Source: Phycisphaerales bacterium
GTDB lineage: Bacteria; Planctomycetota; Phycisphaerae; Sedimentisphaerales; Anaerobacaceae
DNA: 64,000 bases
Reading direction: 5' to 3'
NCBI GenBank assembly: GCA_020352215.1
Contig: CP070675.1
Coordinates: 5,446,234-5,510,233, forward strand
Shown piece after piece: positions 1 to 64,000 of the stretch. A program made the position numbers and the translations under genes. Under the pieces are notes generated by a model. That model was not told the origin of the DNA. It did not search any database and saw only the letters and a list, made by a program, of their open reading frames with translations. Positions within the stretch are counted from its first letter, which is position 1. Each line of letters starts with the position of its first letter.

Positions 1-2
1 CA

Positions 3-356
3 GAAGCGGAGTGGGAAGTTATGAGAACGCTGTGGGCGAGAAGCCCGCTGACGGCAAACAAAGTCGTCGAGGCACTGTCCGTGACGAGGCCATGGAAACC
101 GAAAACGATAAAGACTCTGCTGAGTCGGCTGGTCAAGAAGAAGGCCGTCGGCTTTGAGAGAAAAAGTAGGGAGTACGACTACTACCCGCTTGTCACTGAA
201 GCTCAATGCGTCGGGGCTGAGAACAGCAGCTTTCTGCGACGCGTGTACGGCGGGGCAGCAAAACCGATGCTCGCCGCCTTTATTGAGAACGAACACCTAT
301 CTCGTGACGATGTGGAAGAGCTGAGGAGAATCTTAGACAAGAAGGGCAATGCATAA
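3..356 (+). CDS. BlaI/MecI/CopY-family transcriptional repressor, 5' end cut by window
   Basis: The frame is open from base 3 and reads EAEWEVMRTLW, the conserved start of helix 1 in BlaI/MecI repressors. The ATG at 21 is therefore internal and the true start lies just outside the window. A winged-helix DNA-binding region follows (TANKVVEAL, then the recognition helix KPKTIKTLLSRLVKKKAV, then the wing GFERKSREYDYYPLV). The C-terminal helices (about residues 80-111) are the dimerisation part. Known BlaI proteins are dimeric repressors of TACA-N2-TGTA palindromes and are inactivated when a partner M56 protein is triggered. The downstream gene overlaps by 8 bases (ATGCATAA) and encodes such an M56 partner, so the two form a sensor-repressor pair. 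A matching palindrome lies in the promoter at 14764-14792. Confidence 0.9.
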   Translation, partial: EAEWEVMRTLWARSPLTANKVVEALSVTRPWKPKTIKTLLSRLVKKKAVGFERKSREYDYYPLVTEAQCVGAENSSFLRRVYGGAAKPMLAAFIENEHLSRDDVEELRRILDKKGNA

Positions 357-3225
357 GATGGAGTATGTGCTTACACGACTGTCCCTGCTGCTCGGCTGGC
401 TGCTGGATTCTACCATCCAGGTGAGTGTTTTGGTCTGTCTAATCCTGGCCTTGAAAGGTTTGCTTGGCAGAAGACTCCCTGCAAGCTGGCACTATTGCCT
501 TTGGCTGCTGTTAATCGCACACATAGTCATGCCGTGGGCGCCCCAGAGCAGAGTTAGCCTCTTCAACCTGACTCCCGAGGTGGGTCACAGAATCACTGGA
601 ACACTTGCTTACTCGGAAGAAACAGCACCGGCCCCTGCTGAGTTCGAGGAGGTTTCGGAAACAGCACCTATGACAGCGCCGGAGCGAGTAGAGGCTGTGC
701 CAGATAGACCGGAAGAATTTGAGCCAAAAGCAGACCGGGGTCGGCTGGGGACAACCGAGGTATTGGCGCTTGTATGGCTCGCGGGTGCGATCGCTCTGGC
801 CGTACGAATCATCGTGGACAATTTCGGCCTTTGCAGAGCCATCAGATCTCACCGCGCAGTAACGGACCACAACGTGCTCGATTTGTTGGAGGACTGCAGG
901 AAGCAAGTGGGTGTCAGGACACTTCTTGGCGTTGTCGTCACAAACAGGGTCAAGGGCCCGGCGATTTTCGGCTTTGTCCGACCCAGACTGCTCTTGCCCA
1001 CGGGCATGATAGAGACATTCAGCCTTGAGGACCTGAGGCACGTTTTCCTTCATGAGCTGGCGCACCTGAAGCGACACGATATTGGCGTTGGTTGGCTAAT
1101 GGCGTATTGTCAAATTCTGCATTGGTTCAATCCTCTGGTGTGGTTCGCTCTGTTTCGGATGCGAACCGACAGAGAGCTGGCTTGCGATCAACTTGCCCTG
1201 TCAAAGATGGACGCCGAAGAATCCGACGGATACGGCCGGACGATAGTCCGTCTGCTCGAAGTTTATTCACAAAGCCGCCGGCTGGTCGCCTTGGTGGGTG
1301 TGTTGGAAGACAAAGCCCAATTGAAAAGGAGAATAGCAATGATCGCAGGATTTGAGAAACACACATACAGATGGCGTCTGTGGGCGGTAATTCTGTTGGT
1401 CCTGCTCGGTTGCGCAGTGCTGACAGACGGACGTTCCGGGGGAAGAAACCTCAAGTCGCTGAATGAAGCGGTGCCTGCAGACCTGCGGAGAAGTCTTGTG
1501 CTATATTACCCGTTCGACAAAGTCACAGGCGCAAGAGCAACCGACATTTCAGGCGCAGGCCGTGACGGCGTTGTGCACGGGGCCAGAGAGGTAGCAGATG
1601 GCAGAACAAGTGGGGCCATGTCTTTCGACGGCAGAAATGACCGCGTAAGCGTACGCAGGGTCTCGCTGAGCGCGTTCAGTCTTTGTGCTTGGGTGAGACC
1701 AGGACAGACCAGAGATGACGACGCTCGCGCGCTCTTTGTCCTCGATGGTAGCAGGACCAGGTGTGCCGTGGAAATCAACAACGCGGGCAATGCCAGAATC
1801 CGCGTTGTAAGTGGCAGCTCCGTCTTCGCTTCGAACCATTTCGCACCCGGCATGTCTGGAAACAACTGGATACACGTTGCGGCAACGTATGACCGAGGAA
1901 CACTCAGGGTATACAGGAATGCGGCACTACTGGGAATAACACACACCGATATCGGCGACGTCGCAGGCATGCTACACATCGGTGGAGCGCCCAGGTATGA
2001 CGGCCGCGCATGGCACGGCCTGATCGATGAGGTGGCGGTGTTCGACAAGGCGTTATCAGACGCAGATGTACTGCGAATCTGCGGTGCCGCTGGCCCCATT
2101 ATGGGGCCGCCAAGAGCTAATACCTGGGTCTCGCAGGCAATGAACTACCTCGAAGGAGTGGCCAGAGCCACGGACAACAAGGACTGGGACTCAGTGAACA
2201 AATGGGCAAAGAATCTGCGCCAAGTCTCCCACGACCTCAGATCGGCTGTCAACCTTGACACCGTTCGAGCCGAGTTGGAACGTGATGGAGAATTAGATGC
2301 GGCCCAGCGAGAAAGGCTGGAGCAACTCGATCAGACAAAGCAAGCAATCGAGGAGCTTGTCCCAAATGAAATCGAGAGAGAAGGGCTGAACAGGGTCATA
2401 TTCAGGACCGCAGAGCTGAGCGATGAGCTCATTGCGGCCTGCGATTCCCAAAACAATGAGCTCACAAATGAAATGTGTGGTCAGCTTCGTCGGCAGTGGC
2501 AAAGGCTTGGTCAGATGCTCGGGTCCAACACGTTAGACAATTACGGCGGGCCCGGGGCGCGATTTTCGCAAGGTGGTGGCTTCATTGCGGGTTCGGCTCG
2601 AGGCGGCTTCGGTGCGACTGGCGGAGGCGGCTTTGGCGGCTCAGGGTCTGTCAGTGGCGGCTTTGGTGGCAGCGGCGGTGGATTCGTTGGCGGCGGGGGT
2701 AGCTTCAGCAGCGGCTTCCAAGGCGGCGGTGCCCCGAGGCAGTTCATGGCCAGAATGAAACTCCGGTTCTTGACCCAGCGAGCGGAATCCGGGTTTGCCC
2801 AACTGCAGATGCTGCCCAGACTTCTTCAGACAAACGATTGGAATGGGGCAAGAATGGTGTCCAGACGCCTGGACGAGGTCTTTCTGGAATTCAAATCCAT
2901 TCTGAATGTCGACGGATCCCGGGCAGGGGCAACGGGGCCACGTCCCCGGCGCGGGCCTCCACCACGCAAGCTAGAGGACATGAAGCAGATGAAGCGCGTA
3001 ATTGACGAGCTGGCTGCCAACGACGCCGGGAAGGAGAATATCCGCACGGTGGTATTCAACATGGCTCAGCTAAGCAACAAGATGGTCGACTCCATCCGTG
3101 ACAAAGACCGGAGCGGCGCGACCCAGGCCTACGAACAGCTCGGCAAGGAGTGGAAGAAGTTCGCGAGGATCTTCGGCTGCAGAGAGGACTTTGGAACGCA
3201 ACCTGCCTTCCCCGGCAGCGGATAG
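349..3225 (+). CDS. BlaR1/MecR1-like M56 membrane metallopeptidase with LamG domain and Gly-rich tail
   Basis: A 958-residue membrane protein. Hydrophobic segments lie near residues 10-40, 45-62, 138-158 and 345-362. The M56 zinc motif HELAH is at 235-239, with the downstream RELACDQ that usually supplies the third ligand. In BlaR1/MecR1 this module is the cytoplasmic-side protease that leads to loss of the BlaI repressor. The extracytoplasmic part is unlike a penicillin sensor. It starts with a LamG/concanavalin-like domain (about 382-585, from LVLYYPFDKVTG to the end AVFDKALSDADVLRI). Two copies of a helical module follow (about 600-725 and 805-950), separated by a Gly/Ser/Phe-rich stretch near 735-800. 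The helical copies share NDW-N/D start patterns and a conserved end LGxxWxxxxxxxG/F. This suggests a signal other than beta-lactams, perhaps a glycan; that ligand is a guess. It is co-transcribed with blaI (8-base overlap). Confidence 0.85.
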   Translation: MHKMEYVLTRLSLLLGWLLDSTIQVSVLVCLILALKGLLGRRLPASWHYCLWLLLIAHIVMPWAPQSRVSLFNLTPEVGHRITGTLAYSEETAPAPAEFEEVSETAPMTAPERVEAVPDRPEEFEPKADRGRLGTTEVLALVWLAGAIALAVRIIVDNFGLCRAIRSHRAVTDHNVLDLLEDCRKQVGVRTLLGVVVTNRVKGPAIFGFVRPRLLLPTGMIETFSLEDLRHVFLHELAHLKRHDIGVGWLMAYCQILHWFNPLVWFALFRMRTDRELACDQLALSKMDAEESDGYGRTIVRLLEVYSQSRRLVALVGVLEDKAQLKRRIAMIAGFEKHTYRWRLWAVILLVLLGCAVLTDGRSGGRNLKSLNEAVPADLRRSLVLYYPFDKVTGARATDISGAGRDGVVHGAREVADGRTSGAMSFDGRNDRVSVRRVSLSAFSLCAWVRPGQTRDDDARALFVLDGSRTRCAVEINNAGNARIRVVSGSSVFASNHFAPGMSGNNWIHVAATYDRGTLRVYRNAALLGITHTDIGDVAGMLHIGGAPRYDGRAWHGLIDEVAVFDKALSDADVLRICGAAGPIMGPPRANTWVSQAMNYLEGVARATDNKDWDSVNKWAKNLRQVSHDLRSAVNLDTVRAELERDGELDAAQRERLEQLDQTKQAIEELVPNEIEREGLNRVIFRTAELSDELIAACDSQNNELTNEMCGQLRRQWQRLGQMLGSNTLDNYGGPGARFSQGGGFIAGSARGGFGATGGGGFGGSGSVSGGFGGSGGGFVGGGGSFSSGFQGGGAPRQFMARMKLRFLTQRAESGFAQLQMLPRLLQTNDWNGARMVSRRLDEVFLEFKSILNVDGSRAGATGPRPRRGPPPRKLEDMKQMKRVIDELAANDAGKENIRTVVFNMAQLSNKMVDSIRDKDRSGATQAYEQLGKEWKKFARIFGCREDFGTQPAFPGSG

Positions 3226-3235
3226 CAGACGCAGC

Positions 3236-4105
3236 TCAATGTGAGAGCGCATACATGATGATATTGATCCCCATCTGAATCGCTTTCTCGTAGTTCTCTC
3301 TACCGAATTCAAAACCCAAGCTGTCACACCAGCCGCAGTGAATATCGGTAGAGCTCAAGAAAACTGCGAGCCGGTCCCCCACAGAGACTCCCCTGGCCCC
3401 GTGATTCTGACCGTGCATATACGGCAGCCCGCGGACGTTCATGGGATTCCTGTGCTGCAAACTCGGCAGACCTGTGTCACCAAGATCGTAGACATTGTGA
3501 AACACTTCGTGCTCCAGCGGTATTCGTCTCACGGCTCCACGTCCGAACAGTTCCTCCAGCAGTTTGTAAGCACTCTGATAGAAGAAATCGCCGCCGGAGC
3601 CGACAACACAATCGTCCATCAGCAGGAATCCACCTCGCAGGACGTACTCTCGCAGGTTGTGCTTCTGGTTCTGGCTAAACTCGAAACCATTCTCCTCCGT
3701 CATGAATAGGAAGGGGTACTTCGTGAGTTCCTTCAGCTTATCCAAGGTGACCACTGCGTTTAGCTGACCCGGCTCTGCATAATTTGGCTGCCAGTTGTTC
3801 GTCCCCTTGACTGGTTTGACCTTGCATCGGACTACCGAGCTAAACTCTGTCAACAGATTCGCGTCCCCACCGGGTCTGACATTCCACACATCAGGTCCGC
3901 TGCCTCTGCCTTTGAATCGCTGTCCGGCGAACTGGACCCTCGGCAGGATGAAGTCATAACGGTCGATGTCCTCTTGATGTTGGGTCTGGACCGCCGCTGC
4001 AACACCTGCCGCGTAGGGGCAAGAAGACAGGGCAGCCCCGGCAACTACTTTGCCCGTCGTGCTCAGAAATCGCCGCCGGTTCATACTTTCATTCTTCTGA
4101 CTCAC
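3236..4105 (-). CDS. Tat-exported DUF4159 protein
   Basis: 289 residues. The N-terminus has a twin-arginine signal (NRRRFLSTTGKVVAGAALSS), so it is probably exported folded. A second possible start (MNRRRFL, 4084) sits just before the twin arginine. The body matches DUF4159: a YPFLFMT strand, then a NLREYVLRGGFLLMDDC core around residues 150-170 and a C-terminal GINIIMYAL. This family has a flavodoxin-like or class I amidotransferase-like fold with no assigned reaction. It regularly ends MoxR/DUF58/VWA operons in Planctomycetota and Bacteroidota. It overlaps the gene upstream by 17 bases, so it is the last gene of the seven-gene operon. It converges on the M56 gene with an 11-base gap. Confidence 0.8.
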   Translation of the reverse strand: MSQKNESMNRRRFLSTTGKVVAGAALSSCPYAAGVAAAVQTQHQEDIDRYDFILPRVQFAGQRFKGRGSGPDVWNVRPGGDANLLTEFSSVVRCKVKPVKGTNNWQPNYAEPGQLNAVVTLDKLKELTKYPFLFMTEENGFEFSQNQKHNLREYVLRGGFLLMDDCVVGSGGDFFYQSAYKLLEELFGRGAVRRIPLEHEVFHNVYDLGDTGLPSLQHRNPMNVRGLPYMHGQNHGARGVSVGDRLAVFLSSTDIHCGWCDSLGFEFGRENYEKAIQMGINIIMYALSH

Positions 4106-4946
4106 GGACGACCTCCTTCAGCCTCTGGGTAGAGAGGAAGAATTGTGACGCTATCATGCCGTCTTCGCCGCTCTGCTTCCATTTCCACGGCCGCGGGCTC
4201 GCCGTCCCATCTCCGTTATCTTCCAGCACCGGGGTCTCGGTTGTGAGCAGATGTCGCTGACGATACCAATCATCCAACTGTTGCGACGTGCGAGTGAACG
4301 CCTCCAGCAGTGACACTCTCCTATCACCATCTGCGTCACTTTCACTATCGGTAAGCGAGCCGACAAAATACTCACCGAATCTTGTGCTGTAATGCTGCTC
4401 ACCAGTGCAAGCACCTAAAACAATCCGTCCCCTACCCGCGATGTCCTTGATGGCGAGGCCGGCACCCGGACAATCCAGCACGACCAAGATAGAGGGTGCC
4501 TTGATCGGGTTCAGCCAGTCGGCCAACTGCAGGTGGGTAATGTCTTTGCCGGGCAAGTTAAGACGCAGCTTCTTGGCTACGACATTGGCTTGGCCCGCAT
4601 AGTAAAGGATAAACCTGTCTTCGGGCTTGATTTGCCGGGCCAGCGATTGAATCGTTTTTCGCAAGCTTTCGGCGGAGGAGGACTGCGAGTCGGTGCGAGC
4701 CGATGAGTGTTTGTCCGTCACCAGGAACAGCCGCTTTGGCTCAACCCTGCAGTGATTCAGGAAATAGTCGCGTAGCGTTGAGACGACCCTCTCCTTGGCC
4801 ATCCGTTCCGAAGGTTCCCTGATTATTCCGCTGACAATCAGAACATACGTCTCACCGCCCTGCTCATCACCCCCCGCTTGGGTAATCCCGGCTGAGACCG
4901 CACAGATCAAGAGAACCATGACAGCCACTCTATTCATATTGGCCAT
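4089..4946 (-). CDS. Exported caspase/C13-fold protein with altered catalytic dyad
   Basis: The start at 4946 is preferred over 4967 because GAGGA lies 6 bases upstream. That start gives a signal peptide (MNRVAVMVLLICAVSAG, cleavage near residue 24). The body has the caspase/legumain-like order: a YVLIVSG strand with KERVVSTLRDYFL helix, FILYYAGQA at 113-120, VVLDCPGAG near 155-163, and a later ACTGEQHYSTRFGEYFVGSL. In active members the YYAG motif is followed by the catalytic His (YAGHG) and the second motif carries the Cys. Here Q119 replaces the His while C159 remains. The protein is therefore probably non-proteolytic, for example a scaffold or binding protein. It sits between the VWA and DUF4159 genes of the MoxR operon. 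Confidence 0.65.
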   Translation of the reverse strand: MANMNRVAVMVLLICAVSAGITQAGGDEQGGETYVLIVSGIIREPSERMAKERVVSTLRDYFLNHCRVEPKRLFLVTDKHSSARTDSQSSSAESLRKTIQSLARQIKPEDRFILYYAGQANVVAKKLRLNLPGKDITHLQLADWLNPIKAPSILVVLDCPGAGLAIKDIAGRGRIVLGACTGEQHYSTRFGEYFVGSLTDSESDADGDRRVSLLEAFTRTSQQLDDWYRQRHLLTTETPVLEDNGDGTASPRPWKWKQSGEDGMIASQFFLSTQRLKEVVRESEE

Positions 4947-4953
4947 TCCATCC

Positions 4954-7179
4954 TCAAACAAGTCCAATCGCCCGCCGCAAGAACCAGCCCGTGCTAAGAA
5001 GCAGGCACAGGATCAGAAGTAGAGGCCAGTTGGGCCAGACGCTACTCATGCGGGTCGTAGTGCCTAAGCTCCGCCGGGCCTCAAATAGCTTCGCCACATC
5101 TTCGTCAATATCGTCCGCATGGAAGTATCTGCCGTTGAGCCTCTTGGCAAAGGCCCGCAGAAACTCCTCATTGAGCTCGATATTTGTCATCTCACCTACA
5201 GCGGGCGGCAAATTTGCGGCAATCGTCTTTTCGCCAAGAAACATACCATTTGTCTCTGCCTGAGCGGCGGCTACGATGGTCTGGTTCCCAACATCCTCGA
5301 TTTCTGCAACGTAACGCCCACGATCGGCGGGTCGCATGCTCAGCACTTGCCCTGCGACTCTGAGCAATACGTTCGCGCCGGCAACGGGGGCAAACGACTC
5401 GTCGCACACGTATGCGTTGAACTTCACCTTGTTGGTTCGATCGTTTGCGCGTTCGGCAAACAATTCCACCCCGGCCTCAAGACTCGACGTTCGGCCCAAA
5501 TAGGCCGTCAGCCCCGACATGACCTTATACAGTAGGCCGCCTTCGAGATCTTCTCGGTACCACTGGAACAACCGCGAAGCATTCAGCAAGCAGACCCTGC
5601 CTCGGCCGACTCGATGAACGGAAATAATCGGCGCATCGTCAACGACGGCCAGCGTCGCAGATGCAGGCTTTGTGTCGGCAATTTGATAAAATGCCAACGT
5701 CGGCTCACCGTGATCCTCCAAATCGGCTACACTTGCCACCGCCGCATCGGTTCCCTCCGGCGTAAGCTCAAGTCTTCCGACGCCGCGTGAACGCAGGCCG
5801 GGCTCATCCGATGCGAAGATTACAGGTATGAGCGACCTGATCGCTGCATTCTGCCAGCCGGCAGGGCCGTAGGTATCTCTGCCCGGAAGCAGGATCAGCC
5901 CGCCACCTCTGTCGACCACAAAGCTGTACAGCCCGTCGATTTGCGAGTCCCGCAACCCGTCGAGATCACACGGACCAAGAACCAGCACATCGTACTTGTA
6001 GAATCCTGCTCGATCTTCAGGCAACCTCACGTAGCCTGACGTATTCGCCGCCCTCGCCGACAGTCCAGGTATCTTGATCACATCCAGGCCCAGATCCAGA
6101 TCGATCTTACTGTCCCGGGCCAAGGCTTGCCGAACCTTGCCGATATCCAAGTTGGCCGTCTGACTATAGAAGAGGACCTTTACCCTCTCCTCTTGCACGA
6201 CCTCGACCATGGCACTGCGCTGGTTGTTCGCCAGATCCACTTCCTGCGCTACGGCCTCCACACGGGCCGAAAGTGTATGGATGCCGAGCCTGTCGGCGCT
6301 GACCGTGAACTCGACCGCCATTTCCTCAACCGCAGGATTCGAAATCTGTCGGTCCCGGGTCCTCTCTGCAATCGGTTCCGGCGATAACCGTTTCGAGTCT
6401 ACTGCCGCTCCATCTTTGAGCAATTCGACTGTCACCGGCTGATCGTTGACGTGCGTGGCGACAAGCGCGACTTGCACGCTGTAGGTCGTATCAATCATTA
6501 CCCGCGAGGGGGCCGTCATGGATTTCACCGCCACGTCACTTTGCGGACTCCGCGAGCCAACGCCAATCACGACAATCTGCAGATCGTTGCTGTGAAGCGG
6601 CAGATACGAGTTAACGTTCTTATCCGCAGCCTGACCGTCTGTAAAAATCACGGCACCGGCAACCTTGCCACCCGCACTCGACGCGTCTTCTTGTGAATCG
6701 CCTTGCGCCAGGTCATATCTGCCCAGCAGGTCGCGGACACTATGCATGTCCGTTCCGGAACCCCAGCGCCTCAGGAAACCCAATGAGCCGCTGTGATAAG
6801 TCCGCCGGTCGAATCCGAAGATTCTGTATTCGGGGCCCTCCGGGTCGGACGGCCGGAGTTCTTCTCTGAACACTTGAAGCGCCGCGTCCAGCCGAGTCGC
6901 CGCCCGTGTCTCAATTGTTGACATGCTTTCACTGGTGTCGAACAAGGCCAGTACAGGACGCCGGGAGAACATTTCTATATCTTTTGATCGCGATGGATTC
7001 CACAGTATGACCAGCAACAAGACGATTGGGACGTACTGCAGCACAGCGAGCGGCACCCGGTACCGTTTCAGTTTTGCCTTCCGAAATTCGCCCGACCGAA
7101 AGACAAAGAGTACTGCTGCAGTGGATGCAGCTAACAGCGAGATTACGATCAGATGTCCCGGATAGTTGGCAAATATCAT
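4954..7179 (-). CDS. Membrane VWA-domain protein of the MoxR operon
   Basis: 741 residues. Two N-terminal membrane segments (about 8-27 and 42-60) are followed by a von Willebrand A domain with a clear MIDAS motif, DTSES at 81-85, and a glycine-rich VIFTDG strand. A long Ig-like and beta-sandwich region and a GATase-like segment follow (LVLGPCDLDGL, GGGLILLPG). A final membrane helix lies near 712-735. This is the usual 'glutamine amidotransferase-like/VWA' partner of DUF4175 in MoxR operons. It shares 4 bases (ATGA) with the DUF4175 gene upstream. Its role is probably in assembling or inserting metal-dependent complexes at the membrane; the exact client is unknown. Confidence 0.8.
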   Translation of the reverse strand: MIFANYPGHLIVISLLAASTAAVLFVFRSGEFRKAKLKRYRVPLAVLQYVPIVLLLVILWNPSRSKDIEMFSRRPVLALFDTSESMSTIETRAATRLDAALQVFREELRPSDPEGPEYRIFGFDRRTYHSGSLGFLRRWGSGTDMHSVRDLLGRYDLAQGDSQEDASSAGGKVAGAVIFTDGQAADKNVNSYLPLHSNDLQIVVIGVGSRSPQSDVAVKSMTAPSRVMIDTTYSVQVALVATHVNDQPVTVELLKDGAAVDSKRLSPEPIAERTRDRQISNPAVEEMAVEFTVSADRLGIHTLSARVEAVAQEVDLANNQRSAMVEVVQEERVKVLFYSQTANLDIGKVRQALARDSKIDLDLGLDVIKIPGLSARAANTSGYVRLPEDRAGFYKYDVLVLGPCDLDGLRDSQIDGLYSFVVDRGGGLILLPGRDTYGPAGWQNAAIRSLIPVIFASDEPGLRSRGVGRLELTPEGTDAAVASVADLEDHGEPTLAFYQIADTKPASATLAVVDDAPIISVHRVGRGRVCLLNASRLFQWYREDLEGGLLYKVMSGLTAYLGRTSSLEAGVELFAERANDRTNKVKFNAYVCDESFAPVAGANVLLRVAGQVLSMRPADRGRYVAEIEDVGNQTIVAAAQAETNGMFLGEKTIAANLPPAVGEMTNIELNEEFLRAFAKRLNGRYFHADDIDEDVAKLFEARRSLGTTTRMSSVWPNWPLLLILCLLLSTGWFLRRAIGLV

Positions 7180-10100
7180 TTCTCTGTCCGTTGTGGGCTG
7201 AACTTGGCGGCATTTTCAAAAAACTCGTTCTGCAATTCGTAGAACTCCGCGTCAGCCGGTTCGTCTTCGATCAACCGCCCGTGACGTTTCTTGGCATTTA
7301 TCACGATTGACCAGAATTGCCGGGCCGTTTCCCTCGCCGCATCGGCGGCGGCCGAATGCCTGTCCTTTGTGAAAACGTGAGCGGCACCCGAAGATGTCCC
7401 GCCCTTGCTTTTGTCTACAGTCGACCATTGCGGCCCCAACATGCTTTCGAGCAGGCGCTTTGCGGCCTGGAGCCGGGCTGCCATCTGCTGGCGTTCCACC
7501 GGCGTGACAGACTCATCGAGAGCGTCCGCGTCGGCTGCCAATTGTTCCGCCATCTCCTGGGCCTTCTTCGCCATCTCTGCCGTCGGGCTAAGCGTTAGCT
7601 CGCCGCCAAGCGCCTTCTCCGCAAGGTCCAACTCCTCTCTGGCCGAGTCCATCAACTCCACGGCATTGGCGACCCCACCCTGCTTCACATCCGCTCGATA
7701 ACGGGCCTCGCTAAGTATGGCTCGCGCTTCGTCCATCTTGGAGATGGCTTGACCGAGGCGCTTCTGAGCTTCGTCCCGCCCCGAAGTCCCCTCGCCTTGC
7801 GAACTCGCCGGTAACTGCTCCAAGGCGTGCTTCAATTGCGACGTCCTTTCTTGCAGTGCCCCCTGTTTAGCCTGGAGCATCTTCAGTATCGCCCCGGCGC
7901 CAGCCACGCTTTGCTCACTCGTGCTTTGGCCCGGCAAGCTGACCGGGCGCACCGGTTGTACCCCGTCACCACCTGTGCCCCGCCCTCCGGGCGCAGCAGC
8001 ACCCTTCCCGGCGCCTTGACCCTGGGAAGCACTCCGACTCGGCGAACCTGTCTGACCCCGGGACAAACTCCGGCCTTCGGATGAAATCTGGCCCCGGGCG
8101 GGACTCTGACCCTGGGCGGGACTCTGACCTTGGGAGCCAGCGTAGCTTTGCGCGGCACTCTTGCTCGGCGACCCGCTTTGATCCCGGGCGGCGCCTCGAC
8201 CTTGGTCGGCTTGCCGGGGCCGCGAATCGCCCTCGCCATCACTTCCACTGCCCTTCGCCGGCGTATCCTCGCGAGACTGGGCCGCAACGCTTCCGGCCTG
8301 ACGCTCGCTGCCGGACTTGGCCCGGCCTTGCTCCTGCGACTCATTTGACGCCGAAAGCGCATCTCGGCTCTTCCGGCCAGATCCTTCTTGCTTGTCCTGC
8401 TGTTCAAGGAAATTCACAAGGTCGATCTTCAAGCTCTTCTGCTCCTGCGTTAGCTTGTCCAGCTTCTGCTGAAGATTCCTCACTTCGCTCTCGATCCGCT
8501 CTTTCTCATACCCGGACATCTCCGGCCTTTGTTCGAGCTTGACGCTGTCGGGCTTTGGCGCCTGTTGGCCGGTGCCGCTCGGAGGAGGCGACCATTCTTT
8601 CTCCAGCTCGATCACAAACTTGCGCAGGATCTGGTAGGCATTCCTCTCCGGCCGTATTGCAGAAGGGGCATCATGATTGCCAAGATATTCGCTCGCCTGC
8701 TCGTAGTGCGCCAGCACTTGATTGAGCACGGCTTTTTCACTATCGCCAAATCCATATTCCGAGTCGTCGCGAATAACCGCCAAGTGGTGCGCGCAGTACC
8801 GAACATCGTTGTTGATAAACTCCAGTCGCGAGCGATCCTGTTGTGTCACGCGCGCCCTGTTGGCTATGGCCCAGGTCTTCTTCAGAGCCGCCCTGGTATA
8901 TTCCAGGATATTGAGCAGGTTTTCGATTGCAGCTCCGCCGGAATTGCCGCTGCCGCCTCCGGCCTTCGGGTGCCAATACTGCCTGTAGGGCCCGATCTCA
9001 ATGAAGTACACATCGGTGCTGGCGGTCCTCGGCCCCGGACCCAAGCCCGTGTCAACGTCCGTCGCCCTGGCGTAGAACAAGATGCTGTCGCCAACATTCA
9101 GATCGTACCGCTCCAATTCAAGCGTGCGTGTAAGCTGCTCGCTCTTGGCACCGTCGGCCACCCGCATCTCCGTTTTCTCCGGTGCTCGCCCGGGAATTTC
9201 GACAAACATTTCCGCAGTTTCCAGGCCAAAATCATCGGTCACCTCGAACGTGATCGGCACGCTCGCGACATCCGTAGCGAGATAGTCGCCGTCCGGCGAC
9301 AGCAGCTTGAACTTCGGCAGCTCGTCGGTCTTGACGGTCACCTGTAGATCAGGCAGCTCATTGCTCGGCAGCCCTTGCTCACCAACGAGGTCAAATTCTA
9401 TTGCCCCCTCGTTGGCCGCAGCGAAACTGAAGGTGAACTGATCTGCGCCGTCGAGCTGTTTGGTTACGCGCTGTCCATCCGGCAGGGTAATCGTAGCCTC
9501 TCTCAGACGTTCGCTCGCGCGTACGCTCAGAGTGACTTCGCTGCCGCGCACGACCTCCAGGCTCTGGTTCTCGATCTGTTCTGTGTAAGGTTCGAGCCCC
9601 CGCGTTTCTCGCGAAGTCTTGGGCGGTGAGACAGTGGCTTCAACACCCTGGATATCTGGCGCGTGACATATGCTCAGCTTATGCCAGTCGGTAGAGCCCG
9701 AAGCTGTCTCAAATCTGTATTTGTACTGTCCGGTATCAGGAAAGGATCTGGACCGTTCGAGCTTGGAGTTACCCTGCCCATCAGAGCTCGGGTCTATTTG
9801 CATCTCCTGGCGTGCCGAGCTCGCAGCGGCGGTCGCGGCAGAGACAGCTTCAGCGGGCACAATCACCAGCCTTGCCGATTCAGTAGCGCTTCCCTCAATC
9901 TCAGCCGCGAAGGTCACTGTGGACCCCGGTTCTGCAACGATGTCTTTCGTGATCGATTTGACGCCCGTCGCCTTCACCTTCACCGGTTCTACCACTGCCA
10001 AGGGACGCACAAGCCTGGCAAAATATGACGCAAAGTAGACGTAGTTATCGCGGACGAAGTAGCCGGCCGTGGCGCCACCGGCGAGTATGATCGCAGCGAA

Positions 10101-10556
10101 GACGTATCCCCTCCATTTCTCGATGGTATCGTCGAACTTGAACTCGGCGCTGTCTCTATCAACCTTCAGGACCAGCTGCTCGGCAAGTGCCCTGGAATAC
10201 GGATAGTCCTTCCGGTTCTCGTAATACTCGACAGCCGTGACAAGCTGCTGGTCAAAACTCATTTTGTCTTCGATGTGACTTGCAGCCCGGCTGTGCGATA
10301 CGTGAGCAAGCAGCGAATTCGCCAACTTGTATAGGAGCAATGCAAGTCCCGCAAGCAGCAGCCCAAGCGCGACAGCCCTCTCGAGCGCACCAAAGTTCAG
10401 ACGGTGATCGAGCCAGGCATAGATGCCTATGTAACCCGATACAAAGATCAAACACAGCGCAAGCACTTTTAGAATCGCAAGCGCCACCATCCATCGCCTG
10501 ACCTTTGCGACCCTAACGACAAGGGCATTGAGTCTGTCTTCGACACTCTCAGCCAT
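7176..10556 (-). CDS. Large DUF4175-like membrane protein with low-complexity coiled-coil region
   Basis: 1126 residues. Three hydrophobic segments near 20-45, 52-75 and 150-170 anchor the protein. Beta-rich, Ig-like periplasmic domains (about 185-520) and helical regions follow. Residues about 720-890 are a low-complexity stretch dominated by Gln, Ser, Gly and Arg, with near-repeats such as GQSPAQGQSPARGQ. A long helical region ends the protein. The order resembles DUF4175 proteins found between BatA/VWA genes and MoxR in many bacteria. Function is not known; the architecture suggests a periplasm-spanning scaffold. Start ATG at 10556 is 13 bases after the stop of the BatA-like gene. Confidence 0.75.
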   Translation of the reverse strand: MAESVEDRLNALVVRVAKVRRWMVALAILKVLALCLIFVSGYIGIYAWLDHRLNFGALERAVALGLLLAGLALLLYKLANSLLAHVSHSRAASHIEDKMSFDQQLVTAVEYYENRKDYPYSRALAEQLVLKVDRDSAEFKFDDTIEKWRGYVFAAIILAGGATAGYFVRDNYVYFASYFARLVRPLAVVEPVKVKATGVKSITKDIVAEPGSTVTFAAEIEGSATESARLVIVPAEAVSAATAAASSARQEMQIDPSSDGQGNSKLERSRSFPDTGQYKYRFETASGSTDWHKLSICHAPDIQGVEATVSPPKTSRETRGLEPYTEQIENQSLEVVRGSEVTLSVRASERLREATITLPDGQRVTKQLDGADQFTFSFAAANEGAIEFDLVGEQGLPSNELPDLQVTVKTDELPKFKLLSPDGDYLATDVASVPITFEVTDDFGLETAEMFVEIPGRAPEKTEMRVADGAKSEQLTRTLELERYDLNVGDSILFYARATDVDTGLGPGPRTASTDVYFIEIGPYRQYWHPKAGGGSGNSGGAAIENLLNILEYTRAALKKTWAIANRARVTQQDRSRLEFINNDVRYCAHHLAVIRDDSEYGFGDSEKAVLNQVLAHYEQASEYLGNHDAPSAIRPERNAYQILRKFVIELEKEWSPPPSGTGQQAPKPDSVKLEQRPEMSGYEKERIESEVRNLQQKLDKLTQEQKSLKIDLVNFLEQQDKQEGSGRKSRDALSASNESQEQGRAKSGSERQAGSVAAQSREDTPAKGSGSDGEGDSRPRQADQGRGAARDQSGSPSKSAAQSYAGSQGQSPAQGQSPARGQISSEGRSLSRGQTGSPSRSASQGQGAGKGAAAPGGRGTGGDGVQPVRPVSLPGQSTSEQSVAGAGAILKMLQAKQGALQERTSQLKHALEQLPASSQGEGTSGRDEAQKRLGQAISKMDEARAILSEARYRADVKQGGVANAVELMDSAREELDLAEKALGGELTLSPTAEMAKKAQEMAEQLAADADALDESVTPVERQQMAARLQAAKRLLESMLGPQWSTVDKSKGGTSSGAAHVFTKDRHSAAADAARETARQFWSIVINAKKRHGRLIEDEPADAEFYELQNEFFENAAKFSPQRTEK

Positions 10557-10569
10557 GATAAGACTCCAT

Positions 10570-12627
10570 CTACCTCCTTAGCCTGCTCGCGATCGCCGGC
10601 TCGGCCAGGAGCAGAATCAGCAGAACCCAGGCAAGTATCCTCCAGAGGGGTCTTTTGCTTTGTTCGCCGAGGACATCCGCCAAGGCCGGACTACTTGCCT
10701 CATCAACCGAGAACACTTCGCTCATGACATTTGCGACCCGCAGCTCATTCGGCCTAGTCATGTTGGTCTCGCCATCCGGCAAATTGACGCCGGCATATGT
10801 CGTCGTCTCACCGATGGTCCGGACCCACCCAATGCCTGCGGGATCAGGTATTGACAAAGAGGACCCCGCCAGGGCCGCCCTTCTCCTCCGTCCGTCACAA
10901 GTCTGGACCCAAAGTTGTCTGTTCCGGCCAGGCTCCGATCCGGCACCGGGAAACGGCAACTGCACCGGCTCATCACATGCGAAGCCGTACTGGCTCAGCC
11001 GGCTTGTCTTGCCCAACAAATATCGACAAAGTGCAACCACGGCATTCGACTTGGTAACCGGCCCGAGCGAATCGTCGGCACTTGTATTAACAAAAAGGGA
11101 AGTACCGTTGGCCTGACGCTTGAGATAGACGAAGCCAAAGCCGTTGGCCAGCCGCCACAGAACTTCGCTGTCGGGGTGCTGCTCACACCGCAGATACCCA
11201 GTCAGGGCAATCTTGTCGATTCGGTAGTTGGCTAACGACCGTGCGGCACTGTCGTCTACATCAAGAGGCTGGCTGACACAAGGCCGCGGTTCCAGGTACA
11301 CACGCTCGCGCACACACTCGGTGGGCAGCGCCGGAAGAATACCCTGCCGCCACAACCTGTCCACGGCCGTCTGTGAGAACCGGTCAGTCGCGAAGAAGAT
11401 GACCTTACCGCCCCCCATAACGAAATTCGCCAGACCAGCGGCTGCACGGCCCAACTGATCCGAGATGGCCGAGCATATCACCATATCCGCCCACTGCAAT
11501 TGCGAACGATCAAGCTCGCTAATCAGAACGTGTTTGAGCCTCAGTGTGTCGTACGAGCTTGTCCGAGACAGCACATCCAGCGCTGTCTCCAACAAGAACA
11601 TTTCTTCACCGCCCCCGCCGGCCAAGATAACGTTCGTATTCTTGCGTTGAGGTATGGAGACAGCCACGTAGAACGTGTCGTCGGCCTCAAGGCCGTCTGC
11701 AGCCGATAGCTTCAGTTCGACCGGCAGGATCGATCCCCGTTCTTCGGAGACGCCTAAATCTATCTGGGCCTGGTGGATGCCGCGCTGACCCGGGGCAAGG
11801 CTAACATCAACGGGCGGCGATTTTTGTGACTCTACCTGGGCTGTCAGACGCCGCTTCTGCTCAACCTGGCCGTAGTTCGCTACCGTCACATCGAGAGTCA
11901 ATTTGCCACCATCTACGCCGACCGCGCGCGCATTCACGACCGCAGCATTGTCCGCCCGTTCCTCGGAGGCGACGGCCCTGTACTCAATAGCACCAACGGC
12001 GATTGATTCGGCGATGTGGCCAAACTGATCGAGCGTCTTCGGCGTGAAGTCGCTCGCAACAAAAACCGAGATCACATCGCCCGGACGCTTTTTCCTCACG
12101 GCCGTAGATAGCGTCGAAAGAAAGTCTGAGACATTCGCGCTGCCGGGGACAATCCGCAGACGTTTCAATTCCGCAAGCGCCCGCTGTTGGCTCAGGCCCT
12201 GGACCCAATCGCCAGAGGCCAGAGCACAAATATTGAACAGGCCGCCGGACTCTGCTCGTCGAACGTAATCCGCGGCGGATAAGACCATCCTCTCGAAATA
12301 GGTGTCACTGCCGTCAGAGTACGCCATTGACATCGAGTTGTCCAGGCCCAGGCAGTAGATATCTCGTGTTTCCGTTGCCTTGGGCGTAACGTGCAAGGCG
12401 GGGCGAGCGAACAATACAGCGATCAGAACGATGATCGCGCAACGCAGCAACAGTATCAGCAAGTCACGAAGCTTTCTGCGCGACTGGCTCTCAATCTGGC
12501 CGGCCCGAAGAAATCGCAGCATCGTAAACGGCAAACGCCTGTATCGCGGCTTAGCCAACAGATGGGCAATCACCGGCCCCGCCGCCGCCAACCCACCCAA
12601 CAAGAATATCCACGATGCAAAGGTCAC
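10570..12627 (-). CDS. BatA-domain VWA protein
   Basis: 685 residues. The first 80 residues are the BatA/aerotolerance N-terminal domain: a membrane segment (SWIFLLGGLAAAGPVIAHLL), the basic loop with KPRYRRLPFTMLRFL, then a second membrane segment ending FARPAL. A VWA-like domain follows with DNSMS at 96-100, which fits MIDAS DxSxS. A helix near the C-terminus (ILAWVLLILLLAEPAIA) is the last membrane anchor. Members are the membrane platform that works with DUF58 and MoxR. The start overlaps the stop of the DUF58 gene by 4 bases, so translation is probably coupled. Confidence 0.85.
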   Translation of the reverse strand: MTFASWIFLLGGLAAAGPVIAHLLAKPRYRRLPFTMLRFLRAGQIESQSRRKLRDLLILLLRCAIIVLIAVLFARPALHVTPKATETRDIYCLGLDNSMSMAYSDGSDTYFERMVLSAADYVRRAESGGLFNICALASGDWVQGLSQQRALAELKRLRIVPGSANVSDFLSTLSTAVRKKRPGDVISVFVASDFTPKTLDQFGHIAESIAVGAIEYRAVASEERADNAAVVNARAVGVDGGKLTLDVTVANYGQVEQKRRLTAQVESQKSPPVDVSLAPGQRGIHQAQIDLGVSEERGSILPVELKLSAADGLEADDTFYVAVSIPQRKNTNVILAGGGGEEMFLLETALDVLSRTSSYDTLRLKHVLISELDRSQLQWADMVICSAISDQLGRAAAGLANFVMGGGKVIFFATDRFSQTAVDRLWRQGILPALPTECVRERVYLEPRPCVSQPLDVDDSAARSLANYRIDKIALTGYLRCEQHPDSEVLWRLANGFGFVYLKRQANGTSLFVNTSADDSLGPVTKSNAVVALCRYLLGKTSRLSQYGFACDEPVQLPFPGAGSEPGRNRQLWVQTCDGRRRRAALAGSSLSIPDPAGIGWVRTIGETTTYAGVNLPDGETNMTRPNELRVANVMSEVFSVDEASSPALADVLGEQSKRPLWRILAWVLLILLLAEPAIASRLRR

Positions 12628-13520
12628 ACCATTCTCTTTCTCTTGGCTAGATATGCCATCAACGCCCTATCAAGGGGCTCGGAAGTATCAAGAAGACAAT
12701 AGTCAATGTCGCCTTTCCTTGCGGTTCTCTCGATGTCACTCAGGAACTCGGCCACGCGCTGACGATAGGTCTGTTGCAACGACCGAGGGAAGGTTCGCAT
12801 CTTGGCCTTGGATTCCAAATCCTCAAACTGAATAAGTCCTTCGTAATCAAGATTCAGCTCCTGATGGTCCATAGTGTGAAACACAATGACATCGTGCTTG
12901 AGGAACTTCAAATGAGCCAAGCCTTTGAATATGTCACCCTCGTCATCGAGCAGATCGGAGATTAGAATCACAATGCCTCGCCGTTTCGTCGTCTCGGCGA
13001 TCGTATGCAGAACGCCGGCGAGGTTCGTTCGTCCGGAAGGCTTGTTGTGCTGCAGCTCGACGAGAATTGTGTTTAGGTGCGTGCGCTTCGACTTGGGCGG
13101 CATCTGCCGTTTCAAACCTTCTCCAAACAATACCAGAGCGGTACTGTCGCCCTGCTTGAGCATCAGATAGCTCAGCGCCGCTGCAAGAAAAGACCCGTAG
13201 TCCATCTTGCTAACCGGCCCCTCGCCGGAAAAGGACATGCTCTTGCTGCTGTCGAGCAGTATGTAAGCTGCGGCATTGGTCTCTTGTTGGTATTGCTTGA
13301 TATACAGCTTGTCGCTTCGGCCGTAGACCTTCCAGTCCACGAACTTGAGCTCATCGCCGGGGTGGTACTCTCGATGATCGCTGTACTCAACACTGAAACC
13401 GTGAAACGGACTCGGGTGCAGGCCCGAAAAGAAACCTTCAACGGCGCAGCGCGCGACCAAGTCCATGTTCGCCAGCTTGCTTAGAAACGCCGGATCAAGG
13501 TATTTGTGTCTTTGTTTCAT
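12624..13520 (-). CDS. DUF58-domain protein (VWA-like)
   Basis: 298 residues, normal length for the family. The DUF58 signature is clear (REYHPGDELKFVDWKVYGRS, about 51-70). It is followed by a VWA core with DSSKS at 90-94, a MIDAS motif, and the strand GIVILISDLLDDEG. DUF58 proteins are the soluble partners of MoxR ATPases. They are thought to help fold, activate or insert metal-containing proteins. The gene lies 61 bases after moxR and is coupled to the BatA gene by a 4-base overlap. Confidence 0.92.
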   Translation of the reverse strand: MKQRHKYLDPAFLSKLANMDLVARCAVEGFFSGLHPSPFHGFSVEYSDHREYHPGDELKFVDWKVYGRSDKLYIKQYQQETNAAAYILLDSSKSMSFSGEGPVSKMDYGSFLAAALSYLMLKQGDSTALVLFGEGLKRQMPPKSKRTHLNTILVELQHNKPSGRTNLAGVLHTIAETTKRRGIVILISDLLDDEGDIFKGLAHLKFLKHDVIVFHTMDHQELNLDYEGLIQFEDLESKAKMRTFPRSLQQTYRQRVAEFLSDIERTARKGDIDYCLLDTSEPLDRALMAYLAKRKRMV

Positions 13521-13581
13521 TTCTCTACCCGATCAGGCCAACTGCCGCAGAGCCCCGCATCCGGACCGGCCGCAGCCCCAG

Positions 13582-14625
13582 TTATGTCGGTAGAGGTACG
13601 TGCTCAACCACATCATCGAGAATTTGCTCGACGCTGACCCCATCGGCTTCGGCGTTGAAGTTGGGAATCACCCGGTGCCTGAGCACGAGTTTGCTGACGT
13701 CTCTGACATCCTCAAAACCCGGAGTAATGCGTCCCTTTATCAAGGCTTTGGCCTTCGCACCAAGGGTCATATATTGGCCGGACCTCGGACCGGCTCCCCA
13801 CTTGAGATATTTCTTGACCATAGGAGAGGCGAGCGGGTCGCTCGGCCTTGTCGCCCTGGCGAGCCTGATACCGTATGCGATGATCATGTCACTAACGGGA
13901 GCCATTCGGACGATCTCTTGAAACAGAACCATGTCGTCGCGATCAAGGATGTTACGAATGCTCTTCTTCTTGACGGTCGTCGTTTGTTTGACTATCAGGT
14001 GCTCTTCCTTGGCCGTGGGGTAGTCTATGAAGATCATGAACATGAACCTGTCGAGAGCCGCTTCGGGCAAAGGATACGTCCCTTCCTGTTCGATCGGATT
14101 CTGGGTTGCCAGAACAAAGAAGGGCTCATCCAGCCTGAAGGTTCTGCCTCCCACGGTCACCTCACGCTCCTGCATCGCCTGCAGCAGCGCGGCCTGGGTC
14201 TTCGGAGGTGTGCGATTTATCTCATCAGCCAGGACCACATTCGCGAAAATAGGCCCCTTGACAAACTCGTATCGTCTCTTCTTGGACTGAGGATCTCTCT
14301 GAATGATATCGGCGCCTATGATATCCGACGGCATAAGGTCGGGCGTGAACTGAATCCGGTTGAACTTGAGCTTCATAGCATCCGCTATGGAATGCACCAT
14401 CAGGGTTTTTGCCAGACCGGGCACACCCTGAACGATACAGTGCCCCCCCGCAAGCAAACAGCAAAGGATCGAGTCGATGACCGTCTCTTGCCCCACCACG
14501 ACCTTGTGTATCTGGTGCTTCAGGTCTGTATAGCCTTTGTACAAGCGAGCAATCAGCTGACTTTCATCGACTGCCCCGTTTACCCGGGCTTCTTCGAGCT
14601 TCTGCCCTGCAACGTCTTCCATCAT
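13582..14625 (-). CDS. MoxR-family AAA+ ATPase
   Basis: About 347 residues. The Walker A motif is GVPGLAKT (about 69-76 counted from the GTG at 14631). Walker B is VVLADE (about 132-137), followed by INRTPPKTQAALLQAM, the sensor and pre-sensor region typical of MoxR. The start was placed at ATG 14625 because GGAG lies 5 bases upstream; ATG 14622 and GTG 14631 are also possible. MoxR ATPases act as chaperones for metal-cofactor or membrane complexes with DUF58/VWA partners. It is the first gene of the minus-strand operon running to 3236. It is driven by the promoter at 14764-14792, which carries a BlaI/CopY-type palindrome. Confidence 0.93.
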   Translation of the reverse strand: MMEDVAGQKLEEARVNGAVDESQLIARLYKGYTDLKHQIHKVVVGQETVIDSILCCLLAGGHCIVQGVPGLAKTLMVHSIADAMKLKFNRIQFTPDLMPSDIIGADIIQRDPQSKKRRYEFVKGPIFANVVLADEINRTPPKTQAALLQAMQEREVTVGGRTFRLDEPFFVLATQNPIEQEGTYPLPEAALDRFMFMIFIDYPTAKEEHLIVKQTTTVKKKSIRNILDRDDMVLFQEIVRMAPVSDMIIAYGIRLARATRPSDPLASPMVKKYLKWGAGPRSGQYMTLGAKAKALIKGRITPGFEDVRDVSKLVLRHRVIPNFNAEADGVSVEQILDDVVEHVPLPT

Positions 14626-14763
14626 TGGCACTCCATGTTGCGTTCACGGTCGGCCTGCGAACCCCTCAAATATAATAGGTCGCCCCGGCGGTATTTCTGA
14701 TGCAAAAATCCCGGCAAATTATCCCACGCCGGGCCCGCCGTAGGCACATCATATGCCAAGCAT

Positions 14764-14792
14764 AAAATATTACAATTGTAATCTTTAGTCAA
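14764..14792 (-). promoter_or_regulatory. Sigma-70-type promoter of the MoxR operon with BlaI/CopY-type operator in the spacer
   Basis: On the minus strand: -35 TTGACT (14787-14792), 17-base spacer, -10 TATTTT (14764-14769). The perfect 14-base palindrome ATTACAATTGTAAT (14769-14782) fills most of the spacer and contains TACA-N2-TGTA, the core recognised by BlaI/MecI/CopY proteins. Occupancy would block polymerase binding. The expected start of transcription is near 14757, leaving a leader of about 130 bases before moxR. The rest of 14626-15176 holds no convincing gene. Confidence 0.7.
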
Positions 14793-15176
14793 CCCCAAAA
14801 ATCGGCCGGTCCGTCGGAACGCGGTTTTCTGGCCCAAAAAAACGTTTCTATGCGATCTGCGGCAGGTCAATCGCCGCTTCGATTCCGGCCGGTGCGGGCA
14901 CAATCATCCCGCTAAGTAATCCGGCCCGGGCTCAGCGCAAGCTCTCAGTCCCGTCCGGCCTCAGCCCCCCGGCACTCCTGACGGACTCTTCTCAGAAAGA
15001 ACGTTACCTTCCCCGTCACCGCGTGCCTTAAAGAGGTAGAGAGCAAAACAGAAGCTGGCCCAAAGCCAATTATGAGAATCAGATCGTCAACTTGAAGCCA
15101 GAAACGTGTCGTGCAATATTGGCTGAACCGAGAACTCAAGGCAGAACTCGCAAGCGCCGGCAGAAAGGAGATTATC

Positions 15177-15677
15177 ATGTCAAGGCAAAAGCTCATCCTG
15201 GTAGCCGCCGTTGGAATCGCATTACTTACGCCTGTCACCGGAGCCTGTGACGTCTCGATAGTCGTCGGGGCGTCTCTCGGGCGGGGCCCTCTGGTCGCCC
15301 ACCCGGTCGGGCCGAGGGTCTGTGTCAGCTCTGCTCTGCGGGGGCGAATCTTCTGTGCCCCACCGGCAAGGAGGATGATTGTCACGCATCCGCCGCACGA
15401 GAGATTCGTCCGAATCGGGCCACCCCGCCACTGGCCGCCCCTACTCAGGCGCCACCGCGGTAGGCATGTCGTTATACACGCGAGACCTACTTGCAAGGTG
15501 ACGCCACCCCTCGTGACGGCCGAGCCCACCGCCATCACCGTTTGGATCACCAATTCCAATGGATCTCAAACGGCCGTGAAATTGACGAGAAGCGGTCCCG
15601 GCTTCACCGGCCCAAGGGGTGAGTGGTATCCAAAGATGCCGACCAATGAGCAGCTCAGAATAGTCTATGGCTTTTGA
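15177..15677 (+). CDS. Small exported protein of unknown function
   Basis: 166 residues from ATG 15177, which has AAAGGAG 7 bases upstream; an upstream in-frame start at 15111 has no such support. The N-terminus is a signal peptide (SRQKLILVAAVGIALLTPVTG, with cleavage near ACD). The middle is rich in Arg, His and Pro. The last 45 residues look like a small folded unit (TAITVWITNSNGSQTAVKL, then PGFTGPRGEWYPKMPTNEQL). This tail resembles the short tails of other planctomycetal surface proteins, but I do not recognise a family. It is divergent from the MoxR operon. Confidence 0.6.
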   Translation: MSRQKLILVAAVGIALLTPVTGACDVSIVVGASLGRGPLVAHPVGPRVCVSSALRGRIFCAPPARRMIVTHPPHERFVRIGPPRHWPPLLRRHRGRHVVIHARPTCKVTPPLVTAEPTAITVWITNSNGSQTAVKLTRSGPGFTGPRGEWYPKMPTNEQLRIVYGF

Positions 15678-15687
15678 CCGTGCGTCC

Positions 15688-16995
15688 TCACTGTCCGGCA
15701 GAGAGGTCCGCACAGAGCAGCTCCTCGTCATTCCTCGCATAGATGTGTCTGTTGGCAAAGGCCGGATGCGACCAGCAGACTCCGCCGCGCTGGCCGAGCT
15801 GTCCGAGCGTGGGAGCAAGAAGTTTGGCCCGGCTGATTTCGTGAAACCCCGCTGCCGATAGCTTGCTGATAATAAGTTCCCCGCGTTCGTTGAACATCCA
15901 TATTTTGTCTTCGTGCCGGACCATGTGGATGTTAGACCAGCGAGCCTTCGGGACGGCTTCAAGACTTAGCCATATCCGGTCCCCGGTTCGCAAATCCAGG
16001 CACCGAAGCTCGCCGTAGCTGTCCACACCGTAGATATAGTCTCCCTGTATAACAGGTGTGGATATGCAACAATGGAGACTGTCCGTTTCACGTTCGTTGG
16101 GGCCCTTGCGTCTCCACACTTTCTTCACAGTCAACTTGTCAGGATCAACCGTGAGCAGAAGCGAGCCGTCGTAGAAGCTGCTGACGAAGAGATGCCCGTC
16201 CTGAAAGACGGGAGTGGCAATCCCAATAACCATTCGAGATACCTCAAACGGATGCTCCCAGTGGAGCTTGCCCGTCGCCGGATCGAGCCCCGCCACCCTT
16301 GCGCCGGTCCAGCAAACCAACACACGCTTGCCCGCCTGCTCAATAATGATCGGGGCCGAGTACGATGCACGGTCATCGAGGGCCCGCCACCGCTCTTTTC
16401 CTGTCACCTTGTCAAAGGCGACGAGGCAGGCGTTGTCCCTGCCCCCTATTTGCACTAGGACCAGACCTTCCTCGACCAAAGGCGCGGCCGCTATCGCCCA
16501 CTCGGGCATCCTGATCTTGTACTCGGTATTAAGGTCTCTGTTCCAAATAACGTCCCCCCGCGCCGCGTCAAAACAGAACAGATGTCCCATGCTGCCGAGC
16601 GAGTAGACCCGGCCGTCGTCGATAGTGACGGCCGCCCGTGGACCATCCCTGTACCCAATCTTCTCGTAGTTGCACTCGTAGGTATGGGACCAGATCGGCT
16701 CGCCGGTCATCGCATCGAAACAGTGCACCCGCTCGACCTCGTTTGGGCTCGTCTGGCGGTCGGTGACATACACCCGGCCGTCGGCAACCGTCGGCCCGCT
16801 GTAGCCTGCCCCGATCTTGGTGCGCCAGCGAATCGGCAACTGCTTATGCTCGAACTTCTCCACAATGCCCTTTTCGCGCCAGACGCCATCACGATTAGCA
16901 CCTCGCCATTGCGGCCAATCCGCCCCACGGCACGGTCGAATCTGCACCAAAACAAACAGCCCACAACAGACTGCGATTGCACATACTCGATTCAT
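15688..16995 (-). CDS. Exported PQQ-like beta-propeller protein
   Basis: 435 residues from ATG 16995, chosen because GAGGAG lies about 10 bases upstream and the product then opens with a signal peptide (MNRVCAIAVCCGLFVLVQI, then CRGADWPQWRG). DWPQWRG followed by GVWREKG is the usual opening of planctomycetal PQQ-like repeat proteins. Repeated blade patterns follow: VYVTDRQ...HCFDAMTGEPIW, VYSLGSMGHLFCFDAARGDVIW, LVAFDKVTGKERW, GLDPATGKLHW, LRCLDLRTGDRIW. The fold is a WD/PQQ-like propeller; no cofactor or catalytic residues can be assigned. It lies tail to tail with the small exported protein (10-base gap) and is the only gene of its unit. Confidence 0.85.
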   Translation of the reverse strand: MNRVCAIAVCCGLFVLVQIRPCRGADWPQWRGANRDGVWREKGIVEKFEHKQLPIRWRTKIGAGYSGPTVADGRVYVTDRQTSPNEVERVHCFDAMTGEPIWSHTYECNYEKIGYRDGPRAAVTIDDGRVYSLGSMGHLFCFDAARGDVIWNRDLNTEYKIRMPEWAIAAAPLVEEGLVLVQIGGRDNACLVAFDKVTGKERWRALDDRASYSAPIIIEQAGKRVLVCWTGARVAGLDPATGKLHWEHPFEVSRMVIGIATPVFQDGHLFVSSFYDGSLLLTVDPDKLTVKKVWRRKGPNERETDSLHCCISTPVIQGDYIYGVDSYGELRCLDLRTGDRIWLSLEAVPKARWSNIHMVRHEDKIWMFNERGELIISKLSAAGFHEISRAKLLAPTLGQLGQRGGVCWSHPAFANRHIYARNDEELLCADLSAGQ

Positions 16996-17037
16996 GTGAC
17001 TACACTCCTCTAAAGACGCGTCAAAATATGATGGAGA

Positions 17038-17066
17038 ATGATAACAAAACCCCCTCACAAATGCAA
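17038..17066 (-). promoter_or_regulatory. Possible promoter of the PQQ-like propeller gene
   Basis: Minus strand: TTGCAT (17061-17066), 17-base spacer, TATCAT (17038-17043). The spacing is ideal and both boxes are close to consensus. It sits 43 bases upstream of the start at 16995. Confidence 0.4.
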
Positions 17067-17128
17067 AAGTGTTTGAATGCTGCCTGGTATATCGTCTGCC
17101 ACGCTCGCTGGGAAGCGGGCATTTTCTG

Positions 17129-17158
17129 TTGACTTGGAGCCTGAAAAACGCGTATAAT
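17129..17158 (+). promoter_or_regulatory. Sigma-70-type promoter of the prepilin-like gene
   Basis: TTGACT (17129-17134), 18-base spacer, perfect TATAAT (17153-17158). The expected transcription start is near 17165, 34 bases before the start codon at 17199. Confidence 0.7.
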
Positions 17159-17198
17159 GCGCTCACCATTTCTGTCATTGGAGAAAGTGCCTGCTGCA

Positions 17199-17948
17199 AT
17201 GAACAGTCAAAGAGGCTTCACGCTCATAGAACTGTTGGTGGTCATCGCCATCATAGCGCTGCTGATGTCGATACTGATGCCGTCACTGCAGAGAGTGCGG
17301 AACCAGGCCAGGGCCGTAACATGCCGGTCGAATCTGCGCCAGTGGAGTCTCTACTTCTTCTTATACACCGACGACAACAACGGCTATTTCCACCGAGGCT
17401 GGAACGAGGGCCCCGATTTCGATTACAGTTGGATGGTCGCGCTCCGGCCGTACTACCTGGACAATCAGAAAATTTGCTTCTGCCCGACCGCGACGAAGCC
17501 TCGCGACGAGGGCGGCACGGCGACCTTCGGAGCATGGAGAAACACGTTGGGCGAGGTCGGCAGCTACGGCATCAATATATGGGTCACCAACCCCCCTCCC
17601 GGAAGGGAAGGCGGCAGGCCGGCCGAGCACTACTGGCGAAAGCGCGACCTCACCGGGGCAGCCAACATACCGCTGTTCTTAGACGACTACTGGTGGGATA
17701 CGCGGCCGGACCATACCGATCTGCCGCCGGAGTACGAAGGCGAGGTCAACGACTGGACAAACAACGCCATGAAGATGCTCTGCCTCAACCGACACAACGG
17801 ATTCACCAACGGAGCTTTCGTGGATTTCTCCGCAAGGAAGATCGGCCTAAAAGAGCTGTGGACGCTCAAGTGGCATCGCGCCTACGATCTCGACGCCCCC
17901 CTGCCGATATGGCCCGACTGGATGAGCAACTTCAAGGACTATCAGTGA
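17199..17948 (+). CDS. Type IV prepilin-like protein (N-terminal methylation motif, DUF1559/H-X9-DG type)
   Basis: 249 residues from ATG 17199, giving the exact prepilin start MNSQRGFTLIELLVVIAI. Cleavage by prepilin peptidase is expected before F7, with E at +5. The hydrophobic helix continues to LMPSLQRVRNQAR. The middle has the pattern CRSNLRQW...TDDNNGYFH...MVALRPYYLDNQKICFCPTA. The end RHNGFTNGAFVDFSA fits the H-X9-DG-like tail seen in Planctomycetota and Lentisphaerota, where such proteins occur in tens to hundreds of copies. Its own promoter lies at 17129-17158. The 3' end overlaps the convergent GH2 gene by 17 bases. Confidence 0.9.
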   Translation: MNSQRGFTLIELLVVIAIIALLMSILMPSLQRVRNQARAVTCRSNLRQWSLYFFLYTDDNNGYFHRGWNEGPDFDYSWMVALRPYYLDNQKICFCPTATKPRDEGGTATFGAWRNTLGEVGSYGINIWVTNPPPGREGGRPAEHYWRKRDLTGAANIPLFLDDYWWDTRPDHTDLPPEYEGEVNDWTNNAMKMLCLNRHNGFTNGAFVDFSARKIGLKELWTLKWHRAYDLDAPLPIWPDWMSNFKDYQ

Positions 17949-19857
17949 CAACACCCCGGCTGCCTCCGCCGGTCTGATCTCCTCGCCTTTCGATGGCTGC
18001 CGGGCCACAGAATATCTGCTTCATGCGTGCGATGTCGAACTTCGGCTTGCGGTCGTAGGTGTAGATGCCATTGACCTCCTGCTCGACGTCCGTAAGCTGA
18101 GTGTAGGTATAGCCGGAGATGTGCGGATGGTTCAGCAGAATGTCGGTGAGAGCTTTGATGCGATCCTCGACCTGCTTCCTCGTCTTGCCGTATCCCCAAC
18201 TGTTTCGCCCCCTGCCGGCCTTTTCCGGATGATTCACATGATCCTCGGTCCAAAAGGTCCCGCCATACTCGTCCACGACGTAGGGCTGTCCTTCGTAGGG
18301 CACAGACATCTCGGGAAATCGAACAAAGGCCTTCGCCGGATCATCCGGGGCCACGCCGGCGTAGCGCTCTCGGAACGTCTGCGGATTCTGGTCGTAATCG
18401 TGGACGGTGAAGATGTCAGTCTCCACATGCACATAGCCGCTGGCGTCATTGATCGGTCGGGTGGGATCAAGCGCTCGCGTTGTTGCGACCAAGGATTTGA
18501 CTGACCGGCTATAGGGCTCATAGTTGTTTCGCGCAGCCCCTGCTGTTTCGTTCAACGGCGTCCAAGCTACAATCGAGGGATGGTTCCTGTCGCGCAGGAC
18601 CGCATCTCGCCACTCACGCTCCAGGTTAAGGACCCACTGCGGATTACCGAAGGAGTGCGCTCTGCCCCAGTCGGCGAACTCCGCCCACGTCAGATAGCCA
18701 AGCTTGTCGGCCCAGTAGTGGAAACGCTCCTCGAAGACCTTCTGGTGCAGGCGGGCGCCGTTGAATCCGGCAGCCATAGACATCTCAATATCCGCCTTCA
18801 ACGCCGCGTCGCTCGGCGCGGTCCAAATTCCGTCCGGATAGAATCCCTGGTCGAGGACAAACCGCAAGTAGATCGGCCGGTTGTTCAAGTAGAAGCAGTT
18901 GCCCTCGATGTGGAACTTGCGCAGGCCCGCGTAGCTCTTCACTCCATCCAGCGGTCTACCTTTGTCCAGAAGCTCAAGTCGAAGATCATAGAGATACGGG
19001 TCACGGGGACTCCAGGGACGTGGCCTCTCGACGGATAGGACGATGGAATTTCCGCTCTCGGCCGAGCCGCTCGAGGAGCCGACCTTCTTGCCGTCCGGCG
19101 TCAACAAAGTGGCTCGCAATTCCAGGCCCCGCCGATAGTTGCTCACGCTTGGAGTAAGAACAAAACGCGCTTTGTCCAGATCGGGCACGATGTGAACAGA
19201 CTCCAAGAACCGTTGAGGTCGTGCCTCCAGCCAGACCGTCTGCCAGATTCCCGTTACGCGGGTGTAATGCACTCCATACGACTCGCGCCGCGTGCTCTGC
19301 TTGCCGGATGGCTGAACTTCGGACCGCACGTCATCGAAGGCGTAAACCACCAGATCGTTCTCGCCACTCTTGACAGCATCGGTTATCTCGAAGGCGAATG
19401 AGGTGCTTCCACCATGATGGCGCCCGACCGCCTTGCCGTTGACCCATGCCCGGCAGTCATAGTCCACCCCGCCGAAATGCAGAAATACCCGCTTACCCCC
19501 CCAGCCCTGTGGCAGTGCAAAAGTCCGGCGGTACCAGACTGCATTAACGAAATCCGTATGCCCTATGCCTGATAGCGTGCTCTCGACGCAAAAAGGAACC
19601 GTGATCTTCTTCGTCAATTTTGACCGATCATTCTGCCACTGCTCTTTGAGACCGACAACATCGGGGTCCATCGCAAAATCCCACCGGCCGTTAAGATTGA
19701 CCCAGGCATCCCGCTGGAATTGAGGCTTGGGATGCTCTGGCCGCGGGACCGAGGCCGTTGCCGGCGAGATGGCCACCCCGGAGCCGATGAAAAGACAACA
19801 CACCGCCAAGACAAGCGTGCTGACACTTCTGAAAAGATATTCTTTGCCGGACATCAT
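17932..19857 (-). CDS. Exported glycoside hydrolase family 2 enzyme (beta-galactosidase/glucuronidase type)
   Basis: 641 residues from ATG 19857 (19854 is equally possible); GGAG lies just upstream and the product gains a signal peptide (SVSTLVLAVCCLFIGSGVAI). The domain order is GH2 sugar-binding (from about residue 35, LNGRWDFAMDP), immunoglobulin-like, then TIM barrel. The acid/base candidate is E437 in WTPLNET and the nucleophile candidate is E530 in VVDEYGG; both are present. The C-terminus ends soon after the barrel, so the extra domains of LacZ are absent. Substrate cannot be told from sequence alone. A perfect 7+7 palindrome, GTGCAGG-c-CCTGCAC, lies 65 bases upstream (19922-19936). 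Confidence 0.88.
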   Translation of the reverse strand: MMSGKEYLFRSVSTLVLAVCCLFIGSGVAISPATASVPRPEHPKPQFQRDAWVNLNGRWDFAMDPDVVGLKEQWQNDRSKLTKKITVPFCVESTLSGIGHTDFVNAVWYRRTFALPQGWGGKRVFLHFGGVDYDCRAWVNGKAVGRHHGGSTSFAFEITDAVKSGENDLVVYAFDDVRSEVQPSGKQSTRRESYGVHYTRVTGIWQTVWLEARPQRFLESVHIVPDLDKARFVLTPSVSNYRRGLELRATLLTPDGKKVGSSSGSAESGNSIVLSVERPRPWSPRDPYLYDLRLELLDKGRPLDGVKSYAGLRKFHIEGNCFYLNNRPIYLRFVLDQGFYPDGIWTAPSDAALKADIEMSMAAGFNGARLHQKVFEERFHYWADKLGYLTWAEFADWGRAHSFGNPQWVLNLEREWRDAVLRDRNHPSIVAWTPLNETAGAARNNYEPYSRSVKSLVATTRALDPTRPINDASGYVHVETDIFTVHDYDQNPQTFRERYAGVAPDDPAKAFVRFPEMSVPYEGQPYVVDEYGGTFWTEDHVNHPEKAGRGRNSWGYGKTRKQVEDRIKALTDILLNHPHISGYTYTQLTDVEQEVNGIYTYDRKPKFDIARMKQIFCGPAAIERRGDQTGGGSRGVVTDSP

Positions 19858-19921
19858 GTCTCCGTTCTCCTTTCCAAAATGCCCCCTACTCGGCACGCAC
19901 CCGAGGCCAAATCCCTCAATC

Positions 19922-19936
19922 GTGCAGGCCCTGCAC
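19922..19936. promoter_or_regulatory. Palindrome upstream of the GH2 gene, possible operator
   Basis: GTGCAGG and CCTGCAC flank a single base and form a perfect inverted repeat 65 bases before the GH2 start. I saw no matching promoter boxes, so operator function is only a suggestion. Confidence 0.25.
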
Positions 19937-20079
19937 TCAACGTCGGCAGCATAGCAGATGCGGACGACAGACACAACCCGAGTCACGGCTAACGCCTGTC
20001 CCGAGCCACGGGTCACGGGTGGCGGGTCACGAACTCATTACCAAGCACAACTTATCCAAAAACGTACTCCCTGTGGGGC

Positions 20080-20310
20080 AGGCGGACACCTTTTATTCCC
20101 GCGGCGTACATATCGCCGATTGATACAGCAAGGGTCTAACAAGGAAATCTTCGGTCATCGTTGGCAGGTTGGGACAGTCTTCAGTATGATCAAACGCAAT
20201 CAGGGCGAAGCCCTGCGATCAACTACATATCGGGCGCAGAATCGCGAAATGATGCTGAAAGTTCTGACACACAACATGGCTATCATCTTGCTTGTCAATA
20301 AGCTTCTCTA
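20080..20310 (+). pseudogene. IS4/IS5-type DDE transposase remnant (C-terminal part)
   Basis: The plus strand encodes FGHRWQVGTVFSMIKRNQ, then YRAQNREMMLKVLTHNMAII. This matches the end of DDE transposases with the catalytic Glu in the RWQVETVFS motif; here that Glu position reads Gly. There is no N-terminal two-thirds, no start codon context and no terminal inverted repeats nearby, so it is a dead fragment. It sits directly at the 3' end of the phosphoesterase gene. The bases before it (19975-20036) hold a degenerate GAGCCACGGGTCACG-type dispersed repeat. Confidence 0.75.
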
Positions 20311-21933
20311 CAGAGCATGCCGGACACGTTCTCCTTTTTCATTAGCTCCTGCTATAAAGGCCAGACATGTCACGATATTGGCCCGGTCATATTCCGGATG
20401 CTGACTGCTAAACCACTCAATAAACTCCTCCAAATATTTCACAGATGCTTCGGTGTGCTTCTGAAGCCAATAGTCCTTCTGATATTGCTTGTTCACTCCG
20501 ATTATAGAGGCACCAAACTCCTCATTGTCAATATCTTCCAATTCGTGGAAATTCGGATCGTGATTTTGGAAATCTTGGCTGCGCCTCTTCGCATCTGCAA
20601 ACTCACTGATACCGGCTAAAATGTCCCTCAGTAGACACTCATTGAGATCGAAAACAGGAATTTCGCGGTATCCGACGTGTCTATCCACTCGCGTGTTCTT
20701 GCCCCTAACATATTGTTCGACAATCACGACGTGTGCCCTGTGATCGGTCGTCGAGCCAATATTCACACTGCGAAATGATGCATCAGTCAGAATTTCCAAG
20801 ATTCCGCCTACGTGCACCTTACCTTGACTGGGGCTGCTCATTCTCTTTCTATGTGTATGCCCGGACAGCCAGTAATTGTTTCTGCTGCCCGACAGCCAGC
20901 GATTGAGATACCGGTTGGTATGGCGCCCGCCAAACAGACCGCAAACCGTCTCGTATATGCCGTGCACGAAGTTCTCGAACTCAAAGCAGATATCTTCCGG
21001 TATGTGGCTAATGCGGGCTCTATCAAGATTATCGGGATGGAAATGCGAGGCGACAAGCCTGAAATCCGGAGACTGAATCGCCCACCTCTTTTCAAAAAAA
21101 CAGTCGATTTGGGAGGGCTTTTTCCTGCCGGATCGATCCTTGGATGATATGGATCCATACCAGCCGTGGACTGCCAGTTTCAACACTTCTGGCTTAAACC
21201 GCAAACTCTGATAATCTGAGGTGTCGGCAAGAAATATCTCCACACGATCTTCACCATTCGACGGATACACAAGATGCCCAGCTAAGTACAAACCTGTCCC
21301 GTGGTCCAGACTTTCATCAAGTGAATCGCGGTTGTCAACGTATTCAAACCTTGTGTTTGGAGACAAATAGTCTGGATCTCTGTTAAAGTCACTTATCCTC
21401 TGAAGTACCTCGTATTTGGACAGGGGTCGGTTGTATCTAACGGGTGGTGCCTCATCCGCCGTCAGACGATTTAAGAGCAGCAGCCTTTCCGCCTCGTTTG
21501 GGGTATTACCTGCTCCTAAATAGTCATGATTCCCAATAACCATAAACATTGGGATTTTAGTTTTGTCTCTGTGTTCCATAAGGACCTCAAACAACCACCC
21601 TATCTCGTCCTCACCGCCGCTATTTGCACCATCTCCCAAATACAGAATGAGATCGACCCTCTCGCCCTCATCATTATCTGCCGACAGTTTATCAAGAGCT
21701 ATCTTCAAGACCTCTGGCGCGAGGTATTCTAACGCTGGAGGACGTATAGTCGCCTCTAAACGCTCATCCATATCCTTGTTTCTGTACACGCACTCCGGTG
21801 TACTGTTTGGGGAGGTGATTTGAGAATCAGCGAGCAACCCAATTTTTATTGGTAGCCTCGCTTGTCTGCCGGTACAACCCCCTATGAGAATCAGGGACAA
21901 GACCGGAAGAAACGGAAACGATAACTTATTCAT
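20308..21933 (-). CDS. Lipoprotein calcineurin-like metallophosphoesterase
   Basis: 541 residues. The N-terminus is a lipoprotein signal with lipobox LIGGC (Cys at 20). Metallophosphatase motifs appear in order: LLADSQ (motif I, D-x-Q form), LYLGDGANSG (GD), VIGNHDYLG (GNHD), VASHFHPD and SGHTHRKR (GHxH). All metal ligands needed for a di-metal centre can be placed. The last 120 residues (RDILAGISEFADAKRRSQ onward) are a helical extension. AAAGGA precedes the ATG at 21933. It is a single-gene unit, and its substrate is unknown. It may be a surface phosphatase or nuclease. Confidence 0.82.
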   Translation of the reverse strand: MNKLSFPFLPVLSLILIGGCTGRQARLPIKIGLLADSQITSPNSTPECVYRNKDMDERLEATIRPPALEYLAPEVLKIALDKLSADNDEGERVDLILYLGDGANSGGEDEIGWLFEVLMEHRDKTKIPMFMVIGNHDYLGAGNTPNEAERLLLLNRLTADEAPPVRYNRPLSKYEVLQRISDFNRDPDYLSPNTRFEYVDNRDSLDESLDHGTGLYLAGHLVYPSNGEDRVEIFLADTSDYQSLRFKPEVLKLAVHGWYGSISSKDRSGRKKPSQIDCFFEKRWAIQSPDFRLVASHFHPDNLDRARISHIPEDICFEFENFVHGIYETVCGLFGGRHTNRYLNRWLSGSRNNYWLSGHTHRKRMSSPSQGKVHVGGILEILTDASFRSVNIGSTTDHRAHVVIVEQYVRGKNTRVDRHVGYREIPVFDLNECLLRDILAGISEFADAKRRSQDFQNHDPNFHELEDIDNEEFGASIIGVNKQYQKDYWLQKHTEASVKYLEEFIEWFSSQHPEYDRANIVTCLAFIAGANEKGERVRHAL

Positions 21934-22087
21934 TCTGAATTCCTTTCTTCAATTCTCATCATGGAGCGTCCAAACGTTACTACGAACTATTTGTTGATCT
22001 ATTAGGCACGGTCAGCGATTTCTCGCTACTGCCCCAACCAACAACAAGTAGCTGTCCCTAGTTTGCGGCAGGTCCACGTACCTAGCA

Positions 22088-22291
22088 TTACGACTCTTTG
22101 GTTCCCTTGGGAATCTCGCCAAAGCTCACAGGCCGAACCACCACTTTTGCCTGGGCTTTCTTGAGGCCGGCAATCTCATTCTCCTGAGAAACGTCTTTTG
22201 CCTGTAATTTGGCGATACGCTTCTGAAGCTTCTGGTTCTCCTTCTCAAGCGCAACCACGTAATTCCTGAGTTCTGGATCACATGCCTTCAA
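22088..22291 (-). CDS. Short coiled-coil ORF, doubtful gene or fragment
   Basis: 67 codons from a TTG. The product has strong heptad character (YVVALEKENQKLQKRIAKLQ, then SQENEIAGLKKAQAKVV) and a short tail. The same frame stays open further upstream without an ATG (reads RARELSSKLKACDPELRN before the listed start). It may therefore be the C-terminal end of a broken longer protein. No ribosome binding site is seen. Confidence 0.3.
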   Translation of the reverse strand: MKACDPELRNYVVALEKENQKLQKRIAKLQAKDVSQENEIAGLKKAQAKVVVRPVSFGEIPKGTKES

Positions 22292-22825
22292 TTTCGACGA
22301 GAGTTCGCGTGCGCGGCTCGTTCTGGGCTCCTCTATCCCTAACGCTGATTGGGAACTTCGGAGAGTAGCCTTCCCACGGATGAAGGTGTCCGCTACTTTT
22401 ATCCTGAAACTCCCGCTTTAACTTCGGCCTGTTGCTGGCTTCCCAAGGTTGCTGTTTCATATTGTACGCGTTGCCGCAGCCGAGAACAAACAAATTCGGC
22501 GAAAACATGTGTCCACATCAAATGGCCAGCCGCTTCATTAGCGCACGCACCACACCCCTCTATCTACTAGGCGTTTCTGAACGTGTAGATGTTGATGCAA
22601 AAATGGGGATTCCAAGAGATTTCTCCGCTGCGGGTCGAGACGACCGGCCCTGCAGTCGAAAAAACAACAAATAAGCGTCATTTCTCGCTGCCCTCTGTGC
22701 TCCGAAGATCCGTACGAACCAGTCTTTTGCTGGGGCGAGCCGCCACCCTACCTGGCCGTGGCTGGCCTATGGGCCCTCTGCGGCCCGAAAATCCCAGGAA
22801 ATCCCGACATTTGGACGAAATCTGC

Positions 22826-22854
22826 TTGACAGCCAATCTCGGCGATGGTAGGAT
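22826..22854 (+). promoter_or_regulatory. Strong-looking orphan promoter ahead of the repeat region
   Basis: TTGACA (22826-22831), 17-base spacer, TAGGAT (22849-22854). No convincing coding sequence follows. Transcription would enter the repeat-rich stretch 22860-23440. It could drive a non-coding RNA or be carried by the dispersed repeat itself. Confidence 0.4.
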
Positions 22855-23017
22855 GTGTATATAACTAAATATGCAATAGTCAATAGCGTAAAGCGTTCAG
22901 CGGAAAGGGGATAGTGAAAGGACATGCGAGAAATGCAATACCCAATACGCACGGCGCAATGCGACTTGCGAGCCCCGAGACACGGGCTCGATCCGGCCTT
23001 GCCGGGAGAGGCTATTG

Positions 23018-23375
23018 TGCAAAACAAAGCCAATTTCTCGGGCGCCCAGGTGAACGTAACATCTTGTGGAGGACAGTATTATGACGATTTTATCGGATTG
23101 AGATTGCGAAAAAACAAAGCCAATTCAAAGCCAATCGCCGAAACGGCGGAATGGTGGTCTGTCATTCCTGCGCAGGCAGGAATCCAGAGTTTCTGATGGT
23201 CCTGGATTCCGCAACGAGTGCGGAATGACAAGCCTTGGGGAACGATTGGCAGAGCACGATTTGAAAAAACAAAGCCAATTTGAGCGGGCCCGAACGATCG
23301 CAAAGGCTTTTGGAGGAAAGGATTATGCAAATAGGCCTGCCGTAGCGGGGCGAAAAAACAAAGCCAAACAAACCC
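23018..23375. repeat. About 90-base dispersed repeat family with AAAACAAAGCCAA core, four cores
   Basis: The core AAAACAAAGCCAA occurs at 23021, 23111, 23266 and 23355. Spacing is 90 bases between the first two and 89 between the last two. The interval after cores one and three also aligns in part: a CGGGC-type segment, then GTGGAGGACAGTATTATG at 23075 onward against TTGGAGGAAAGGATTATG at 23310 onward. This is two copies of a diverged unit, each closed by a further core. Translation gives KNKANFS/KKQSQFERA-like strings, the cause of spurious ORFs. Confidence 0.7.
23160..23230. repeat. Palindromic dispersed element, 'VIPAQAGIQ' type
   Basis: The left arm TGTCATTCCTGCGCAGGCAG followed by GAATCCAG (23160-23187) pairs with the right arm CTGGATTCCGCAACGAGTGC followed by GGAATGACA (23202-23230). 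The loop is about 14 bases. This type is widespread between bacterial genes and reads as VIPAQAGIQ when translated. It lies between the two 90-base repeat pairs. Confidence 0.7.
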
Positions 23376-23471
23376 AATCGGAGCTGATCTTAGAAGACGG
23401 TACCCCGCGCAGAAGCGGGAGAAAGGGGTTGGCGGTGAGGGCCTGTGGCTCTGAAAGCGGGCAGTCGAACA

Positions 23472-24623
23472 CTACCGGGGAGCCGTTGGTCTTCCTTGCG
23501 AGCCCTGCCGGATTGCCTCGCCGGTCTTTCGCAGAAACGTGCTGTAGATCTTGTCGGTTATCGCGAACCGACCCTGGTCAAGCCCAAGCCGGACAACGAC
23601 CATGTTCCATTCGGGAATAACGAACATATCGTTGTTGTTGTAGCCGCTGGCCGAATAGGTGCCCGCTGGAGCATCCGGCCACTTCCGCTTGCCGTCGGCT
23701 TTGGCACCATTGGCCCACCAGTTGTAGCCGTACGTACCCCGGCCGTCCGCGCCGCTGAGGCGCTGAAGCGGCAAAGACGCCGGCACGTGCGGGGAGGTAG
23801 CGGCGTGCACCCAAGCGGCGCTAAGCAGCTGCTCATCCTTCCACTTTCCCTTGTTGAGGAACAGGTGGCCAAAGCGAGCCAACTCACGTGCCGAAATGAA
23901 GATGTGCTTATTGCTGTTTCCCGAACCGCCGTTGACCACGATGCCGTCGATTCGGCCGAAATCGCCCCAATCCCACTTAGCCCGGTCAATTCCAATCGGA
24001 TCGGCTATTCTGCGCTCGAACAACTCTTCTATGGGCTCGCCCGCGATACGAGTCAAGACGTTGGCGAACTGGTTCATGGCAGAATCCCAATAGGCGTATC
24101 TCGATCCCGGCGGGACAAACAGCGGCCTGTCCGCAGGCTTGAACGGCGTCGGGCTGGGTCCGTGCCTGTAGCCGCCGCGGGGCTCGTCGCCGATAGCGTA
24201 GTATCCAGACGTCATTGTCGTCAAATGGCGGAGCGTAACGGCCGGATATGTCTTGGCCATGCTGGGTACGTAGTCTCTTGCGAGTGTATCCAAGCTGGCC
24301 CTGCCGTCATCGATGAGCAGGCCAAGCACGGTGCTGGTGAAGGACTTCGTGAGCGACCACACGCCGTGCACCTTGTCGATATCGGTGCCCTTCCAGATCA
24401 TGTACCCGTTGCGGATAATGACCAGCTCCTTGACGCCATCGGGGCCGGAGTTATCCTTCAGATAAGATACGGCCTGCTCGAGCTTGGCCGGATCCAAGCC
24501 CTGAGACTCTGGCGTTGCCTGCTCCCACTGCTCGCCCGGAAAAGCCATACTCCCGGCAGCAGCCGAACACATCAGAAACGCAAACAGCAATGCAATCTTC
24601 CCCCAGTCCAGACATTTGCACAT
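23472..24623 (-). CDS. Exported beta-lactamase-fold serine hydrolase (class C/esterase type)
   Basis: 383 residues with a signal peptide (IALLFAFLMCSAAAGSMA). The nucleophile motif is S90-L-T-K93 (VWSLTKSF). A later YAYWDSAMNQ fits the position of the YxN/YxS motif, and the C-terminal GTYSASGYNNNDMFVIPE holds the final active-site strand. The protein belongs to the broad beta-lactamase/EstB/DD-peptidase group. In a saccharolytic setting an esterase role is as likely as any cell-wall role. It starts 14 bases after the DUF4038 gene, so the two are co-transcribed. Confidence 0.85.
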   Translation of the reverse strand: MCKCLDWGKIALLFAFLMCSAAAGSMAFPGEQWEQATPESQGLDPAKLEQAVSYLKDNSGPDGVKELVIIRNGYMIWKGTDIDKVHGVWSLTKSFTSTVLGLLIDDGRASLDTLARDYVPSMAKTYPAVTLRHLTTMTSGYYAIGDEPRGGYRHGPSPTPFKPADRPLFVPPGSRYAYWDSAMNQFANVLTRIAGEPIEELFERRIADPIGIDRAKWDWGDFGRIDGIVVNGGSGNSNKHIFISARELARFGHLFLNKGKWKDEQLLSAAWVHAATSPHVPASLPLQRLSGADGRGTYGYNWWANGAKADGKRKWPDAPAGTYSASGYNNNDMFVIPEWNMVVVRLGLDQGRFAITDKIYSTFLRKTGEAIRQGSQGRPTAPR

Positions 24624-24637
24624 CGCACGTCTCTCCT

Positions 24638-26041
24638 CTATCTGAGATCGATGAACGCGGCTACCGCATAGAACACTGCGTCGGCAGTGGAAGGAGCCTG
24701 CAAGGTCGTTTCACCATCTTCTGCCGTCATTTTCCCTGCGGACACCGCCTTGCCACTATCGGGACTGAACCATTCATATTTGTACGTTCCCGGCTTCAAC
24801 TTCAACGTGACAGCAGTGCTGTCCGAGGCAGGCTTGTAGATCAGATACTCCCGTCCGGGATCGGCCAAGCAGTATTTTGTCGAAGCCAAACCCGGCCGCG
24901 GCAGCATCGCAGCCAGATTCATCTTCTCGGCATACGTCCGCGTATATCCCAGACTTCTGCGAATCGGCTCCCATTGAGGATCGAATTGCCTTCCCAGAAC
25001 GACCCCGTCGTAGGGATCCATAAACAGAGGATTGTGTCCCCTGGTGAAGCTCTTCCAGACCCAGGCCTGGTTGCCGCCGATTCCCCAGAGGTGGTCGGTA
25101 TCGTTCAGAACGACCTTGCGCCCGTCTGCAACTGGCGGATTGTCACGATAGCCGCCTTCGTTGTTCGACGAAATCCAGTCTGCGGGACTTTCGAAGAGCG
25201 TCTCATTCTTGCCGCCGCGATACTGGAAGGTCATCCCGACCGGGTGCTGCTTGGGCTTTTCCGTCTGGTACTCCTTGATGTACCGGATCATATGGTATTG
25301 CCACTGTGTCGAAGGCGGGTGATTCTCGTTGGATATCTCGTACAGGACATTGTCGAATTCATTCACGGTGTCGATAGCCTTGCGAACGTACGCCCGCTGC
25401 AATGCGGTGACGTCACTCGCTGCAAGCGTGTGCACTTCGACACCCTTGCCGTCGCCGTTCGCGTCACCGTCGATGCCGTTGATGTTGTTGTTCGGATTGA
25501 ACGGGTGCCCTTGCCATGCGCCTTGCGAGAACTGCAGCCCCCAGCCCTCGAAGAGCATCACGGAGACGTAGATGCCGTTGTTGCGGGCAGCGGAGACACG
25601 GCTGCGCAAGCGGTCGAAGTAGACAGGGTCGAATCTCGTGAGGTCGAACTTCGGCTTGCCGTCGAGCGCCTTGCCCGGGCCGGTCCGAGCGTAAGGCTGG
25701 GGCCACGCGGTGTGGACTTTGTTCTCCTGGTTGGCTTTGGTGTTCCATGTCACGAGCTCCCACGTCCACATCCTTATGAAGTTGTGGTTGAGCCCCCGCA
25801 TCCAAGCCAGGCAGGCGTCGAAGTCGAACTTCGGCGGCGGGTCAGTCGGGCCGATATCCACAAGATTCGCCCAGGTGTGTGAACCCGTCAGGTAGACGAG
25901 GTCACCTGTCGCCGTGTTCTGGAAGTAGCGGGGATTCTTGGGGTGGACGGCCAGAGGCCCCATCGGCCCGGCACCTGAGGACGCGGCGATTGCACAGACC
26001 AATACGATGGAAAACAGATTTGACAATCTCACAGAGTTCAT
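24638..26041 (-). CDS. Exported DUF4038 (apiosidase-like) glycoside hydrolase
   Basis: 467 residues from ATG 26041, chosen because GGAGGT lies 9 bases upstream and a signal peptide follows (RLSNLFSIVLVCAIAASSGA). The opening PLAVHPKNPRYFQN...LVYLTGSHTW is the DUF4038 signature. The TIM-barrel motif LYEISNENHPP gives the acid/base Glu candidate, and DWISSNNEGG lies near the end of the barrel. The last 80 residues (YLIYKPASDSTAVTLKL...YKYEWFSPDSGK) form the collagen-binding-like C-terminal domain usual for the family. Characterised relatives (GH140) remove apiose from rhamnogalacturonan II; the substrate here is not established. Confidence 0.85.
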   Translation of the reverse strand: MNSVRLSNLFSIVLVCAIAASSGAGPMGPLAVHPKNPRYFQNTATGDLVYLTGSHTWANLVDIGPTDPPPKFDFDACLAWMRGLNHNFIRMWTWELVTWNTKANQENKVHTAWPQPYARTGPGKALDGKPKFDLTRFDPVYFDRLRSRVSAARNNGIYVSVMLFEGWGLQFSQGAWQGHPFNPNNNINGIDGDANGDGKGVEVHTLAASDVTALQRAYVRKAIDTVNEFDNVLYEISNENHPPSTQWQYHMIRYIKEYQTEKPKQHPVGMTFQYRGGKNETLFESPADWISSNNEGGYRDNPPVADGRKVVLNDTDHLWGIGGNQAWVWKSFTRGHNPLFMDPYDGVVLGRQFDPQWEPIRRSLGYTRTYAEKMNLAAMLPRPGLASTKYCLADPGREYLIYKPASDSTAVTLKLKPGTYKYEWFSPDSGKAVSAGKMTAEDGETTLQAPSTADAVFYAVAAFIDLR

Positions 26042-26291
26042 AAGAAATGACCTCCAGCTGAACCTGAACTGCTTTTCAGTTGAAAGGTCCCGGGACGCCC
26101 CCGGCAGGACCTCACAATCAACATAGTCAGAGCTTCTTGCTGATCGTAGTATAATGGGGCCGCTCAGATATTGTCCAGCTAGTTCCGCTTCCGGAGCAGG
26201 CGCTGCTTTTCTGCTGGACTTCCAAACGCGACCCTGATATAGGCAATGGCAAATAGACAGAAATGCCCGTTGTCTTGTGGAGTGACGTACT

Positions 26292-28292
26292 ATGTGCATC
26301 AACAAGCCCCCGGTTGTAGATTTGACAATGCGTGCGTTCTCTCTCGCGGTGCTCGTTCTGCTACTCGCGACTGTCGCACGTTCAGGCAGCGACAACGCTC
26401 CCACACAAAGCCAGATCCCATGGGAGAGGCAGTACAAGATCAAGCCTGACGAGACAGCGCGCCTGACACCCGCCGACGTCGTTGGACCGGACGGTATAGT
26501 CTACCCCAACTGGACAAAATGCGGAGTCCAGGGTGGGATTCCCAAGGTCAAGGCAGTTGCAGAGATCGAGGACTTCGGTGCGAAAGCCGACGACAATGCG
26601 GATGACTCAGAAGCCTTGTCAGCGGCCTGCGAAGCAGCGGGCGGAAAAGGCGGAGGCGCCGTAAAATTGGGCCGCGGCACTTACTATCTCGACCGCCCGG
26701 TGACAGTGCGACACAACAACGTAGTCATTCGCGGCAAGGGCCCCTATGAAACCCGTCTGATCTTCCGATACGCCATTGGCAAGGACGGCGTCGTGTTCTA
26801 CAGCCCAGCGCCAGCCAGTCATGTGGGCAAGAACACAAGGCTCGAAATGCACTGCAAGCCCACGGGCCTTGCGAAGATGACAATGCTGGTGGACGATAAG
26901 GTCATCGGGACATGGAGTCGAGGTCAGCATTCGGGCAACACGTTTGACTTTACCAGATATGGACGTCATGCAATCGGGAAAGTCCCGGACGGCCAACACG
27001 TCCTGAAGGGTGTCGCTGAGTACAAGAACGGGGCAAAGAAGACCGCTGAGATTCCGATCGTTCTCGATTCCACGTTCGACGACAGAAGACCGGTGGCCGA
27101 CTCGCGGGCCGTCATAACATTTCTCAGTCGCGGGACTATCGGCAACAAACTCCTGTTGGCCAGGGACGGCAAACGCGGTGACATGAAGCTGGAGCTGCAA
27201 AGTGCAAAGGGACTGCGCATCGGCGACCACATCCTAATTGAAGGACCGGCAACGGAGCGCTGGAAGAGGCTGACAAAGAATGCCTGCAAGTGGGGTCTCT
27301 ATCGGTTGTATGAGATGAGCGTTACCTGCATCGAGGGCAATACGATCTCAGTCAACCAGCCCCTGCGGATTGAGTTCCCTGTGATCGACGGCTCGTACGT
27401 TCAGAAGATCAGACCGATCCGGCGCTGCGGCGTAGAGTCGCTGTCAATCGAACAAAAAGAGAACCTCTGGATCAGCGGAGTTGTTTTCCATTATGGCTGG
27501 AATTGCTGGGCAAAAGACGTTCGCGTCAAGAAGTGCGGGCGGTTTCCGGTGTACGGGTCCATGGCCAAATGGTGCGAGATACGGGACTGCGTCTTCGACG
27601 ACGCCTGGTTCAAGGGTGGCGGCGGGACGGCCTACACGGGCTGGGATCGCTGCTGGGACTGTCTCATGGAGAACGTCGAGACGTTCAAAATGCGTCATGC
27701 CCCCCTGTTTCAGTGGGCTGCCAGCGGCTGTGTAATCCGCAAGAGTGTCTTTCACGAGAGCGACGGCCAGTGGCACGCAGGCTGGACGAATGAGAATCTT
27801 ATCGAACAATGTGTGATTGAGTCAGTCCGTGGCCACGGAGGATATGGGTACGGCATGTGGGCGTCGCCGCCGGAGGACACGGCGCACGGTCCCAATGGGC
27901 CCAGAAACGTTGTCTACAACTGCGATGTCAGCTCGGAAAGAGCGGGTCTCTGGATGGGCGGCATGAATGAAAACTGGCTCGTTCTCCACAGCCGTTTCAT
28001 AGTGGATAAAGGTCCGGGCGTATCGGCCAAGACCGTCAGCTTCGACCACATTATCAGGGGCAACGTTTTCGTACTGAAGGACAACAAATCGCCGATGGTA
28101 CTACTCGGCACACCCGACTGCACAGGCCTTGAGATAATCGGTAACAAGTTGTACGGCGGAAACAATCGGTTTTTAGCCGGAAAGGTAAGCAATATTGTCG
28201 TCAGAGACAACAAAGCCCTTGGGCTCGGTGATGCCCCGAGGCCCAGGCCGGATGTGCCGTCGATTTACGAATGGCAAAGCAGGCAAAAGTAG
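26292..28292 (+). CDS. Exported right-handed beta-helix (pectate-lyase-like) protein
   Basis: 666 residues. ATG 26292 has GGAG 10 bases upstream; ATG 26328 (MRAFSLAVLVLLLATVARS) is an alternative start for the signal peptide. The domain starts at AEIEDFGAKADDNADDSEAL, the pectate lyase superfamily start, followed by GGGAVKLGRGTYYL. An inserted all-beta domain occupies about 170-260. The helix rungs return at CGVESLSIEQKENLWISGV and go on to the end with regular Cys- and Asn-rich turns. No Ca-binding lyase triad can be assigned with confidence. The likely role is in polysaccharide cleavage or binding at the cell surface. It is followed 21 bases later by the GH172 gene. Confidence 0.82.
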   Translation: MCINKPPVVDLTMRAFSLAVLVLLLATVARSGSDNAPTQSQIPWERQYKIKPDETARLTPADVVGPDGIVYPNWTKCGVQGGIPKVKAVAEIEDFGAKADDNADDSEALSAACEAAGGKGGGAVKLGRGTYYLDRPVTVRHNNVVIRGKGPYETRLIFRYAIGKDGVVFYSPAPASHVGKNTRLEMHCKPTGLAKMTMLVDDKVIGTWSRGQHSGNTFDFTRYGRHAIGKVPDGQHVLKGVAEYKNGAKKTAEIPIVLDSTFDDRRPVADSRAVITFLSRGTIGNKLLLARDGKRGDMKLELQSAKGLRIGDHILIEGPATERWKRLTKNACKWGLYRLYEMSVTCIEGNTISVNQPLRIEFPVIDGSYVQKIRPIRRCGVESLSIEQKENLWISGVVFHYGWNCWAKDVRVKKCGRFPVYGSMAKWCEIRDCVFDDAWFKGGGGTAYTGWDRCWDCLMENVETFKMRHAPLFQWAASGCVIRKSVFHESDGQWHAGWTNENLIEQCVIESVRGHGGYGYGMWASPPEDTAHGPNGPRNVVYNCDVSSERAGLWMGGMNENWLVLHSRFIVDKGPGVSAKTVSFDHIIRGNVFVLKDNKSPMVLLGTPDCTGLEIIGNKLYGGNNRFLAGKVSNIVVRDNKALGLGDAPRPRPDVPSIYEWQSRQK

Positions 28293-28313
28293 AATTTGGG
28301 GTTTGAGGTTTAT

Positions 28314-30554
28314 ATGGAAATCAGGACACAGGGGTTGTTGTATGCTTTGGCGATACTTGCTTTGTGCTGCGCGCCGGATATGTGCCGGCGCGGCGATTCG
28401 GCCGGATTGAACCAATCCGATGAACCGCCTATCATCCCGGTCGGATTGGATTCATACCGAATGTGGGACAGGCTGGCCTACCACCGAATCGGAGTCCGCG
28501 CATACATGCGGAGCACCTACGACCGCGAGGGAAACAACCGCAGCGCGGATGCCAGCCATTATCTTTATCAGCAGTCGGACGAGTTTAACGTTGCACTTGA
28601 CGTCAAAGGCCCCGGTGTTCTCTACTTCAAACGCACTAACCACTGGCACGGCAGCCCCTGGCATTACGAGGTGGACGGCGAGGATTTCATCGTCGAGGAG
28701 ACCGCTACAGCCGACCCGGTCAATGCCAAAGAAAAGCTCAAGACAACCACCTTCATACCCGAAGAACTGTTCCCCAATCCCCTGACCTGGACCTGGTCGA
28801 CCACCAAAGGCGCCGATTTGATGTGGGTGCCGCTGGCTTTCGAAGATTCGCTCCGTATCGCCTACACGCGAACCTTTTACGGAACGGGTTACTATATCTA
28901 TCACATCTTCAGTCCGGGAATGAAGAATTTGTCCCGGCCACTCGAATCCTGGAACAAAACGCCACCGCAGAACGATGTGCTGGATTTGATAAATCGTGCC
29001 GGAACTGACATAGCACCAACAAGCCCTGACGTCAAAACCCACACGGGCCGATTTCAGATGAAGCCCTATCGCTGGACAACTGTTGCAGAGCTGGACCATG
29101 CCCCGGCGATGATTCGTGCGTTGAAGTTTACCGTGCCGCGAAAGGATGCGTACCAGTTCGGCCGGTGCCGCCTGCGTGTGACATGGGACCGCCGCTGGCA
29201 TTCATCAATCGACGCCCCGATCGATCTGTTCTTCGGAGCGGGCCATCTCCACAATAACAACAACCGCGAGTATTTGGTTAAGGGTTTTCCCCTTGTGATT
29301 CGCTACGATGAGAAATACGTTCACCTGTCCTGCTATTGGCCGATGCCTTTCTTCCGGCATTCGAAAGTCGAAGTCCAGGAGCGGCACGGCACGAGCCTCA
29401 AAGATATCAAGTGGGAAATTCGCACCGTTGCCTTCACCGATCCGATAAATCACGCCGGCTATTTCCACGCAACTTACAGCGACCATCCCGAGCCGGCGCT
29501 CGGCAGGGACGTGGTTTTCCTCGACACCTCACAGGTCGAAGGCGGCGACACCTGGAGCGGCAACTTCGTCGGCATGAGCTGGATCTTCTCACGCAATGGT
29601 TACCTGCCCACGCTGGAGGGCGACCCGCGATTCTTCTTCGACCAGAGCAGAACGCCCCAGGCCTGGGGCACGGGAACGGAAGAATGGGGCGGCGGCGGCG
29701 ATTATTGGGGCGGACGAAACATGACACTGCCTTTTGCCGGCCATCCAGTGGGGACTGCCAAGAAAAACGCGAAGAATGAAAAGGACCTTATCAACTCGGC
29801 CTATCGTTTTTTGATTGCGGATATTTTCCCGTTCGGCAACCGTGCAGTTGTCGGCCTGGAACACGGCGGCACGAATGAATCGGTGGAACATTACTCCGGC
29901 GTTGTGTACTGGTATGGGATCGACTCGGCCAGTCTGGTCCTGACCGACCATTTCCATTGTTGCGACGAGAAGGTTGAAATCCGCGAACATGAATACAAAT
30001 CTCCCACGGCCGGCAAGCCTTACGCCCTGGTATCGCGCTACGAGTGGGGCCCGGACAGCCGCGGCGCTCGGATGCATTTTCCCGCCGAGCAGGATTATGT
30101 CCGAACGATGAAGGGGACATCGCAATTCAAGATGCGCCTGGAACCGAAAAATCTGGGCGTGATGTTGCGCCGCAAATCTGACTACCTCTATCCGAACCAA
30201 CGTGCCAAGGTTTGGGTCAGGCCGGACGGGGCGAACGCCGAATGGCGATATGCAGGCCAGTGGTACACCGCAGGCAGTAACACCTGCGTTTACAGTTATC
30301 CCCGTGCCGAAGGCGAGCTCGGCAAAACGCAGCATACCATTATCACGAGCAATCGCCGCTGGCGTGAGGAAGAATTTCTCATTCCGCGCGAGCTTACTCA
30401 AGGTGTACGGCGTCTGGAAATCAAAATCGAGCATGTACCCGACAGCAGAGAGCTGTTTCCCGGCAAGCCTTTTCCGGCCGAGTCGTTATGGAGCGAATCG
30501 CGTTACTGGGCCTATTGTTACAAGATGCCTCAGGTGACTTTTACTTCGAATTAG
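28314..30554 (+). CDS. Exported DUF2961 / GH172-family protein
   Basis: 746 residues from ATG 28314 (GAGG 8 bases upstream). A TTG 18 bases earlier also opens the frame. The signal peptide is TQGLLYALAILALCCAPDMC, possibly a lipoprotein. DUF2961 features are YDREGNNRSADASHYLY near the start, the GPGVLYFKRTNHWHGS strand, and GTGTEEWGGGGDYWGG near residue 460, which carries the Glu pair expected in the active site. Known GH172 members form homo-oligomers and act on fructofuranose or arabinofuranose linkages. It forms a unit with the beta-helix gene. Its stop codon overlaps the stop of the next convergent gene (TTAG). Confidence 0.85.
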   Translation: MEIRTQGLLYALAILALCCAPDMCRRGDSAGLNQSDEPPIIPVGLDSYRMWDRLAYHRIGVRAYMRSTYDREGNNRSADASHYLYQQSDEFNVALDVKGPGVLYFKRTNHWHGSPWHYEVDGEDFIVEETATADPVNAKEKLKTTTFIPEELFPNPLTWTWSTTKGADLMWVPLAFEDSLRIAYTRTFYGTGYYIYHIFSPGMKNLSRPLESWNKTPPQNDVLDLINRAGTDIAPTSPDVKTHTGRFQMKPYRWTTVAELDHAPAMIRALKFTVPRKDAYQFGRCRLRVTWDRRWHSSIDAPIDLFFGAGHLHNNNNREYLVKGFPLVIRYDEKYVHLSCYWPMPFFRHSKVEVQERHGTSLKDIKWEIRTVAFTDPINHAGYFHATYSDHPEPALGRDVVFLDTSQVEGGDTWSGNFVGMSWIFSRNGYLPTLEGDPRFFFDQSRTPQAWGTGTEEWGGGGDYWGGRNMTLPFAGHPVGTAKKNAKNEKDLINSAYRFLIADIFPFGNRAVVGLEHGGTNESVEHYSGVVYWYGIDSASLVLTDHFHCCDEKVEIREHEYKSPTAGKPYALVSRYEWGPDSRGARMHFPAEQDYVRTMKGTSQFKMRLEPKNLGVMLRRKSDYLYPNQRAKVWVRPDGANAEWRYAGQWYTAGSNTCVYSYPRAEGELGKTQHTIITSNRRWREEEFLIPRELTQGVRRLEIKIEHVPDSRELFPGKPFPAESLWSESRYWAYCYKMPQVTFTSN

Positions 30555-32917
30555 TTTGTCCCGGAAACGTGATGGCTCATGGGCTCGATCTCTTTTCCGT
30601 CGGGTAAGCGGAAAGGTCTTTCGCCGAAGTTGACCGTGACTGTCACGCCGTTGGCAAAGCTCGTTTGCTGGACATCTCTGTCGGGCGTCAGGAGGCGGTG
30701 GTCGATCATCTCGGCGTAGCCAACAGCGCGGGCGACAGAGCACACGTCCTTATAGCTCTGGGCAAACCGGGCCTTGTTCTTTTGCCATATCTGCCGGTTG
30801 AACATAAACATCGGCGGTGTGCCATATAGAATGTTGAAAAGGTCCCGCTTGTCCCAGATTGATGGCAATTTGTTGTTATAGTCACCCCAGTACCATTGGG
30901 CAACGACACAATCATGATAGACCAGCTCCCAGAGCGGCAGGCGGTACTTGTGTCCGACCTGGAACTTGGCTACACGTTCGGGCACCTCGTCCCAGACCTT
31001 GATCATGTTGCGACCTGCATCGGGAACGCGATATGGCCCGAGGCTCAGCATGCCCTCGAAGTAGTGGACGTATGGGACGGCTGCCTCGTGTCCGGTTTCG
31101 CTGCCCGTTACAAGACCCATTTCTTCAGACATGTATCGCAGCAGCTCCATCTTCCAGTGCCGACTGTCGCTGCGAGTCATCGGATGGTCGGGATGATAGC
31201 ACTCACGCCAAGGCGATGCGGTGGTGGTATCAATAAACCGGCAGCGATATGGATGAGTCTTCAACTCGTCAGGCACGCGATTCCGCGCGTGCGCCAACGC
31301 CTGCCTGTCGCACAGCACAGCGCACGGATACATCTGTCCATCCTTTCCCCTAACGCGCCAACCCTTGCGCCATTCGCCTTCTTGATCTAACATAATGTCC
31401 TTGGGCCAGGCATCTTGCGTCCAATCCGGATGCAAGCCGCGAAGCTGCTCCTTCACGACCTTCGGATCCATCAGGTCCTGGTATATGTCGTATCTACTCG
31501 TCAGAATCCCACCCATCTCATTCATCGCCTTGATATCGCGGGGCGGCTTGCGATTGCTCCAGAGAACTCGGTCGATGCCCACGGATTTCAGGTCGCGGAC
31601 AATCTGCAGCGCGTCTCTGTCCCAGCACCAGACGTTCACCGCCCCAACCAGCAAATCCACGTTGGGGTCCTCTCTGCGCTTTTGCGCGAGCGTCTTCAGC
31701 AGGCCGGCTTTGTTCGCATAAGAGCGATACCGCTTGCAGATAGCAACATGGCCACCCTTGTCGAAGAATACGTATCGCAACTTCCTTGCGTAGCCGAACT
31801 GCCCCTTCTGTGATTCCCACATCGGCGCCAGACACAACCGTCCGTCGCACCGCTCGATCCGAACCAGAGCATCATCCGGCGTCTCGATGATGGCCATATA
31901 TCCGCGCTCGCCGTCAGTAGCACCCCAAAACGCCATACAAATACCATGGCCGCCATAGGCGATAAGCCGCGCTGTATTGATTGTCTTATCTTCGACCGGA
32001 TAGGAGATTCCTTCATTCATAGGTACCACAAGATACGTGCCGGGTTCCGTTACGAACGGATGCGGAAACCGAAGAGGCTGTTCGAGGTCACCTTCGGCTG
32101 AAAGCGTGACGGTGAACTCAGGACAATCCGGCTCCAATTGAAGGATCGTCCGGACATCCATCCCGGACGGCGCGTGGAGCAAGGTCATCTCGATGTTGTC
32201 CCCGACTTCTGCGCTGCGAAGTATTCCACCTTCGTCTAAGGACCATTGTCGCAAGCTCTGCCCCGTGCGCATGTCGGTTACCGACAAGGTCGCATCAGCC
32301 GTATGAAGCGTGAGAGAGATCGTAGCATTGCTGATAGAGAACCTCTCTGCCATATCTTTGGGGCGCGTTTCCATCACGTTCCCCTCTTTCACCAGCGAGA
32401 AATCATCCAACCAGACCGTGGCGGGCCGATATCCGATCAGGCGGGGGTGGATTGTGACAACCTTGCGAGGAATCACAAACCTGGAGCGCAGAAGATGCCA
32501 GTCACGCGGGCCTGCCGTAGTGCGCCCGCCAAAAGCCCACTCAAGGGCCTTGCCTTTGTCGTCGTAAGTTATCACGCCGATAGTGGTGTTGCCCGTCCCC
32601 TTGATCTTCACCCACGCTTGAAGTGTGAAAACGTCGCCGGGCTTGACATCGAGGCGCTTCTCAGAACCGAAACTCCAATCCTCGGCACCCCGGTGCTCGA
32701 TCCGGGCAGCATAACTTCCGCTGTGGAAGACTTCCTTGTCCAGAGTCACTTCTCCGCAGCCGGGCTTTCTCGTCCACAATTCCATCCAGCCCGAGGCTCG
32801 GCCTTGCTTGGTCTCTTCGAACCCGCCGCTGGCTACGAGGTTGGCCGATGCCCCTTCACGGCAACAATATAAAGACAACACGGCGTACAACAGGATTGTT
32901 TTTCGGCAAGTGTTCAT
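30551..32917 (-). CDS. Exported CBM plus glycosidase-like (DUF5696-type) protein
   Basis: 788 residues from ATG 32917 (AAGGAAGGG upstream; an earlier ATG at 32944 is less good). A signal peptide (KTILLYAVLSLYCCREGASA) is followed by a carbohydrate-binding jelly roll (about 25-185: NLVASGGFEE...SGWMELW...TLQAWVKIKGTG...PATVWLDDFSLV). A beta-sandwich follows (about 200-410), then a barrel-like catalytic region with DLLVGAVNVWCW, RVLWSNRKPPRDI, FIDTTTAS and GSETGHEAAVPY. The arrangement resembles GH101-type and DUF5696 proteins. The family call is by resemblance only. The unit ends stop-to-stop with the GH172 gene. Confidence 0.65.
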   Translation of the reverse strand: MNTCRKTILLYAVLSLYCCREGASANLVASGGFEETKQGRASGWMELWTRKPGCGEVTLDKEVFHSGSYAARIEHRGAEDWSFGSEKRLDVKPGDVFTLQAWVKIKGTGNTTIGVITYDDKGKALEWAFGGRTTAGPRDWHLLRSRFVIPRKVVTIHPRLIGYRPATVWLDDFSLVKEGNVMETRPKDMAERFSISNATISLTLHTADATLSVTDMRTGQSLRQWSLDEGGILRSAEVGDNIEMTLLHAPSGMDVRTILQLEPDCPEFTVTLSAEGDLEQPLRFPHPFVTEPGTYLVVPMNEGISYPVEDKTINTARLIAYGGHGICMAFWGATDGERGYMAIIETPDDALVRIERCDGRLCLAPMWESQKGQFGYARKLRYVFFDKGGHVAICKRYRSYANKAGLLKTLAQKRREDPNVDLLVGAVNVWCWDRDALQIVRDLKSVGIDRVLWSNRKPPRDIKAMNEMGGILTSRYDIYQDLMDPKVVKEQLRGLHPDWTQDAWPKDIMLDQEGEWRKGWRVRGKDGQMYPCAVLCDRQALAHARNRVPDELKTHPYRCRFIDTTTASPWRECYHPDHPMTRSDSRHWKMELLRYMSEEMGLVTGSETGHEAAVPYVHYFEGMLSLGPYRVPDAGRNMIKVWDEVPERVAKFQVGHKYRLPLWELVYHDCVVAQWYWGDYNNKLPSIWDKRDLFNILYGTPPMFMFNRQIWQKNKARFAQSYKDVCSVARAVGYAEMIDHRLLTPDRDVQQTSFANGVTVTVNFGERPFRLPDGKEIEPMSHHVSGTN

Positions 32918-33009
32918 AGTCAAAGGCCCTTCCTTTTCGCGCATGAAATGCCCGTTTCTTCAAGAACACAAAGCTATCGTTACGACGGGTCCTTCCGCGA
33001 ACGACAAGG

Positions 33010-33999
33010 CTAATCACGCTTCTCGGCTTTTTCGATGACCTCTGCCAGCGGGACTGCGGCTCCGTCTTTTGCCTTGGATTCATCGGCGGCCGACATAAAA
33101 GCGAATATCTCAATCGTCTCTTCCGGCGGCACCGGAATCTTGCCGGTCTTGAAGAAGTCCACGATCCGGTCGACAAGATGGCCGTATCCCTCATATCCAC
33201 CGCTTCGGGCGATTCCCTTCGAACCGTACACGATTGCCCCGTAGTCTCTCTTGCCGGCTCGAAGTCCCCTATACGTGCCAATTCGACCGTCTTTCCAAAC
33301 GCCAGCCACAAACTCGGTGTTCTTGGTCTGTATGCGTCTCACGGTAGCGCAACCAGGACCCATGATTGTGAAAAGGATCTCGACGCCGTGCACGCCGTAC
33401 CAGTACAGGTCCGGATGATGCTCTTCAAGACTGCACGGACTAAAAGCATCGCAGCCAAGCACGTCACCAACCTCCTTGCTGTTTCGCATCCCAATGACTC
33501 CCGGGCCGAACCGCAGCGAAGAGCTTGACCAGCACGGCACGTCGCTTTCCTTGGCGAGCCGGAATATCTCAATGACATCTGCCAGATTGCCTGCCATCGG
33601 CTTGTCGATGAAGACGGGCTTCTTCGCTCCGATCACGGGCTTTACCTGCTCAAGGTGGGGTCTGCCATCAACGCTCTCCAATAGCACTCCGTCAACCTTT
33701 CGGCACAGTTCCTCGATACTATCCACAATCTCCACGTCGAACTCGTCACGCAACTGAGCCGTGTACTTCTCCACGCGGTTCGCTGATGAAGGGATATCGG
33801 GAGAGCCTCCAGGATAGCCAACAACTACACGACAACCATAGCCCTTGTCGGGATCGTTGATCAGCCGTGTGAAGGCAATGACATGCGAGGTGTCCAGGCC
33901 AATCATGCCAATTCGGAAGACCTTCTCTTCGGCCTGAACGTGAAACGGCACAGCCGCGAGCACAACCATAACAGCCATCAGTCGACCAATACGCTTCAT
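33010..33999 (-). CDS. Exported Gfo/Idh/MocA-family oxidoreductase
   Basis: About 329 residues from ATG 33999, which has GGAGG 10 bases upstream; ATG 34008 lies too close to that site. A signal peptide (GRLMAVMVVLAAVPFHVQA) precedes the Rossmann fold (FRIGMIGLDTSHV). The usual second motif is PVFIDKPMAGN, with DKP in place of EKP. The later GVHGVEILF holds the expected His of the C-terminal domain. Exported members are common in Planctomycetota and act on sugars or glycosides with bound NAD(P). It is the only gene of its unit, 92 bases from the glycosidase-like gene. Confidence 0.85.
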   Translation of the reverse strand: MKRIGRLMAVMVVLAAVPFHVQAEEKVFRIGMIGLDTSHVIAFTRLINDPDKGYGCRVVVGYPGGSPDIPSSANRVEKYTAQLRDEFDVEIVDSIEELCRKVDGVLLESVDGRPHLEQVKPVIGAKKPVFIDKPMAGNLADVIEIFRLAKESDVPCWSSSSLRFGPGVIGMRNSKEVGDVLGCDAFSPCSLEEHHPDLYWYGVHGVEILFTIMGPGCATVRRIQTKNTEFVAGVWKDGRIGTYRGLRAGKRDYGAIVYGSKGIARSGGYEGYGHLVDRIVDFFKTGKIPVPPEETIEIFAFMSAADESKAKDGAAVPLAEVIEKAEKRD

Positions 34000-34160
34000 G
34001 ATTGACATAGCCTCCAACTAAGTGACTCGTTTGCGATTCTCGGTTCACATCAGAGCAAGCAGACCAAGCTGAGCACATGGCTCCGTTGGCAACGTCGCTC
34101 TACCACACCAGTTGAGGATTATAACCCAGCAGGGTACAACCCGGCAAGCAGCTTGTGTTG

Positions 34161-34188
34161 TTGCAATCCATACCGAACTCCGTATACT
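34161..34188 (+). promoter_or_regulatory. Possible promoter of the polysaccharide deacetylase gene
   Basis: TTGCAA (34161-34166), 16-base spacer, TATACT (34183-34188), 78 bases before the ATG at 34267. Confidence 0.4.
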
Positions 34189-34266
34189 TGTGGTTGCAGT
34201 AACTCGATGAGACGCTTTCTGAAGCCGTCATGGCGCCCTCAGGGTAGAGAGAAAGAGAGACGACAA

Positions 34267-35196
34267 ATGAAATGCACACAGACTATGCATAACCCCAGAG
34301 AGAGACTGGCGGGATGCTGCACCTGGCCACTGTTGGTATTGTGCGCGGCTGTCGCGGGATGGGTGGGTGGTTGTCGTAGTCTGAGCGGGGTACAGGAACC
34401 TGCTAAACCTGCTGCAACGGCCCCAAAAGACCAAGAGACCTTTCGCTGGCCTGAGGGAAAACGGGCTGCGATCAGCCTTACCTTCGATGATGCGCGCGTC
34501 AGTCAGGTCGAGCAAGGCGTTCCTATCCTTGATGCCTATGGGGTCAAGGCCACATTCTACGTCTCGCCCAGCGGGATCGAGCGGCGACCGGCAGACTGGA
34601 AGAAAGCCGCGGCCACCGGCCACGAGATGGGCAACCACACGCTCAAGCACCCTTGCTCAGGCAATTTCAGGTGGTCTCGCCACAAGGCCCTCGAGGACTA
34701 CACGCTGGAACAAATGGGAGACGAGCTGGACGAAGCGAGTGCAGTAATAGAGGGCCTTCTTGGCGTCAGAGCCACGACATTTGCGTATACTTGTGGCCAG
34801 ACGTTTGTCGGGCGAGGGGTGAGAACGAGAAGTTATGTCCCTGTGGTCGCAGAACGTTTCATCGTCGGGCGCGGCGCCTATGATGAAGCGGCCAACGATC
34901 CGGCCTATTGCGACCTGGCACAAGCGACCGGCATAGAATTGGACGGTCTGGACTTCGAACAAGCCAAGCCGTTCGTAGAGCAGGCAGCCAAAGAAGGCCG
35001 CTGGCTCATCTTCTTCGGCCATGACGTGGGAAAACCGGGCCGCCAGACCGTTCCGGCCTCGACTCTTGAGGCCCTTTGCCGGTACGCAAACGATCCGTCA
35101 AACCAGCTCTGGATCGATACCGTCGATGCAATCGGGACATACATTCTCAAGAAACGAGCCGAGAACGATGGAAGCACTCGTACAGGAGGGCTTTAG
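34267..35196 (+). CDS. Lipoprotein polysaccharide deacetylase (NodB domain, CE4)
   Basis: 309 residues from ATG 34267. The lipoprotein signal is PLLVLCAAVAGWVGGC (lipobox VGGC). The NodB domain shows SLTFDDARV (the metal-binding Asp pair), KATFYVSPSGI, GHEMGNHTLKHP (the H-x3-H motif) and later WLIFFGHDVG. These are the metal ligands and catalytic base of carbohydrate esterase family 4. Members remove acetyl groups from GlcNAc-containing or acetylated glycans. The ceramidase-like gene follows 56 bases downstream, so they probably form one unit. Confidence 0.88.
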   Translation: MKCTQTMHNPRERLAGCCTWPLLVLCAAVAGWVGGCRSLSGVQEPAKPAATAPKDQETFRWPEGKRAAISLTFDDARVSQVEQGVPILDAYGVKATFYVSPSGIERRPADWKKAAATGHEMGNHTLKHPCSGNFRWSRHKALEDYTLEQMGDELDEASAVIEGLLGVRATTFAYTCGQTFVGRGVRTRSYVPVVAERFIVGRGAYDEAANDPAYCDLAQATGIELDGLDFEQAKPFVEQAAKEGRWLIFFGHDVGKPGRQTVPASTLEALCRYANDPSNQLWIDTVDAIGTYILKKRAENDGSTRTGGL

Positions 35197-35252
35197 TTCA
35201 GACCGAGAAACCGATTGTTGCCAGAGAGAATACCATGAAAAGGAGATACACG

Positions 35253-36566
35253 ATGATGACACGGTCACCGGGGTGGGCAAAGCATACATGTGCGTTCTTC
35301 AAGACCTGTGCTGTCGGCCTATTGTTAACAGCTTTGATTTGGCCACCCGGGCGAGCGAAAGGCGCGCTGCGGGCCGGTGCCGCAAAAATTGATATAACAC
35401 CAGAAAAGCCGGTCAGAATGGCCGGCTACGCCGGCCGTAAGGGGCTTTCGCAGGGAGTGCATGACCCATTGTCTGCACGCGCGGTGACATTTGAGAACAA
35501 CGGCAAGCGGCTCGTCATAGTCTCGACCGACCTGATTGGGTTCTATGGTGGAACAGCCGAACCTCTGCGGGAGGCCATTATCCATGAATTCAAACTCAAG
35601 CCCTCTGAGCTCTTCTTAACCGCCATACATACTCACAGCGGTCCGAGCTTAACCCTCGACGAGGAGAAAGGGCATGAGAGCAACCTTGAGTACACGGTTT
35701 CGCTTAAGAGCAGACTAATCGACCTTCTTCGACAAGCATTCAAGAACATGGCAGCGGTCCAGACTGGTGTTGGCGTAGGACACAGCCCCGTCGGAGCCAA
35801 TCGTCGGGAACTGACCTTTGACAACAAGGCAAACAGCTCGATAAGACTTGGACGAAATCCCTATGGACCCACCGACAAGGAGGTTCTCGTGATGAAAGTG
35901 GCCGAATCTGATGGCCGGACCATCGCCGCTCTGTTCGACTACGCCACGCACGCCACCTGTTTGGGGGGCAAAAACTACGTTATCAGCGGCGACGTGCTGG
36001 GCCTGGCCGAACAGTTCGTCGAAAAGATACTCGGCAACGACGTGATCGCACCTGCGTTTGCCGGCGCATCCGGGAACATCGATCCCTGGTTCAGAGTGCT
36101 GCCCGCGTTCAACAATGAACCGGGCTGGATCCCGGAACCCGTGCTACTGGGGACGCTGTTGGGTGAGGAGGTGGTCCATGTATTCCGCGACATCGGAGAG
36201 GTTTCAGGCGGAGGAGAAATAGAGAGTGCTTACGTGACACTCGAACTCCCCGGCAAACCGCGAGGTGAAGCCAAAATCGATGAGACTTCCCCGCCAACCC
36301 CACTGAATGTCATCGTCGCTCGGGTCGGCAGCGTTGCTTTTGTAGGCATCGGCGCCGAAGTGCTGACGGAAATCGGCATGGCGATCAAAGCCGCCTCACC
36401 ATTTGAGCACACGTTTGTGATCACGCACTGCAACGGCGCCGCCGGCTACCTGGCACCCGAACATCTGCACGTGGAGGGCGGATACGAGATAAGGAGCAAT
36501 GCGTTCGCGCCTCAAGCAGCTGAGCTGCTCGTGAAAAAGGCAGTACAGATGCTTCATGATCTGTAG
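35253..36566 (+). CDS. Exported neutral/alkaline ceramidase-like hydrolase
   Basis: 437 residues from ATG 35253 (AGGAG 8 bases upstream; ATG 35235 is possible). The signal peptide is FFKTCAVGLLLTALIWPPG. The start LRAGAAKIDITPEKPVRMAG is the usual opening of neutral ceramidase-like proteins in Planctomycetota. It is followed by the metal motif TAIHTHSGPS, the FDYATHATCLGG segment and ITHCNGAAGYLAPE. It is shorter than true ceramidase (about 650 residues) because the C-terminal Ig-like domain is missing. The substrate may not be ceramide. Confidence 0.8.
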   Translation: MMTRSPGWAKHTCAFFKTCAVGLLLTALIWPPGRAKGALRAGAAKIDITPEKPVRMAGYAGRKGLSQGVHDPLSARAVTFENNGKRLVIVSTDLIGFYGGTAEPLREAIIHEFKLKPSELFLTAIHTHSGPSLTLDEEKGHESNLEYTVSLKSRLIDLLRQAFKNMAAVQTGVGVGHSPVGANRRELTFDNKANSSIRLGRNPYGPTDKEVLVMKVAESDGRTIAALFDYATHATCLGGKNYVISGDVLGLAEQFVEKILGNDVIAPAFAGASGNIDPWFRVLPAFNNEPGWIPEPVLLGTLLGEEVVHVFRDIGEVSGGGEIESAYVTLELPGKPRGEAKIDETSPPTPLNVIVARVGSVAFVGIGAEVLTEIGMAIKAASPFEHTFVITHCNGAAGYLAPEHLHVEGGYEIRSNAFAPQAAELLVKKAVQMLHDL

Positions 36567-36699
36567 GATGCCTCGGAAAGTGCGTGCGAGCCAGACCAGC
36601 CAGCTTCGCGGCCAAGGCAATATCGTATCGGAATTTGCCTTGAATTTCGACGGTCGAACGCGGATTCTGCAGGTCACACCTCCGATATCGCCCGTTTCA

Positions 36700-37073
36700 T
36701 AGAGAGCGATACCGCCGATGGCAACTGGTTCACGCACGTATCAACGTTGCGGTAACTGACAACGGCGCGGCTGGCCGCTAATCTCGCAGACCGCCATCAC
36801 AGATGACAGTTGGTGCCGAGTAGGACTCACCTGGGACGGTTCGGACAAGGTTCTCTATGTCGACGACGTTGAAGTAGCCGGGGATAAGCAGCCGGGCTTG
36901 GCAGGCTCCGAAGGCGGTCTGTACATCGGCACCGGAAGCAATCTGGAGGCTGGGAGCTGCTGGTCCGGCCTGATCGACGACGTCCGTATCCACGATCGGG
37001 CACTGACGCCCTGAAGTCGGCTTCTGCGATCTGAAGGAGTTGGCTGAGAACTGGCTGGCTTCCGTTGAGTAGC
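36700..37073 (+). pseudogene. Decayed LamG-domain protein fragment
   Basis: The plus strand reads VTDNGAAGR, then after a one-base shift LISQTAITDDSWCRVGLTWD, then LYVDDVEVAG, GGLYIGTGS and SGLIDDVRIHDRALTP followed by stop. After another shift VGFCDLKELAENWLASVE ends the fragment near 37073. This is the second half of a LamG domain with its usual DDVRIYDRAL tail. At least two frameshifts are needed and there is no start. Bases 36567-36700 hold older, unreadable traces. Confidence 0.65.
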
Positions 37074-37241
37074 TCAGCGCCGTCGGTTCACGCCAAGCAC
37101 CCTGAGCCCGCCTGAAGACGCGATTTGCGGGCCAGCGTGGTCGAAGGCAAATTCAAAGGCGTTCTTGACCCGGTTTCTCATTTCGTCTTTAATGGCGGCT
37201 CGCCGCGAACACAGAATTCGAATTGGAAAGGTCAAGTGAAG

Positions 37242-38432
37242 ATGAAGATCAGCAAAAGAGCCCAAGAAGTGCCGCCGTCGGCGACTATAGCAGTTACAGC
37301 TCGGGCGCAGGAATTGAAGGCGCAGGGGGTGGACGTCGTCGGATTCGGGGCGGGTGCACCGGATTTCGATACGCCCGAGTACATCAAAGAGGCGGCCATT
37401 AAATCGCTCAAGGCGGGCCAGACGAAATACACCCCGGCGGCCGGCATAGTCGAGCTGCGCACCGCGATTGCCAATAAGCTCAAGAACGAGAACGGCCTCG
37501 AGTATGATCCGGCCCAGGTCATCGTCAACATAGGTGGCAAGCACTCGGTCTATGAGGCGATGCAGGCCGTGCTCGATCCGGGCGACGAGGTGATTCTACC
37601 GACCCCGTATTGGGTGACATATCCCGAGACGGTGAAGCTCGCTGGCGCGATTCCGAAGGTGGTTCAGACCGACAAGTCCACGGGTTACAAAATCACGCCG
37701 GCCCAGCTAAAGGACGCCATCAACGAGAAGACCGCCATGCTTGTGCTAAATTCGCCCAACAATCCAGGCGGCTTTACATATACACCCGAAGAGCTGAGGG
37801 CCGTTGCCAAGGCGCTTGAAGGGACAAATGTGTGGGTGCTCTCCGATGAGATATATGAGAAGCTGATCTACGGCGATACGAAATTTATCAGTTTTGCGAC
37901 GCTGAGTGACGATGCCTGCAGCCGGACTCTGACACTCAACGGTTTTAGCAAGACGTTCTCCATGACGGGCTGGCGTCTGGGATATACCGCGGGGCCAATA
38001 GATGCGATAAAGGCCATGGGGCGTCTTCAGTCACACATGACCTCGAACGCAGTGACATTTGGGCAATACGCTGCAATTGAGGCCCTGGGCGCACCGGCTG
38101 CGGAGGCTATCGAGACGATGCGGGTCGAATTCGAGCGCCGCGGCAAGTATATGGCCAAGCGGCTCAACAGCATAGACGGCGTCGAATGCGCCGAGTCGAC
38201 CGGCGCTTTCTATTGCTTCCCCGATGTCTCGAGCCATTACGGCCGGACCATCGGCGGCGCCAAAATCGCCGGGAGCATGGAGTTTGCAGAGGCGCTCTTG
38301 GACCAGGCTAACGTTGCACTCGTCCCGGGCTTGCCGTTCGGCTGTGACGAGAACGTTCGGCTGAGCTTCGCTTGCTCACTCGAACAGATCACGAAGGGGT
38401 TAGATAGACTCCAGGAATGGCTGTCCAAATAG
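37242..38432 (+). CDS. Class I/II PLP aminotransferase, AspC-like (AAT Ib)
   Basis: 396 residues from ATG 37242; a GTG at 37236 is closer to GGAAAGG and could be used. The protein begins KISKRAQEVPPSATIAVTAR, the usual start of prokaryotic Ib aspartate aminotransferases. Motifs: FGAGAPDFDTP, TKYTPAAGI, the SPNNPGG loop, DEIYEKLIYG and the PLP lysine in NGFSKTFSMTGWRLGY. The C-terminal Arg for the substrate carboxylate is in NVRLSFACS. It makes glutamate/aspartate or related amino acids with 2-oxoglutarate in the cytoplasm. The gene is intact and ends 160 bases before the sigma factor. Confidence 0.93.
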   Translation: MKISKRAQEVPPSATIAVTARAQELKAQGVDVVGFGAGAPDFDTPEYIKEAAIKSLKAGQTKYTPAAGIVELRTAIANKLKNENGLEYDPAQVIVNIGGKHSVYEAMQAVLDPGDEVILPTPYWVTYPETVKLAGAIPKVVQTDKSTGYKITPAQLKDAINEKTAMLVLNSPNNPGGFTYTPEELRAVAKALEGTNVWVLSDEIYEKLIYGDTKFISFATLSDDACSRTLTLNGFSKTFSMTGWRLGYTAGPIDAIKAMGRLQSHMTSNAVTFGQYAAIEALGAPAAEAIETMRVEFERRGKYMAKRLNSIDGVECAESTGAFYCFPDVSSHYGRTIGGAKIAGSMEFAEALLDQANVALVPGLPFGCDENVRLSFACSLEQITKGLDRLQEWLSK

Positions 38433-38592
38433 AGGTCAAGAAGTGCCGTCAGTGATGCTTGCAGGCGGTTGTTCTTGGCGGAAGGGCTGTGCATTTTTTC
38501 GGGTTTTATCGCCAACACCTGAGACTAAGTCAGCGTCTAATCTTTGTGAGAAATCGTGGGACTATAGCCTGTGGTCCAGTTCGGAGACGTAT

Positions 38593-39150
38593 GTGCGACG
38601 AATATCGGAGCGGCAGAAGTTAAAGGGTGTTCGTCAAGGGCAGCGAGAGGCCTGTGAGGAAGTGGTGTGTCAACATTACAGGTCAATATATCGCTTCATG
38701 GCGTACATGAGCGGCGATGCCGGTCTTGCCGAGGACCTGACTCAGGAGACCTTCACCGCTGCCTGGGCAAACATTGGTAGTTATAAAGGGCGAGCATCGA
38801 TAGGGACATGGTTACACAAGATTGCCTATCACAAGTTCATCGACTCGGGACGCAGGCTCGAACGCCGCGCCGCATTGGTGGCCGGACTTCAAAAGGAGAA
38901 TTCTTCTGAGCAAGAGGCATTTAATCCGTTACACCGGCTCACGATGAATGAACACTGGCGTATTCTGTACGAAGCGATGCGAAAGCTAGAGGCACCTGAG
39001 TACACGAGCATTGTGCTTCACTATATTCAGGATTTGAGCTTTCGCGAGATGGGCAAGGTGCTGGACGAGCCCGTGGGGACGGTGAAGTGGCGGACGAGCC
39101 GGGCACTGGCGAGACTAAAGGGATTCTTGACTGGCAGGATAGAACAATGA
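38593..39150 (+). CDS. ECF-type RNA polymerase sigma factor
   Basis: 185 residues from GTG 38593, chosen because GGAG lies 6 bases upstream and region 2 then begins at normal distance. Sigma region 2 is YRSIYRFMAYMSGDAGLAED, then LTQETFTAAWANIGSYKGRA, then TWLHKIAYHKFIDSGR. Region 4 is LEAPEYTSIVLHYIQDLSFR, then EMGKVLDEPVGTVKWRTSRA. The gene shares 4 bases (ATGA) with a small single-pass membrane protein, the usual arrangement of a sigma factor and its anti-sigma partner. Target promoters are not known. The genes downstream to 45201 are on the same strand. Confidence 0.9.
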   Translation: MRRISERQKLKGVRQGQREACEEVVCQHYRSIYRFMAYMSGDAGLAEDLTQETFTAAWANIGSYKGRASIGTWLHKIAYHKFIDSGRRLERRAALVAGLQKENSSEQEAFNPLHRLTMNEHWRILYEAMRKLEAPEYTSIVLHYIQDLSFREMGKVLDEPVGTVKWRTSRALARLKGFLTGRIEQ

Positions 39151-39515
39151 CAGCAAATCGAAACCAGAAATGGGAAGACATAACGCCGGAGTCACTTGGG
39201 GCCCAGCTGCGCAGTCTGCCCGAGCTTGAAGTTCCCGGGGCACTTGAGGCGAAGATATTGTCGGGGATTCCGAATAGCCCGACAGGGAGTCGAGGGCATG
39301 GCCTTCAGTGGTGGCCTCGGGTTTGGGGTCTGGGGATAGCGACCGCTGCGATCCTGATTTTGGCCTTGATGTTTGTCTCGGACTCCGGCCCATCCGTGTC
39401 ATCGCACACGTTTATTGCGGATCTGAACGATAGACCTGCTCATCACGTGCTCTCCGACCAAAACAGCCTGCTTATCGAGGACACCAACGCCGTTACCTCT
39501 GCTGGCCAAAAGTAA
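39147..39515 (+). CDS. Probable anti-sigma factor, single-pass membrane protein
   Basis: 122 residues. The start overlaps the sigma stop as ATGA, so translation is probably coupled. A cytoplasmic part of about 55 residues (PESLGAQLRSLPELEVPGAL onward) is followed by one membrane helix near 62-82 and a short outer part. The zinc motif of ZAS anti-sigma factors (H-x3-C-x2-C) is absent. The call rests on gene order and topology. Confidence 0.65.
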   Translation: MTANRNQKWEDITPESLGAQLRSLPELEVPGALEAKILSGIPNSPTGSRGHGLQWWPRVWGLGIATAAILILALMFVSDSGPSVSSHTFIADLNDRPAHHVLSDQNSLLIEDTNAVTSAGQK

Positions 39516-39664
39516 GCCAAGGTGAAGTCATAGCATGAACCGGGAGGTGAAGTACGCCTTGGCTCCGCAGCGCACCCTTGCCTGTTTTTGGGGAAAGTAT
39601 TAGATTTTCGGTCCTATAGTTGACGATATACCGTGTAGTGTCTTCGATTTAAGGCAAAAAACGA

Positions 39665-40036
39665 ATGGTAGATGAAGAAACTATGAATGAAGTATCTGTC
39701 GAGGCAGAAAACGAAACGCCGAGGATTTCGAAACTGGCGATCGCATCCACCGTCTTTGGATTGTTTGGCCCTTTCTACTGCGGGGCCATGTGGATACTGT
39801 CGCTAAACGATTTCTTCGCTATCCCTAGTGCCCATGTAGTGGCCCTTTTTGCCTGTGGGGGGGCCTGGATATTGGGGATTTTGCTTGGAAAGAAATCGCT
39901 TGAACAGATAGAAAATAGCGAAGGGCAACTGATCGGAAGAGAGTATGCCGTCGTAGGAGTCGTCATCTCTACCGCATGGATGCTCTTAATTCTTGTTGTT
40001 GTACTCTTGCCCGCACTTCATAGCGTAAATAGCTGA
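39665..40036 (+). CDS. Small membrane protein, DUF4190-like
   Basis: 123 residues. Start ATG 39665; ATG 39683 is also possible. After a 20-residue acidic N-terminus, ISKLAIASTVFGLFGPFYCG starts the first membrane segment, followed by ALFACGGAWILGILLG and the basic-turn KKSLEQIENSEGQLIGREYA, then VVGVVISTAWMLLILVVVLLP. The small-x-x-x-small spacing and the I-x-x-SEGQLxGRxLA-like loop match DUF4190. No function is assigned to the family. It lies 149 bases after the anti-sigma gene and 46 before the GT-C-like gene. Confidence 0.7.
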   Translation: MVDEETMNEVSVEAENETPRISKLAIASTVFGLFGPFYCGAMWILSLNDFFAIPSAHVVALFACGGAWILGILLGKKSLEQIENSEGQLIGREYAVVGVVISTAWMLLILVVVLLPALHSVNS

Positions 40037-40082
40037 ATGTTACCTCTCAAGAGGTCTTCAAGGGATCGGATAGAACAAAGAC

Positions 40083-42482
40083 ATGGCTAAGTCAGTGAAC
40101 AGGAAAAGACCCACTACAGCGTCGGTACCGCGTGCCCAAGACCCAGCTGAGCTCGAACCAGTGGCCGAGGAAAAGAAACAGAAGGCTTTGTCCGGTTGGC
40201 CCATGATTATCGGCTGGCTTGCGATGCTTGTCTTTGCCTTGCACGCCTGTACGCACATGGTTGCCGCCGGCGATACGTGGGTGGCCATGGCTTGTGGCCG
40301 GCATTTCGTCAATCACGGAGTGGACACGGTGGAGCCTTTCAGCGCAAATTCCCACAAGCCGGGCCCCACAGAAGAGGAAGTCAGCACCTGGCCCGGATGG
40401 GCGCAATGGATTACCGACACGGTCGGCATTGAGACGGTCGGGCGCGTGCATCCTACCGGTTGGGTCAACCAGAACTGGCTCACGCACGTTATCTTCTATT
40501 GGCTGAGCACCACGTTAGGCTCCGAGGACAAGCCTTTCTTTGACGCGTTGATCTATTGGAAGTTTGCGATCTACATATTGAGCGTCATCTGCGTCTATTA
40601 CACCGGTCGAATATTGGGTGCTCACCCTGCCCTGTCGGCCGCGTTTGCTTGCTTTGCGATGTTCATAGCTCGTTCGTTTCTCGATGTTAGGCCGGCTGGG
40701 TTCTCAAATCTGCTGGTGGCTGTTTTTCTGTTCATCCTTGTCTTGGCGACCTATCGCAACGTTCTCTACATCTGGCTTATCGTTCCGCTGGCGGTTTTCT
40801 GGTGCAATGTCCACGGTGGATACGTCTATGTGTTCATAATGCTTATCTCGTTCCTGGCCTTGAACCTTCTGACGAGCATTTCAAAGAACAAGTTTCGTTC
40901 TATCGGCCTGAGGGGCATTTGCCACACTTGCGGCGCCACCTTTGCCGCTTTGTTAGCTGTTCTGCTGTTCAACCCCTTTCATTTGACAAATCTGACTCAC
41001 ACCTTCGTAATCAGCGTCAGCGAACATGCCGAGCGCTGGCGTGACATACACGAATGGCATCCTGCCTTCGATTGGGAGAATCCGGTTGGGACAGCCGTAC
41101 CTTTTCTGGTGATGTACATAATCGCCTGGGTGGCTCTTGCGGTCTGGGTTCTGGCTCGCGTGGTAACGTCCCGGTCTGCCGATCAGGGCCGTAAACGGAA
41201 GAAGGCAGCATCTTCCGATCAATATGAGTGGCCGAAGGTCGATTTGCCGTTGATGGCCATCGCTGCCCTGACCATCTACATGGCCGTTCGCTCTCGCCGA
41301 TTCATACCGATTGCCGCCTTTGCGGCCTGCCCGGTCATCTCGATGCTCGTCGATCAGATCATCCGCGCAATCTCAGCCACCATAAACTATCACAAGCACA
41401 GGAGCCTGGCTGTCCCGCAAATGCCCCGGCAGCTGCAGTTTGTCTTCATCGTCGTCGGAGCGGCCGTGACACTGTTTTTGGGCACGTGGTGGGGCGCAAG
41501 ATTCAAACTCGTGTATCTCGACGCATGGCCGGCCGACCCGAAACTGAGTTCAATTTTTATGCGGATGACCGCGTCCGATGCCAAGCCCTTCAATGCCATG
41601 AAGTTCGTCAAGATGAACAAGCTAAAGGGCAAAATGTTCAACTATTGGACCGAGGGCGGCTGCATCGCCTGGGGCCAGGAGCCCGACCCTAACACCGGCA
41701 AAACACCCCTGCAACTGTTCATGGATGGCAGGGCTCAGGCGGCCTATGATCGCAGGGCTTTTGACCTCTGGAGTCATATCATCTCCGGCGGTCCAACCGT
41801 CGCTGCTGCACGCACAAGGCAGCGCGGGTTGACCGCCGATGATTACCAGGAAATCGGTCGGTGGGTGGGCGAGCGGTTAGAGGCTCGCGACGTCTGGGTG
41901 GTCCTGATGCCGGCGCTGCAATTCCACAATCCATTCACACGCGGGCTCGAACGAAATCCGAAGTGGCCCGTCGTTTTCTTCAACAACAAGCAGAAACTGT
42001 TCGTGAATTACACAACGCCTCAGGGTAAGGCACTGTTCGACGGAATCGGGACCGGCCGAACCCTCTATCCGGACGAATTCACGAGGAATCTGATCATCGG
42101 CCATAACTTGCTGGCTTACGGCAGCAGAGAAGACACTGAGAGAAAGAGAAGGGGACTTGATGCAGTCGTTACGGCCTTCAACATGAACCCGTCACCAGCC
42201 CCCATGCTCGAGATAATTCTTGTCGCTCCGATGATTTCGGAGCTGAAACCGCTTGTCAGGAGTTTCTGCAAGAACTATTATGAAAGATTCTCCAAAGAAA
42301 TGAACGATCTGATGAAACAGGACGGTTACCGTCTCAGGCTTGAGGCGGCACGCTTGGCCTGCGTTCATCTGCAGAAGGTAGCCCAGGAACAGAGAGATAC
42401 GAAACTCGCGGCATACTACGCGGCGGAAAGGAATAAGTTGCTGGCCGAGCGAGTCAAGATGTCCCAGGAAAAAAGGTGGTGA
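40083..42482 (+). CDS. Large polytopic membrane protein, GT-C glycosyltransferase-like
   Basis: 799 residues with about ten membrane segments between 37 and 480, then a soluble C-terminal part of 320 residues. The first outer loop has AGDTWVAMACGRHFVNHGVD, then a conserved-looking W-x-NQNWLTHVIFYWL. This is the pattern of GT-C fold enzymes, where an Asp/Glu in the first loop is catalytic and the donor is polyprenyl-phosphate sugar. The C-terminal part starts near NAMKFVKMNKLKGKMFNYWT and is unlike a known domain. A DPM1-like GT2 follows after 3 bases, which would supply such a donor. The family is not firmly identified. Confidence 0.6.
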   Translation: MAKSVNRKRPTTASVPRAQDPAELEPVAEEKKQKALSGWPMIIGWLAMLVFALHACTHMVAAGDTWVAMACGRHFVNHGVDTVEPFSANSHKPGPTEEEVSTWPGWAQWITDTVGIETVGRVHPTGWVNQNWLTHVIFYWLSTTLGSEDKPFFDALIYWKFAIYILSVICVYYTGRILGAHPALSAAFACFAMFIARSFLDVRPAGFSNLLVAVFLFILVLATYRNVLYIWLIVPLAVFWCNVHGGYVYVFIMLISFLALNLLTSISKNKFRSIGLRGICHTCGATFAALLAVLLFNPFHLTNLTHTFVISVSEHAERWRDIHEWHPAFDWENPVGTAVPFLVMYIIAWVALAVWVLARVVTSRSADQGRKRKKAASSDQYEWPKVDLPLMAIAALTIYMAVRSRRFIPIAAFAACPVISMLVDQIIRAISATINYHKHRSLAVPQMPRQLQFVFIVVGAAVTLFLGTWWGARFKLVYLDAWPADPKLSSIFMRMTASDAKPFNAMKFVKMNKLKGKMFNYWTEGGCIAWGQEPDPNTGKTPLQLFMDGRAQAAYDRRAFDLWSHIISGGPTVAAARTRQRGLTADDYQEIGRWVGERLEARDVWVVLMPALQFHNPFTRGLERNPKWPVVFFNNKQKLFVNYTTPQGKALFDGIGTGRTLYPDEFTRNLIIGHNLLAYGSREDTERKRRGLDAVVTAFNMNPSPAPMLEIILVAPMISELKPLVRSFCKNYYERFSKEMNDLMKQDGYRLRLEAARLACVHLQKVAQEQRDTKLAAYYAAERNKLLAERVKMSQEKRW

Positions 42483-42485
42483 TCT

Positions 42486-43232
42486 GTGACAGATGATTGC
42501 TCACCTGCAAATCCGGTAGATCGAAACGCAAACGTGCCTGTTTCCATCAGCGTCTTCTTCCCCTGTCATAACGAGCAAGCCAACGTCGGAAGGGTAGCGG
42601 AACAGGCGCTTGAAGTCTTAACCCAGCTCGGCGGCGACTTTGAAGTGATTATCGTTGATGACGGTAGCTCCGACGATACCGGCAAGATAGCCGATGAGAT
42701 CGCCGGACGGGATGGCAGGGTTAAGGTCGTGCACCATCACTCCAATCTTGGCTACGGCGCGGCTTTGCAGTCCGGTTTCAAGGCGGCCGGCAAGGAACTC
42801 GTCTTCTACACCGACGGGGACGGTCAGTTTGACATCGGCGAGATGCCCCCCTTGTTGGACCTGATGAATCAATATGACATTGTGAGCTGTTACCGGCTCA
42901 ACCGCCGCGACTCTCTCGTGCGAAAGGTAAACGGCTGGTGTTGGACAAGGCTTGTTTCATTGCTGTTCGGCATGAAGATACGCGACATAGATTGTGCCTT
43001 CAAGCTGTACAAGAGGGAGATCTTTGACAATATCAAGCTGTCCAGCGGGGGGGCCTTGATTGATGCCGAGATCCTCGCCCGCGCTAAACGCAAAGGCTAT
43101 AGAATCACGCAAACCGGTGTACACCATTATCCCCGAACTGCGGGCGAGCAGTCCGGGGCAAGCCTGCGGGTCATCGCACGTGCCTTCAAGGAACTGTTCA
43201 AGTTGTACCGCCAGATCCGCAGCAACTCTTGA
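42486..43232 (+). CDS. Glycosyltransferase family 2, polyprenyl-phosphate sugar synthase-like
   Basis: 248 residues, start GTG 42486 with AGGTGGT just upstream. Motifs: ISVFFPCHNEQANVGRV, VIIVDDGSSDDT (nucleotide binding), NLGYGAALQSGFKAA, FYTDGDGQFDIGEMP (DxD-like metal site) and IRDIDCAFKLYKREIF. This is the DPM1/GtrB-type GT-A core without C-terminal membrane helices. Members move a sugar from a nucleotide donor to polyprenyl phosphate on the cytoplasmic face. It is 3 bases from the GT-C-like gene and 28 before the GGCT-domain gene. Confidence 0.88.
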   Translation: MTDDCSPANPVDRNANVPVSISVFFPCHNEQANVGRVAEQALEVLTQLGGDFEVIIVDDGSSDDTGKIADEIAGRDGRVKVVHHHSNLGYGAALQSGFKAAGKELVFYTDGDGQFDIGEMPPLLDLMNQYDIVSCYRLNRRDSLVRKVNGWCWTRLVSLLFGMKIRDIDCAFKLYKREIFDNIKLSSGGALIDAEILARAKRKGYRITQTGVHHYPRTAGEQSGASLRVIARAFKELFKLYRQIRSNS

Positions 43233-43260
43233 CTATTCGTGCCGAACCTGGCAACATTGC

Positions 43261-45201
43261 ATGCCAAGAATGAACAAACGCAAGGTCAATCTGTTTATAT
43301 ATGGCTCGCTGCGCGACCGACGAATATTCCAATCGGTCGGCGGTCTCAGTTTCGCCAGGAAGGCCTCCAGAATTGATGAAAGAACGCTGTTTGCCGAGCC
43401 CGCCCTGTTGCCTGGCTACCGAAGACTCAGCCCGGATAATGTCTATTTCTATGCCGTCGCGGCCCCATCTTCAAGGATCGAGGGATTCATAATCTACGAT
43501 GTGCCGCTGACGGCGATGGCTGAGATCGACAGGTACGAAGGCAAACGCTATGAGCGAGAAGTCGTGCAAGTAAACACCGCAAATGGTCCCGTAGAGGCCC
43601 ACGCATACTTGGTGACGCACGAGTCGATGCAGAAGCATTTCGGTGACAGGTTCCACGTTAATCTCATCCACGAACTATGGCTGCGAAAGCGCATCGAGAG
43701 ATTTATCAAAAGACGTACGCGCCCTGGCGAGCGGACCGCCGACGCTGAGGTCGAGCGCCAGGCCGAAAGGCAGCTGCTCGGAACCACAGAACGTGACCTG
43801 GTGATGAGTCACTATCATACGGATGCTGTTAGTGATTACTATCTTGAACATGAACTTGACCGCCCTCGGCCAAGCATTCGACATCTGTACGAGGATCCAG
43901 GGGCCAAACCTTTCGTGAAAAACTATCTGACCTTGGTCATCAAGCAAGCTCTGCTCAACCAGCTCGACGAGCAGATCCAATCAACGTACCGGTTCGAGCT
44001 CGAGCACATGCGCAGCTCCGAGCGCTATTTTGCCCGGTCGGTCAGCTTGCTTGTGGCCCTGCAAATGATAAATGCGAACCGCTCCGCCGTTGCCTTGGTC
44101 GTCGAGCAAGGTCTTCAGACAGTCCCGCGCGATGATTCCGATCTGTTTGACTATGTAAAGTATGCGGTGCGGGCGGGCAGAAGTATGTTCGATGACCGGA
44201 TCGTCCGGGCCAACTTGGCTCGCATTCGGTCCAACGCACAGGCCGGATTGGTTCCGCTCGGATGCGAGGTTGAGCTGAGCAATCTCGGCTACGCCGCTGT
44301 TGAGCCGCGGAGAAGCGCCGTCAACGCGTTCGATCCGGTGTACGATGGGTTCAAGTATTTTCACGATTTTCGCCTGGACGTGTTGTCCTGGAAGCTCGGA
44401 GGATACGTTGACGACCACTCCGGCTCGACAGACTTGGCTGGTCGATCTGGTTTCTTGGAGCTTGCGCCCGGCAGACTAAACATAGCGGGCGAATTATCTC
44501 GGCCGGCCACCCCGGACCCTTGGCTTCTCAACCAGTTGATACACGAGATCGCTGCCTTCTATGACGTTCGGCCGCACAGTTTGCACCTGTCCTTCCAGCT
44601 TCGCAGAAACCAAATTGGCAACCAGCGGATCTTGCCACTGGGATTTGTCAAGTGCCTCCTTGTGCTCGGTGGGGCACCTGAGCTTAAGGGTGCCGGGAGA
44701 TTGTGGGTTTCGAGAATGGGCTATGACGAGATCACGCAATACGGCTACGGTGAGGAACTCGTCTTTGCCAGGACTAACAAACGCAGGTGGTATCTCGGTG
44801 GGGACGAAATTGCGAATAAGCCGCCCTCGCAGGCGACAACATATGTTCAACAATACAAGTTCATCAGATTGGACAAGAGGGCCAACTATGAACCGCTCAT
44901 CCTTTGCCTCAAAGGTCTGCAGCTCGAATACAATCCCGGTGACTATCTGAGCTCTGAACAGCTGAGAAACAGCCCCAGACTTCGGCGAGTGTACGACGAA
45001 CTCAAGCAGTGGGCTGCTAAGCCGACAGAAATCAGCCCACAGACCATCAGCAGATTTGTCAAGACCGTCCAGGCCGGTCTGATGAATGAAGGACGCCGCC
45101 GTCCCGTCCATAAACTGCACTACATCGACTGGGCACTCACCGCCGTAGACGTGCAACTGCGAATGTTCAACCAGCAACTCAGATCGCTCAACTCTTCTTA
45201 G
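43261..45201 (+). CDS. GGCT/AIG2-domain protein with large C-terminal part, possible amidoligase
   Basis: 646 residues from ATG 43261 (ATG 43270 is possible); neither has a strong ribosome binding site. Residues about 8-130 are a gamma-glutamylcyclotransferase/AIG2 fold: LFIYGSLRD (the YGSL loop), then IDRYEGKRYEREVV, whose Glu fits the catalytic position. A helical middle (about 130-345) follows. From about 345 the chain reads PLGCEVELSNLG, later SGFLELAPGRLNI, and then IHEIAAFYDVRPHSLHLSFQ. That order, GxExEL, then an ExxP/APxxL strand, then a helix and an HLSF strand, resembles glutamine-synthetase-like COOH-NH2 amidoligases, which are known to occur with GGCT domains. The amidoligase reading is mine and tentative. 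Gene order links it with lipid-linked glycosylation genes. Confidence 0.6.
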   Translation: MPRMNKRKVNLFIYGSLRDRRIFQSVGGLSFARKASRIDERTLFAEPALLPGYRRLSPDNVYFYAVAAPSSRIEGFIIYDVPLTAMAEIDRYEGKRYEREVVQVNTANGPVEAHAYLVTHESMQKHFGDRFHVNLIHELWLRKRIERFIKRRTRPGERTADAEVERQAERQLLGTTERDLVMSHYHTDAVSDYYLEHELDRPRPSIRHLYEDPGAKPFVKNYLTLVIKQALLNQLDEQIQSTYRFELEHMRSSERYFARSVSLLVALQMINANRSAVALVVEQGLQTVPRDDSDLFDYVKYAVRAGRSMFDDRIVRANLARIRSNAQAGLVPLGCEVELSNLGYAAVEPRRSAVNAFDPVYDGFKYFHDFRLDVLSWKLGGYVDDHSGSTDLAGRSGFLELAPGRLNIAGELSRPATPDPWLLNQLIHEIAAFYDVRPHSLHLSFQLRRNQIGNQRILPLGFVKCLLVLGGAPELKGAGRLWVSRMGYDEITQYGYGEELVFARTNKRRWYLGGDEIANKPPSQATTYVQQYKFIRLDKRANYEPLILCLKGLQLEYNPGDYLSSEQLRNSPRLRRVYDELKQWAAKPTEISPQTISRFVKTVQAGLMNEGRRRPVHKLHYIDWALTAVDVQLRMFNQQLRSLNSS

Positions 45202-45233
45202 CCGCCTTGCCCCATCCGGCAGCTGATTGCAGA

Positions 45234-46370
45234 CTATGTCCCCGAGCGATACTTGTCGGAGGTGAACAACAGCGGAACGAACTCATTCAAGTACCGCCGC
45301 CATAATTGCCATTCGTGGCCCCCACCGGTTATGCGGGCTACGTGCCTGATATTGTCGACCTTCAATCGCTCGATGAGCTTCTGGTTTGCCTCGAAAAGGA
45401 AATCCTTCTTACCGCAGGCGATCCACAGCAAGTTGAGATCGTCATTTGTCACCTTCACCTTCGCCAGCAGGCTATCAAGCTTTCGGCCTTTTGGCACCGC
45501 CGAACTAAAGGCACCGACCCATGCGAAAAGCTCGAGATGGCCTAGCCCGACAGTCAGCGCCTGCCCCCCACCCATCGAAAGCCCTGCTATCGCGCGGTCG
45601 TTGCGGTCACCGCTGACGCGATAGCACCGCTGGATATAGGGGATCACGTCCTCAAGCAGGTCTTTTTCGAAGGTTCGGTAGTCCCCCAGGCTTAGTGAAT
45701 CCGAAGGCGCCGAAGGCGTGTGGCCATAAGGCATCACGATGATCAACGGTTTGGCGATGTTCTTGGCGAGCAGGTTGTCCACTATCACGTTGGCACGACC
45801 AACCACAGTCCATGTATCCTCGGAGTCGCCGCTTCCATGGAGCAGATATAGAATGGGATGCCGGACATTTCGGCGAGCCTCATAACCGGGCGGTGTATAG
45901 ACATACAGCCCCCGAGTGACACCGAGTGACTTCGATGCGTACCTGTGCATATGCACCGTACCGTGCGCCACCTTCTGCTCTTGAAAGAACATGGGCTCGG
46001 CCCCGTGTATCTCCACGAGGTTCTTTGCAGTTCTGCGCCATACCTTAAGCCAGGAATTGGCAGGATCGATTGTCTCCAAACCGTCCACTACGAAAATGTA
46101 TGCATAGATATCCGGCTCAGCAGGGCCCAGCGTTACGCTCCACACCCCGTAGCGGTTTTTGGCCATGGGGCGGAGCCCCTCCTGAAACTCAACGCCGACA
46201 GCTACCTGCCTTGCCTGTGGCGCACGTAGGCGAAACGTCACTCGGCCGTGGGAGTGAACCTCCGGTGATACGAGAACTTGCCCCCGCGCGGCTGCTTCAA
46301 GATGCGAAGCCGAGCAGGCCAGAACTGACAGTAAGAGAACCACACGCATCGATTTACAGGCTCGTGCCAT
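45234..46370 (-). CDS. Exported alpha/beta-hydrolase esterase with N-terminal CBM48-like domain
   Basis: 378 residues from ATG 46370, chosen because GGAG lies 6 bases upstream. A signal peptide (SMRVVLLLSVLACSASHLEA) precedes an E-set/CBM48-like domain (about 35-115: VTFRLRAPQARQVAV...YGVWSVTLGPAEPDIYAYIF). The esterase-D/ferulic-acid-esterase-like domain follows with HPILYLLHGSGDSEDTW, the nucleophile S265 in AGLSMGG, Asp in WIACGKKDFLF and His in TGGGHEWQLW. The triad is complete. Relatives cleave feruloyl or acetyl esters on plant polysaccharides, or siderophore esters. It converges on the GGCT gene with a 32-base gap. Confidence 0.88.
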   Translation of the reverse strand: MARACKSMRVVLLLSVLACSASHLEAAARGQVLVSPEVHSHGRVTFRLRAPQARQVAVGVEFQEGLRPMAKNRYGVWSVTLGPAEPDIYAYIFVVDGLETIDPANSWLKVWRRTAKNLVEIHGAEPMFFQEQKVAHGTVHMHRYASKSLGVTRGLYVYTPPGYEARRNVRHPILYLLHGSGDSEDTWTVVGRANVIVDNLLAKNIAKPLIIVMPYGHTPSAPSDSLSLGDYRTFEKDLLEDVIPYIQRCYRVSGDRNDRAIAGLSMGGGQALTVGLGHLELFAWVGAFSSAVPKGRKLDSLLAKVKVTNDDLNLLWIACGKKDFLFEANQKLIERLKVDNIRHVARITGGGHEWQLWRRYLNEFVPLLFTSDKYRSGT

Positions 46371-46485
46371 TTGATCTCCAGGCAACTCTTATATGGGTAA
46401 TCCCGGTTCACACGTAGGCATAATCAGTACGATGAGCCAAAGACAGAGCATGAGTAGATTCTAAACGGCAAGAGGGGAAAGACAA

Positions 46486-46522
46486 AAGCAAAAAGCCGGC
46501 GATGGTGACGTTTTCAGCCGGC
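46486..46522 (-). terminator. Rho-independent terminator of the acyltransferase gene
   Basis: Minus strand: GCCGGC, 16-base loop, GCCGGC (46495-46522), followed by a T-rich run (TTTTTGCTTTTG, 46483-46494). It starts about 30 bases after the stop at 46551. A direct repeat CCATCGCCGGCT overlaps both stem arms. Confidence 0.6.
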
Positions 46523-46550
46523 GATGGAGGCGGCATCTCTGTGTCATCGG

Positions 46551-47699
46551 TCAAGCACTCGGCCGCTTGGGTTTCATGCCGAACAGGAAACGCAGCACGT
46601 TGAATCGTCTTATCAAAGGCTCGTACAATGCGACAATCGCGGCAAAAGACAAGGTCGTGATAAGGACGTACTTGACAACAATCGCAACGTCCAATTGGAC
46701 AATGTGGTAGCCGATCAGAATGATGACTGTCTGATGCAATATGTATAAGGGCAAGACGCCCTCGTTGGCGTACCCGAGGAATCTGTTGGCGGAGCTCAAG
46801 TGCCGGTGTGCAAAACCCATCATCGCGGTCAGCCAGAACCACGTGTGTAATACTCGGGCGATAGAGCCGGTGGGCGTTCCCAGGAATTGCAGCCCGGCAG
46901 CCGAGAGAGCACAGATATACAGGACGATAGATAGGATTAGTGCAATGATCAACGCCACGATTCTGTGCTTTTCGATGGTCGAAATCAGCCGCGGATCCAA
47001 CGCGACGAAGTAGCCAGTCACGAAGAAGGCCAGGTGGGGCAGCATAGACCATCCGCCCCAGTGTTCACCGAAGACAATGTGCTGCTGTGCATCGGAGAGC
47101 AGTTCCATAATAACTGCCGGGACGGCGATCAGGAAGATCGCACCTGGCTTAGCAAGACATCCGGTGAGCCGAGAGATGATCGGCTGCATTCGTTTGCCCC
47201 TTAGCCACAGAAAGAGCGGCAGCATGAGTACCGAATAAACGAACAGCATTTCCAGATACCAAAGGTGTAATCCCATCCAGGCGAAGTTACCTCCGAGGCC
47301 GTAACCGCCCTCAAAATAGTGCGGCAGGAATTCCATGAATGAACCCGCAAAGTCCCCGTGCGTGAGCCGCTCCAGATACACCTGATACGAGACGTGGGTG
47401 AACGTGCCGACTATCAGCGGGACAACAAGCCGCCGAACCTTTGACCACACGTACCTTCTCGCAGTCTGGATGCTAAGTGCGTAGTACGCGCTCAGGCCTG
47501 ACAGCAGGAAGAAGAGCGGCATAAGCCATTGGGAAGTGAAGGTGGTAAAGATCGTGAACACCTGACTGGTCTCGGCGTTCTTGACGTGCCAATCATCGGA
47601 GTCGAAGAACCTTGCGTTGTGGAACAGAAATACCATAAAGATCGCCAGTAGGCGCAACCAGTCGATATAGTAGTATCGTTTCGATTTGGAACTTGTCAT
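46551..47699 (-). CDS. Acyltransferase family 3 (OafA/MdoC-type) membrane protein
   Basis: 382 residues and about ten membrane segments. The first segment has the family signature YYIDWLRLLAIFMVFLFHNA with the expected His (FLFHN). It is followed by MPLFFLLSGLSAYYAL and the basic loop VWSKVRRLVVPLIVG. These match acyltransferase 3 proteins that place acetyl or succinyl groups on outer glycans. ATG 47699 is the only good start. It is a single-gene unit with its own terminator at 46486-46522. It may modify envelope glycans made by the neighbouring genes, but this is inference. Confidence 0.9.
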   Translation of the reverse strand: MTSSKSKRYYYIDWLRLLAIFMVFLFHNARFFDSDDWHVKNAETSQVFTIFTTFTSQWLMPLFFLLSGLSAYYALSIQTARRYVWSKVRRLVVPLIVGTFTHVSYQVYLERLTHGDFAGSFMEFLPHYFEGGYGLGGNFAWMGLHLWYLEMLFVYSVLMLPLFLWLRGKRMQPIISRLTGCLAKPGAIFLIAVPAVIMELLSDAQQHIVFGEHWGGWSMLPHLAFFVTGYFVALDPRLISTIEKHRIVALIIALILSIVLYICALSAAGLQFLGTPTGSIARVLHTWFWLTAMMGFAHRHLSSANRFLGYANEGVLPLYILHQTVIILIGYHIVQLDVAIVVKYVLITTLSFAAIVALYEPLIRRFNVLRFLFGMKPKRPSA

Positions 47700-47824
47700 T
47701 GTTTCGTATCCGGGATTGTCCGGTTACAGTTCACAGACACTCTCGCGCACGGCCGGTGCCGCGTAATATCAACTGACATTCTGCACATTGAACGCCAGGC
47801 CGTTCAAGAGAGTTCTCCCACGTC

Positions 47825-50470
47825 TTATGTGCCCAGGATTCTCACAGTGCCTTGATCGCCGTTGACCTCAATCTCATCACCTGTCTTGATAACTTGCGTA
47901 GCCGCACCAACATTCACAACCGTAGGGATACCGTACTCCCGTGCAATGATACTGCCGTGAGAGAGGAGTCCGCCCTGATCGACTACGATTCCAGCCGCGG
48001 CTACCAGGTAGGGCGTCCAGCCAGGATCGGTGAAGGGCGCCACCAGGATCTCTCCGGGCAGCACCTGGCTTTCGTCATCCGCGCCGCGGATTACCTTGGC
48101 CTTGCCACGAGCCATTCCTGGACTAACCGCCAAGCCGGTGAGAAGCTCTTTGGCGGTGTCGCTCAAGTCCGGCATCGAAGTCTCACCCTTGTAGCGTCCC
48201 TGCACGGTAATGGGGGGAGTTATGGTTCGGTGGCTCTCGTATTCAGCCTTTCTTGCCCGAACCTGATTCAGAACGTCACCGGCGTATGATCCGTCGACGA
48301 TCGCGTGTATCTCTGGAAGCTCCAGGAAGAAGATGTCGTCCTTCTCCTTAAGTACTCCCTGGTCGCGCAATCTCTCGCCGAGGCTCAGTAGCATTCTGCG
48401 CCAGCTCGCAATCAACTGCACCAAGTCATTCTTGCCCTTTTCTCGAAGTGCGACAAAACCTTGAGAGCGTTTCAAGAGGGAGTTGAAAATCGCTCTCTTG
48501 ACCGGATTTCTTAGCCTCTTACGACAGTCTCGCACAAGCTGACGCCGTTTCTCGGCCCGCTGCTGCCAAGTGGCTACTATGTCCTTCTCTTCCATACCCG
48601 AGATGTAGCTCCGAATAACAGACAAGACATAATCGGGACACTCACGCCAGCGTGCGTTGTACAGTTCGAATTCGCCTCGCGTGTGATGGCCGTGGGTCTG
48701 CATGAAGTCTGTCCAGGCCTCCATAAAACGGTTGCCATCGTCCGCCGCTGCAACCTTCTCAGAGATCTTGTCCCAGTTCTCTTGCGACATTATGATGGAT
48801 TTTATTTCTGGATTGGCGGCGCCCTTACTGGCCAATCGCCAGAGATCGAGACCCGCATTTGCATCAACCATATCCCCTATGCCAACCAAGAGACCATTGG
48901 CGAAGGCATCGCTCTCCTTCAGCCATCGAACGCACGCCTTGCGAAGCAAGGTAAAGGAAGCCACGTGCGTAAAACCGTGGATTGCCCCGTGACGCCCTTG
49001 ATAGATGAACTGCATAAGCCGGTCTACGGATTGTCTCACACGACCGACGATTTCTGCATCTGACAGCGACCTCACGTCAAGCTCGCCGAACTCATCGATC
49101 GAACCCTGCAACCCGGCCATCACACGCATGCCCTTGCGGTTGGTGAAGGTGATCGCATGAAACAGGTTCGCCGGCAGTCTCAGCAGAGCCTTGACGCGGT
49201 GGCACTTGATTTCGGCACACTGTTCAGTAGCCAACGCCAACCATTTCCCGGATTCTTCTCCTGGCACGGTATCCCCGAATGTGACGCTGAGCTTGGCCTT
49301 GCGCATGATGGGGACTTTGCGGGCGATCCCAACAAGCGTGTTGAGATTTCCGTAACATCTGCCCGCTATTAGGCCGACCACTGGGTTGGCTCCGCGATCC
49401 AGCCCGATCATATCCAACACCATGTCCAGGACACTATGCAGCAAGTCCGAGACGAGTGACCACGTGCACGGCGTCAGAACATCCGGCATGACTTCTCTGG
49501 TATTGACACATGTCCATACCTGACGATCTTCCCAGCGCAGTTTTCGCTGTGTTGTCGTTATTGGCCGACTCTGAAGTATGTAAATGTCAGAACCGCACAG
49601 GGCCCATTCGATGTCTTGCGGACATTGATAGTGCTTTTCGATGGTGACGGCCAGGCCGGTCAGTTTCCGAATCGTGGCACTGTCAATACATGCGTTCTGC
49701 GTGACCTTCTCGGCGTCCCTTGGTCCTGTGTCGGCTCGCATTTGTTCAGACAGGGTTTGCGAGGCAACTGTTCCGGTCGTCTTGTCGACAACAAATCTAT
49801 CGGGGGTCACTCGCCCCGAGACAAGGGCATCTCCCAGGCCGTAGCAGACCTCAATCATCAGCCGATCCGCATCGTTCGTCACAGGATCGGCGGTGAAGAG
49901 CACACCCGATGCGTCTGCCTCGACCATCTGTTGAACAATGACCGCCATCCCTATGTCGTGTCCCTCCACTTGAGCCGATTGCCGATAGTCGTACGCACGC
50001 TGCGACCAGAGTGAAGCCCAGCATTTCTTAACGGCCTTACAGCACTCCTCTACGGTCTCGATGCCGAGATACGTCTCATACTGTCCTGCAAAAGAATGTT
50101 CCGCCAGGTCTTCAGCGGTGGCGGATGATCGAACAGCCACAGCCTTCGTACCCAGACTTTCATGGAAGGTCCTTATCAACTCTGACAGATCGCCCAACAG
50201 AGGCTTGTCAAGAATGGCCTGTCTTATGTCTGAAAGTATCTGGGCGCTCTCAGCGGGGCAGTCCGGCAGCGCAGCAATCATGTCGTTGAAGCCCTCGATA
50301 TCATGCACGTGGCTCCAGTAATGGGGGGTCGTTATGCAGAAACCCGAGGGCACGGGCAATCCCAACTGGCTCATTCTTGCAAGACCGTAGGCCTTGGATC
50401 CTACCGCCTCACGATCGGATTCCATAATCTCTGTGAGGGGCAAGACACCTCGTTTCTCTTCTGAGCGCAT
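47825..50470 (-). CDS. PEP-synthase/PPDK-like phosphotransferase
   Basis: 881 residues. The N-terminal half is the PPDK ATP-grasp domain: GSKAYGLARMSQLGLPVPSG, AVRSSATAEDLAEHSFAGQY, QQMVEADASGVLFTADPVT and DIEWALCGSDIYILQSRP. A linker of about 400 helical residues has no PEP/pyruvate barrel of the usual kind. The end is the mobile swivelling His domain, with VAPFTDPGWTPYL, then GGLLSHGSIIAREYGIPTVV, where the His is the phospho-carrier. This order equals rifampicin-phosphotransferase-like enzymes (ATP-grasp, substrate part, His domain) rather than true PPDK. The substrate is unknown. It begins 24 bases after the Nudix gene, so it is last in a three-gene unit. Confidence 0.82.
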   Translation of the reverse strand: MRSEEKRGVLPLTEIMESDREAVGSKAYGLARMSQLGLPVPSGFCITTPHYWSHVHDIEGFNDMIAALPDCPAESAQILSDIRQAILDKPLLGDLSELIRTFHESLGTKAVAVRSSATAEDLAEHSFAGQYETYLGIETVEECCKAVKKCWASLWSQRAYDYRQSAQVEGHDIGMAVIVQQMVEADASGVLFTADPVTNDADRLMIEVCYGLGDALVSGRVTPDRFVVDKTTGTVASQTLSEQMRADTGPRDAEKVTQNACIDSATIRKLTGLAVTIEKHYQCPQDIEWALCGSDIYILQSRPITTTQRKLRWEDRQVWTCVNTREVMPDVLTPCTWSLVSDLLHSVLDMVLDMIGLDRGANPVVGLIAGRCYGNLNTLVGIARKVPIMRKAKLSVTFGDTVPGEESGKWLALATEQCAEIKCHRVKALLRLPANLFHAITFTNRKGMRVMAGLQGSIDEFGELDVRSLSDAEIVGRVRQSVDRLMQFIYQGRHGAIHGFTHVASFTLLRKACVRWLKESDAFANGLLVGIGDMVDANAGLDLWRLASKGAANPEIKSIIMSQENWDKISEKVAAADDGNRFMEAWTDFMQTHGHHTRGEFELYNARWRECPDYVLSVIRSYISGMEEKDIVATWQQRAEKRRQLVRDCRKRLRNPVKRAIFNSLLKRSQGFVALREKGKNDLVQLIASWRRMLLSLGERLRDQGVLKEKDDIFFLELPEIHAIVDGSYAGDVLNQVRARKAEYESHRTITPPITVQGRYKGETSMPDLSDTAKELLTGLAVSPGMARGKAKVIRGADDESQVLPGEILVAPFTDPGWTPYLVAAAGIVVDQGGLLSHGSIIAREYGIPTVVNVGAATQVIKTGDEIEVNGDQGTVRILGT

Positions 50471-50494
50471 GTACTGTCCTGGACAACGAACGTC

Positions 50495-51052
50495 CTAAGC
50501 TGTTCCCCCTCGTCCGCGTTTCACATTCTCTCGATAGACGCGCTTTCTCTTCAGCCTACGTATCGCAAATCGGGCCATTTCGTTGTGGTCAAACCCCATA
50601 TCTTCGGGCAGCTTGTCTATGTCGAACCATCTCGCTCTCGCAGCATCGTCACCGGCTCGCAACTTGGTCTGCCCTTTACCGGCGATGCCCATAAACACTA
50701 TCGTTATCTGTCTGCCGCGCGGATCTCTCCCGCACGTGCCATAGGTGCGCATCTGTTCCAATGGAATATTTACAAGCCCCGCTTCTTCCTTCAGCTCCCG
50801 CGCCACGGCATCTTCAAGCTCTTCATCAAGCTCGATGAATCCACCGGGGAAGACCCACTTACCCTGATACGGCTCGTACTTGCGGTTTATCAGCAACACC
50901 CTCGCCTTGCCGCGAGAGAAACTGAACACCACCGCGTCAACAGTGACCATAGGCCTCGGCCACTCGTAGACATATCTACCTTTCTTTGCCATATCGGTCT
51001 GTCGCTGCTGCTGACGCCGGCAACCCTTGTCGAGACAGAGCGTCATTGTCAT
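50495..51052 (-). CDS. Nudix hydrolase
   Basis: 185 codons from ATG 51052, which overlaps the stop of the aminotransferase (ATGA). An internal ATG at 50992 begins the domain proper (AKKGRYVYEWPRPMVTVDAV), so the first 20 residues may not be translated. The Nudix box is complete: GGFIELDEELEDAVARELKE followed by EAGL. The opening VTVDAVVFSFSRGKARVLLI resembles the ADP-ribose/NrtR-like and YjhB group. It probably clears a nucleotide by-product or activates a precursor for its neighbours. Confidence 0.85.
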   Translation of the reverse strand: MTMTLCLDKGCRRQQQRQTDMAKKGRYVYEWPRPMVTVDAVVFSFSRGKARVLLINRKYEPYQGKWVFPGGFIELDEELEDAVARELKEEAGLVNIPLEQMRTYGTCGRDPRGRQITIVFMGIAGKGQTKLRAGDDAARARWFDIDKLPEDMGFDHNEMARFAIRRLKRKRVYRENVKRGRGGTA

Positions 51053-52311
51053 TGTCGCCCGAGTGTCTCCAGGATATCGTACAGATTATGTGCGAGATTT
51101 GCCATTTCATTTTCCTCGATGGTCAAAGGCGGGAGAAAGCGTAGCACGTTTGAGCGCGGATTGTGACCTATGAGATACCCTCTCTCGAGCATTTCATCGT
51201 ACACCACGGAAGTTATCGGATTATCGCCAGCTCCGGCCAGTTCCAGTGAAACCATCAGGCCTCTACCACGGACTTCGCGCACGAATTCGTGTCGCTTTCC
51301 TATTTCGTCAAGGCGATCATAGAGGCTCTCTCCCAAAGCGGCGCTTCTGGCAATCAGTTCTTCTTCTCTTATTACGCTGATAACCTCCTTTGCGACAGCG
51401 CAGCCTAAAGGGTCATTCTGGTGAGACTGAACGTAGCGAAATGTTCGGGCTTCCAAAAGATCGGCGACCTCTTCTTTTGTCGCGACCGCGCTCACCGGGT
51501 ACCCGTTTCCCAGCCCTTTTCCGAACGCGATAACATCGGGGCTGAGATCATAATGCTCGAACCCCCACCACTTCCCTGTCCGGCCCAACCCCGTTGTCAC
51601 TTCGTCAACTACTATCAATCCCTGGTGCTGTTTCACCTCACTCGCGAGCAGATCGACGAGCTTTTCAGGTGGCAACCTTACGTTGCCGGACGCGCTTGCC
51701 GGCTCCAAGACAAACGCTGCGATTTCTTCAAATGGAAGACCGTCGGCCTTTGGGCAGGTATCCTTGCATGTAGCCTTGTCGCTGCAGGTTCTGCAAGCCT
51801 CCCGGTCGATTTGCAGCCACTCATCGGGTCCTTGCTTGGCTGCTGCGCCGTACGCGGCCATATACGACTCGGATAACGTTAGCAGGTGGCTTTTTCCGGT
51901 GACGAGCTTGGCGACCTGGATGGCAAGCTCGACGGCTTCACTGCCGGAGCTCAGGAAAACGCACTTGCCCTTCTCAAGGCCGACTGCCTCAAGCAGAGCA
52001 GCCGCAGCTTCCTCAGCGGTCCGGTTCGTGTATCTGTAGCCGAGATGCATGACCCGGTCGATCTGCTCTTGTATCGTTCGGCTTATGCGGGGGTGATTGT
52101 GTCCGAGGACAGTGCTCCACACACCGGATTCAAAGTCAACGTATCTCTTGTTGTTCGCATCATAGAGATAGCAGTTGTGACCTCGCACAATGTCGGCCTT
52201 CGTCATTTCGTGACACTTGAGTATATAGTCCATTCCGGTCCTCAGCTTGCTATTTCGCACTTTGCCAACAAGCTGTTCAGATATTACATTCAATTCACTC
52301 CTCGCGTCCAT
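51049..52311 (-). CDS. Class III PLP aminotransferase with four-cysteine insertion
   Basis: 420 residues. The family motifs are DFESGVWSTVLGHNHPRI, FLSSGSEAVELAIQVAK, VVDEVTTGLGRTGKWWG and the PLP lysine K265 in IAFGKGLGNGYPVSAVA. Overall it is close to ornithine/acetylornithine and GABA aminotransferases. An unusual insertion near 172-188 holds four cysteines, C173, C176, C182 and C186 (C-x2-C-x5-C-x3-C), in the spot where relatives usually have a plain loop. It may bind zinc or an iron-sulfur cluster. It is the first gene of a unit with the Nudix and PEP-synthase-like genes. Confidence 0.88.
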   Translation of the reverse strand: MDARSELNVISEQLVGKVRNSKLRTGMDYILKCHEMTKADIVRGHNCYLYDANNKRYVDFESGVWSTVLGHNHPRISRTIQEQIDRVMHLGYRYTNRTAEEAAAALLEAVGLEKGKCVFLSSGSEAVELAIQVAKLVTGKSHLLTLSESYMAAYGAAAKQGPDEWLQIDREACRTCSDKATCKDTCPKADGLPFEEIAAFVLEPASASGNVRLPPEKLVDLLASEVKQHQGLIVVDEVTTGLGRTGKWWGFEHYDLSPDVIAFGKGLGNGYPVSAVATKEEVADLLEARTFRYVQSHQNDPLGCAVAKEVISVIREEELIARSAALGESLYDRLDEIGKRHEFVREVRGRGLMVSLELAGAGDNPITSVVYDEMLERGYLIGHNPRSNVLRFLPPLTIEENEMANLAHNLYDILETLGRQ

Positions 52312-52727
52312 ATCTAAAGACGACCGTCGCCAAGATGTGTTACAATTTTCGTGCAGCCGTAGAGTCCGGGCCTACTGGCGTGGGGCGCCGCGTGCGGACG
52401 GCTCACACCGCAGTCCTCTCGCTGTATGCAATCGGTCGTTCTCGCTATTGATGTTTACTTGCCACGCACTGGCCAGATCCTTCATTGCGCTGCGCTCCAT
52501 TCAGGATGACAAAGGTGCCCTATTCTCATTCTCCGCCGCGTTTAAGGTGCCTGCTCATCTGGTTTCGAGCACCAGTTCACAACTCCTCCCGTGTGTTCTT
52601 CTAAACGCACCCGATGTGTCCCGCCGTACGTCATTCTGTGCGTAGGCTGATGCCTCCCAGCCGTGTGTCATTCTGAGCGTAGGCGAAGAATCTGGGCATA
52701 GAAGAATAGAGAACATACAATACACAC
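52312..52727. repeat. Intergenic region with dispersed 'GTCATTCTGAGCGTAGGCGAAG'-type repeats
   Basis: No gene seen. GTCATTCTGAGCGTAGGCGA (near 52666-52685), with a close copy near 52630 (GTCATTCTGTGCGTAGGCTG), matches a repeat family found between genes in many bacteria. The segment at 52478-52511 (AGATCCTTCATTGCGCTGCG then CTCCATTCAGGATGAC) is an inverted relative of the same family. Confidence 0.55.
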
Positions 52728-53024
52728 ATGGGTGAGAGAAAGACATACTACGTCTATATCATGACCAACAAGTCAGGCACTCTTTACGTCGGTATGACAG
52801 ACAACATAACGCGGAGGCTCTGGCAGCATAGGAGGGCACTCGTAGAAGGCTTCACGAAGAAGTACAATATAACGAGGTTGATCCACCACGAGTCCTTCAC
52901 GGATGTCTACTCCGCCATCGCTCGTGAGAAGATGATCAAGGGATGGGTCCGGAGAAAGAAGCTCGATCTAATCGAGTCAGTGAATCCTCAGTGGCATGAT
53001 TTGAGTGAGGACTGCTACGACTGA
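52728..53024 (+). CDS. GIY-YIG nuclease family protein
   Basis: 98 residues, the usual size of stand-alone GIY-YIG proteins. The domain covers nearly all of it: YYVYIMTNKSGTLYVGMTDN carries the YVYI...LYVGMT form of the motif, then NITRRLWQHR (the conserved Arg) and the catalytic Glu region in IAREKMIKGWVRRKK. Stand-alone members are often annotated as excinuclease-like and are frequently embedded in repeat-rich stretches, as here. The start ATG 52728 lacks a clear ribosome binding site. Function in repair or mobility is unknown. Confidence 0.88.
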   Translation: MGERKTYYVYIMTNKSGTLYVGMTDNITRRLWQHRRALVEGFTKKYNITRLIHHESFTDVYSAIAREKMIKGWVRRKKLDLIESVNPQWHDLSEDCYD

Positions 53025-53146
53025 TGCGGTGCGTTACAGGTGAGTCATCTTCGATCGGCGACTCGCCCGGCCGACACAGTGGTTTATCCTCATGTGTGTA
53101 AGAAAAAACGAACCTTGAGACTATCTCAGAACACATAATAGAAGGT

Positions 53147-54607
53147 ATGAAGAAGAACGCCGAACAAAACTGGGTCGAACGAGCCAGGCAGGGCGAGCCT
53201 GCGGCGATTGCTGAACTGTACCGTCATTATTGGCGTGCGGCCCGGGCCACGGCTTATGGCGTGACGGGCGACATAGGGCTGGCCGAGGATGCGGCATCCG
53301 AGGCCTTCTATGCCGCGTTAGACGCCCTGCAGGACTTGAAAGACCCACAGCGGTTCAGTCCCTGGCTGCGCACGATCGTGGTTCGCACAGCCGGCCGTCT
53401 CAAGGCCAGCAAGTCAAAGGATAATGCAGTCGAGCTACAAACTTTGCCCGATGCCAAGTCCCAGGCGCCGAGCGTCCCCCTGGAGCAGCGGGAGATGGCG
53501 GCCCTGATCCACGAAGCCGTGGCGAATCTTTCCCAGACCTTGCGCGAGGCCATGTCCCTGTTCTACTTCGAAGGCTACAGTCTCAAGGAAGCCGCTCGCT
53601 TCCTGGATGTTCCGGGTGGTACGCTCAAACGTCGTCTCCATGAGGGACGCCAGCGTCTCCGCGATGCCGCCAAGCGGATCTTGAAAGGGGCAAAGCCCAT
53701 GGACGCGAAGCGCAAACAGATTCTCCAGCAGCTCACCGACGCCGCCGACGAAGGGCCGGACTCTGAGGCATTCTATCAGGCGATGCGCCAGGCATTTCGC
53801 CTGCGTCCTATGCCCCGTGATCGGCTCGTCAAGATCTGGCGACGTCATATGGCTGCAAGACAAGGGGCAACATCAATGCCCCCCGAAGAGAAGCGTTTCG
53901 TGCGCGAATGGATGGATCGTATCTATGGACCTTCCGAGAGAGCCCGGGATCCGAATCATCCGGTAGGGGCGGCGGCACAAGCGATCCGGGCAGCACTGCC
54001 CGAGTTCCAGGAGTGGCACGTGGACATGTCCAAAGTCGATCTGTCCCAAATCAAGCGCCAGATGTTCGAGGGTAAGGAGCAGGCCTTCTCGTTTGCGCTG
54101 CCGCCAGGCTTTGCCGAAGGATCTTCGGGATCGCACGTATCTGCCAGGCAAGCGTGGCTGGTGCAAGACGAGGACGGTTCGGTGCGCACCACGTACGAGC
54201 TCATGCAGGCCAAAGCTACCAGGGACGCATTGACCGCGCAAATGAAGAAGGGCAGCCGCCTGAGCGATGCCCTGTACCTCCTATGGAAACGGCCGGAGGC
54301 CCTGGAACTACGAGAGGTGGAAGAGCAGCTGCGGCGTTTGGCCGAATTGATTACCCCGGACACGCCGGCACGCTTTTGTCCTTTCGAAGAACCACACTAT
54401 CGCGCGGCCTTGCGTATGCAGCTTGGGGACAATCCTATTCCAGCTGCCATAGGGGGCGTCATGAATCCTTTGTCGGGAATGCCTGACCGAGTTGATATTG
54501 CCGCTGTGATAATCCATCTCGAACCTTGGGCCTCAGCCCAAAGCGGCCAGATCATTGAGCTTGCCGAGTTCCCAGCGTTCCATTCCAAGGATAGGGGAAG
54601 TCAATAG
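53147..54607 (+). CDS. ECF sigma factor with 300-residue C-terminal extension
   Basis: 486 residues. Region 2 (about 15-90) reads AIAELYRHYWRAARATAYGV, then DAASEAFYAALDALQDLKDP and the WLRTIVVRTAGRL segment. Region 4 (about 120-178) has LREAMSLFYFEGYSLKEAAR then FLDVPGGTLKRRLHEGRQRL. From residue 185 to the end there is an additional domain. It is helical at first (KQILQQLTDAADEGPDSEAF), then has a beta-rich part (MFEGKEQAFSFALPPGFAEG, VIIHLEPWASAQSGQIIELA) which I do not recognise. Such long ECF proteins are typical of Planctomycetota, where the tail is thought to act in place of an anti-sigma factor. AGAAGG lies just before the ATG. Confidence 0.88.
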   Translation: MKKNAEQNWVERARQGEPAAIAELYRHYWRAARATAYGVTGDIGLAEDAASEAFYAALDALQDLKDPQRFSPWLRTIVVRTAGRLKASKSKDNAVELQTLPDAKSQAPSVPLEQREMAALIHEAVANLSQTLREAMSLFYFEGYSLKEAARFLDVPGGTLKRRLHEGRQRLRDAAKRILKGAKPMDAKRKQILQQLTDAADEGPDSEAFYQAMRQAFRLRPMPRDRLVKIWRRHMAARQGATSMPPEEKRFVREWMDRIYGPSERARDPNHPVGAAAQAIRAALPEFQEWHVDMSKVDLSQIKRQMFEGKEQAFSFALPPGFAEGSSGSHVSARQAWLVQDEDGSVRTTYELMQAKATRDALTAQMKKGSRLSDALYLLWKRPEALELREVEEQLRRLAELITPDTPARFCPFEEPHYRAALRMQLGDNPIPAAIGGVMNPLSGMPDRVDIAAVIIHLEPWASAQSGQIIELAEFPAFHSKDRGSQ

Positions 54608-54642
54608 ACGATGCTTCGGCCTGTCCGGCTCCAGACTGTCGA

Positions 54643-56175
54643 TCAGAATCCGTAGTACTCGGCACAAGAGGCAAAGTCCTGCGAGTCTACGGTCCTGCTG
54701 TGGTCGATATCCGCACCGTCACACCAGTCGGGCGTCCGGCACCTGTCCAGCCACCTATCTGCCATAAACAGCACGTCCCTCAGGTCAATATGACTATCTT
54801 GGACAAAATCACATATCTTCTCAGGTCCTTTGATCCTCACGTCAAGCTGACCCATCCGTCGGGTCGAGAGGTAGAAGGGCTTGGCCATACCCTTGGCGAA
54901 TCCGGATGAGTAAGGGACAATCTCCCTTCCCGCAGCCCTCGCCGAGAAATAGTCGTAAAGCCGCATCGTGTCTGCAGAAACAAACCTCTCCTTCGATATG
55001 ATGATCGTGGCCACGTTGAAGACCTTTTGGGAGATGGTGTAATCGGGGACCCGCGGTCCAGCCTGGCTGATGATATCATCGATCCTGACGGTAGTTACCG
55101 GGCCGTGAAGTATCCCTGCCGACGGAGACTGATCCTGATCGTCAAAGACGAAGTGCTCTCCGACCTCATCGCGACCAATCAATCCTATCAGATACAGGGC
55201 CAGATCGGTGAAGTCCTTCGCCTTGTAATCCGGCACCAGTAGGTAATCCCCGTCATCCGGCACGAGGTCGAAGTTGAAGTGAAGGCCTTGCCCCCCCAGG
55301 CCCATCGCCCATCCCATGATCCCGGAGGCAAGATCGGAAAGGGGCCAATGCGGTATTGCATAATCGAGAGGAGGCACGATCAGCCAGTTTATCCATTGAT
55401 GGCCCAGCTCGTGCTGATATGAGGGACCGGCACCGTCGAAAAAGCCCGGGATCGGAAAGACCGTGATGCCCATCAGCCGCCCATCGCTGCCGTATGACGC
55501 GGAGCCGTCAAACACAGTCATGCCAATGCCCGTAACATCATTACGAATGTTGGCGTGAAAGCGATTCTGAAAATAGGAGACCTCATAGATCAAGTTGATG
55601 AAATCGTAGTCGTCATCGAATTCTTCATAGAAACGCCCGCACACGGCGCTGCGGAGAAAATCCTCGAAGAATTGTGGAAAGACGATGTTGACTAAGTGTT
55701 TGGTGCATTGGATGTCATGTGCCACGCGCCGGATTTGCACGGGCGGCACATCGTCGGTGAGTATGTCAAAGAAGACGTTCCATTGTCCAACCCGCTCTTT
55801 GCCAACGTAGGGCCGCACATAGCCGATGAAATTGCGGTAGACATCATCCGGCGTGAAGTTATGTAGGATGTCACGCACCGCCACGATGACCGTATACACA
55901 CCGTCACCGGCAACTTTATCTGCTAAATTTCCGTCGTCGCGCATAAGCACTTCAATCCCGCTGGATGCCAGCATGAGCGTCACCGCCGTCGGCTTGCCTT
56001 CGACCTTGACTTCCAGACGCACGTTCTCCGGACTGGAAACATCTACCACCATGGGTGTGGTTCGCCGGTAGACTGCACTTACCCCGGCCGCCCTCGGGCC
56101 GTTAGCGCAATAGAGAATCACCAAAACGACGGCAGCGCTCTTCCTCCACAACCTCGAACTCCCTGACTTGGTCAT
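54643..56175 (-). CDS. Exported putative metalloprotease with dockerin-like C-terminus
   Basis: 510 residues from ATG 56175 (GGAGG upstream). The signal peptide is SAAVVLVILYCANGPRAAG. An Ig-like domain (about 35-115, with RDDGNLADKVAGDGVYTVIV) is followed by a region with H255-E-L-G-H259-QW, an HExxH zinc site. A matching third ligand is not clear. The last 50 residues carry two EF-hand-like loops of dockerin type, DSHIDLRDVLFMADRW and DIDHSRTVDSQDFASCAEYY. This pair is common at the ends of planctomycetal surface proteins. A promoter lies at 56284-56312. It converges on the sigma gene with a 35-base gap. Confidence 0.75.
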   Translation of the reverse strand: MTKSGSSRLWRKSAAVVLVILYCANGPRAAGVSAVYRRTTPMVVDVSSPENVRLEVKVEGKPTAVTLMLASSGIEVLMRDDGNLADKVAGDGVYTVIVAVRDILHNFTPDDVYRNFIGYVRPYVGKERVGQWNVFFDILTDDVPPVQIRRVAHDIQCTKHLVNIVFPQFFEDFLRSAVCGRFYEEFDDDYDFINLIYEVSYFQNRFHANIRNDVTGIGMTVFDGSASYGSDGRLMGITVFPIPGFFDGAGPSYQHELGHQWINWLIVPPLDYAIPHWPLSDLASGIMGWAMGLGGQGLHFNFDLVPDDGDYLLVPDYKAKDFTDLALYLIGLIGRDEVGEHFVFDDQDQSPSAGILHGPVTTVRIDDIISQAGPRVPDYTISQKVFNVATIIISKERFVSADTMRLYDYFSARAAGREIVPYSSGFAKGMAKPFYLSTRRMGQLDVRIKGPEKICDFVQDSHIDLRDVLFMADRWLDRCRTPDWCDGADIDHSRTVDSQDFASCAEYYGF

Positions 56176-56283
56176 TCTTCCATCCTCCGCCCCAACCTCT
56201 TTTGCGGTAGCCCGCCCTCTGTAACCTGCAATCCACGACCGCAACGACCGGCTGACAGACCACCACCACTGGCCTATGGACAC

Positions 56284-56312
56284 AGCTTATCACATTCACA
56301 CAGATTTGTCAA
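56284..56312 (-). promoter_or_regulatory. Promoter of the dockerin-tailed metalloprotease gene
   Basis: Minus strand: TTGACA (56307-56312), 17-base spacer, TAAGCT (56284-56289). It predicts a leader of about 100 bases before ATG 56175. Confidence 0.55.
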
Positions 56313-56370
56313 AACGTGTGGGGTGGGGCTCGCCTCACCATCATCCCAAAAGAAGCAAGCAGCCGCAGAC

Positions 56371-56690
56371 ATTAAGTCTCTAAGCAATTTCGTTGGTGCA
56401 ATCGGCAGCAAGACGAAGGTGGTTGTCGAGGAAGACCCAATGGCGTGCCGGCTGTTTCGCAATCTTTGCTCTAACGTAGATCGATTCGAGGTATGTGATC
56501 CGCGCGGCAATGAACTCATTAGTTGTGACAGTGAGAAGGATAACGCGTGGACCTGTTGAGAACCAAGTTCCGGAACGGAGGGCAACGGTGGCGGTCTGCC
56601 AAAATAGGCGAAAAGAGCGGCTTCTTAACGCAAGTACCTCGCTTTTCAGCTGTTTCTTGCAGCATGGCACGCTGAATCTGCCACAAGATC
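56371..56690 (+). pseudogene. IS110-family transposase remnant (N-terminal part)
   Basis: The frame reads VGAIGSKTKVVVEEDPMACR, then LFRNLCSNVDRFEVCDPRGN. This follows the IS110 pattern of a VVVEEGPMA strand and a VVCDPRxNxLI strand from the DEDD catalytic domain. The frame then breaks near 56545, and a shifted frame continues as VDLLRTKFRNGGQRW to a stop at 56673. The first catalytic Asp region and all of the second half are missing. The rest of 56313-56784 shows nothing else. Confidence 0.65.
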
Positions 56691-56784
56691 GTTGAAATTG
56701 AGATGAACTTACGGTATTACAGGACTTGTGGCAGACACAAGTGTTTCTGTGAAGTGCGAATAGGAAATGTCGGAGTAGAACCTT

Positions 56785-58872
56785 TTGAGAAAATCTTCAA
56801 AATCTCCGGCCCCTTCAACGGCTTATCTTGCCATGACACATGAAATGGACAGGCGGGACTTTCTGCTGTACGGAGGCGCCGGCATAGGGGCATTGGCGCT
56901 GGCACCCACCAGTTGCGGGCGTACAGAGAGTACGAAGCGCCCCGCCGGCAAAGGCAGAACAGAACCGGGGTGGCTCAAGCCGTCGCTTGAGTTCTCGCAA
57001 GCGCCCTTCTGGTTCTGGAACGACAGACTCTCGGAAGCAGAGATCGTGCGCCAGCTCGATGATTTCAGGGCGCACGGAGTCCACGCCTTCGTAATTCACG
57101 CGCGGGCCGGCCTGCCGCGAGACCTCGGCTGGATGAGCGAGGGCCTGATTGGGTTCATGCGGTTCGCGATCGAAGAGGCGGCCAAGCGTAAGATGTGGGT
57201 GGTGCTGTACGATGAGGGCATGTATCCCAGCGGCTCGTCCAGCGGACAAGTCGTGGCTGAGAATTCCGCGTTCCGAACGCGGGGACTGTTTCACATCGAC
57301 CTCGATACCGCTGAGCCGAACACCGAACAGCATGGCATCCGCATCGGCGACGGGGAACTCATCCTCAGAGAAGGCCAGAACCTAGTCACGGTCGTAGAGC
57401 GCAAGACAAACGGCCATCGGATTGCAGTAATCGACAGGGCCATCCGAGATGGTTATTCAGTTATCCGCGGCCTGCACTTCCTCGAGGACGACCCGCCGCG
57501 TCGGCCGAACCGCAGAGAGGTGCCGGAGAATGCGCCGCCGGCAGCCGACATTCTGAATCCCGAGGCTGTGCAATGCTTCATCCGACTCGTCTACCAGCGC
57601 TTCTATGATGAACTGGAGGAGCATTTCGGCAAGACGGTCAAGGCGATCTTCACAGACGAGCCATCGTTTTTAGCTAAGAGGGCCGAACGCGGCGCCGTTC
57701 CGGGGACAACTGGGATTCTTGAACACGTAAGCTCGTGGCTCGGTTATGATTTCACACCCCATCTGTCCGAGCTATGGTACGATGATGAGCCGGATGCCCG
57801 TCGATACCGTACGGACTACAACCGCGCGCTGCAGGCGAGGCTGGAGGAAACCTTCTATCGCCAGATCTACGAGTGGTGCGAGAGACACCGGATCGCCCTC
57901 GTGGGACATCCTGCCGCCCCGGATGACATTGGGCATCTGCGGCATTTTCATATCCCGGGACAAGACATCGTGTGGCGCTACATTGAACCGGGCAAATCCA
58001 ATGCCCTTGAGGGGGCACAGTCCACGCAAGGCAAATGCGCATCTTCGGCGATGATTCATCTTGGCCGACGCCGTAACGCAAATGAGTATTGCGGTGCCTA
58101 TGGACATAACTTCACATTCGAGGAGATGAAGTGGCTGACGGGCTGGCTTGTTGTGCGCGGATGCAACATGCTGATCCCGCACGCCTTCTACTACTCGGTG
58201 CGGGGCCCGCGGATAGATGAGCGGCCACCCGACGTCGGTCCCAACAGCCCGTGGTGGGAGCAGTACAAGCCCTTCGCCGACGCCTGCCGCCGGCTGTGCT
58301 GGCTCAACACCGATAGCAAGCATGTGTGCGGGCTCGCAATCCTGGGGCTAAACGACCACCTGCCCGGGCGAGCGGCCAAGATATGCTTTCAACATCAGCG
58401 CGATTTCAACTACATCGAGGCCCTTCATCTTTGGGAAGATGCACGGGTACGGGGCGATGGGATCCACATCGCAGGCATGCACTATCACGCCCTGATTGCT
58501 GAGAACGAGCCGCCGGAAAAAGCAAAAGATGCAATAGAAATCCTGCAGAAGGCGGGGCGAGTCATAAGGTTCGACGGGACCGTGACGGAGGCGCAATTAC
58601 TGCAGTGCATCGATCAGCTTGTGCCGGTCGATGTAAGTGTTTCTCCGAAAGCAAGCGATCTGAGGGTGCGCCACGTCGTGAAGAACAGGACCGGCTACTA
58701 CATTCTTTTCAACGAGGGACAGAAATCCCTGGAAGTCAGGTTAGAGACATCAGCCAAGGGCAAACGTATTCTGCTCGATCCGGAGACCGGTCGTGATGAG
58801 GCAATCGAGGACGAGGCCCCCCTCCTGCTTAAGCCACACGCCCTGCGAGTGCTCATGACTACCCAGTCTTAG
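56785..58872 (+). CDS. Tat-exported glycoside-hydrolase-like protein (GH106-related)
   Basis: The frame opens at TTG 56785, with GGAG 10 bases upstream, and has ATGs at 56833 and 56845. The last two give a standard twin-arginine signal (MDRRDFLLYGGAGIGALALA, then PTSC). The mature part opens FSQAPFWFWNDRLSEAEIVR, with VHAFVIHARAGLP next. This is the usual start of GH106-type alpha-L-rhamnosidase-like proteins. AIFTDEPSFL and NEYCGAYGHNFTFEEMKWLT hold candidate acid residues of the barrel. At under 700 residues it is shorter than typical GH106 and lacks the C-terminal jelly rolls. The substrate is unknown. Confidence 0.65.
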   Translation: MRKSSKSPAPSTAYLAMTHEMDRRDFLLYGGAGIGALALAPTSCGRTESTKRPAGKGRTEPGWLKPSLEFSQAPFWFWNDRLSEAEIVRQLDDFRAHGVHAFVIHARAGLPRDLGWMSEGLIGFMRFAIEEAAKRKMWVVLYDEGMYPSGSSSGQVVAENSAFRTRGLFHIDLDTAEPNTEQHGIRIGDGELILREGQNLVTVVERKTNGHRIAVIDRAIRDGYSVIRGLHFLEDDPPRRPNRREVPENAPPAADILNPEAVQCFIRLVYQRFYDELEEHFGKTVKAIFTDEPSFLAKRAERGAVPGTTGILEHVSSWLGYDFTPHLSELWYDDEPDARRYRTDYNRALQARLEETFYRQIYEWCERHRIALVGHPAAPDDIGHLRHFHIPGQDIVWRYIEPGKSNALEGAQSTQGKCASSAMIHLGRRRNANEYCGAYGHNFTFEEMKWLTGWLVVRGCNMLIPHAFYYSVRGPRIDERPPDVGPNSPWWEQYKPFADACRRLCWLNTDSKHVCGLAILGLNDHLPGRAAKICFQHQRDFNYIEALHLWEDARVRGDGIHIAGMHYHALIAENEPPEKAKDAIEILQKAGRVIRFDGTVTEAQLLQCIDQLVPVDVSVSPKASDLRVRHVVKNRTGYYILFNEGQKSLEVRLETSAKGKRILLDPETGRDEAIEDEAPLLLKPHALRVLMTTQS

Positions 58873-58917
58873 AACGCGCCACTTACTTCCGTGTAACAAC
58901 ATATCAAAGACGATCTT

Positions 58918-59571
58918 ATGGATAAACAAAAGAACGGATGGTCGCAGTTCACTCGCCCGCGCTGCTTGGCTGCGCTTGCAGTCATCATGGTCGGCATCTC
59001 CGCCGGTGGGTACGTGGTCCTGAGCCGTTTCGACTTCGCCGGGAGCAGCACGCGCGGTCCGCAGATCCAGGACCAGCCGTCGCGAACGTGGGCGCAGCCT
59101 GTAGAGTTGCCGGGTCTGCCGAACCTTCACAAGGTCTCGGAAGATTTGTACCGCGGGGCACAGCCGACCGCCGAGGGAATGCAGCAGCTCAAGAACCTCG
59201 GCGTCAAGACGATCATCAATTTGCGGTCACTACACTCCGATCGCGACGAGATCGGAGAAACCAAACTGCGCTACGTGCACATACGAATGACGCCATTGGG
59301 GGCTGAGGATGAGGACGTCATCCGCTTTTTGCGGGTCATCGCCGACGCCAACAGCACGCCGGCCTTTGTGCACTGCCAGCGCGGCGCCGACCGCACCGGC
59401 CTGATGTGCGCGATATATCGCATCGTCGTCCAGGACTGGAGCAAGGCCGACGCCATCGAGGAAATGACCAACGGCGGCTTCGGCTTCTACGAAGGCTGGG
59501 AAAACCTCATCGAGTACATCAACGATCTAAACATCGCGGAGATAAGACGCGAGGCGAGTCTGGAGGTCTGA
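58918..59571 (+). CDS. Membrane-anchored dual-specificity/tyrosine phosphatase-like protein
   Basis: 217 residues. One N-terminal membrane helix (LAALAVIMVGISAGGYVVLS) anchors the protein with the domain outside. The domain reads LYRGAQPTAEGMQQLKNLGV, then KTIINLRSLHSDRDE, typical of small DSP-like phosphatases. The active site is H152-C153-QRGADR-T160 with the full C-x5-R loop (Cys153, Arg159), and the general acid can be in RMTPLGAEDEDV. Relatives act on phospholipids, inositol phosphates or proteins. The gene begins 45 bases after the glycosidase-like gene and may be co-transcribed. Confidence 0.85.
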   Translation: MDKQKNGWSQFTRPRCLAALAVIMVGISAGGYVVLSRFDFAGSSTRGPQIQDQPSRTWAQPVELPGLPNLHKVSEDLYRGAQPTAEGMQQLKNLGVKTIINLRSLHSDRDEIGETKLRYVHIRMTPLGAEDEDVIRFLRVIADANSTPAFVHCQRGADRTGLMCAIYRIVVQDWSKADAIEEMTNGGFGFYEGWENLIEYINDLNIAEIRREASLEV

Positions 59572-59631
59572 TATCCGGGAAATCCAATGGATTCCCGTCA
59601 TCTATCCCATGCGTGGTACGGCGCAGGGACG

Positions 59632-59660
59632 TTGACACGCGGAATTGGTCCGGCTAATAT
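59632..59660 (+). promoter_or_regulatory. Promoter of tsaD placing the transcript start at the ATG
   Basis: TTGACA (59632-59637), 17-base spacer, TAATAT (59655-59660). Transcription would begin near 59667, one base before the ATG at 59668. The mRNA would be leaderless or start inside the gene. Confidence 0.55.
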
Positions 59661-59667
59661 CGGTTTG

Positions 59668-60738
59668 ATGGAAGCAGAAGAAGAACGAGCGACGAGTCAC
59701 GAGCCACGAGAGGCGGTCAACATCTTAGGGATCGAGACCAGTTGCGACGAGACGGCAGCGGCAGTGGTGGCCGATGGGCGGATTGTGAAATCGTCGGTCG
59801 TGGCGTCCCAGACGAAGCTGCACGAGAAGTACGGCGGCGTCGTGCCGGAGGTCGCCTCCCGTGCGCATATCGAGAAGATATACCCTGTTATAGCGGAGGC
59901 TATCGAACAAGCGCAGGTGACCAGGGATGAGATCGACGCGGTCGCCGTTGCAAACCAGCCGGGATTGACCATCGCTCTCGTCGTCGGCGTCACCGCGGCC
60001 AAGACGCTGAGCTTTGCGTGGGAAAAGCCTCTAATCGCAATCAATCATTTGCACGCGCACCTACAATCAGCGATGCTTGACGAAGAACACTTGGAGCTGC
60101 CGGCAGTGGCCCTGATCGTATCGGGCGGACATACGTGCCTCTACGATTGCGAGTCGCCGTTGGAGCTGCAATTGCTCGGCTCGACCATCGACGATGCGGC
60201 GGGCGAGGCGTTCGATAAGGTCGCTACGATCCTGAGGCTACCCTATCCTGGCGGGCCGAGTATTGAGAAGGCCGCTAAGGACGGGGACCCAAGCGCAGTT
60301 CAGTTTCCGCGCTCCATGCTCGGGCCTGATTCGCTGGATTTTTCCTTCAGCGGGATCAAGACGGCGGTGCTGTACCACTGCCGGGGTCAGGACATGAAGG
60401 GCGAAAACAGGGTCGATTCGATGAGCCGGCAGCAAATCGCCGATATCGCGGCCTCGTTTCAAGCGGCGATTATCGAGGTTCTCGTCAAGAAGACGCTGCG
60501 GGCTGCGGAGAAAATCGACGCGAAGACCGTCCTGCTGGGCGGAGGAGTGGCGGCCAACAATGCACTAAGGGACGCCATACAGCAAATGTGTGACTCGTCG
60601 GTCCCTGCGAGAAAACTACTTGTCGCGCCGAAACCATATTGCACTGATAACGCGGTTATGGTAGCCTCTCTGGCGTACTATAAATTCAAGGCCGGGCTCT
60701 TTGCAGATCTGTCTTTGGAAGCAAAGGCACATGGGTAG
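59668..60738 (+). CDS. tsaD: tRNA threonylcarbamoyladenosine transferase TsaD
   Basis: 356 residues from ATG 59668, slightly longer than usual (about 340). TsaD transfers the threonylcarbamoyl group from TC-AMP to A37 of tRNAs that read ANN codons, with TsaB and TsaE. Motifs: NILGIETSCDETAAAVV, PEVASRAHIEKI, the metal-binding INHLHAHLQSA (H-x3-H), ALIVSGGHTCLY, AGEAFDKVA, LDFSFSGIKTAVLY and LLGGGVAANNALRD. The first 16 codons before VNILGIETS come from a repeat-like segment (GAGTCACGAGCCACGAG, 59694-59710) and are unlike other TsaD N-termini. A promoter at 59632-59660 puts the transcript start at this ATG. Confidence 0.96.
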   Translation: MEAEEERATSHEPREAVNILGIETSCDETAAAVVADGRIVKSSVVASQTKLHEKYGGVVPEVASRAHIEKIYPVIAEAIEQAQVTRDEIDAVAVANQPGLTIALVVGVTAAKTLSFAWEKPLIAINHLHAHLQSAMLDEEHLELPAVALIVSGGHTCLYDCESPLELQLLGSTIDDAAGEAFDKVATILRLPYPGGPSIEKAAKDGDPSAVQFPRSMLGPDSLDFSFSGIKTAVLYHCRGQDMKGENRVDSMSRQQIADIAASFQAAIIEVLVKKTLRAAEKIDAKTVLLGGGVAANNALRDAIQQMCDSSVPARKLLVAPKPYCTDNAVMVASLAYYKFKAGLFADLSLEAKAHG

Positions 60739-60810
60739 TTGGCGGCGAGTAGAGAGTGGTGAGCGGCTATTACTGACGAGCCACGAATCTCGAATCAAGG
60801 TAGGTGAAGT
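60739..60810. repeat. Short gap with GAGCCACGAATCTCGAAT-type repeat
   Basis: The segment 60775-60800 (ACGAGCCACGAATCTCGAAT) is of the same family as the tsaD start (59685-59711) and the stretch near 19975-20036. These look like copies of one short dispersed element with a GAGTCACGAGCCACGAG core. Confidence 0.45.
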
Positions 60811-61578
60811 ATTCAAGCTGAGCAACTGAGAGAACTATTCGAGCAAGTCAAGGCTGGCGAGGTGGACATACAAGATGCGATTGAGAAGCTTCGCCACTTG
60901 CCGTTTGAGAACCTGGGGTTCGCGTGTATAGACCACCACCGCCAGATCCGGCGGGGCTTTCCCGAAGTCATTTACTGTCCCGGCAAAACCACCGAGCAGA
61001 TCATCGAGATATTCCGGAGTTTGGCGGCAAAAGGCAATAACGTCCTTGCAACCAGGGCCGAAGAGCACGTCTTTGAGGCACTTGCCAAGACAGGTGAATT
61101 CCCAAAGGCCCGCTATGAGGAGCTGGCCAAGGCAATCGTGCTGGAACAGAAAGAGACCGAGCATTCCAAGACAGTTTTGCCGATAGTGACAGCCGGAACC
61201 GCCGATCTGCCCGTGGCGACCGAAGCGAAAGTGACGGCGGAGATCATGGGCCAGCGGACCGACCTGATCTGTGACGTCGGCGTGGCCGGGCTACACAGGT
61301 TGTTCGGACATCTGCCGAAGCTCCAGAAGGCCAATATCATAATCGTTGTTGCAGGCATGGAAGGTGCGCTGGCAAGCGTCATGGGCGGCCTGGTTAGCTG
61401 CCCCGTAATTGCTGTGCCGACAAGTGTCGGCTATGGCTCCAGCTTCGAAGGGCTCTCGGCGCTATTGACGATGCTCAATAGCTGTGCCTCGGGTGTTACC
61501 GTCGTCAATATCGACAACGGCTTCTCGGCGGCGGTCACGGCCACTCTGATAAACAGAAAGATAGAAGCAAACAGGTAA
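60811..61578 (+). CDS. larB: LarB, nicotinate-derived cofactor carboxylase; start codon non-standard
   Basis: LarB carboxylates and hydrolyses nicotinate adenine dinucleotide in making the nickel-pincer cofactor of lactate racemase. The C-terminal 160 residues are the AIR-carboxylase-like domain (TVLPIVTAGTADLPVATEAK, VCDVG-type CDVGVAGLHRL, VVAGMEGALASVMGGL). The family start is LRELFEQVKAGEVDIQDAIE...LPFENLGFACIDHHR. The frame includes this whole start but has no ATG, GTG or TTG before GTG 60862, which would cut off 12 conserved residues. Candidates are ATT 60811 (AGGTGA just upstream) or CTG 60826. TGA at 60805 closes the frame. nnrD follows with a 1-base gap. No larC is seen here. Confidence 0.85.
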   Translation: MQAEQLRELFEQVKAGEVDIQDAIEKLRHLPFENLGFACIDHHRQIRRGFPEVIYCPGKTTEQIIEIFRSLAAKGNNVLATRAEEHVFEALAKTGEFPKARYEELAKAIVLEQKETEHSKTVLPIVTAGTADLPVATEAKVTAEIMGQRTDLICDVGVAGLHRLFGHLPKLQKANIIIVVAGMEGALASVMGGLVSCPVIAVPTSVGYGSSFEGLSALLTMLNSCASGVTVVNIDNGFSAAVTATLINRKIEANR

Positions 61579-61579
61579 A

Positions 61580-62440
61580 ATGCAAACAGTCAGTGACATC
61601 CCGAAATTGAAGCCGAGAGAGATTGACGGGCACAAGGGTGACTATGGCAAGGTATGCATCATCGCCGGCAGCGTGGGTATGAGCGGGGCCGCCGCCCTGG
61701 CGGGTCGGGCCGCCCTGCGAGCGGGCGCCGGGCTCGCGCGGGTTGCGACGGCAAAGAGCGCCCAGCCGGTGGTCGCTTCGATCGAGCCGTCGTATACGAC
61801 CATTCCACTCGCAGAGGACAGCGCTGGCAGAATATCGGCCAAGGCCATCAATACGATCCTGAATGCCGTTCGTGATAACGACGCTGTGGCGTTCGGCCCC
61901 GGCGTTGGCATCAGCAGCGGCCTGCAATCTGTCGTGAGAACGCTTATTGGGCTGGAGAATGTCCGCCTGGCGATAGACGGTGACGGCCTGAATAACCTCA
62001 GCAAGCTGGGGGACTGGCCGAGCCTCTCAAAGGCCCAGGTCGTGCTTACCCCTCATCCCGGTGAAATGAAGCGGCTTTGGTCCGGACTGCTCAGAGAGCA
62101 GCAGCCCACCGACCGTCAGCAGCAAGCCCTGCAATTTGCGCAGCACAGCAAGACCGTTGTGGTACTCAAGGGAGCGGGCACCGTTGTCACCGATGGGGAC
62201 AAGGTCTACGTGAACGAAACCGGCAACCCCGGAATGGCAACGGCCGGATCGGGGGACGTACTGACAGGTGTAATAACTGCACTGATGGGGCAGGGTATGA
62301 GTAATCTGGACGCAGCGATTCTGGGCGTTCACGTTCACGGACTGGCCGGTGACATCGCCGCCGACGAATTAGGCGAAGTCAGTGTGACGGCTACGGACAT
62401 ACTGGAAGGGCTAAGCGAGGCCTTTATGGAGGTCCCGTAA
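61580..62440 (+). CDS. nnrD: ADP-dependent NAD(P)H-hydrate dehydratase
   Basis: 286 residues. The enzyme repairs the S form of hydrated NAD(P)H with ADP as phosphate donor. The ribokinase-like fold shows GDYGKVCIIAGSVGMSGAAA, then VAFGPGVGIS, LAIDGDGLNNLSKLGD, VVLTPHPGEMKRL, VVVLKGAGTVVTDGD and the catalytic NPGMATAGSGDVLTGVI. The fused N-terminal epimerase (NnrE) of YjeF-type proteins is absent. The ATG is one base after the larB stop, so the genes are co-transcribed. Both proteins handle nicotinamide or nicotinate dinucleotides. Confidence 0.93.
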   Translation: MQTVSDIPKLKPREIDGHKGDYGKVCIIAGSVGMSGAAALAGRAALRAGAGLARVATAKSAQPVVASIEPSYTTIPLAEDSAGRISAKAINTILNAVRDNDAVAFGPGVGISSGLQSVVRTLIGLENVRLAIDGDGLNNLSKLGDWPSLSKAQVVLTPHPGEMKRLWSGLLREQQPTDRQQQALQFAQHSKTVVVLKGAGTVVTDGDKVYVNETGNPGMATAGSGDVLTGVITALMGQGMSNLDAAILGVHVHGLAGDIAADELGEVSVTATDILEGLSEAFMEVP

Positions 62441-62465
62441 CTCATCTTTGGAGAAAGGCTGTACG

Positions 62466-62810
62466 ATGACACAGGAGGTTAAAGAATTCTTCGAAAAGGC
62501 CAGGAGTGATATAGCGAAGATGAAGGAGCTGACTCCTAATACAATCAACGGCTTTGCAGCACTGTTCAGCAAGGTCATGCAGGATGGGGCGATTTCTCTC
62601 CTGGAGAAAGAGTTTGTCGCCGTAGGCATAGCTGTAGCTCAGCTGTGTACTCCCTGCATCCGTGCGCACGTGAAGAAGTGCCTGGACGCAGGAGCAACGA
62701 AAGAACAAGTTCTGGAAGCAGCCTCTGTCGCGGTCGTGATGGGCGGGGGGCCCGCGTACATGCACATGTCAGCCGTGTTGGATGCGCTCGAAGCACTCGA
62801 AAGTCAATGA
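62466..62810 (+). CDS. Carboxymuconolactone decarboxylase / AhpD-like protein
   Basis: 114 residues from ATG 62466 (AAAGG upstream). The core TPNTINGFAALFSKVM, then LLEKEFVAVGIAVAQLCTPC and IRAHV gives the AhpD active site: E, then C61-x2-C64 with H68. Members with CxxC are peroxidase or disulfide-reductase partners. The tail VLEAASVAVVMGGGPAYMH matches the family. It lies 25 bases after nnrD and 66 before the symporter, so it is in the same unit. Confidence 0.9.
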   Translation: MTQEVKEFFEKARSDIAKMKELTPNTINGFAALFSKVMQDGAISLLEKEFVAVGIAVAQLCTPCIRAHVKKCLDAGATKEQVLEAASVAVVMGGGPAYMHMSAVLDALEALESQ

Positions 62811-62876
62811 TTGGCTGAGGTGATGGATCGGAGCGAGTGGATAAGTTAAGGGATAGGTAAAGAGAAAGGATCTGTT

Positions 62877-64000
62877 ATGCAACTGACTGCACTTGACATT
62901 GGCGTGTTTGTGGCATTCTTCGCCGTTGTGGTCGGCGTGAGCATGTATAAGAGCCGACGGGAGAGAACCAGTGAGGATTTCTTCTTAGCCAGCCGAGGGC
63001 TGCACTGGCCCCTAATCGGGCTTTCTCTGATCGCCGCCAATATCTCGACCGAGCACTTCGTCGGCATGGCCGGCCAGGGCGCCGGCATAGCAGGTATGGC
63101 CATCGCCAGCTATGAGTGGATGGCGGCGATATGCATAGTCTTAACGGGGCTTTTCTTTCTACCGAAATTCCTTAAGGCAGGTATCTATACGATTCCAGAG
63201 TACCTTGAATATCGCTATCACCCCTCAGCCCGCGCGCTTATGGCATTCTATACGATGCTGATCTATATCTTCGTCACCATCTCGGCAGTGATATATTCCG
63301 GCGGCTTGACGCTGCAGACGTTGTTCGGAGATTTGGACAACTCGCGACACCTTCTGTACGGCATCGTGGTGATAGGCAGCATCGCGGGTCTATACACGAT
63401 TTGGGGCGGCTTGAAGGCGGTGGCCTGGGCAGACCTGTTCCAGGGCTCGGCCCTGATAATCGGCGGAGCCATCACAATGGTGCTCGGCTTCAAGGCCATC
63501 GGCGTCGGCAACTTCTTCGAACACAATGCAGACAAGCTCCACATGATACTTCCCCGGGACCACTCGGTCCTGCCCTGGACGGCTCTTGTGATCGGCCTGT
63601 GGATTCCCAACTTCTACTACTGGGGATTGAATCAATATATCTCGCAGAGGACGCTCGCGGCCAAGACGCTGAGACAAGGCCAGCTCGGTGTAATCTTCGC
63701 GGCGGGCATAAAGCTGATCATCCCATTTATCATAATCTTTCCCGGCATGATGTCGTGGCAGCTATACGGCGACCAGGTGAGCGCCGACAAGACCGACGCG
63801 GCTTACCCGTTGCTCATCAGGAACCTCGTCGGTCCCGGTTTTAGGGCCTTCATATTTGCAGCGATCAGTGGCGCAGTCATAAGCTCTCTGGCATCGATGC
63901 TCAATTCGGCCTCCACCATATTCACGATGGACCTCTACAAGCGTCACTTCAGAAAGGACGCCTCTCATGCGAACTTGATATGGACTGGCCGGATCATGAC
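62877..64000 (+). CDS. Sodium:solute symporter (SSS family), 3' end cut by window
   Basis: The frame opens at ATG 62877 with AAAGGA 7 bases upstream and stays open to the end of the window (374 codons). The first helices are LTALDIGVFVAFFAVVVGVS, then SEDFFLASRGLHWPLIGLSL and ISTEHFVGMAGQGAGIAGMA. The last reads the first sodium-site helix of SGLT-type carriers. GLYTIWGGLKAVAWADLFQG is the SSS signature and IPNFYYWGLNQYISQRTLAA a later helix. About nine helices are present of the usual 13 to 14. The likely substrates are sugars or related solutes, fitting the saccharolytic genes. Confidence 0.92.
   Translation, partial: MQLTALDIGVFVAFFAVVVGVSMYKSRRERTSEDFFLASRGLHWPLIGLSLIAANISTEHFVGMAGQGAGIAGMAIASYEWMAAICIVLTGLFFLPKFLKAGIYTIPEYLEYRYHPSARALMAFYTMLIYIFVTISAVIYSGGLTLQTLFGDLDNSRHLLYGIVVIGSIAGLYTIWGGLKAVAWADLFQGSALIIGGAITMVLGFKAIGVGNFFEHNADKLHMILPRDHSVLPWTALVIGLWIPNFYYWGLNQYISQRTLAAKTLRQGQLGVIFAAGIKLIIPFIIIFPGMMSWQLYGDQVSADKTDAAYPLLIRNLVGPGFRAFIFAAISGAVISSLASMLNSASTIFTMDLYKRHFRKDASHANLIWTGRIM

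Follow-up and report, generated by a model that had tools for sequence, protein, structure and literature searches.

A candidate BlaI operator in the promoter of a moxR operon convergent with a blaI-M56 gene pair in a Phycisphaerales bacterium

In the window, the whole stretch of 64,000 nucleotides of a Phycisphaerales genome (G000) that was analyzed here, the promoter of a seven-gene moxR (stress/chaperone) operon contains a perfect palindrome of the BlaI operator type, and a gene pair coding for a BlaI repressor and an M56 protease is located at the other end of the operon. We consider it probable that this BlaI represses the moxR operon, that the M56 protein relieves the repression upon a surface signal, and that this control was acquired in one lineage. 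BlaI/MecI-type DNA switches control penicillin resistance in staphylococci. MoxR/DUF58/BatA operons are widespread but little understood, and what induces most of them is obscure; the targets of the many BlaI-M56 pairs of Planctomycetes are likewise obscure. The site links one such planctomycete pair to a specific operon, and provides a testable induction route.

The moxR promoter and the neighboring blaI-M56 pair

The operon moxR-DUF58-BatA-three genes-DUF4159 is compact and co-directional, and extends from 14631 to 3236 on the minus strand. Its first gene, moxR (13582..14631, start codon uncertain), codes for an AAA+ ATPase (PF07726), and is followed by genes coding for a DUF58/VWA-like protein (PF01882; 12624..13520) and a BatA-like protein (PF07584 match at the N terminus; 10570..12627). 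The open reading frames and Pfam matches of these three genes, closely spaced and in the same direction, place the operon among the MoxR/Bat operons. The next three genes code for a large protein without a Pfam match, called DUF4175 in the earlier note and kept in orthologous operons (7176..10556), a 741-aa protein without a significant Pfam match, common to all orthologous operons (4954..7179), and a 292-aa protein whose caspase-like similarity is weak and below the cut-off (4089..4967). The final gene codes for a DUF4159 protein (3236..4105). The extended seven-gene operon is also present in Phycisphaerae, Brocadiia, and Hydrogenedentota.

Upstream of moxR, the minus strand from 14792 to 14764 reads TTGACT-AAAGATTACAATTGTAA-TATTTT, a sigma-70-like promoter with a spacer of 17 bp, and the end of this promoter lies ~130 bp from the moxR start. 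The -35 element TTGACT (14787..14792) and the -10 element TATTTT (14764..14769) are both also present in G009, a relative described below. The earlier note had claimed a palindrome in the 17-base spacer ahead of moxR, which the sequence confirms: ATTACAATTGTAAT, a perfect 14-bp palindrome without strand (14769..14782), is the predicted BlaI operator. The 18-bp sequence AGATTACAATTGTAATAT around it (14767..14784, minus strand) fits the MecI/BlaI operator consensus, [AG]NATTACA[AT]NTGTA[AG][TG]NT, at all positions, and overlaps the promoter (PMC5341023). Perfect 14-bp palindromes are not unusual in the window (3 seen, ~3.9 expected), but the TACA-N2-TGTA core is unusual (1 seen, 0.1 expected). 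The earlier note had also proposed scanning the genome for the 14-mer and its one-mismatch forms. A pattern search of the 6.2-Mb genome (6,198,157 bp) found TTACANNTGTAA at this single place, while with one mismatch allowed there were 34 matches, below the 41 of the reversed-pattern control, and no large BlaI regulon was found in this search.

The blaI gene (PF03965, 4.3e-34) is located at 3..356 on the plus strand, and overlaps by 8 bp (349-356) with the gene coding for an M56 (BlaR1-type) metalloprotease (PF05569, 2.6e-63; 349..3225, plus strand). A BlaI and M56 pair at 3-3225, at the operon's other end, had been noted before; its presence and place hold, but the pair is convergent with the operon and does not belong to it, the M56 stop at 3225 and the DUF4159 stop at 3236 being separated by 10 bp. 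The start and promoter of blaI are lost in what looks like a scaffold gap, 100 consecutive Ns ending at window position 1 (L002:9901-10000). The blaI operator of this genome is therefore unreadable, and blaI autoregulation is seen only in relatives. Runs of 100 Ns with the appearance of scaffold gaps were also observed in L009.

The BlaI protein belongs to the MecI/BlaI family by its Pfam match and by sequence matches to the structures 1sd6, 1okr, and 1sd4, resembles MecI (1e-25), and has the recognition helix WKPKT. The C-x-C metal motif of CopY was sought in it and is absent. The M56 protein contains transmembrane segments, a HELAH motif at residue 235, corresponding to the HEXXH of BlaR1/MecR1, and a LamG domain (PF13385), the sole Pfam match in its C-terminal part, where no penicillin-binding sensor was found. 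It is BlaR1-like and not a BlaR1. The LamG domain suggests that the ligand is a glycan or something at the surface, and a surface signal other than penicillin probably turns the moxR operon on. Where the cleavage pair is N-F in staphylococci, the window BlaI has S-F. Given this substitution and the lack of a penicillin-binding domain, control by the protease is proposed by analogy. It is conceivable, though unlikely, that repression of the moxR promoter by BlaI is not relieved by the adjoining M56 protein, with BlaI answering to another protease or only dampening basal expression. The non-conserved cleavage pair and a LamG sensor without an assigned ligand would agree with this, but the two genes overlap and remain paired in relatives, and the HELAH motif is present. 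By analogy with the known pairs, induction of the moxR operon by the M56 protein is likely.

Recognition residue, promoter architecture, and conservation

The operators before the blaI genes of 67 BlaI proteins were compared with the proteins themselves. Across L040-L228, the outer bases of the operator can be predicted from a single recognition-helix residue, the one preceding the conserved T. The K-T motif goes with ATTACA..TGTA[AG]T (21/22), E-T with GTTACA..TGTAAC (11/11), R-T mostly with ACTACA (7/12), and [ST]-T with TCTACA or TTTACA. K-T/ATTACA BlaIs are spread over several tree branches, so the match is not explained by shared descent alone, and it offers a route to assign the targets of other BlaI proteins. 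The window BlaI is of the K-T class. The genome has six PF03965 matches in total, and one of the paralogues might bind the moxR operator instead. This is very improbable, because the other readable blaI promoters carry TGTACAAATGTACG (L005, TGTACA) and TCTACACTTGTAGA (L006, TCTACA), or no such operator site (L007), and these paralogues differ from the window BlaI in the recognition helix, the WKPKT/ATTACA class being represented by the window BlaI alone. From the K-T/ATTACA match and the different sites at the paralogues, we attribute the moxR operator to the BlaI of the window, and judging from these sequences, the moxR operon is very likely controlled by its neighboring BlaI.

The composite TTGAC-N3..8-ATTACANNTGTA was found at 20 sites in 89 genomes of the family, compared with 1 for the reversed control. 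Fourteen of these sites precede blaI, where the earlier note had proposed looking for the palindrome in related genomes, two precede moxR (G000 and G009), and four precede unrelated sequence; among the further composite sites in the rest of the order, all 11 that were checked precede blaI. Such composites mark blaI promoters, and therefore the moxR promoter is built like a blaI promoter of the K-T/ATTACA class with an equally placed operator. A point against the proposed control is that the moxR promoter has one operator, whereas most blaI promoters of the ATTACA class have two, as in G009 and most relatives.

Among the relatives that share the blaI-M56/moxR layout, G009, which belongs to another genus of the same family, is the nearest, and its MoxR, BlaI, and M56 proteins are 88-89%, 81%, and 70% identical to those of G000, respectively. 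It has the same genes and the convergent layout at the blaI end, split over two contigs with the break inside the operon. Its moxR promoter carries GGTTGACTTTCGATTACAGTTGTAGTATTTTATACTTGG, and the identity between the two genomes is 80-85% across the 40-bp promoter, 10-30% upstream, and ~50-65% just downstream. In the 4.3-Mb G009 genome, ATTACANNTGTANT has exactly two exact matches, one in the moxR promoter and the other in the blaI promoter. That the palindrome is due to chance, or is a leftover without function from the copying of a blaI promoter, is the least probable explanation: about four 14-bp palindromes are expected per 64 kb, but the 40-bp footprint is kept in G009 between diverged flanks, and composites otherwise mark blaI promoters, with a single reversed-control site in the 89 genomes.

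Distribution of the operator and an ECF-type promoter among relatives

The earlier note had taken conservation of the palindrome before orthologous moxR genes as a test of its interpretation. The operator is conserved in G009, whose blaI-M56 pair has the same location, but not outside G000 and G009. It is absent before moxR in 27 other orthologues (at least 60% identity), and none was found before the moxR genes of G007, G018, G016, G024, G033, and others. Universal conservation before moxR thus fails. The interpretation in the earlier note is supported in part: the proposed link to BlaI is strongly supported by the G009 footprint, the blaI-type promoter architecture, the recognition-residue match, and the repeated gene linkage, and induction through an M56-sensed surface signal is proposed by analogy with the mechanism of the family. 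Retention of the operator exactly where the blaI-M56 pair shares its position fits the prediction of lineage-specific recruitment.

A TGTnACA-N15-CGTCTA-like element precedes moxR in 13 of 28 orthologues, compared with 0.2% of shuffles, and is missing before moxR in G000 and G009. Such elements resemble ECF sigma promoters such as ECF41 (TGTCACA-n16-CGTC; PMC3426412). They were observed upstream of moxR in L198, L199, L200, L201, L202, L203, L103, L074, and L106. Since the operator is missing at 27 moxR promoters, many of them of ECF type, its presence looks like lineage-specific rewiring, and we read the sequence of the G000/G009 moxR promoter as a swap from ECF-type to BlaI-controlled.

In G065, G100, and G102, moxR is directly preceded, on its own strand, by a K-T/ATTACA blaI-M56 pair. 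The M56-moxR gap of these genomes (~460-520 bp) has no operator and retains an ECF-like promoter, so BlaI could control moxR there only by read-through from blaI, which is possible. The pair comes and goes beside selB, with selB-blaI-M56 with or without moxR, or selB-moxR alone, observed in L213, L198, L200, L202, and L072; G087 has selB-blaI-M56 without moxR, and in G066 and G007 moxR is near selB and the cassette is missing. An independent origin of the G065, G100, and G102 arrangements is not claimed, because a single ancestral insertion beside selB followed by losses is an equally good explanation, and these arrangements may descend from one such insertion. In L204 (G061), a truncated M56 gene without blaI lies upstream of moxR (~16500-17440) and may be what is left of such a cassette. 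In L075 (G024), a BlaI of another class (875-1216, 31% identical) and an M56 gene lie divergently upstream of moxR; this BlaI, of the TTTACA/TCTACA type, was not counted as an instance of the link.

A broader interpretation, to which we give an even chance, is that, in the family, a BlaI/M56 module that senses the surface through LamG became linked to the MoxR/VWA operon more than once, with ECF-sigma control replaced by proteolytic derepression in one lineage and the pair placed directly upstream of moxR in others. MoxR would then answer a glycan or envelope signal, and one BlaI helix residue (K, E, or R before T) would set the outer bases of the operator.

Proposed control and comparison with known systems

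In the proposed model, the BlaI encoded at 3-356 would bind the palindrome as its operator, and the dimer in the -35/-10 spacer would block RNA polymerase and keep the seven-gene operon off. Upon a non-beta-lactam surface signal, the co-encoded M56 protease, with LamG in its extracytoplasmic part, would be activated and inactivate BlaI by cleavage, which would free the promoter, and the MoxR/VWA system and, through autoregulation, blaI-M56 would be induced together. BlaI control was presumably gained in the G000/G009 lineage, replacing the ECF-sigma-type promoter of many relatives.

The arrangement is similar to the BlaI-BlaR1 and MecI-MecR1 systems of staphylococci and Bacillus licheniformis, in which a PF03965 repressor gene is likewise accompanied by an overlapping M56 protease gene, and an ATTACA-N2-TGTA operator likewise lies within a sigma-70 promoter, with autoregulation expected. 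However, the sensor of those systems is penicillin-binding and that of the window is LamG; their target is a beta-lactamase or PBP2a, whereas here it would be a MoxR/VWA operon; their pair is divergent from the target and not convergent with it; and the recognition helix is WSPKT in MecI and WKPKT in the window BlaI. The CopY/CopR copper repressors, which have a TACANNTGTA core in their operators (PMC7253601), share the repressor fold and this core with the system described here, but the window BlaI has no C-x-C metal motif and is co-encoded with an M56 protease. Among the papers searched, no published BlaI control of a MoxR-DUF58-BatA-type operon was found. Compared with the MoxR-DUF58-BatA ("Bat"/aerotolerance) operons, the operon of the window has moxR, DUF58, and BatA in the same order, and differs in its BlaI-type operator and the adjoining blaI-M56 pair. 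The proposed BlaI control of the MoxR operon would be a lineage-specific variant of known regulation.
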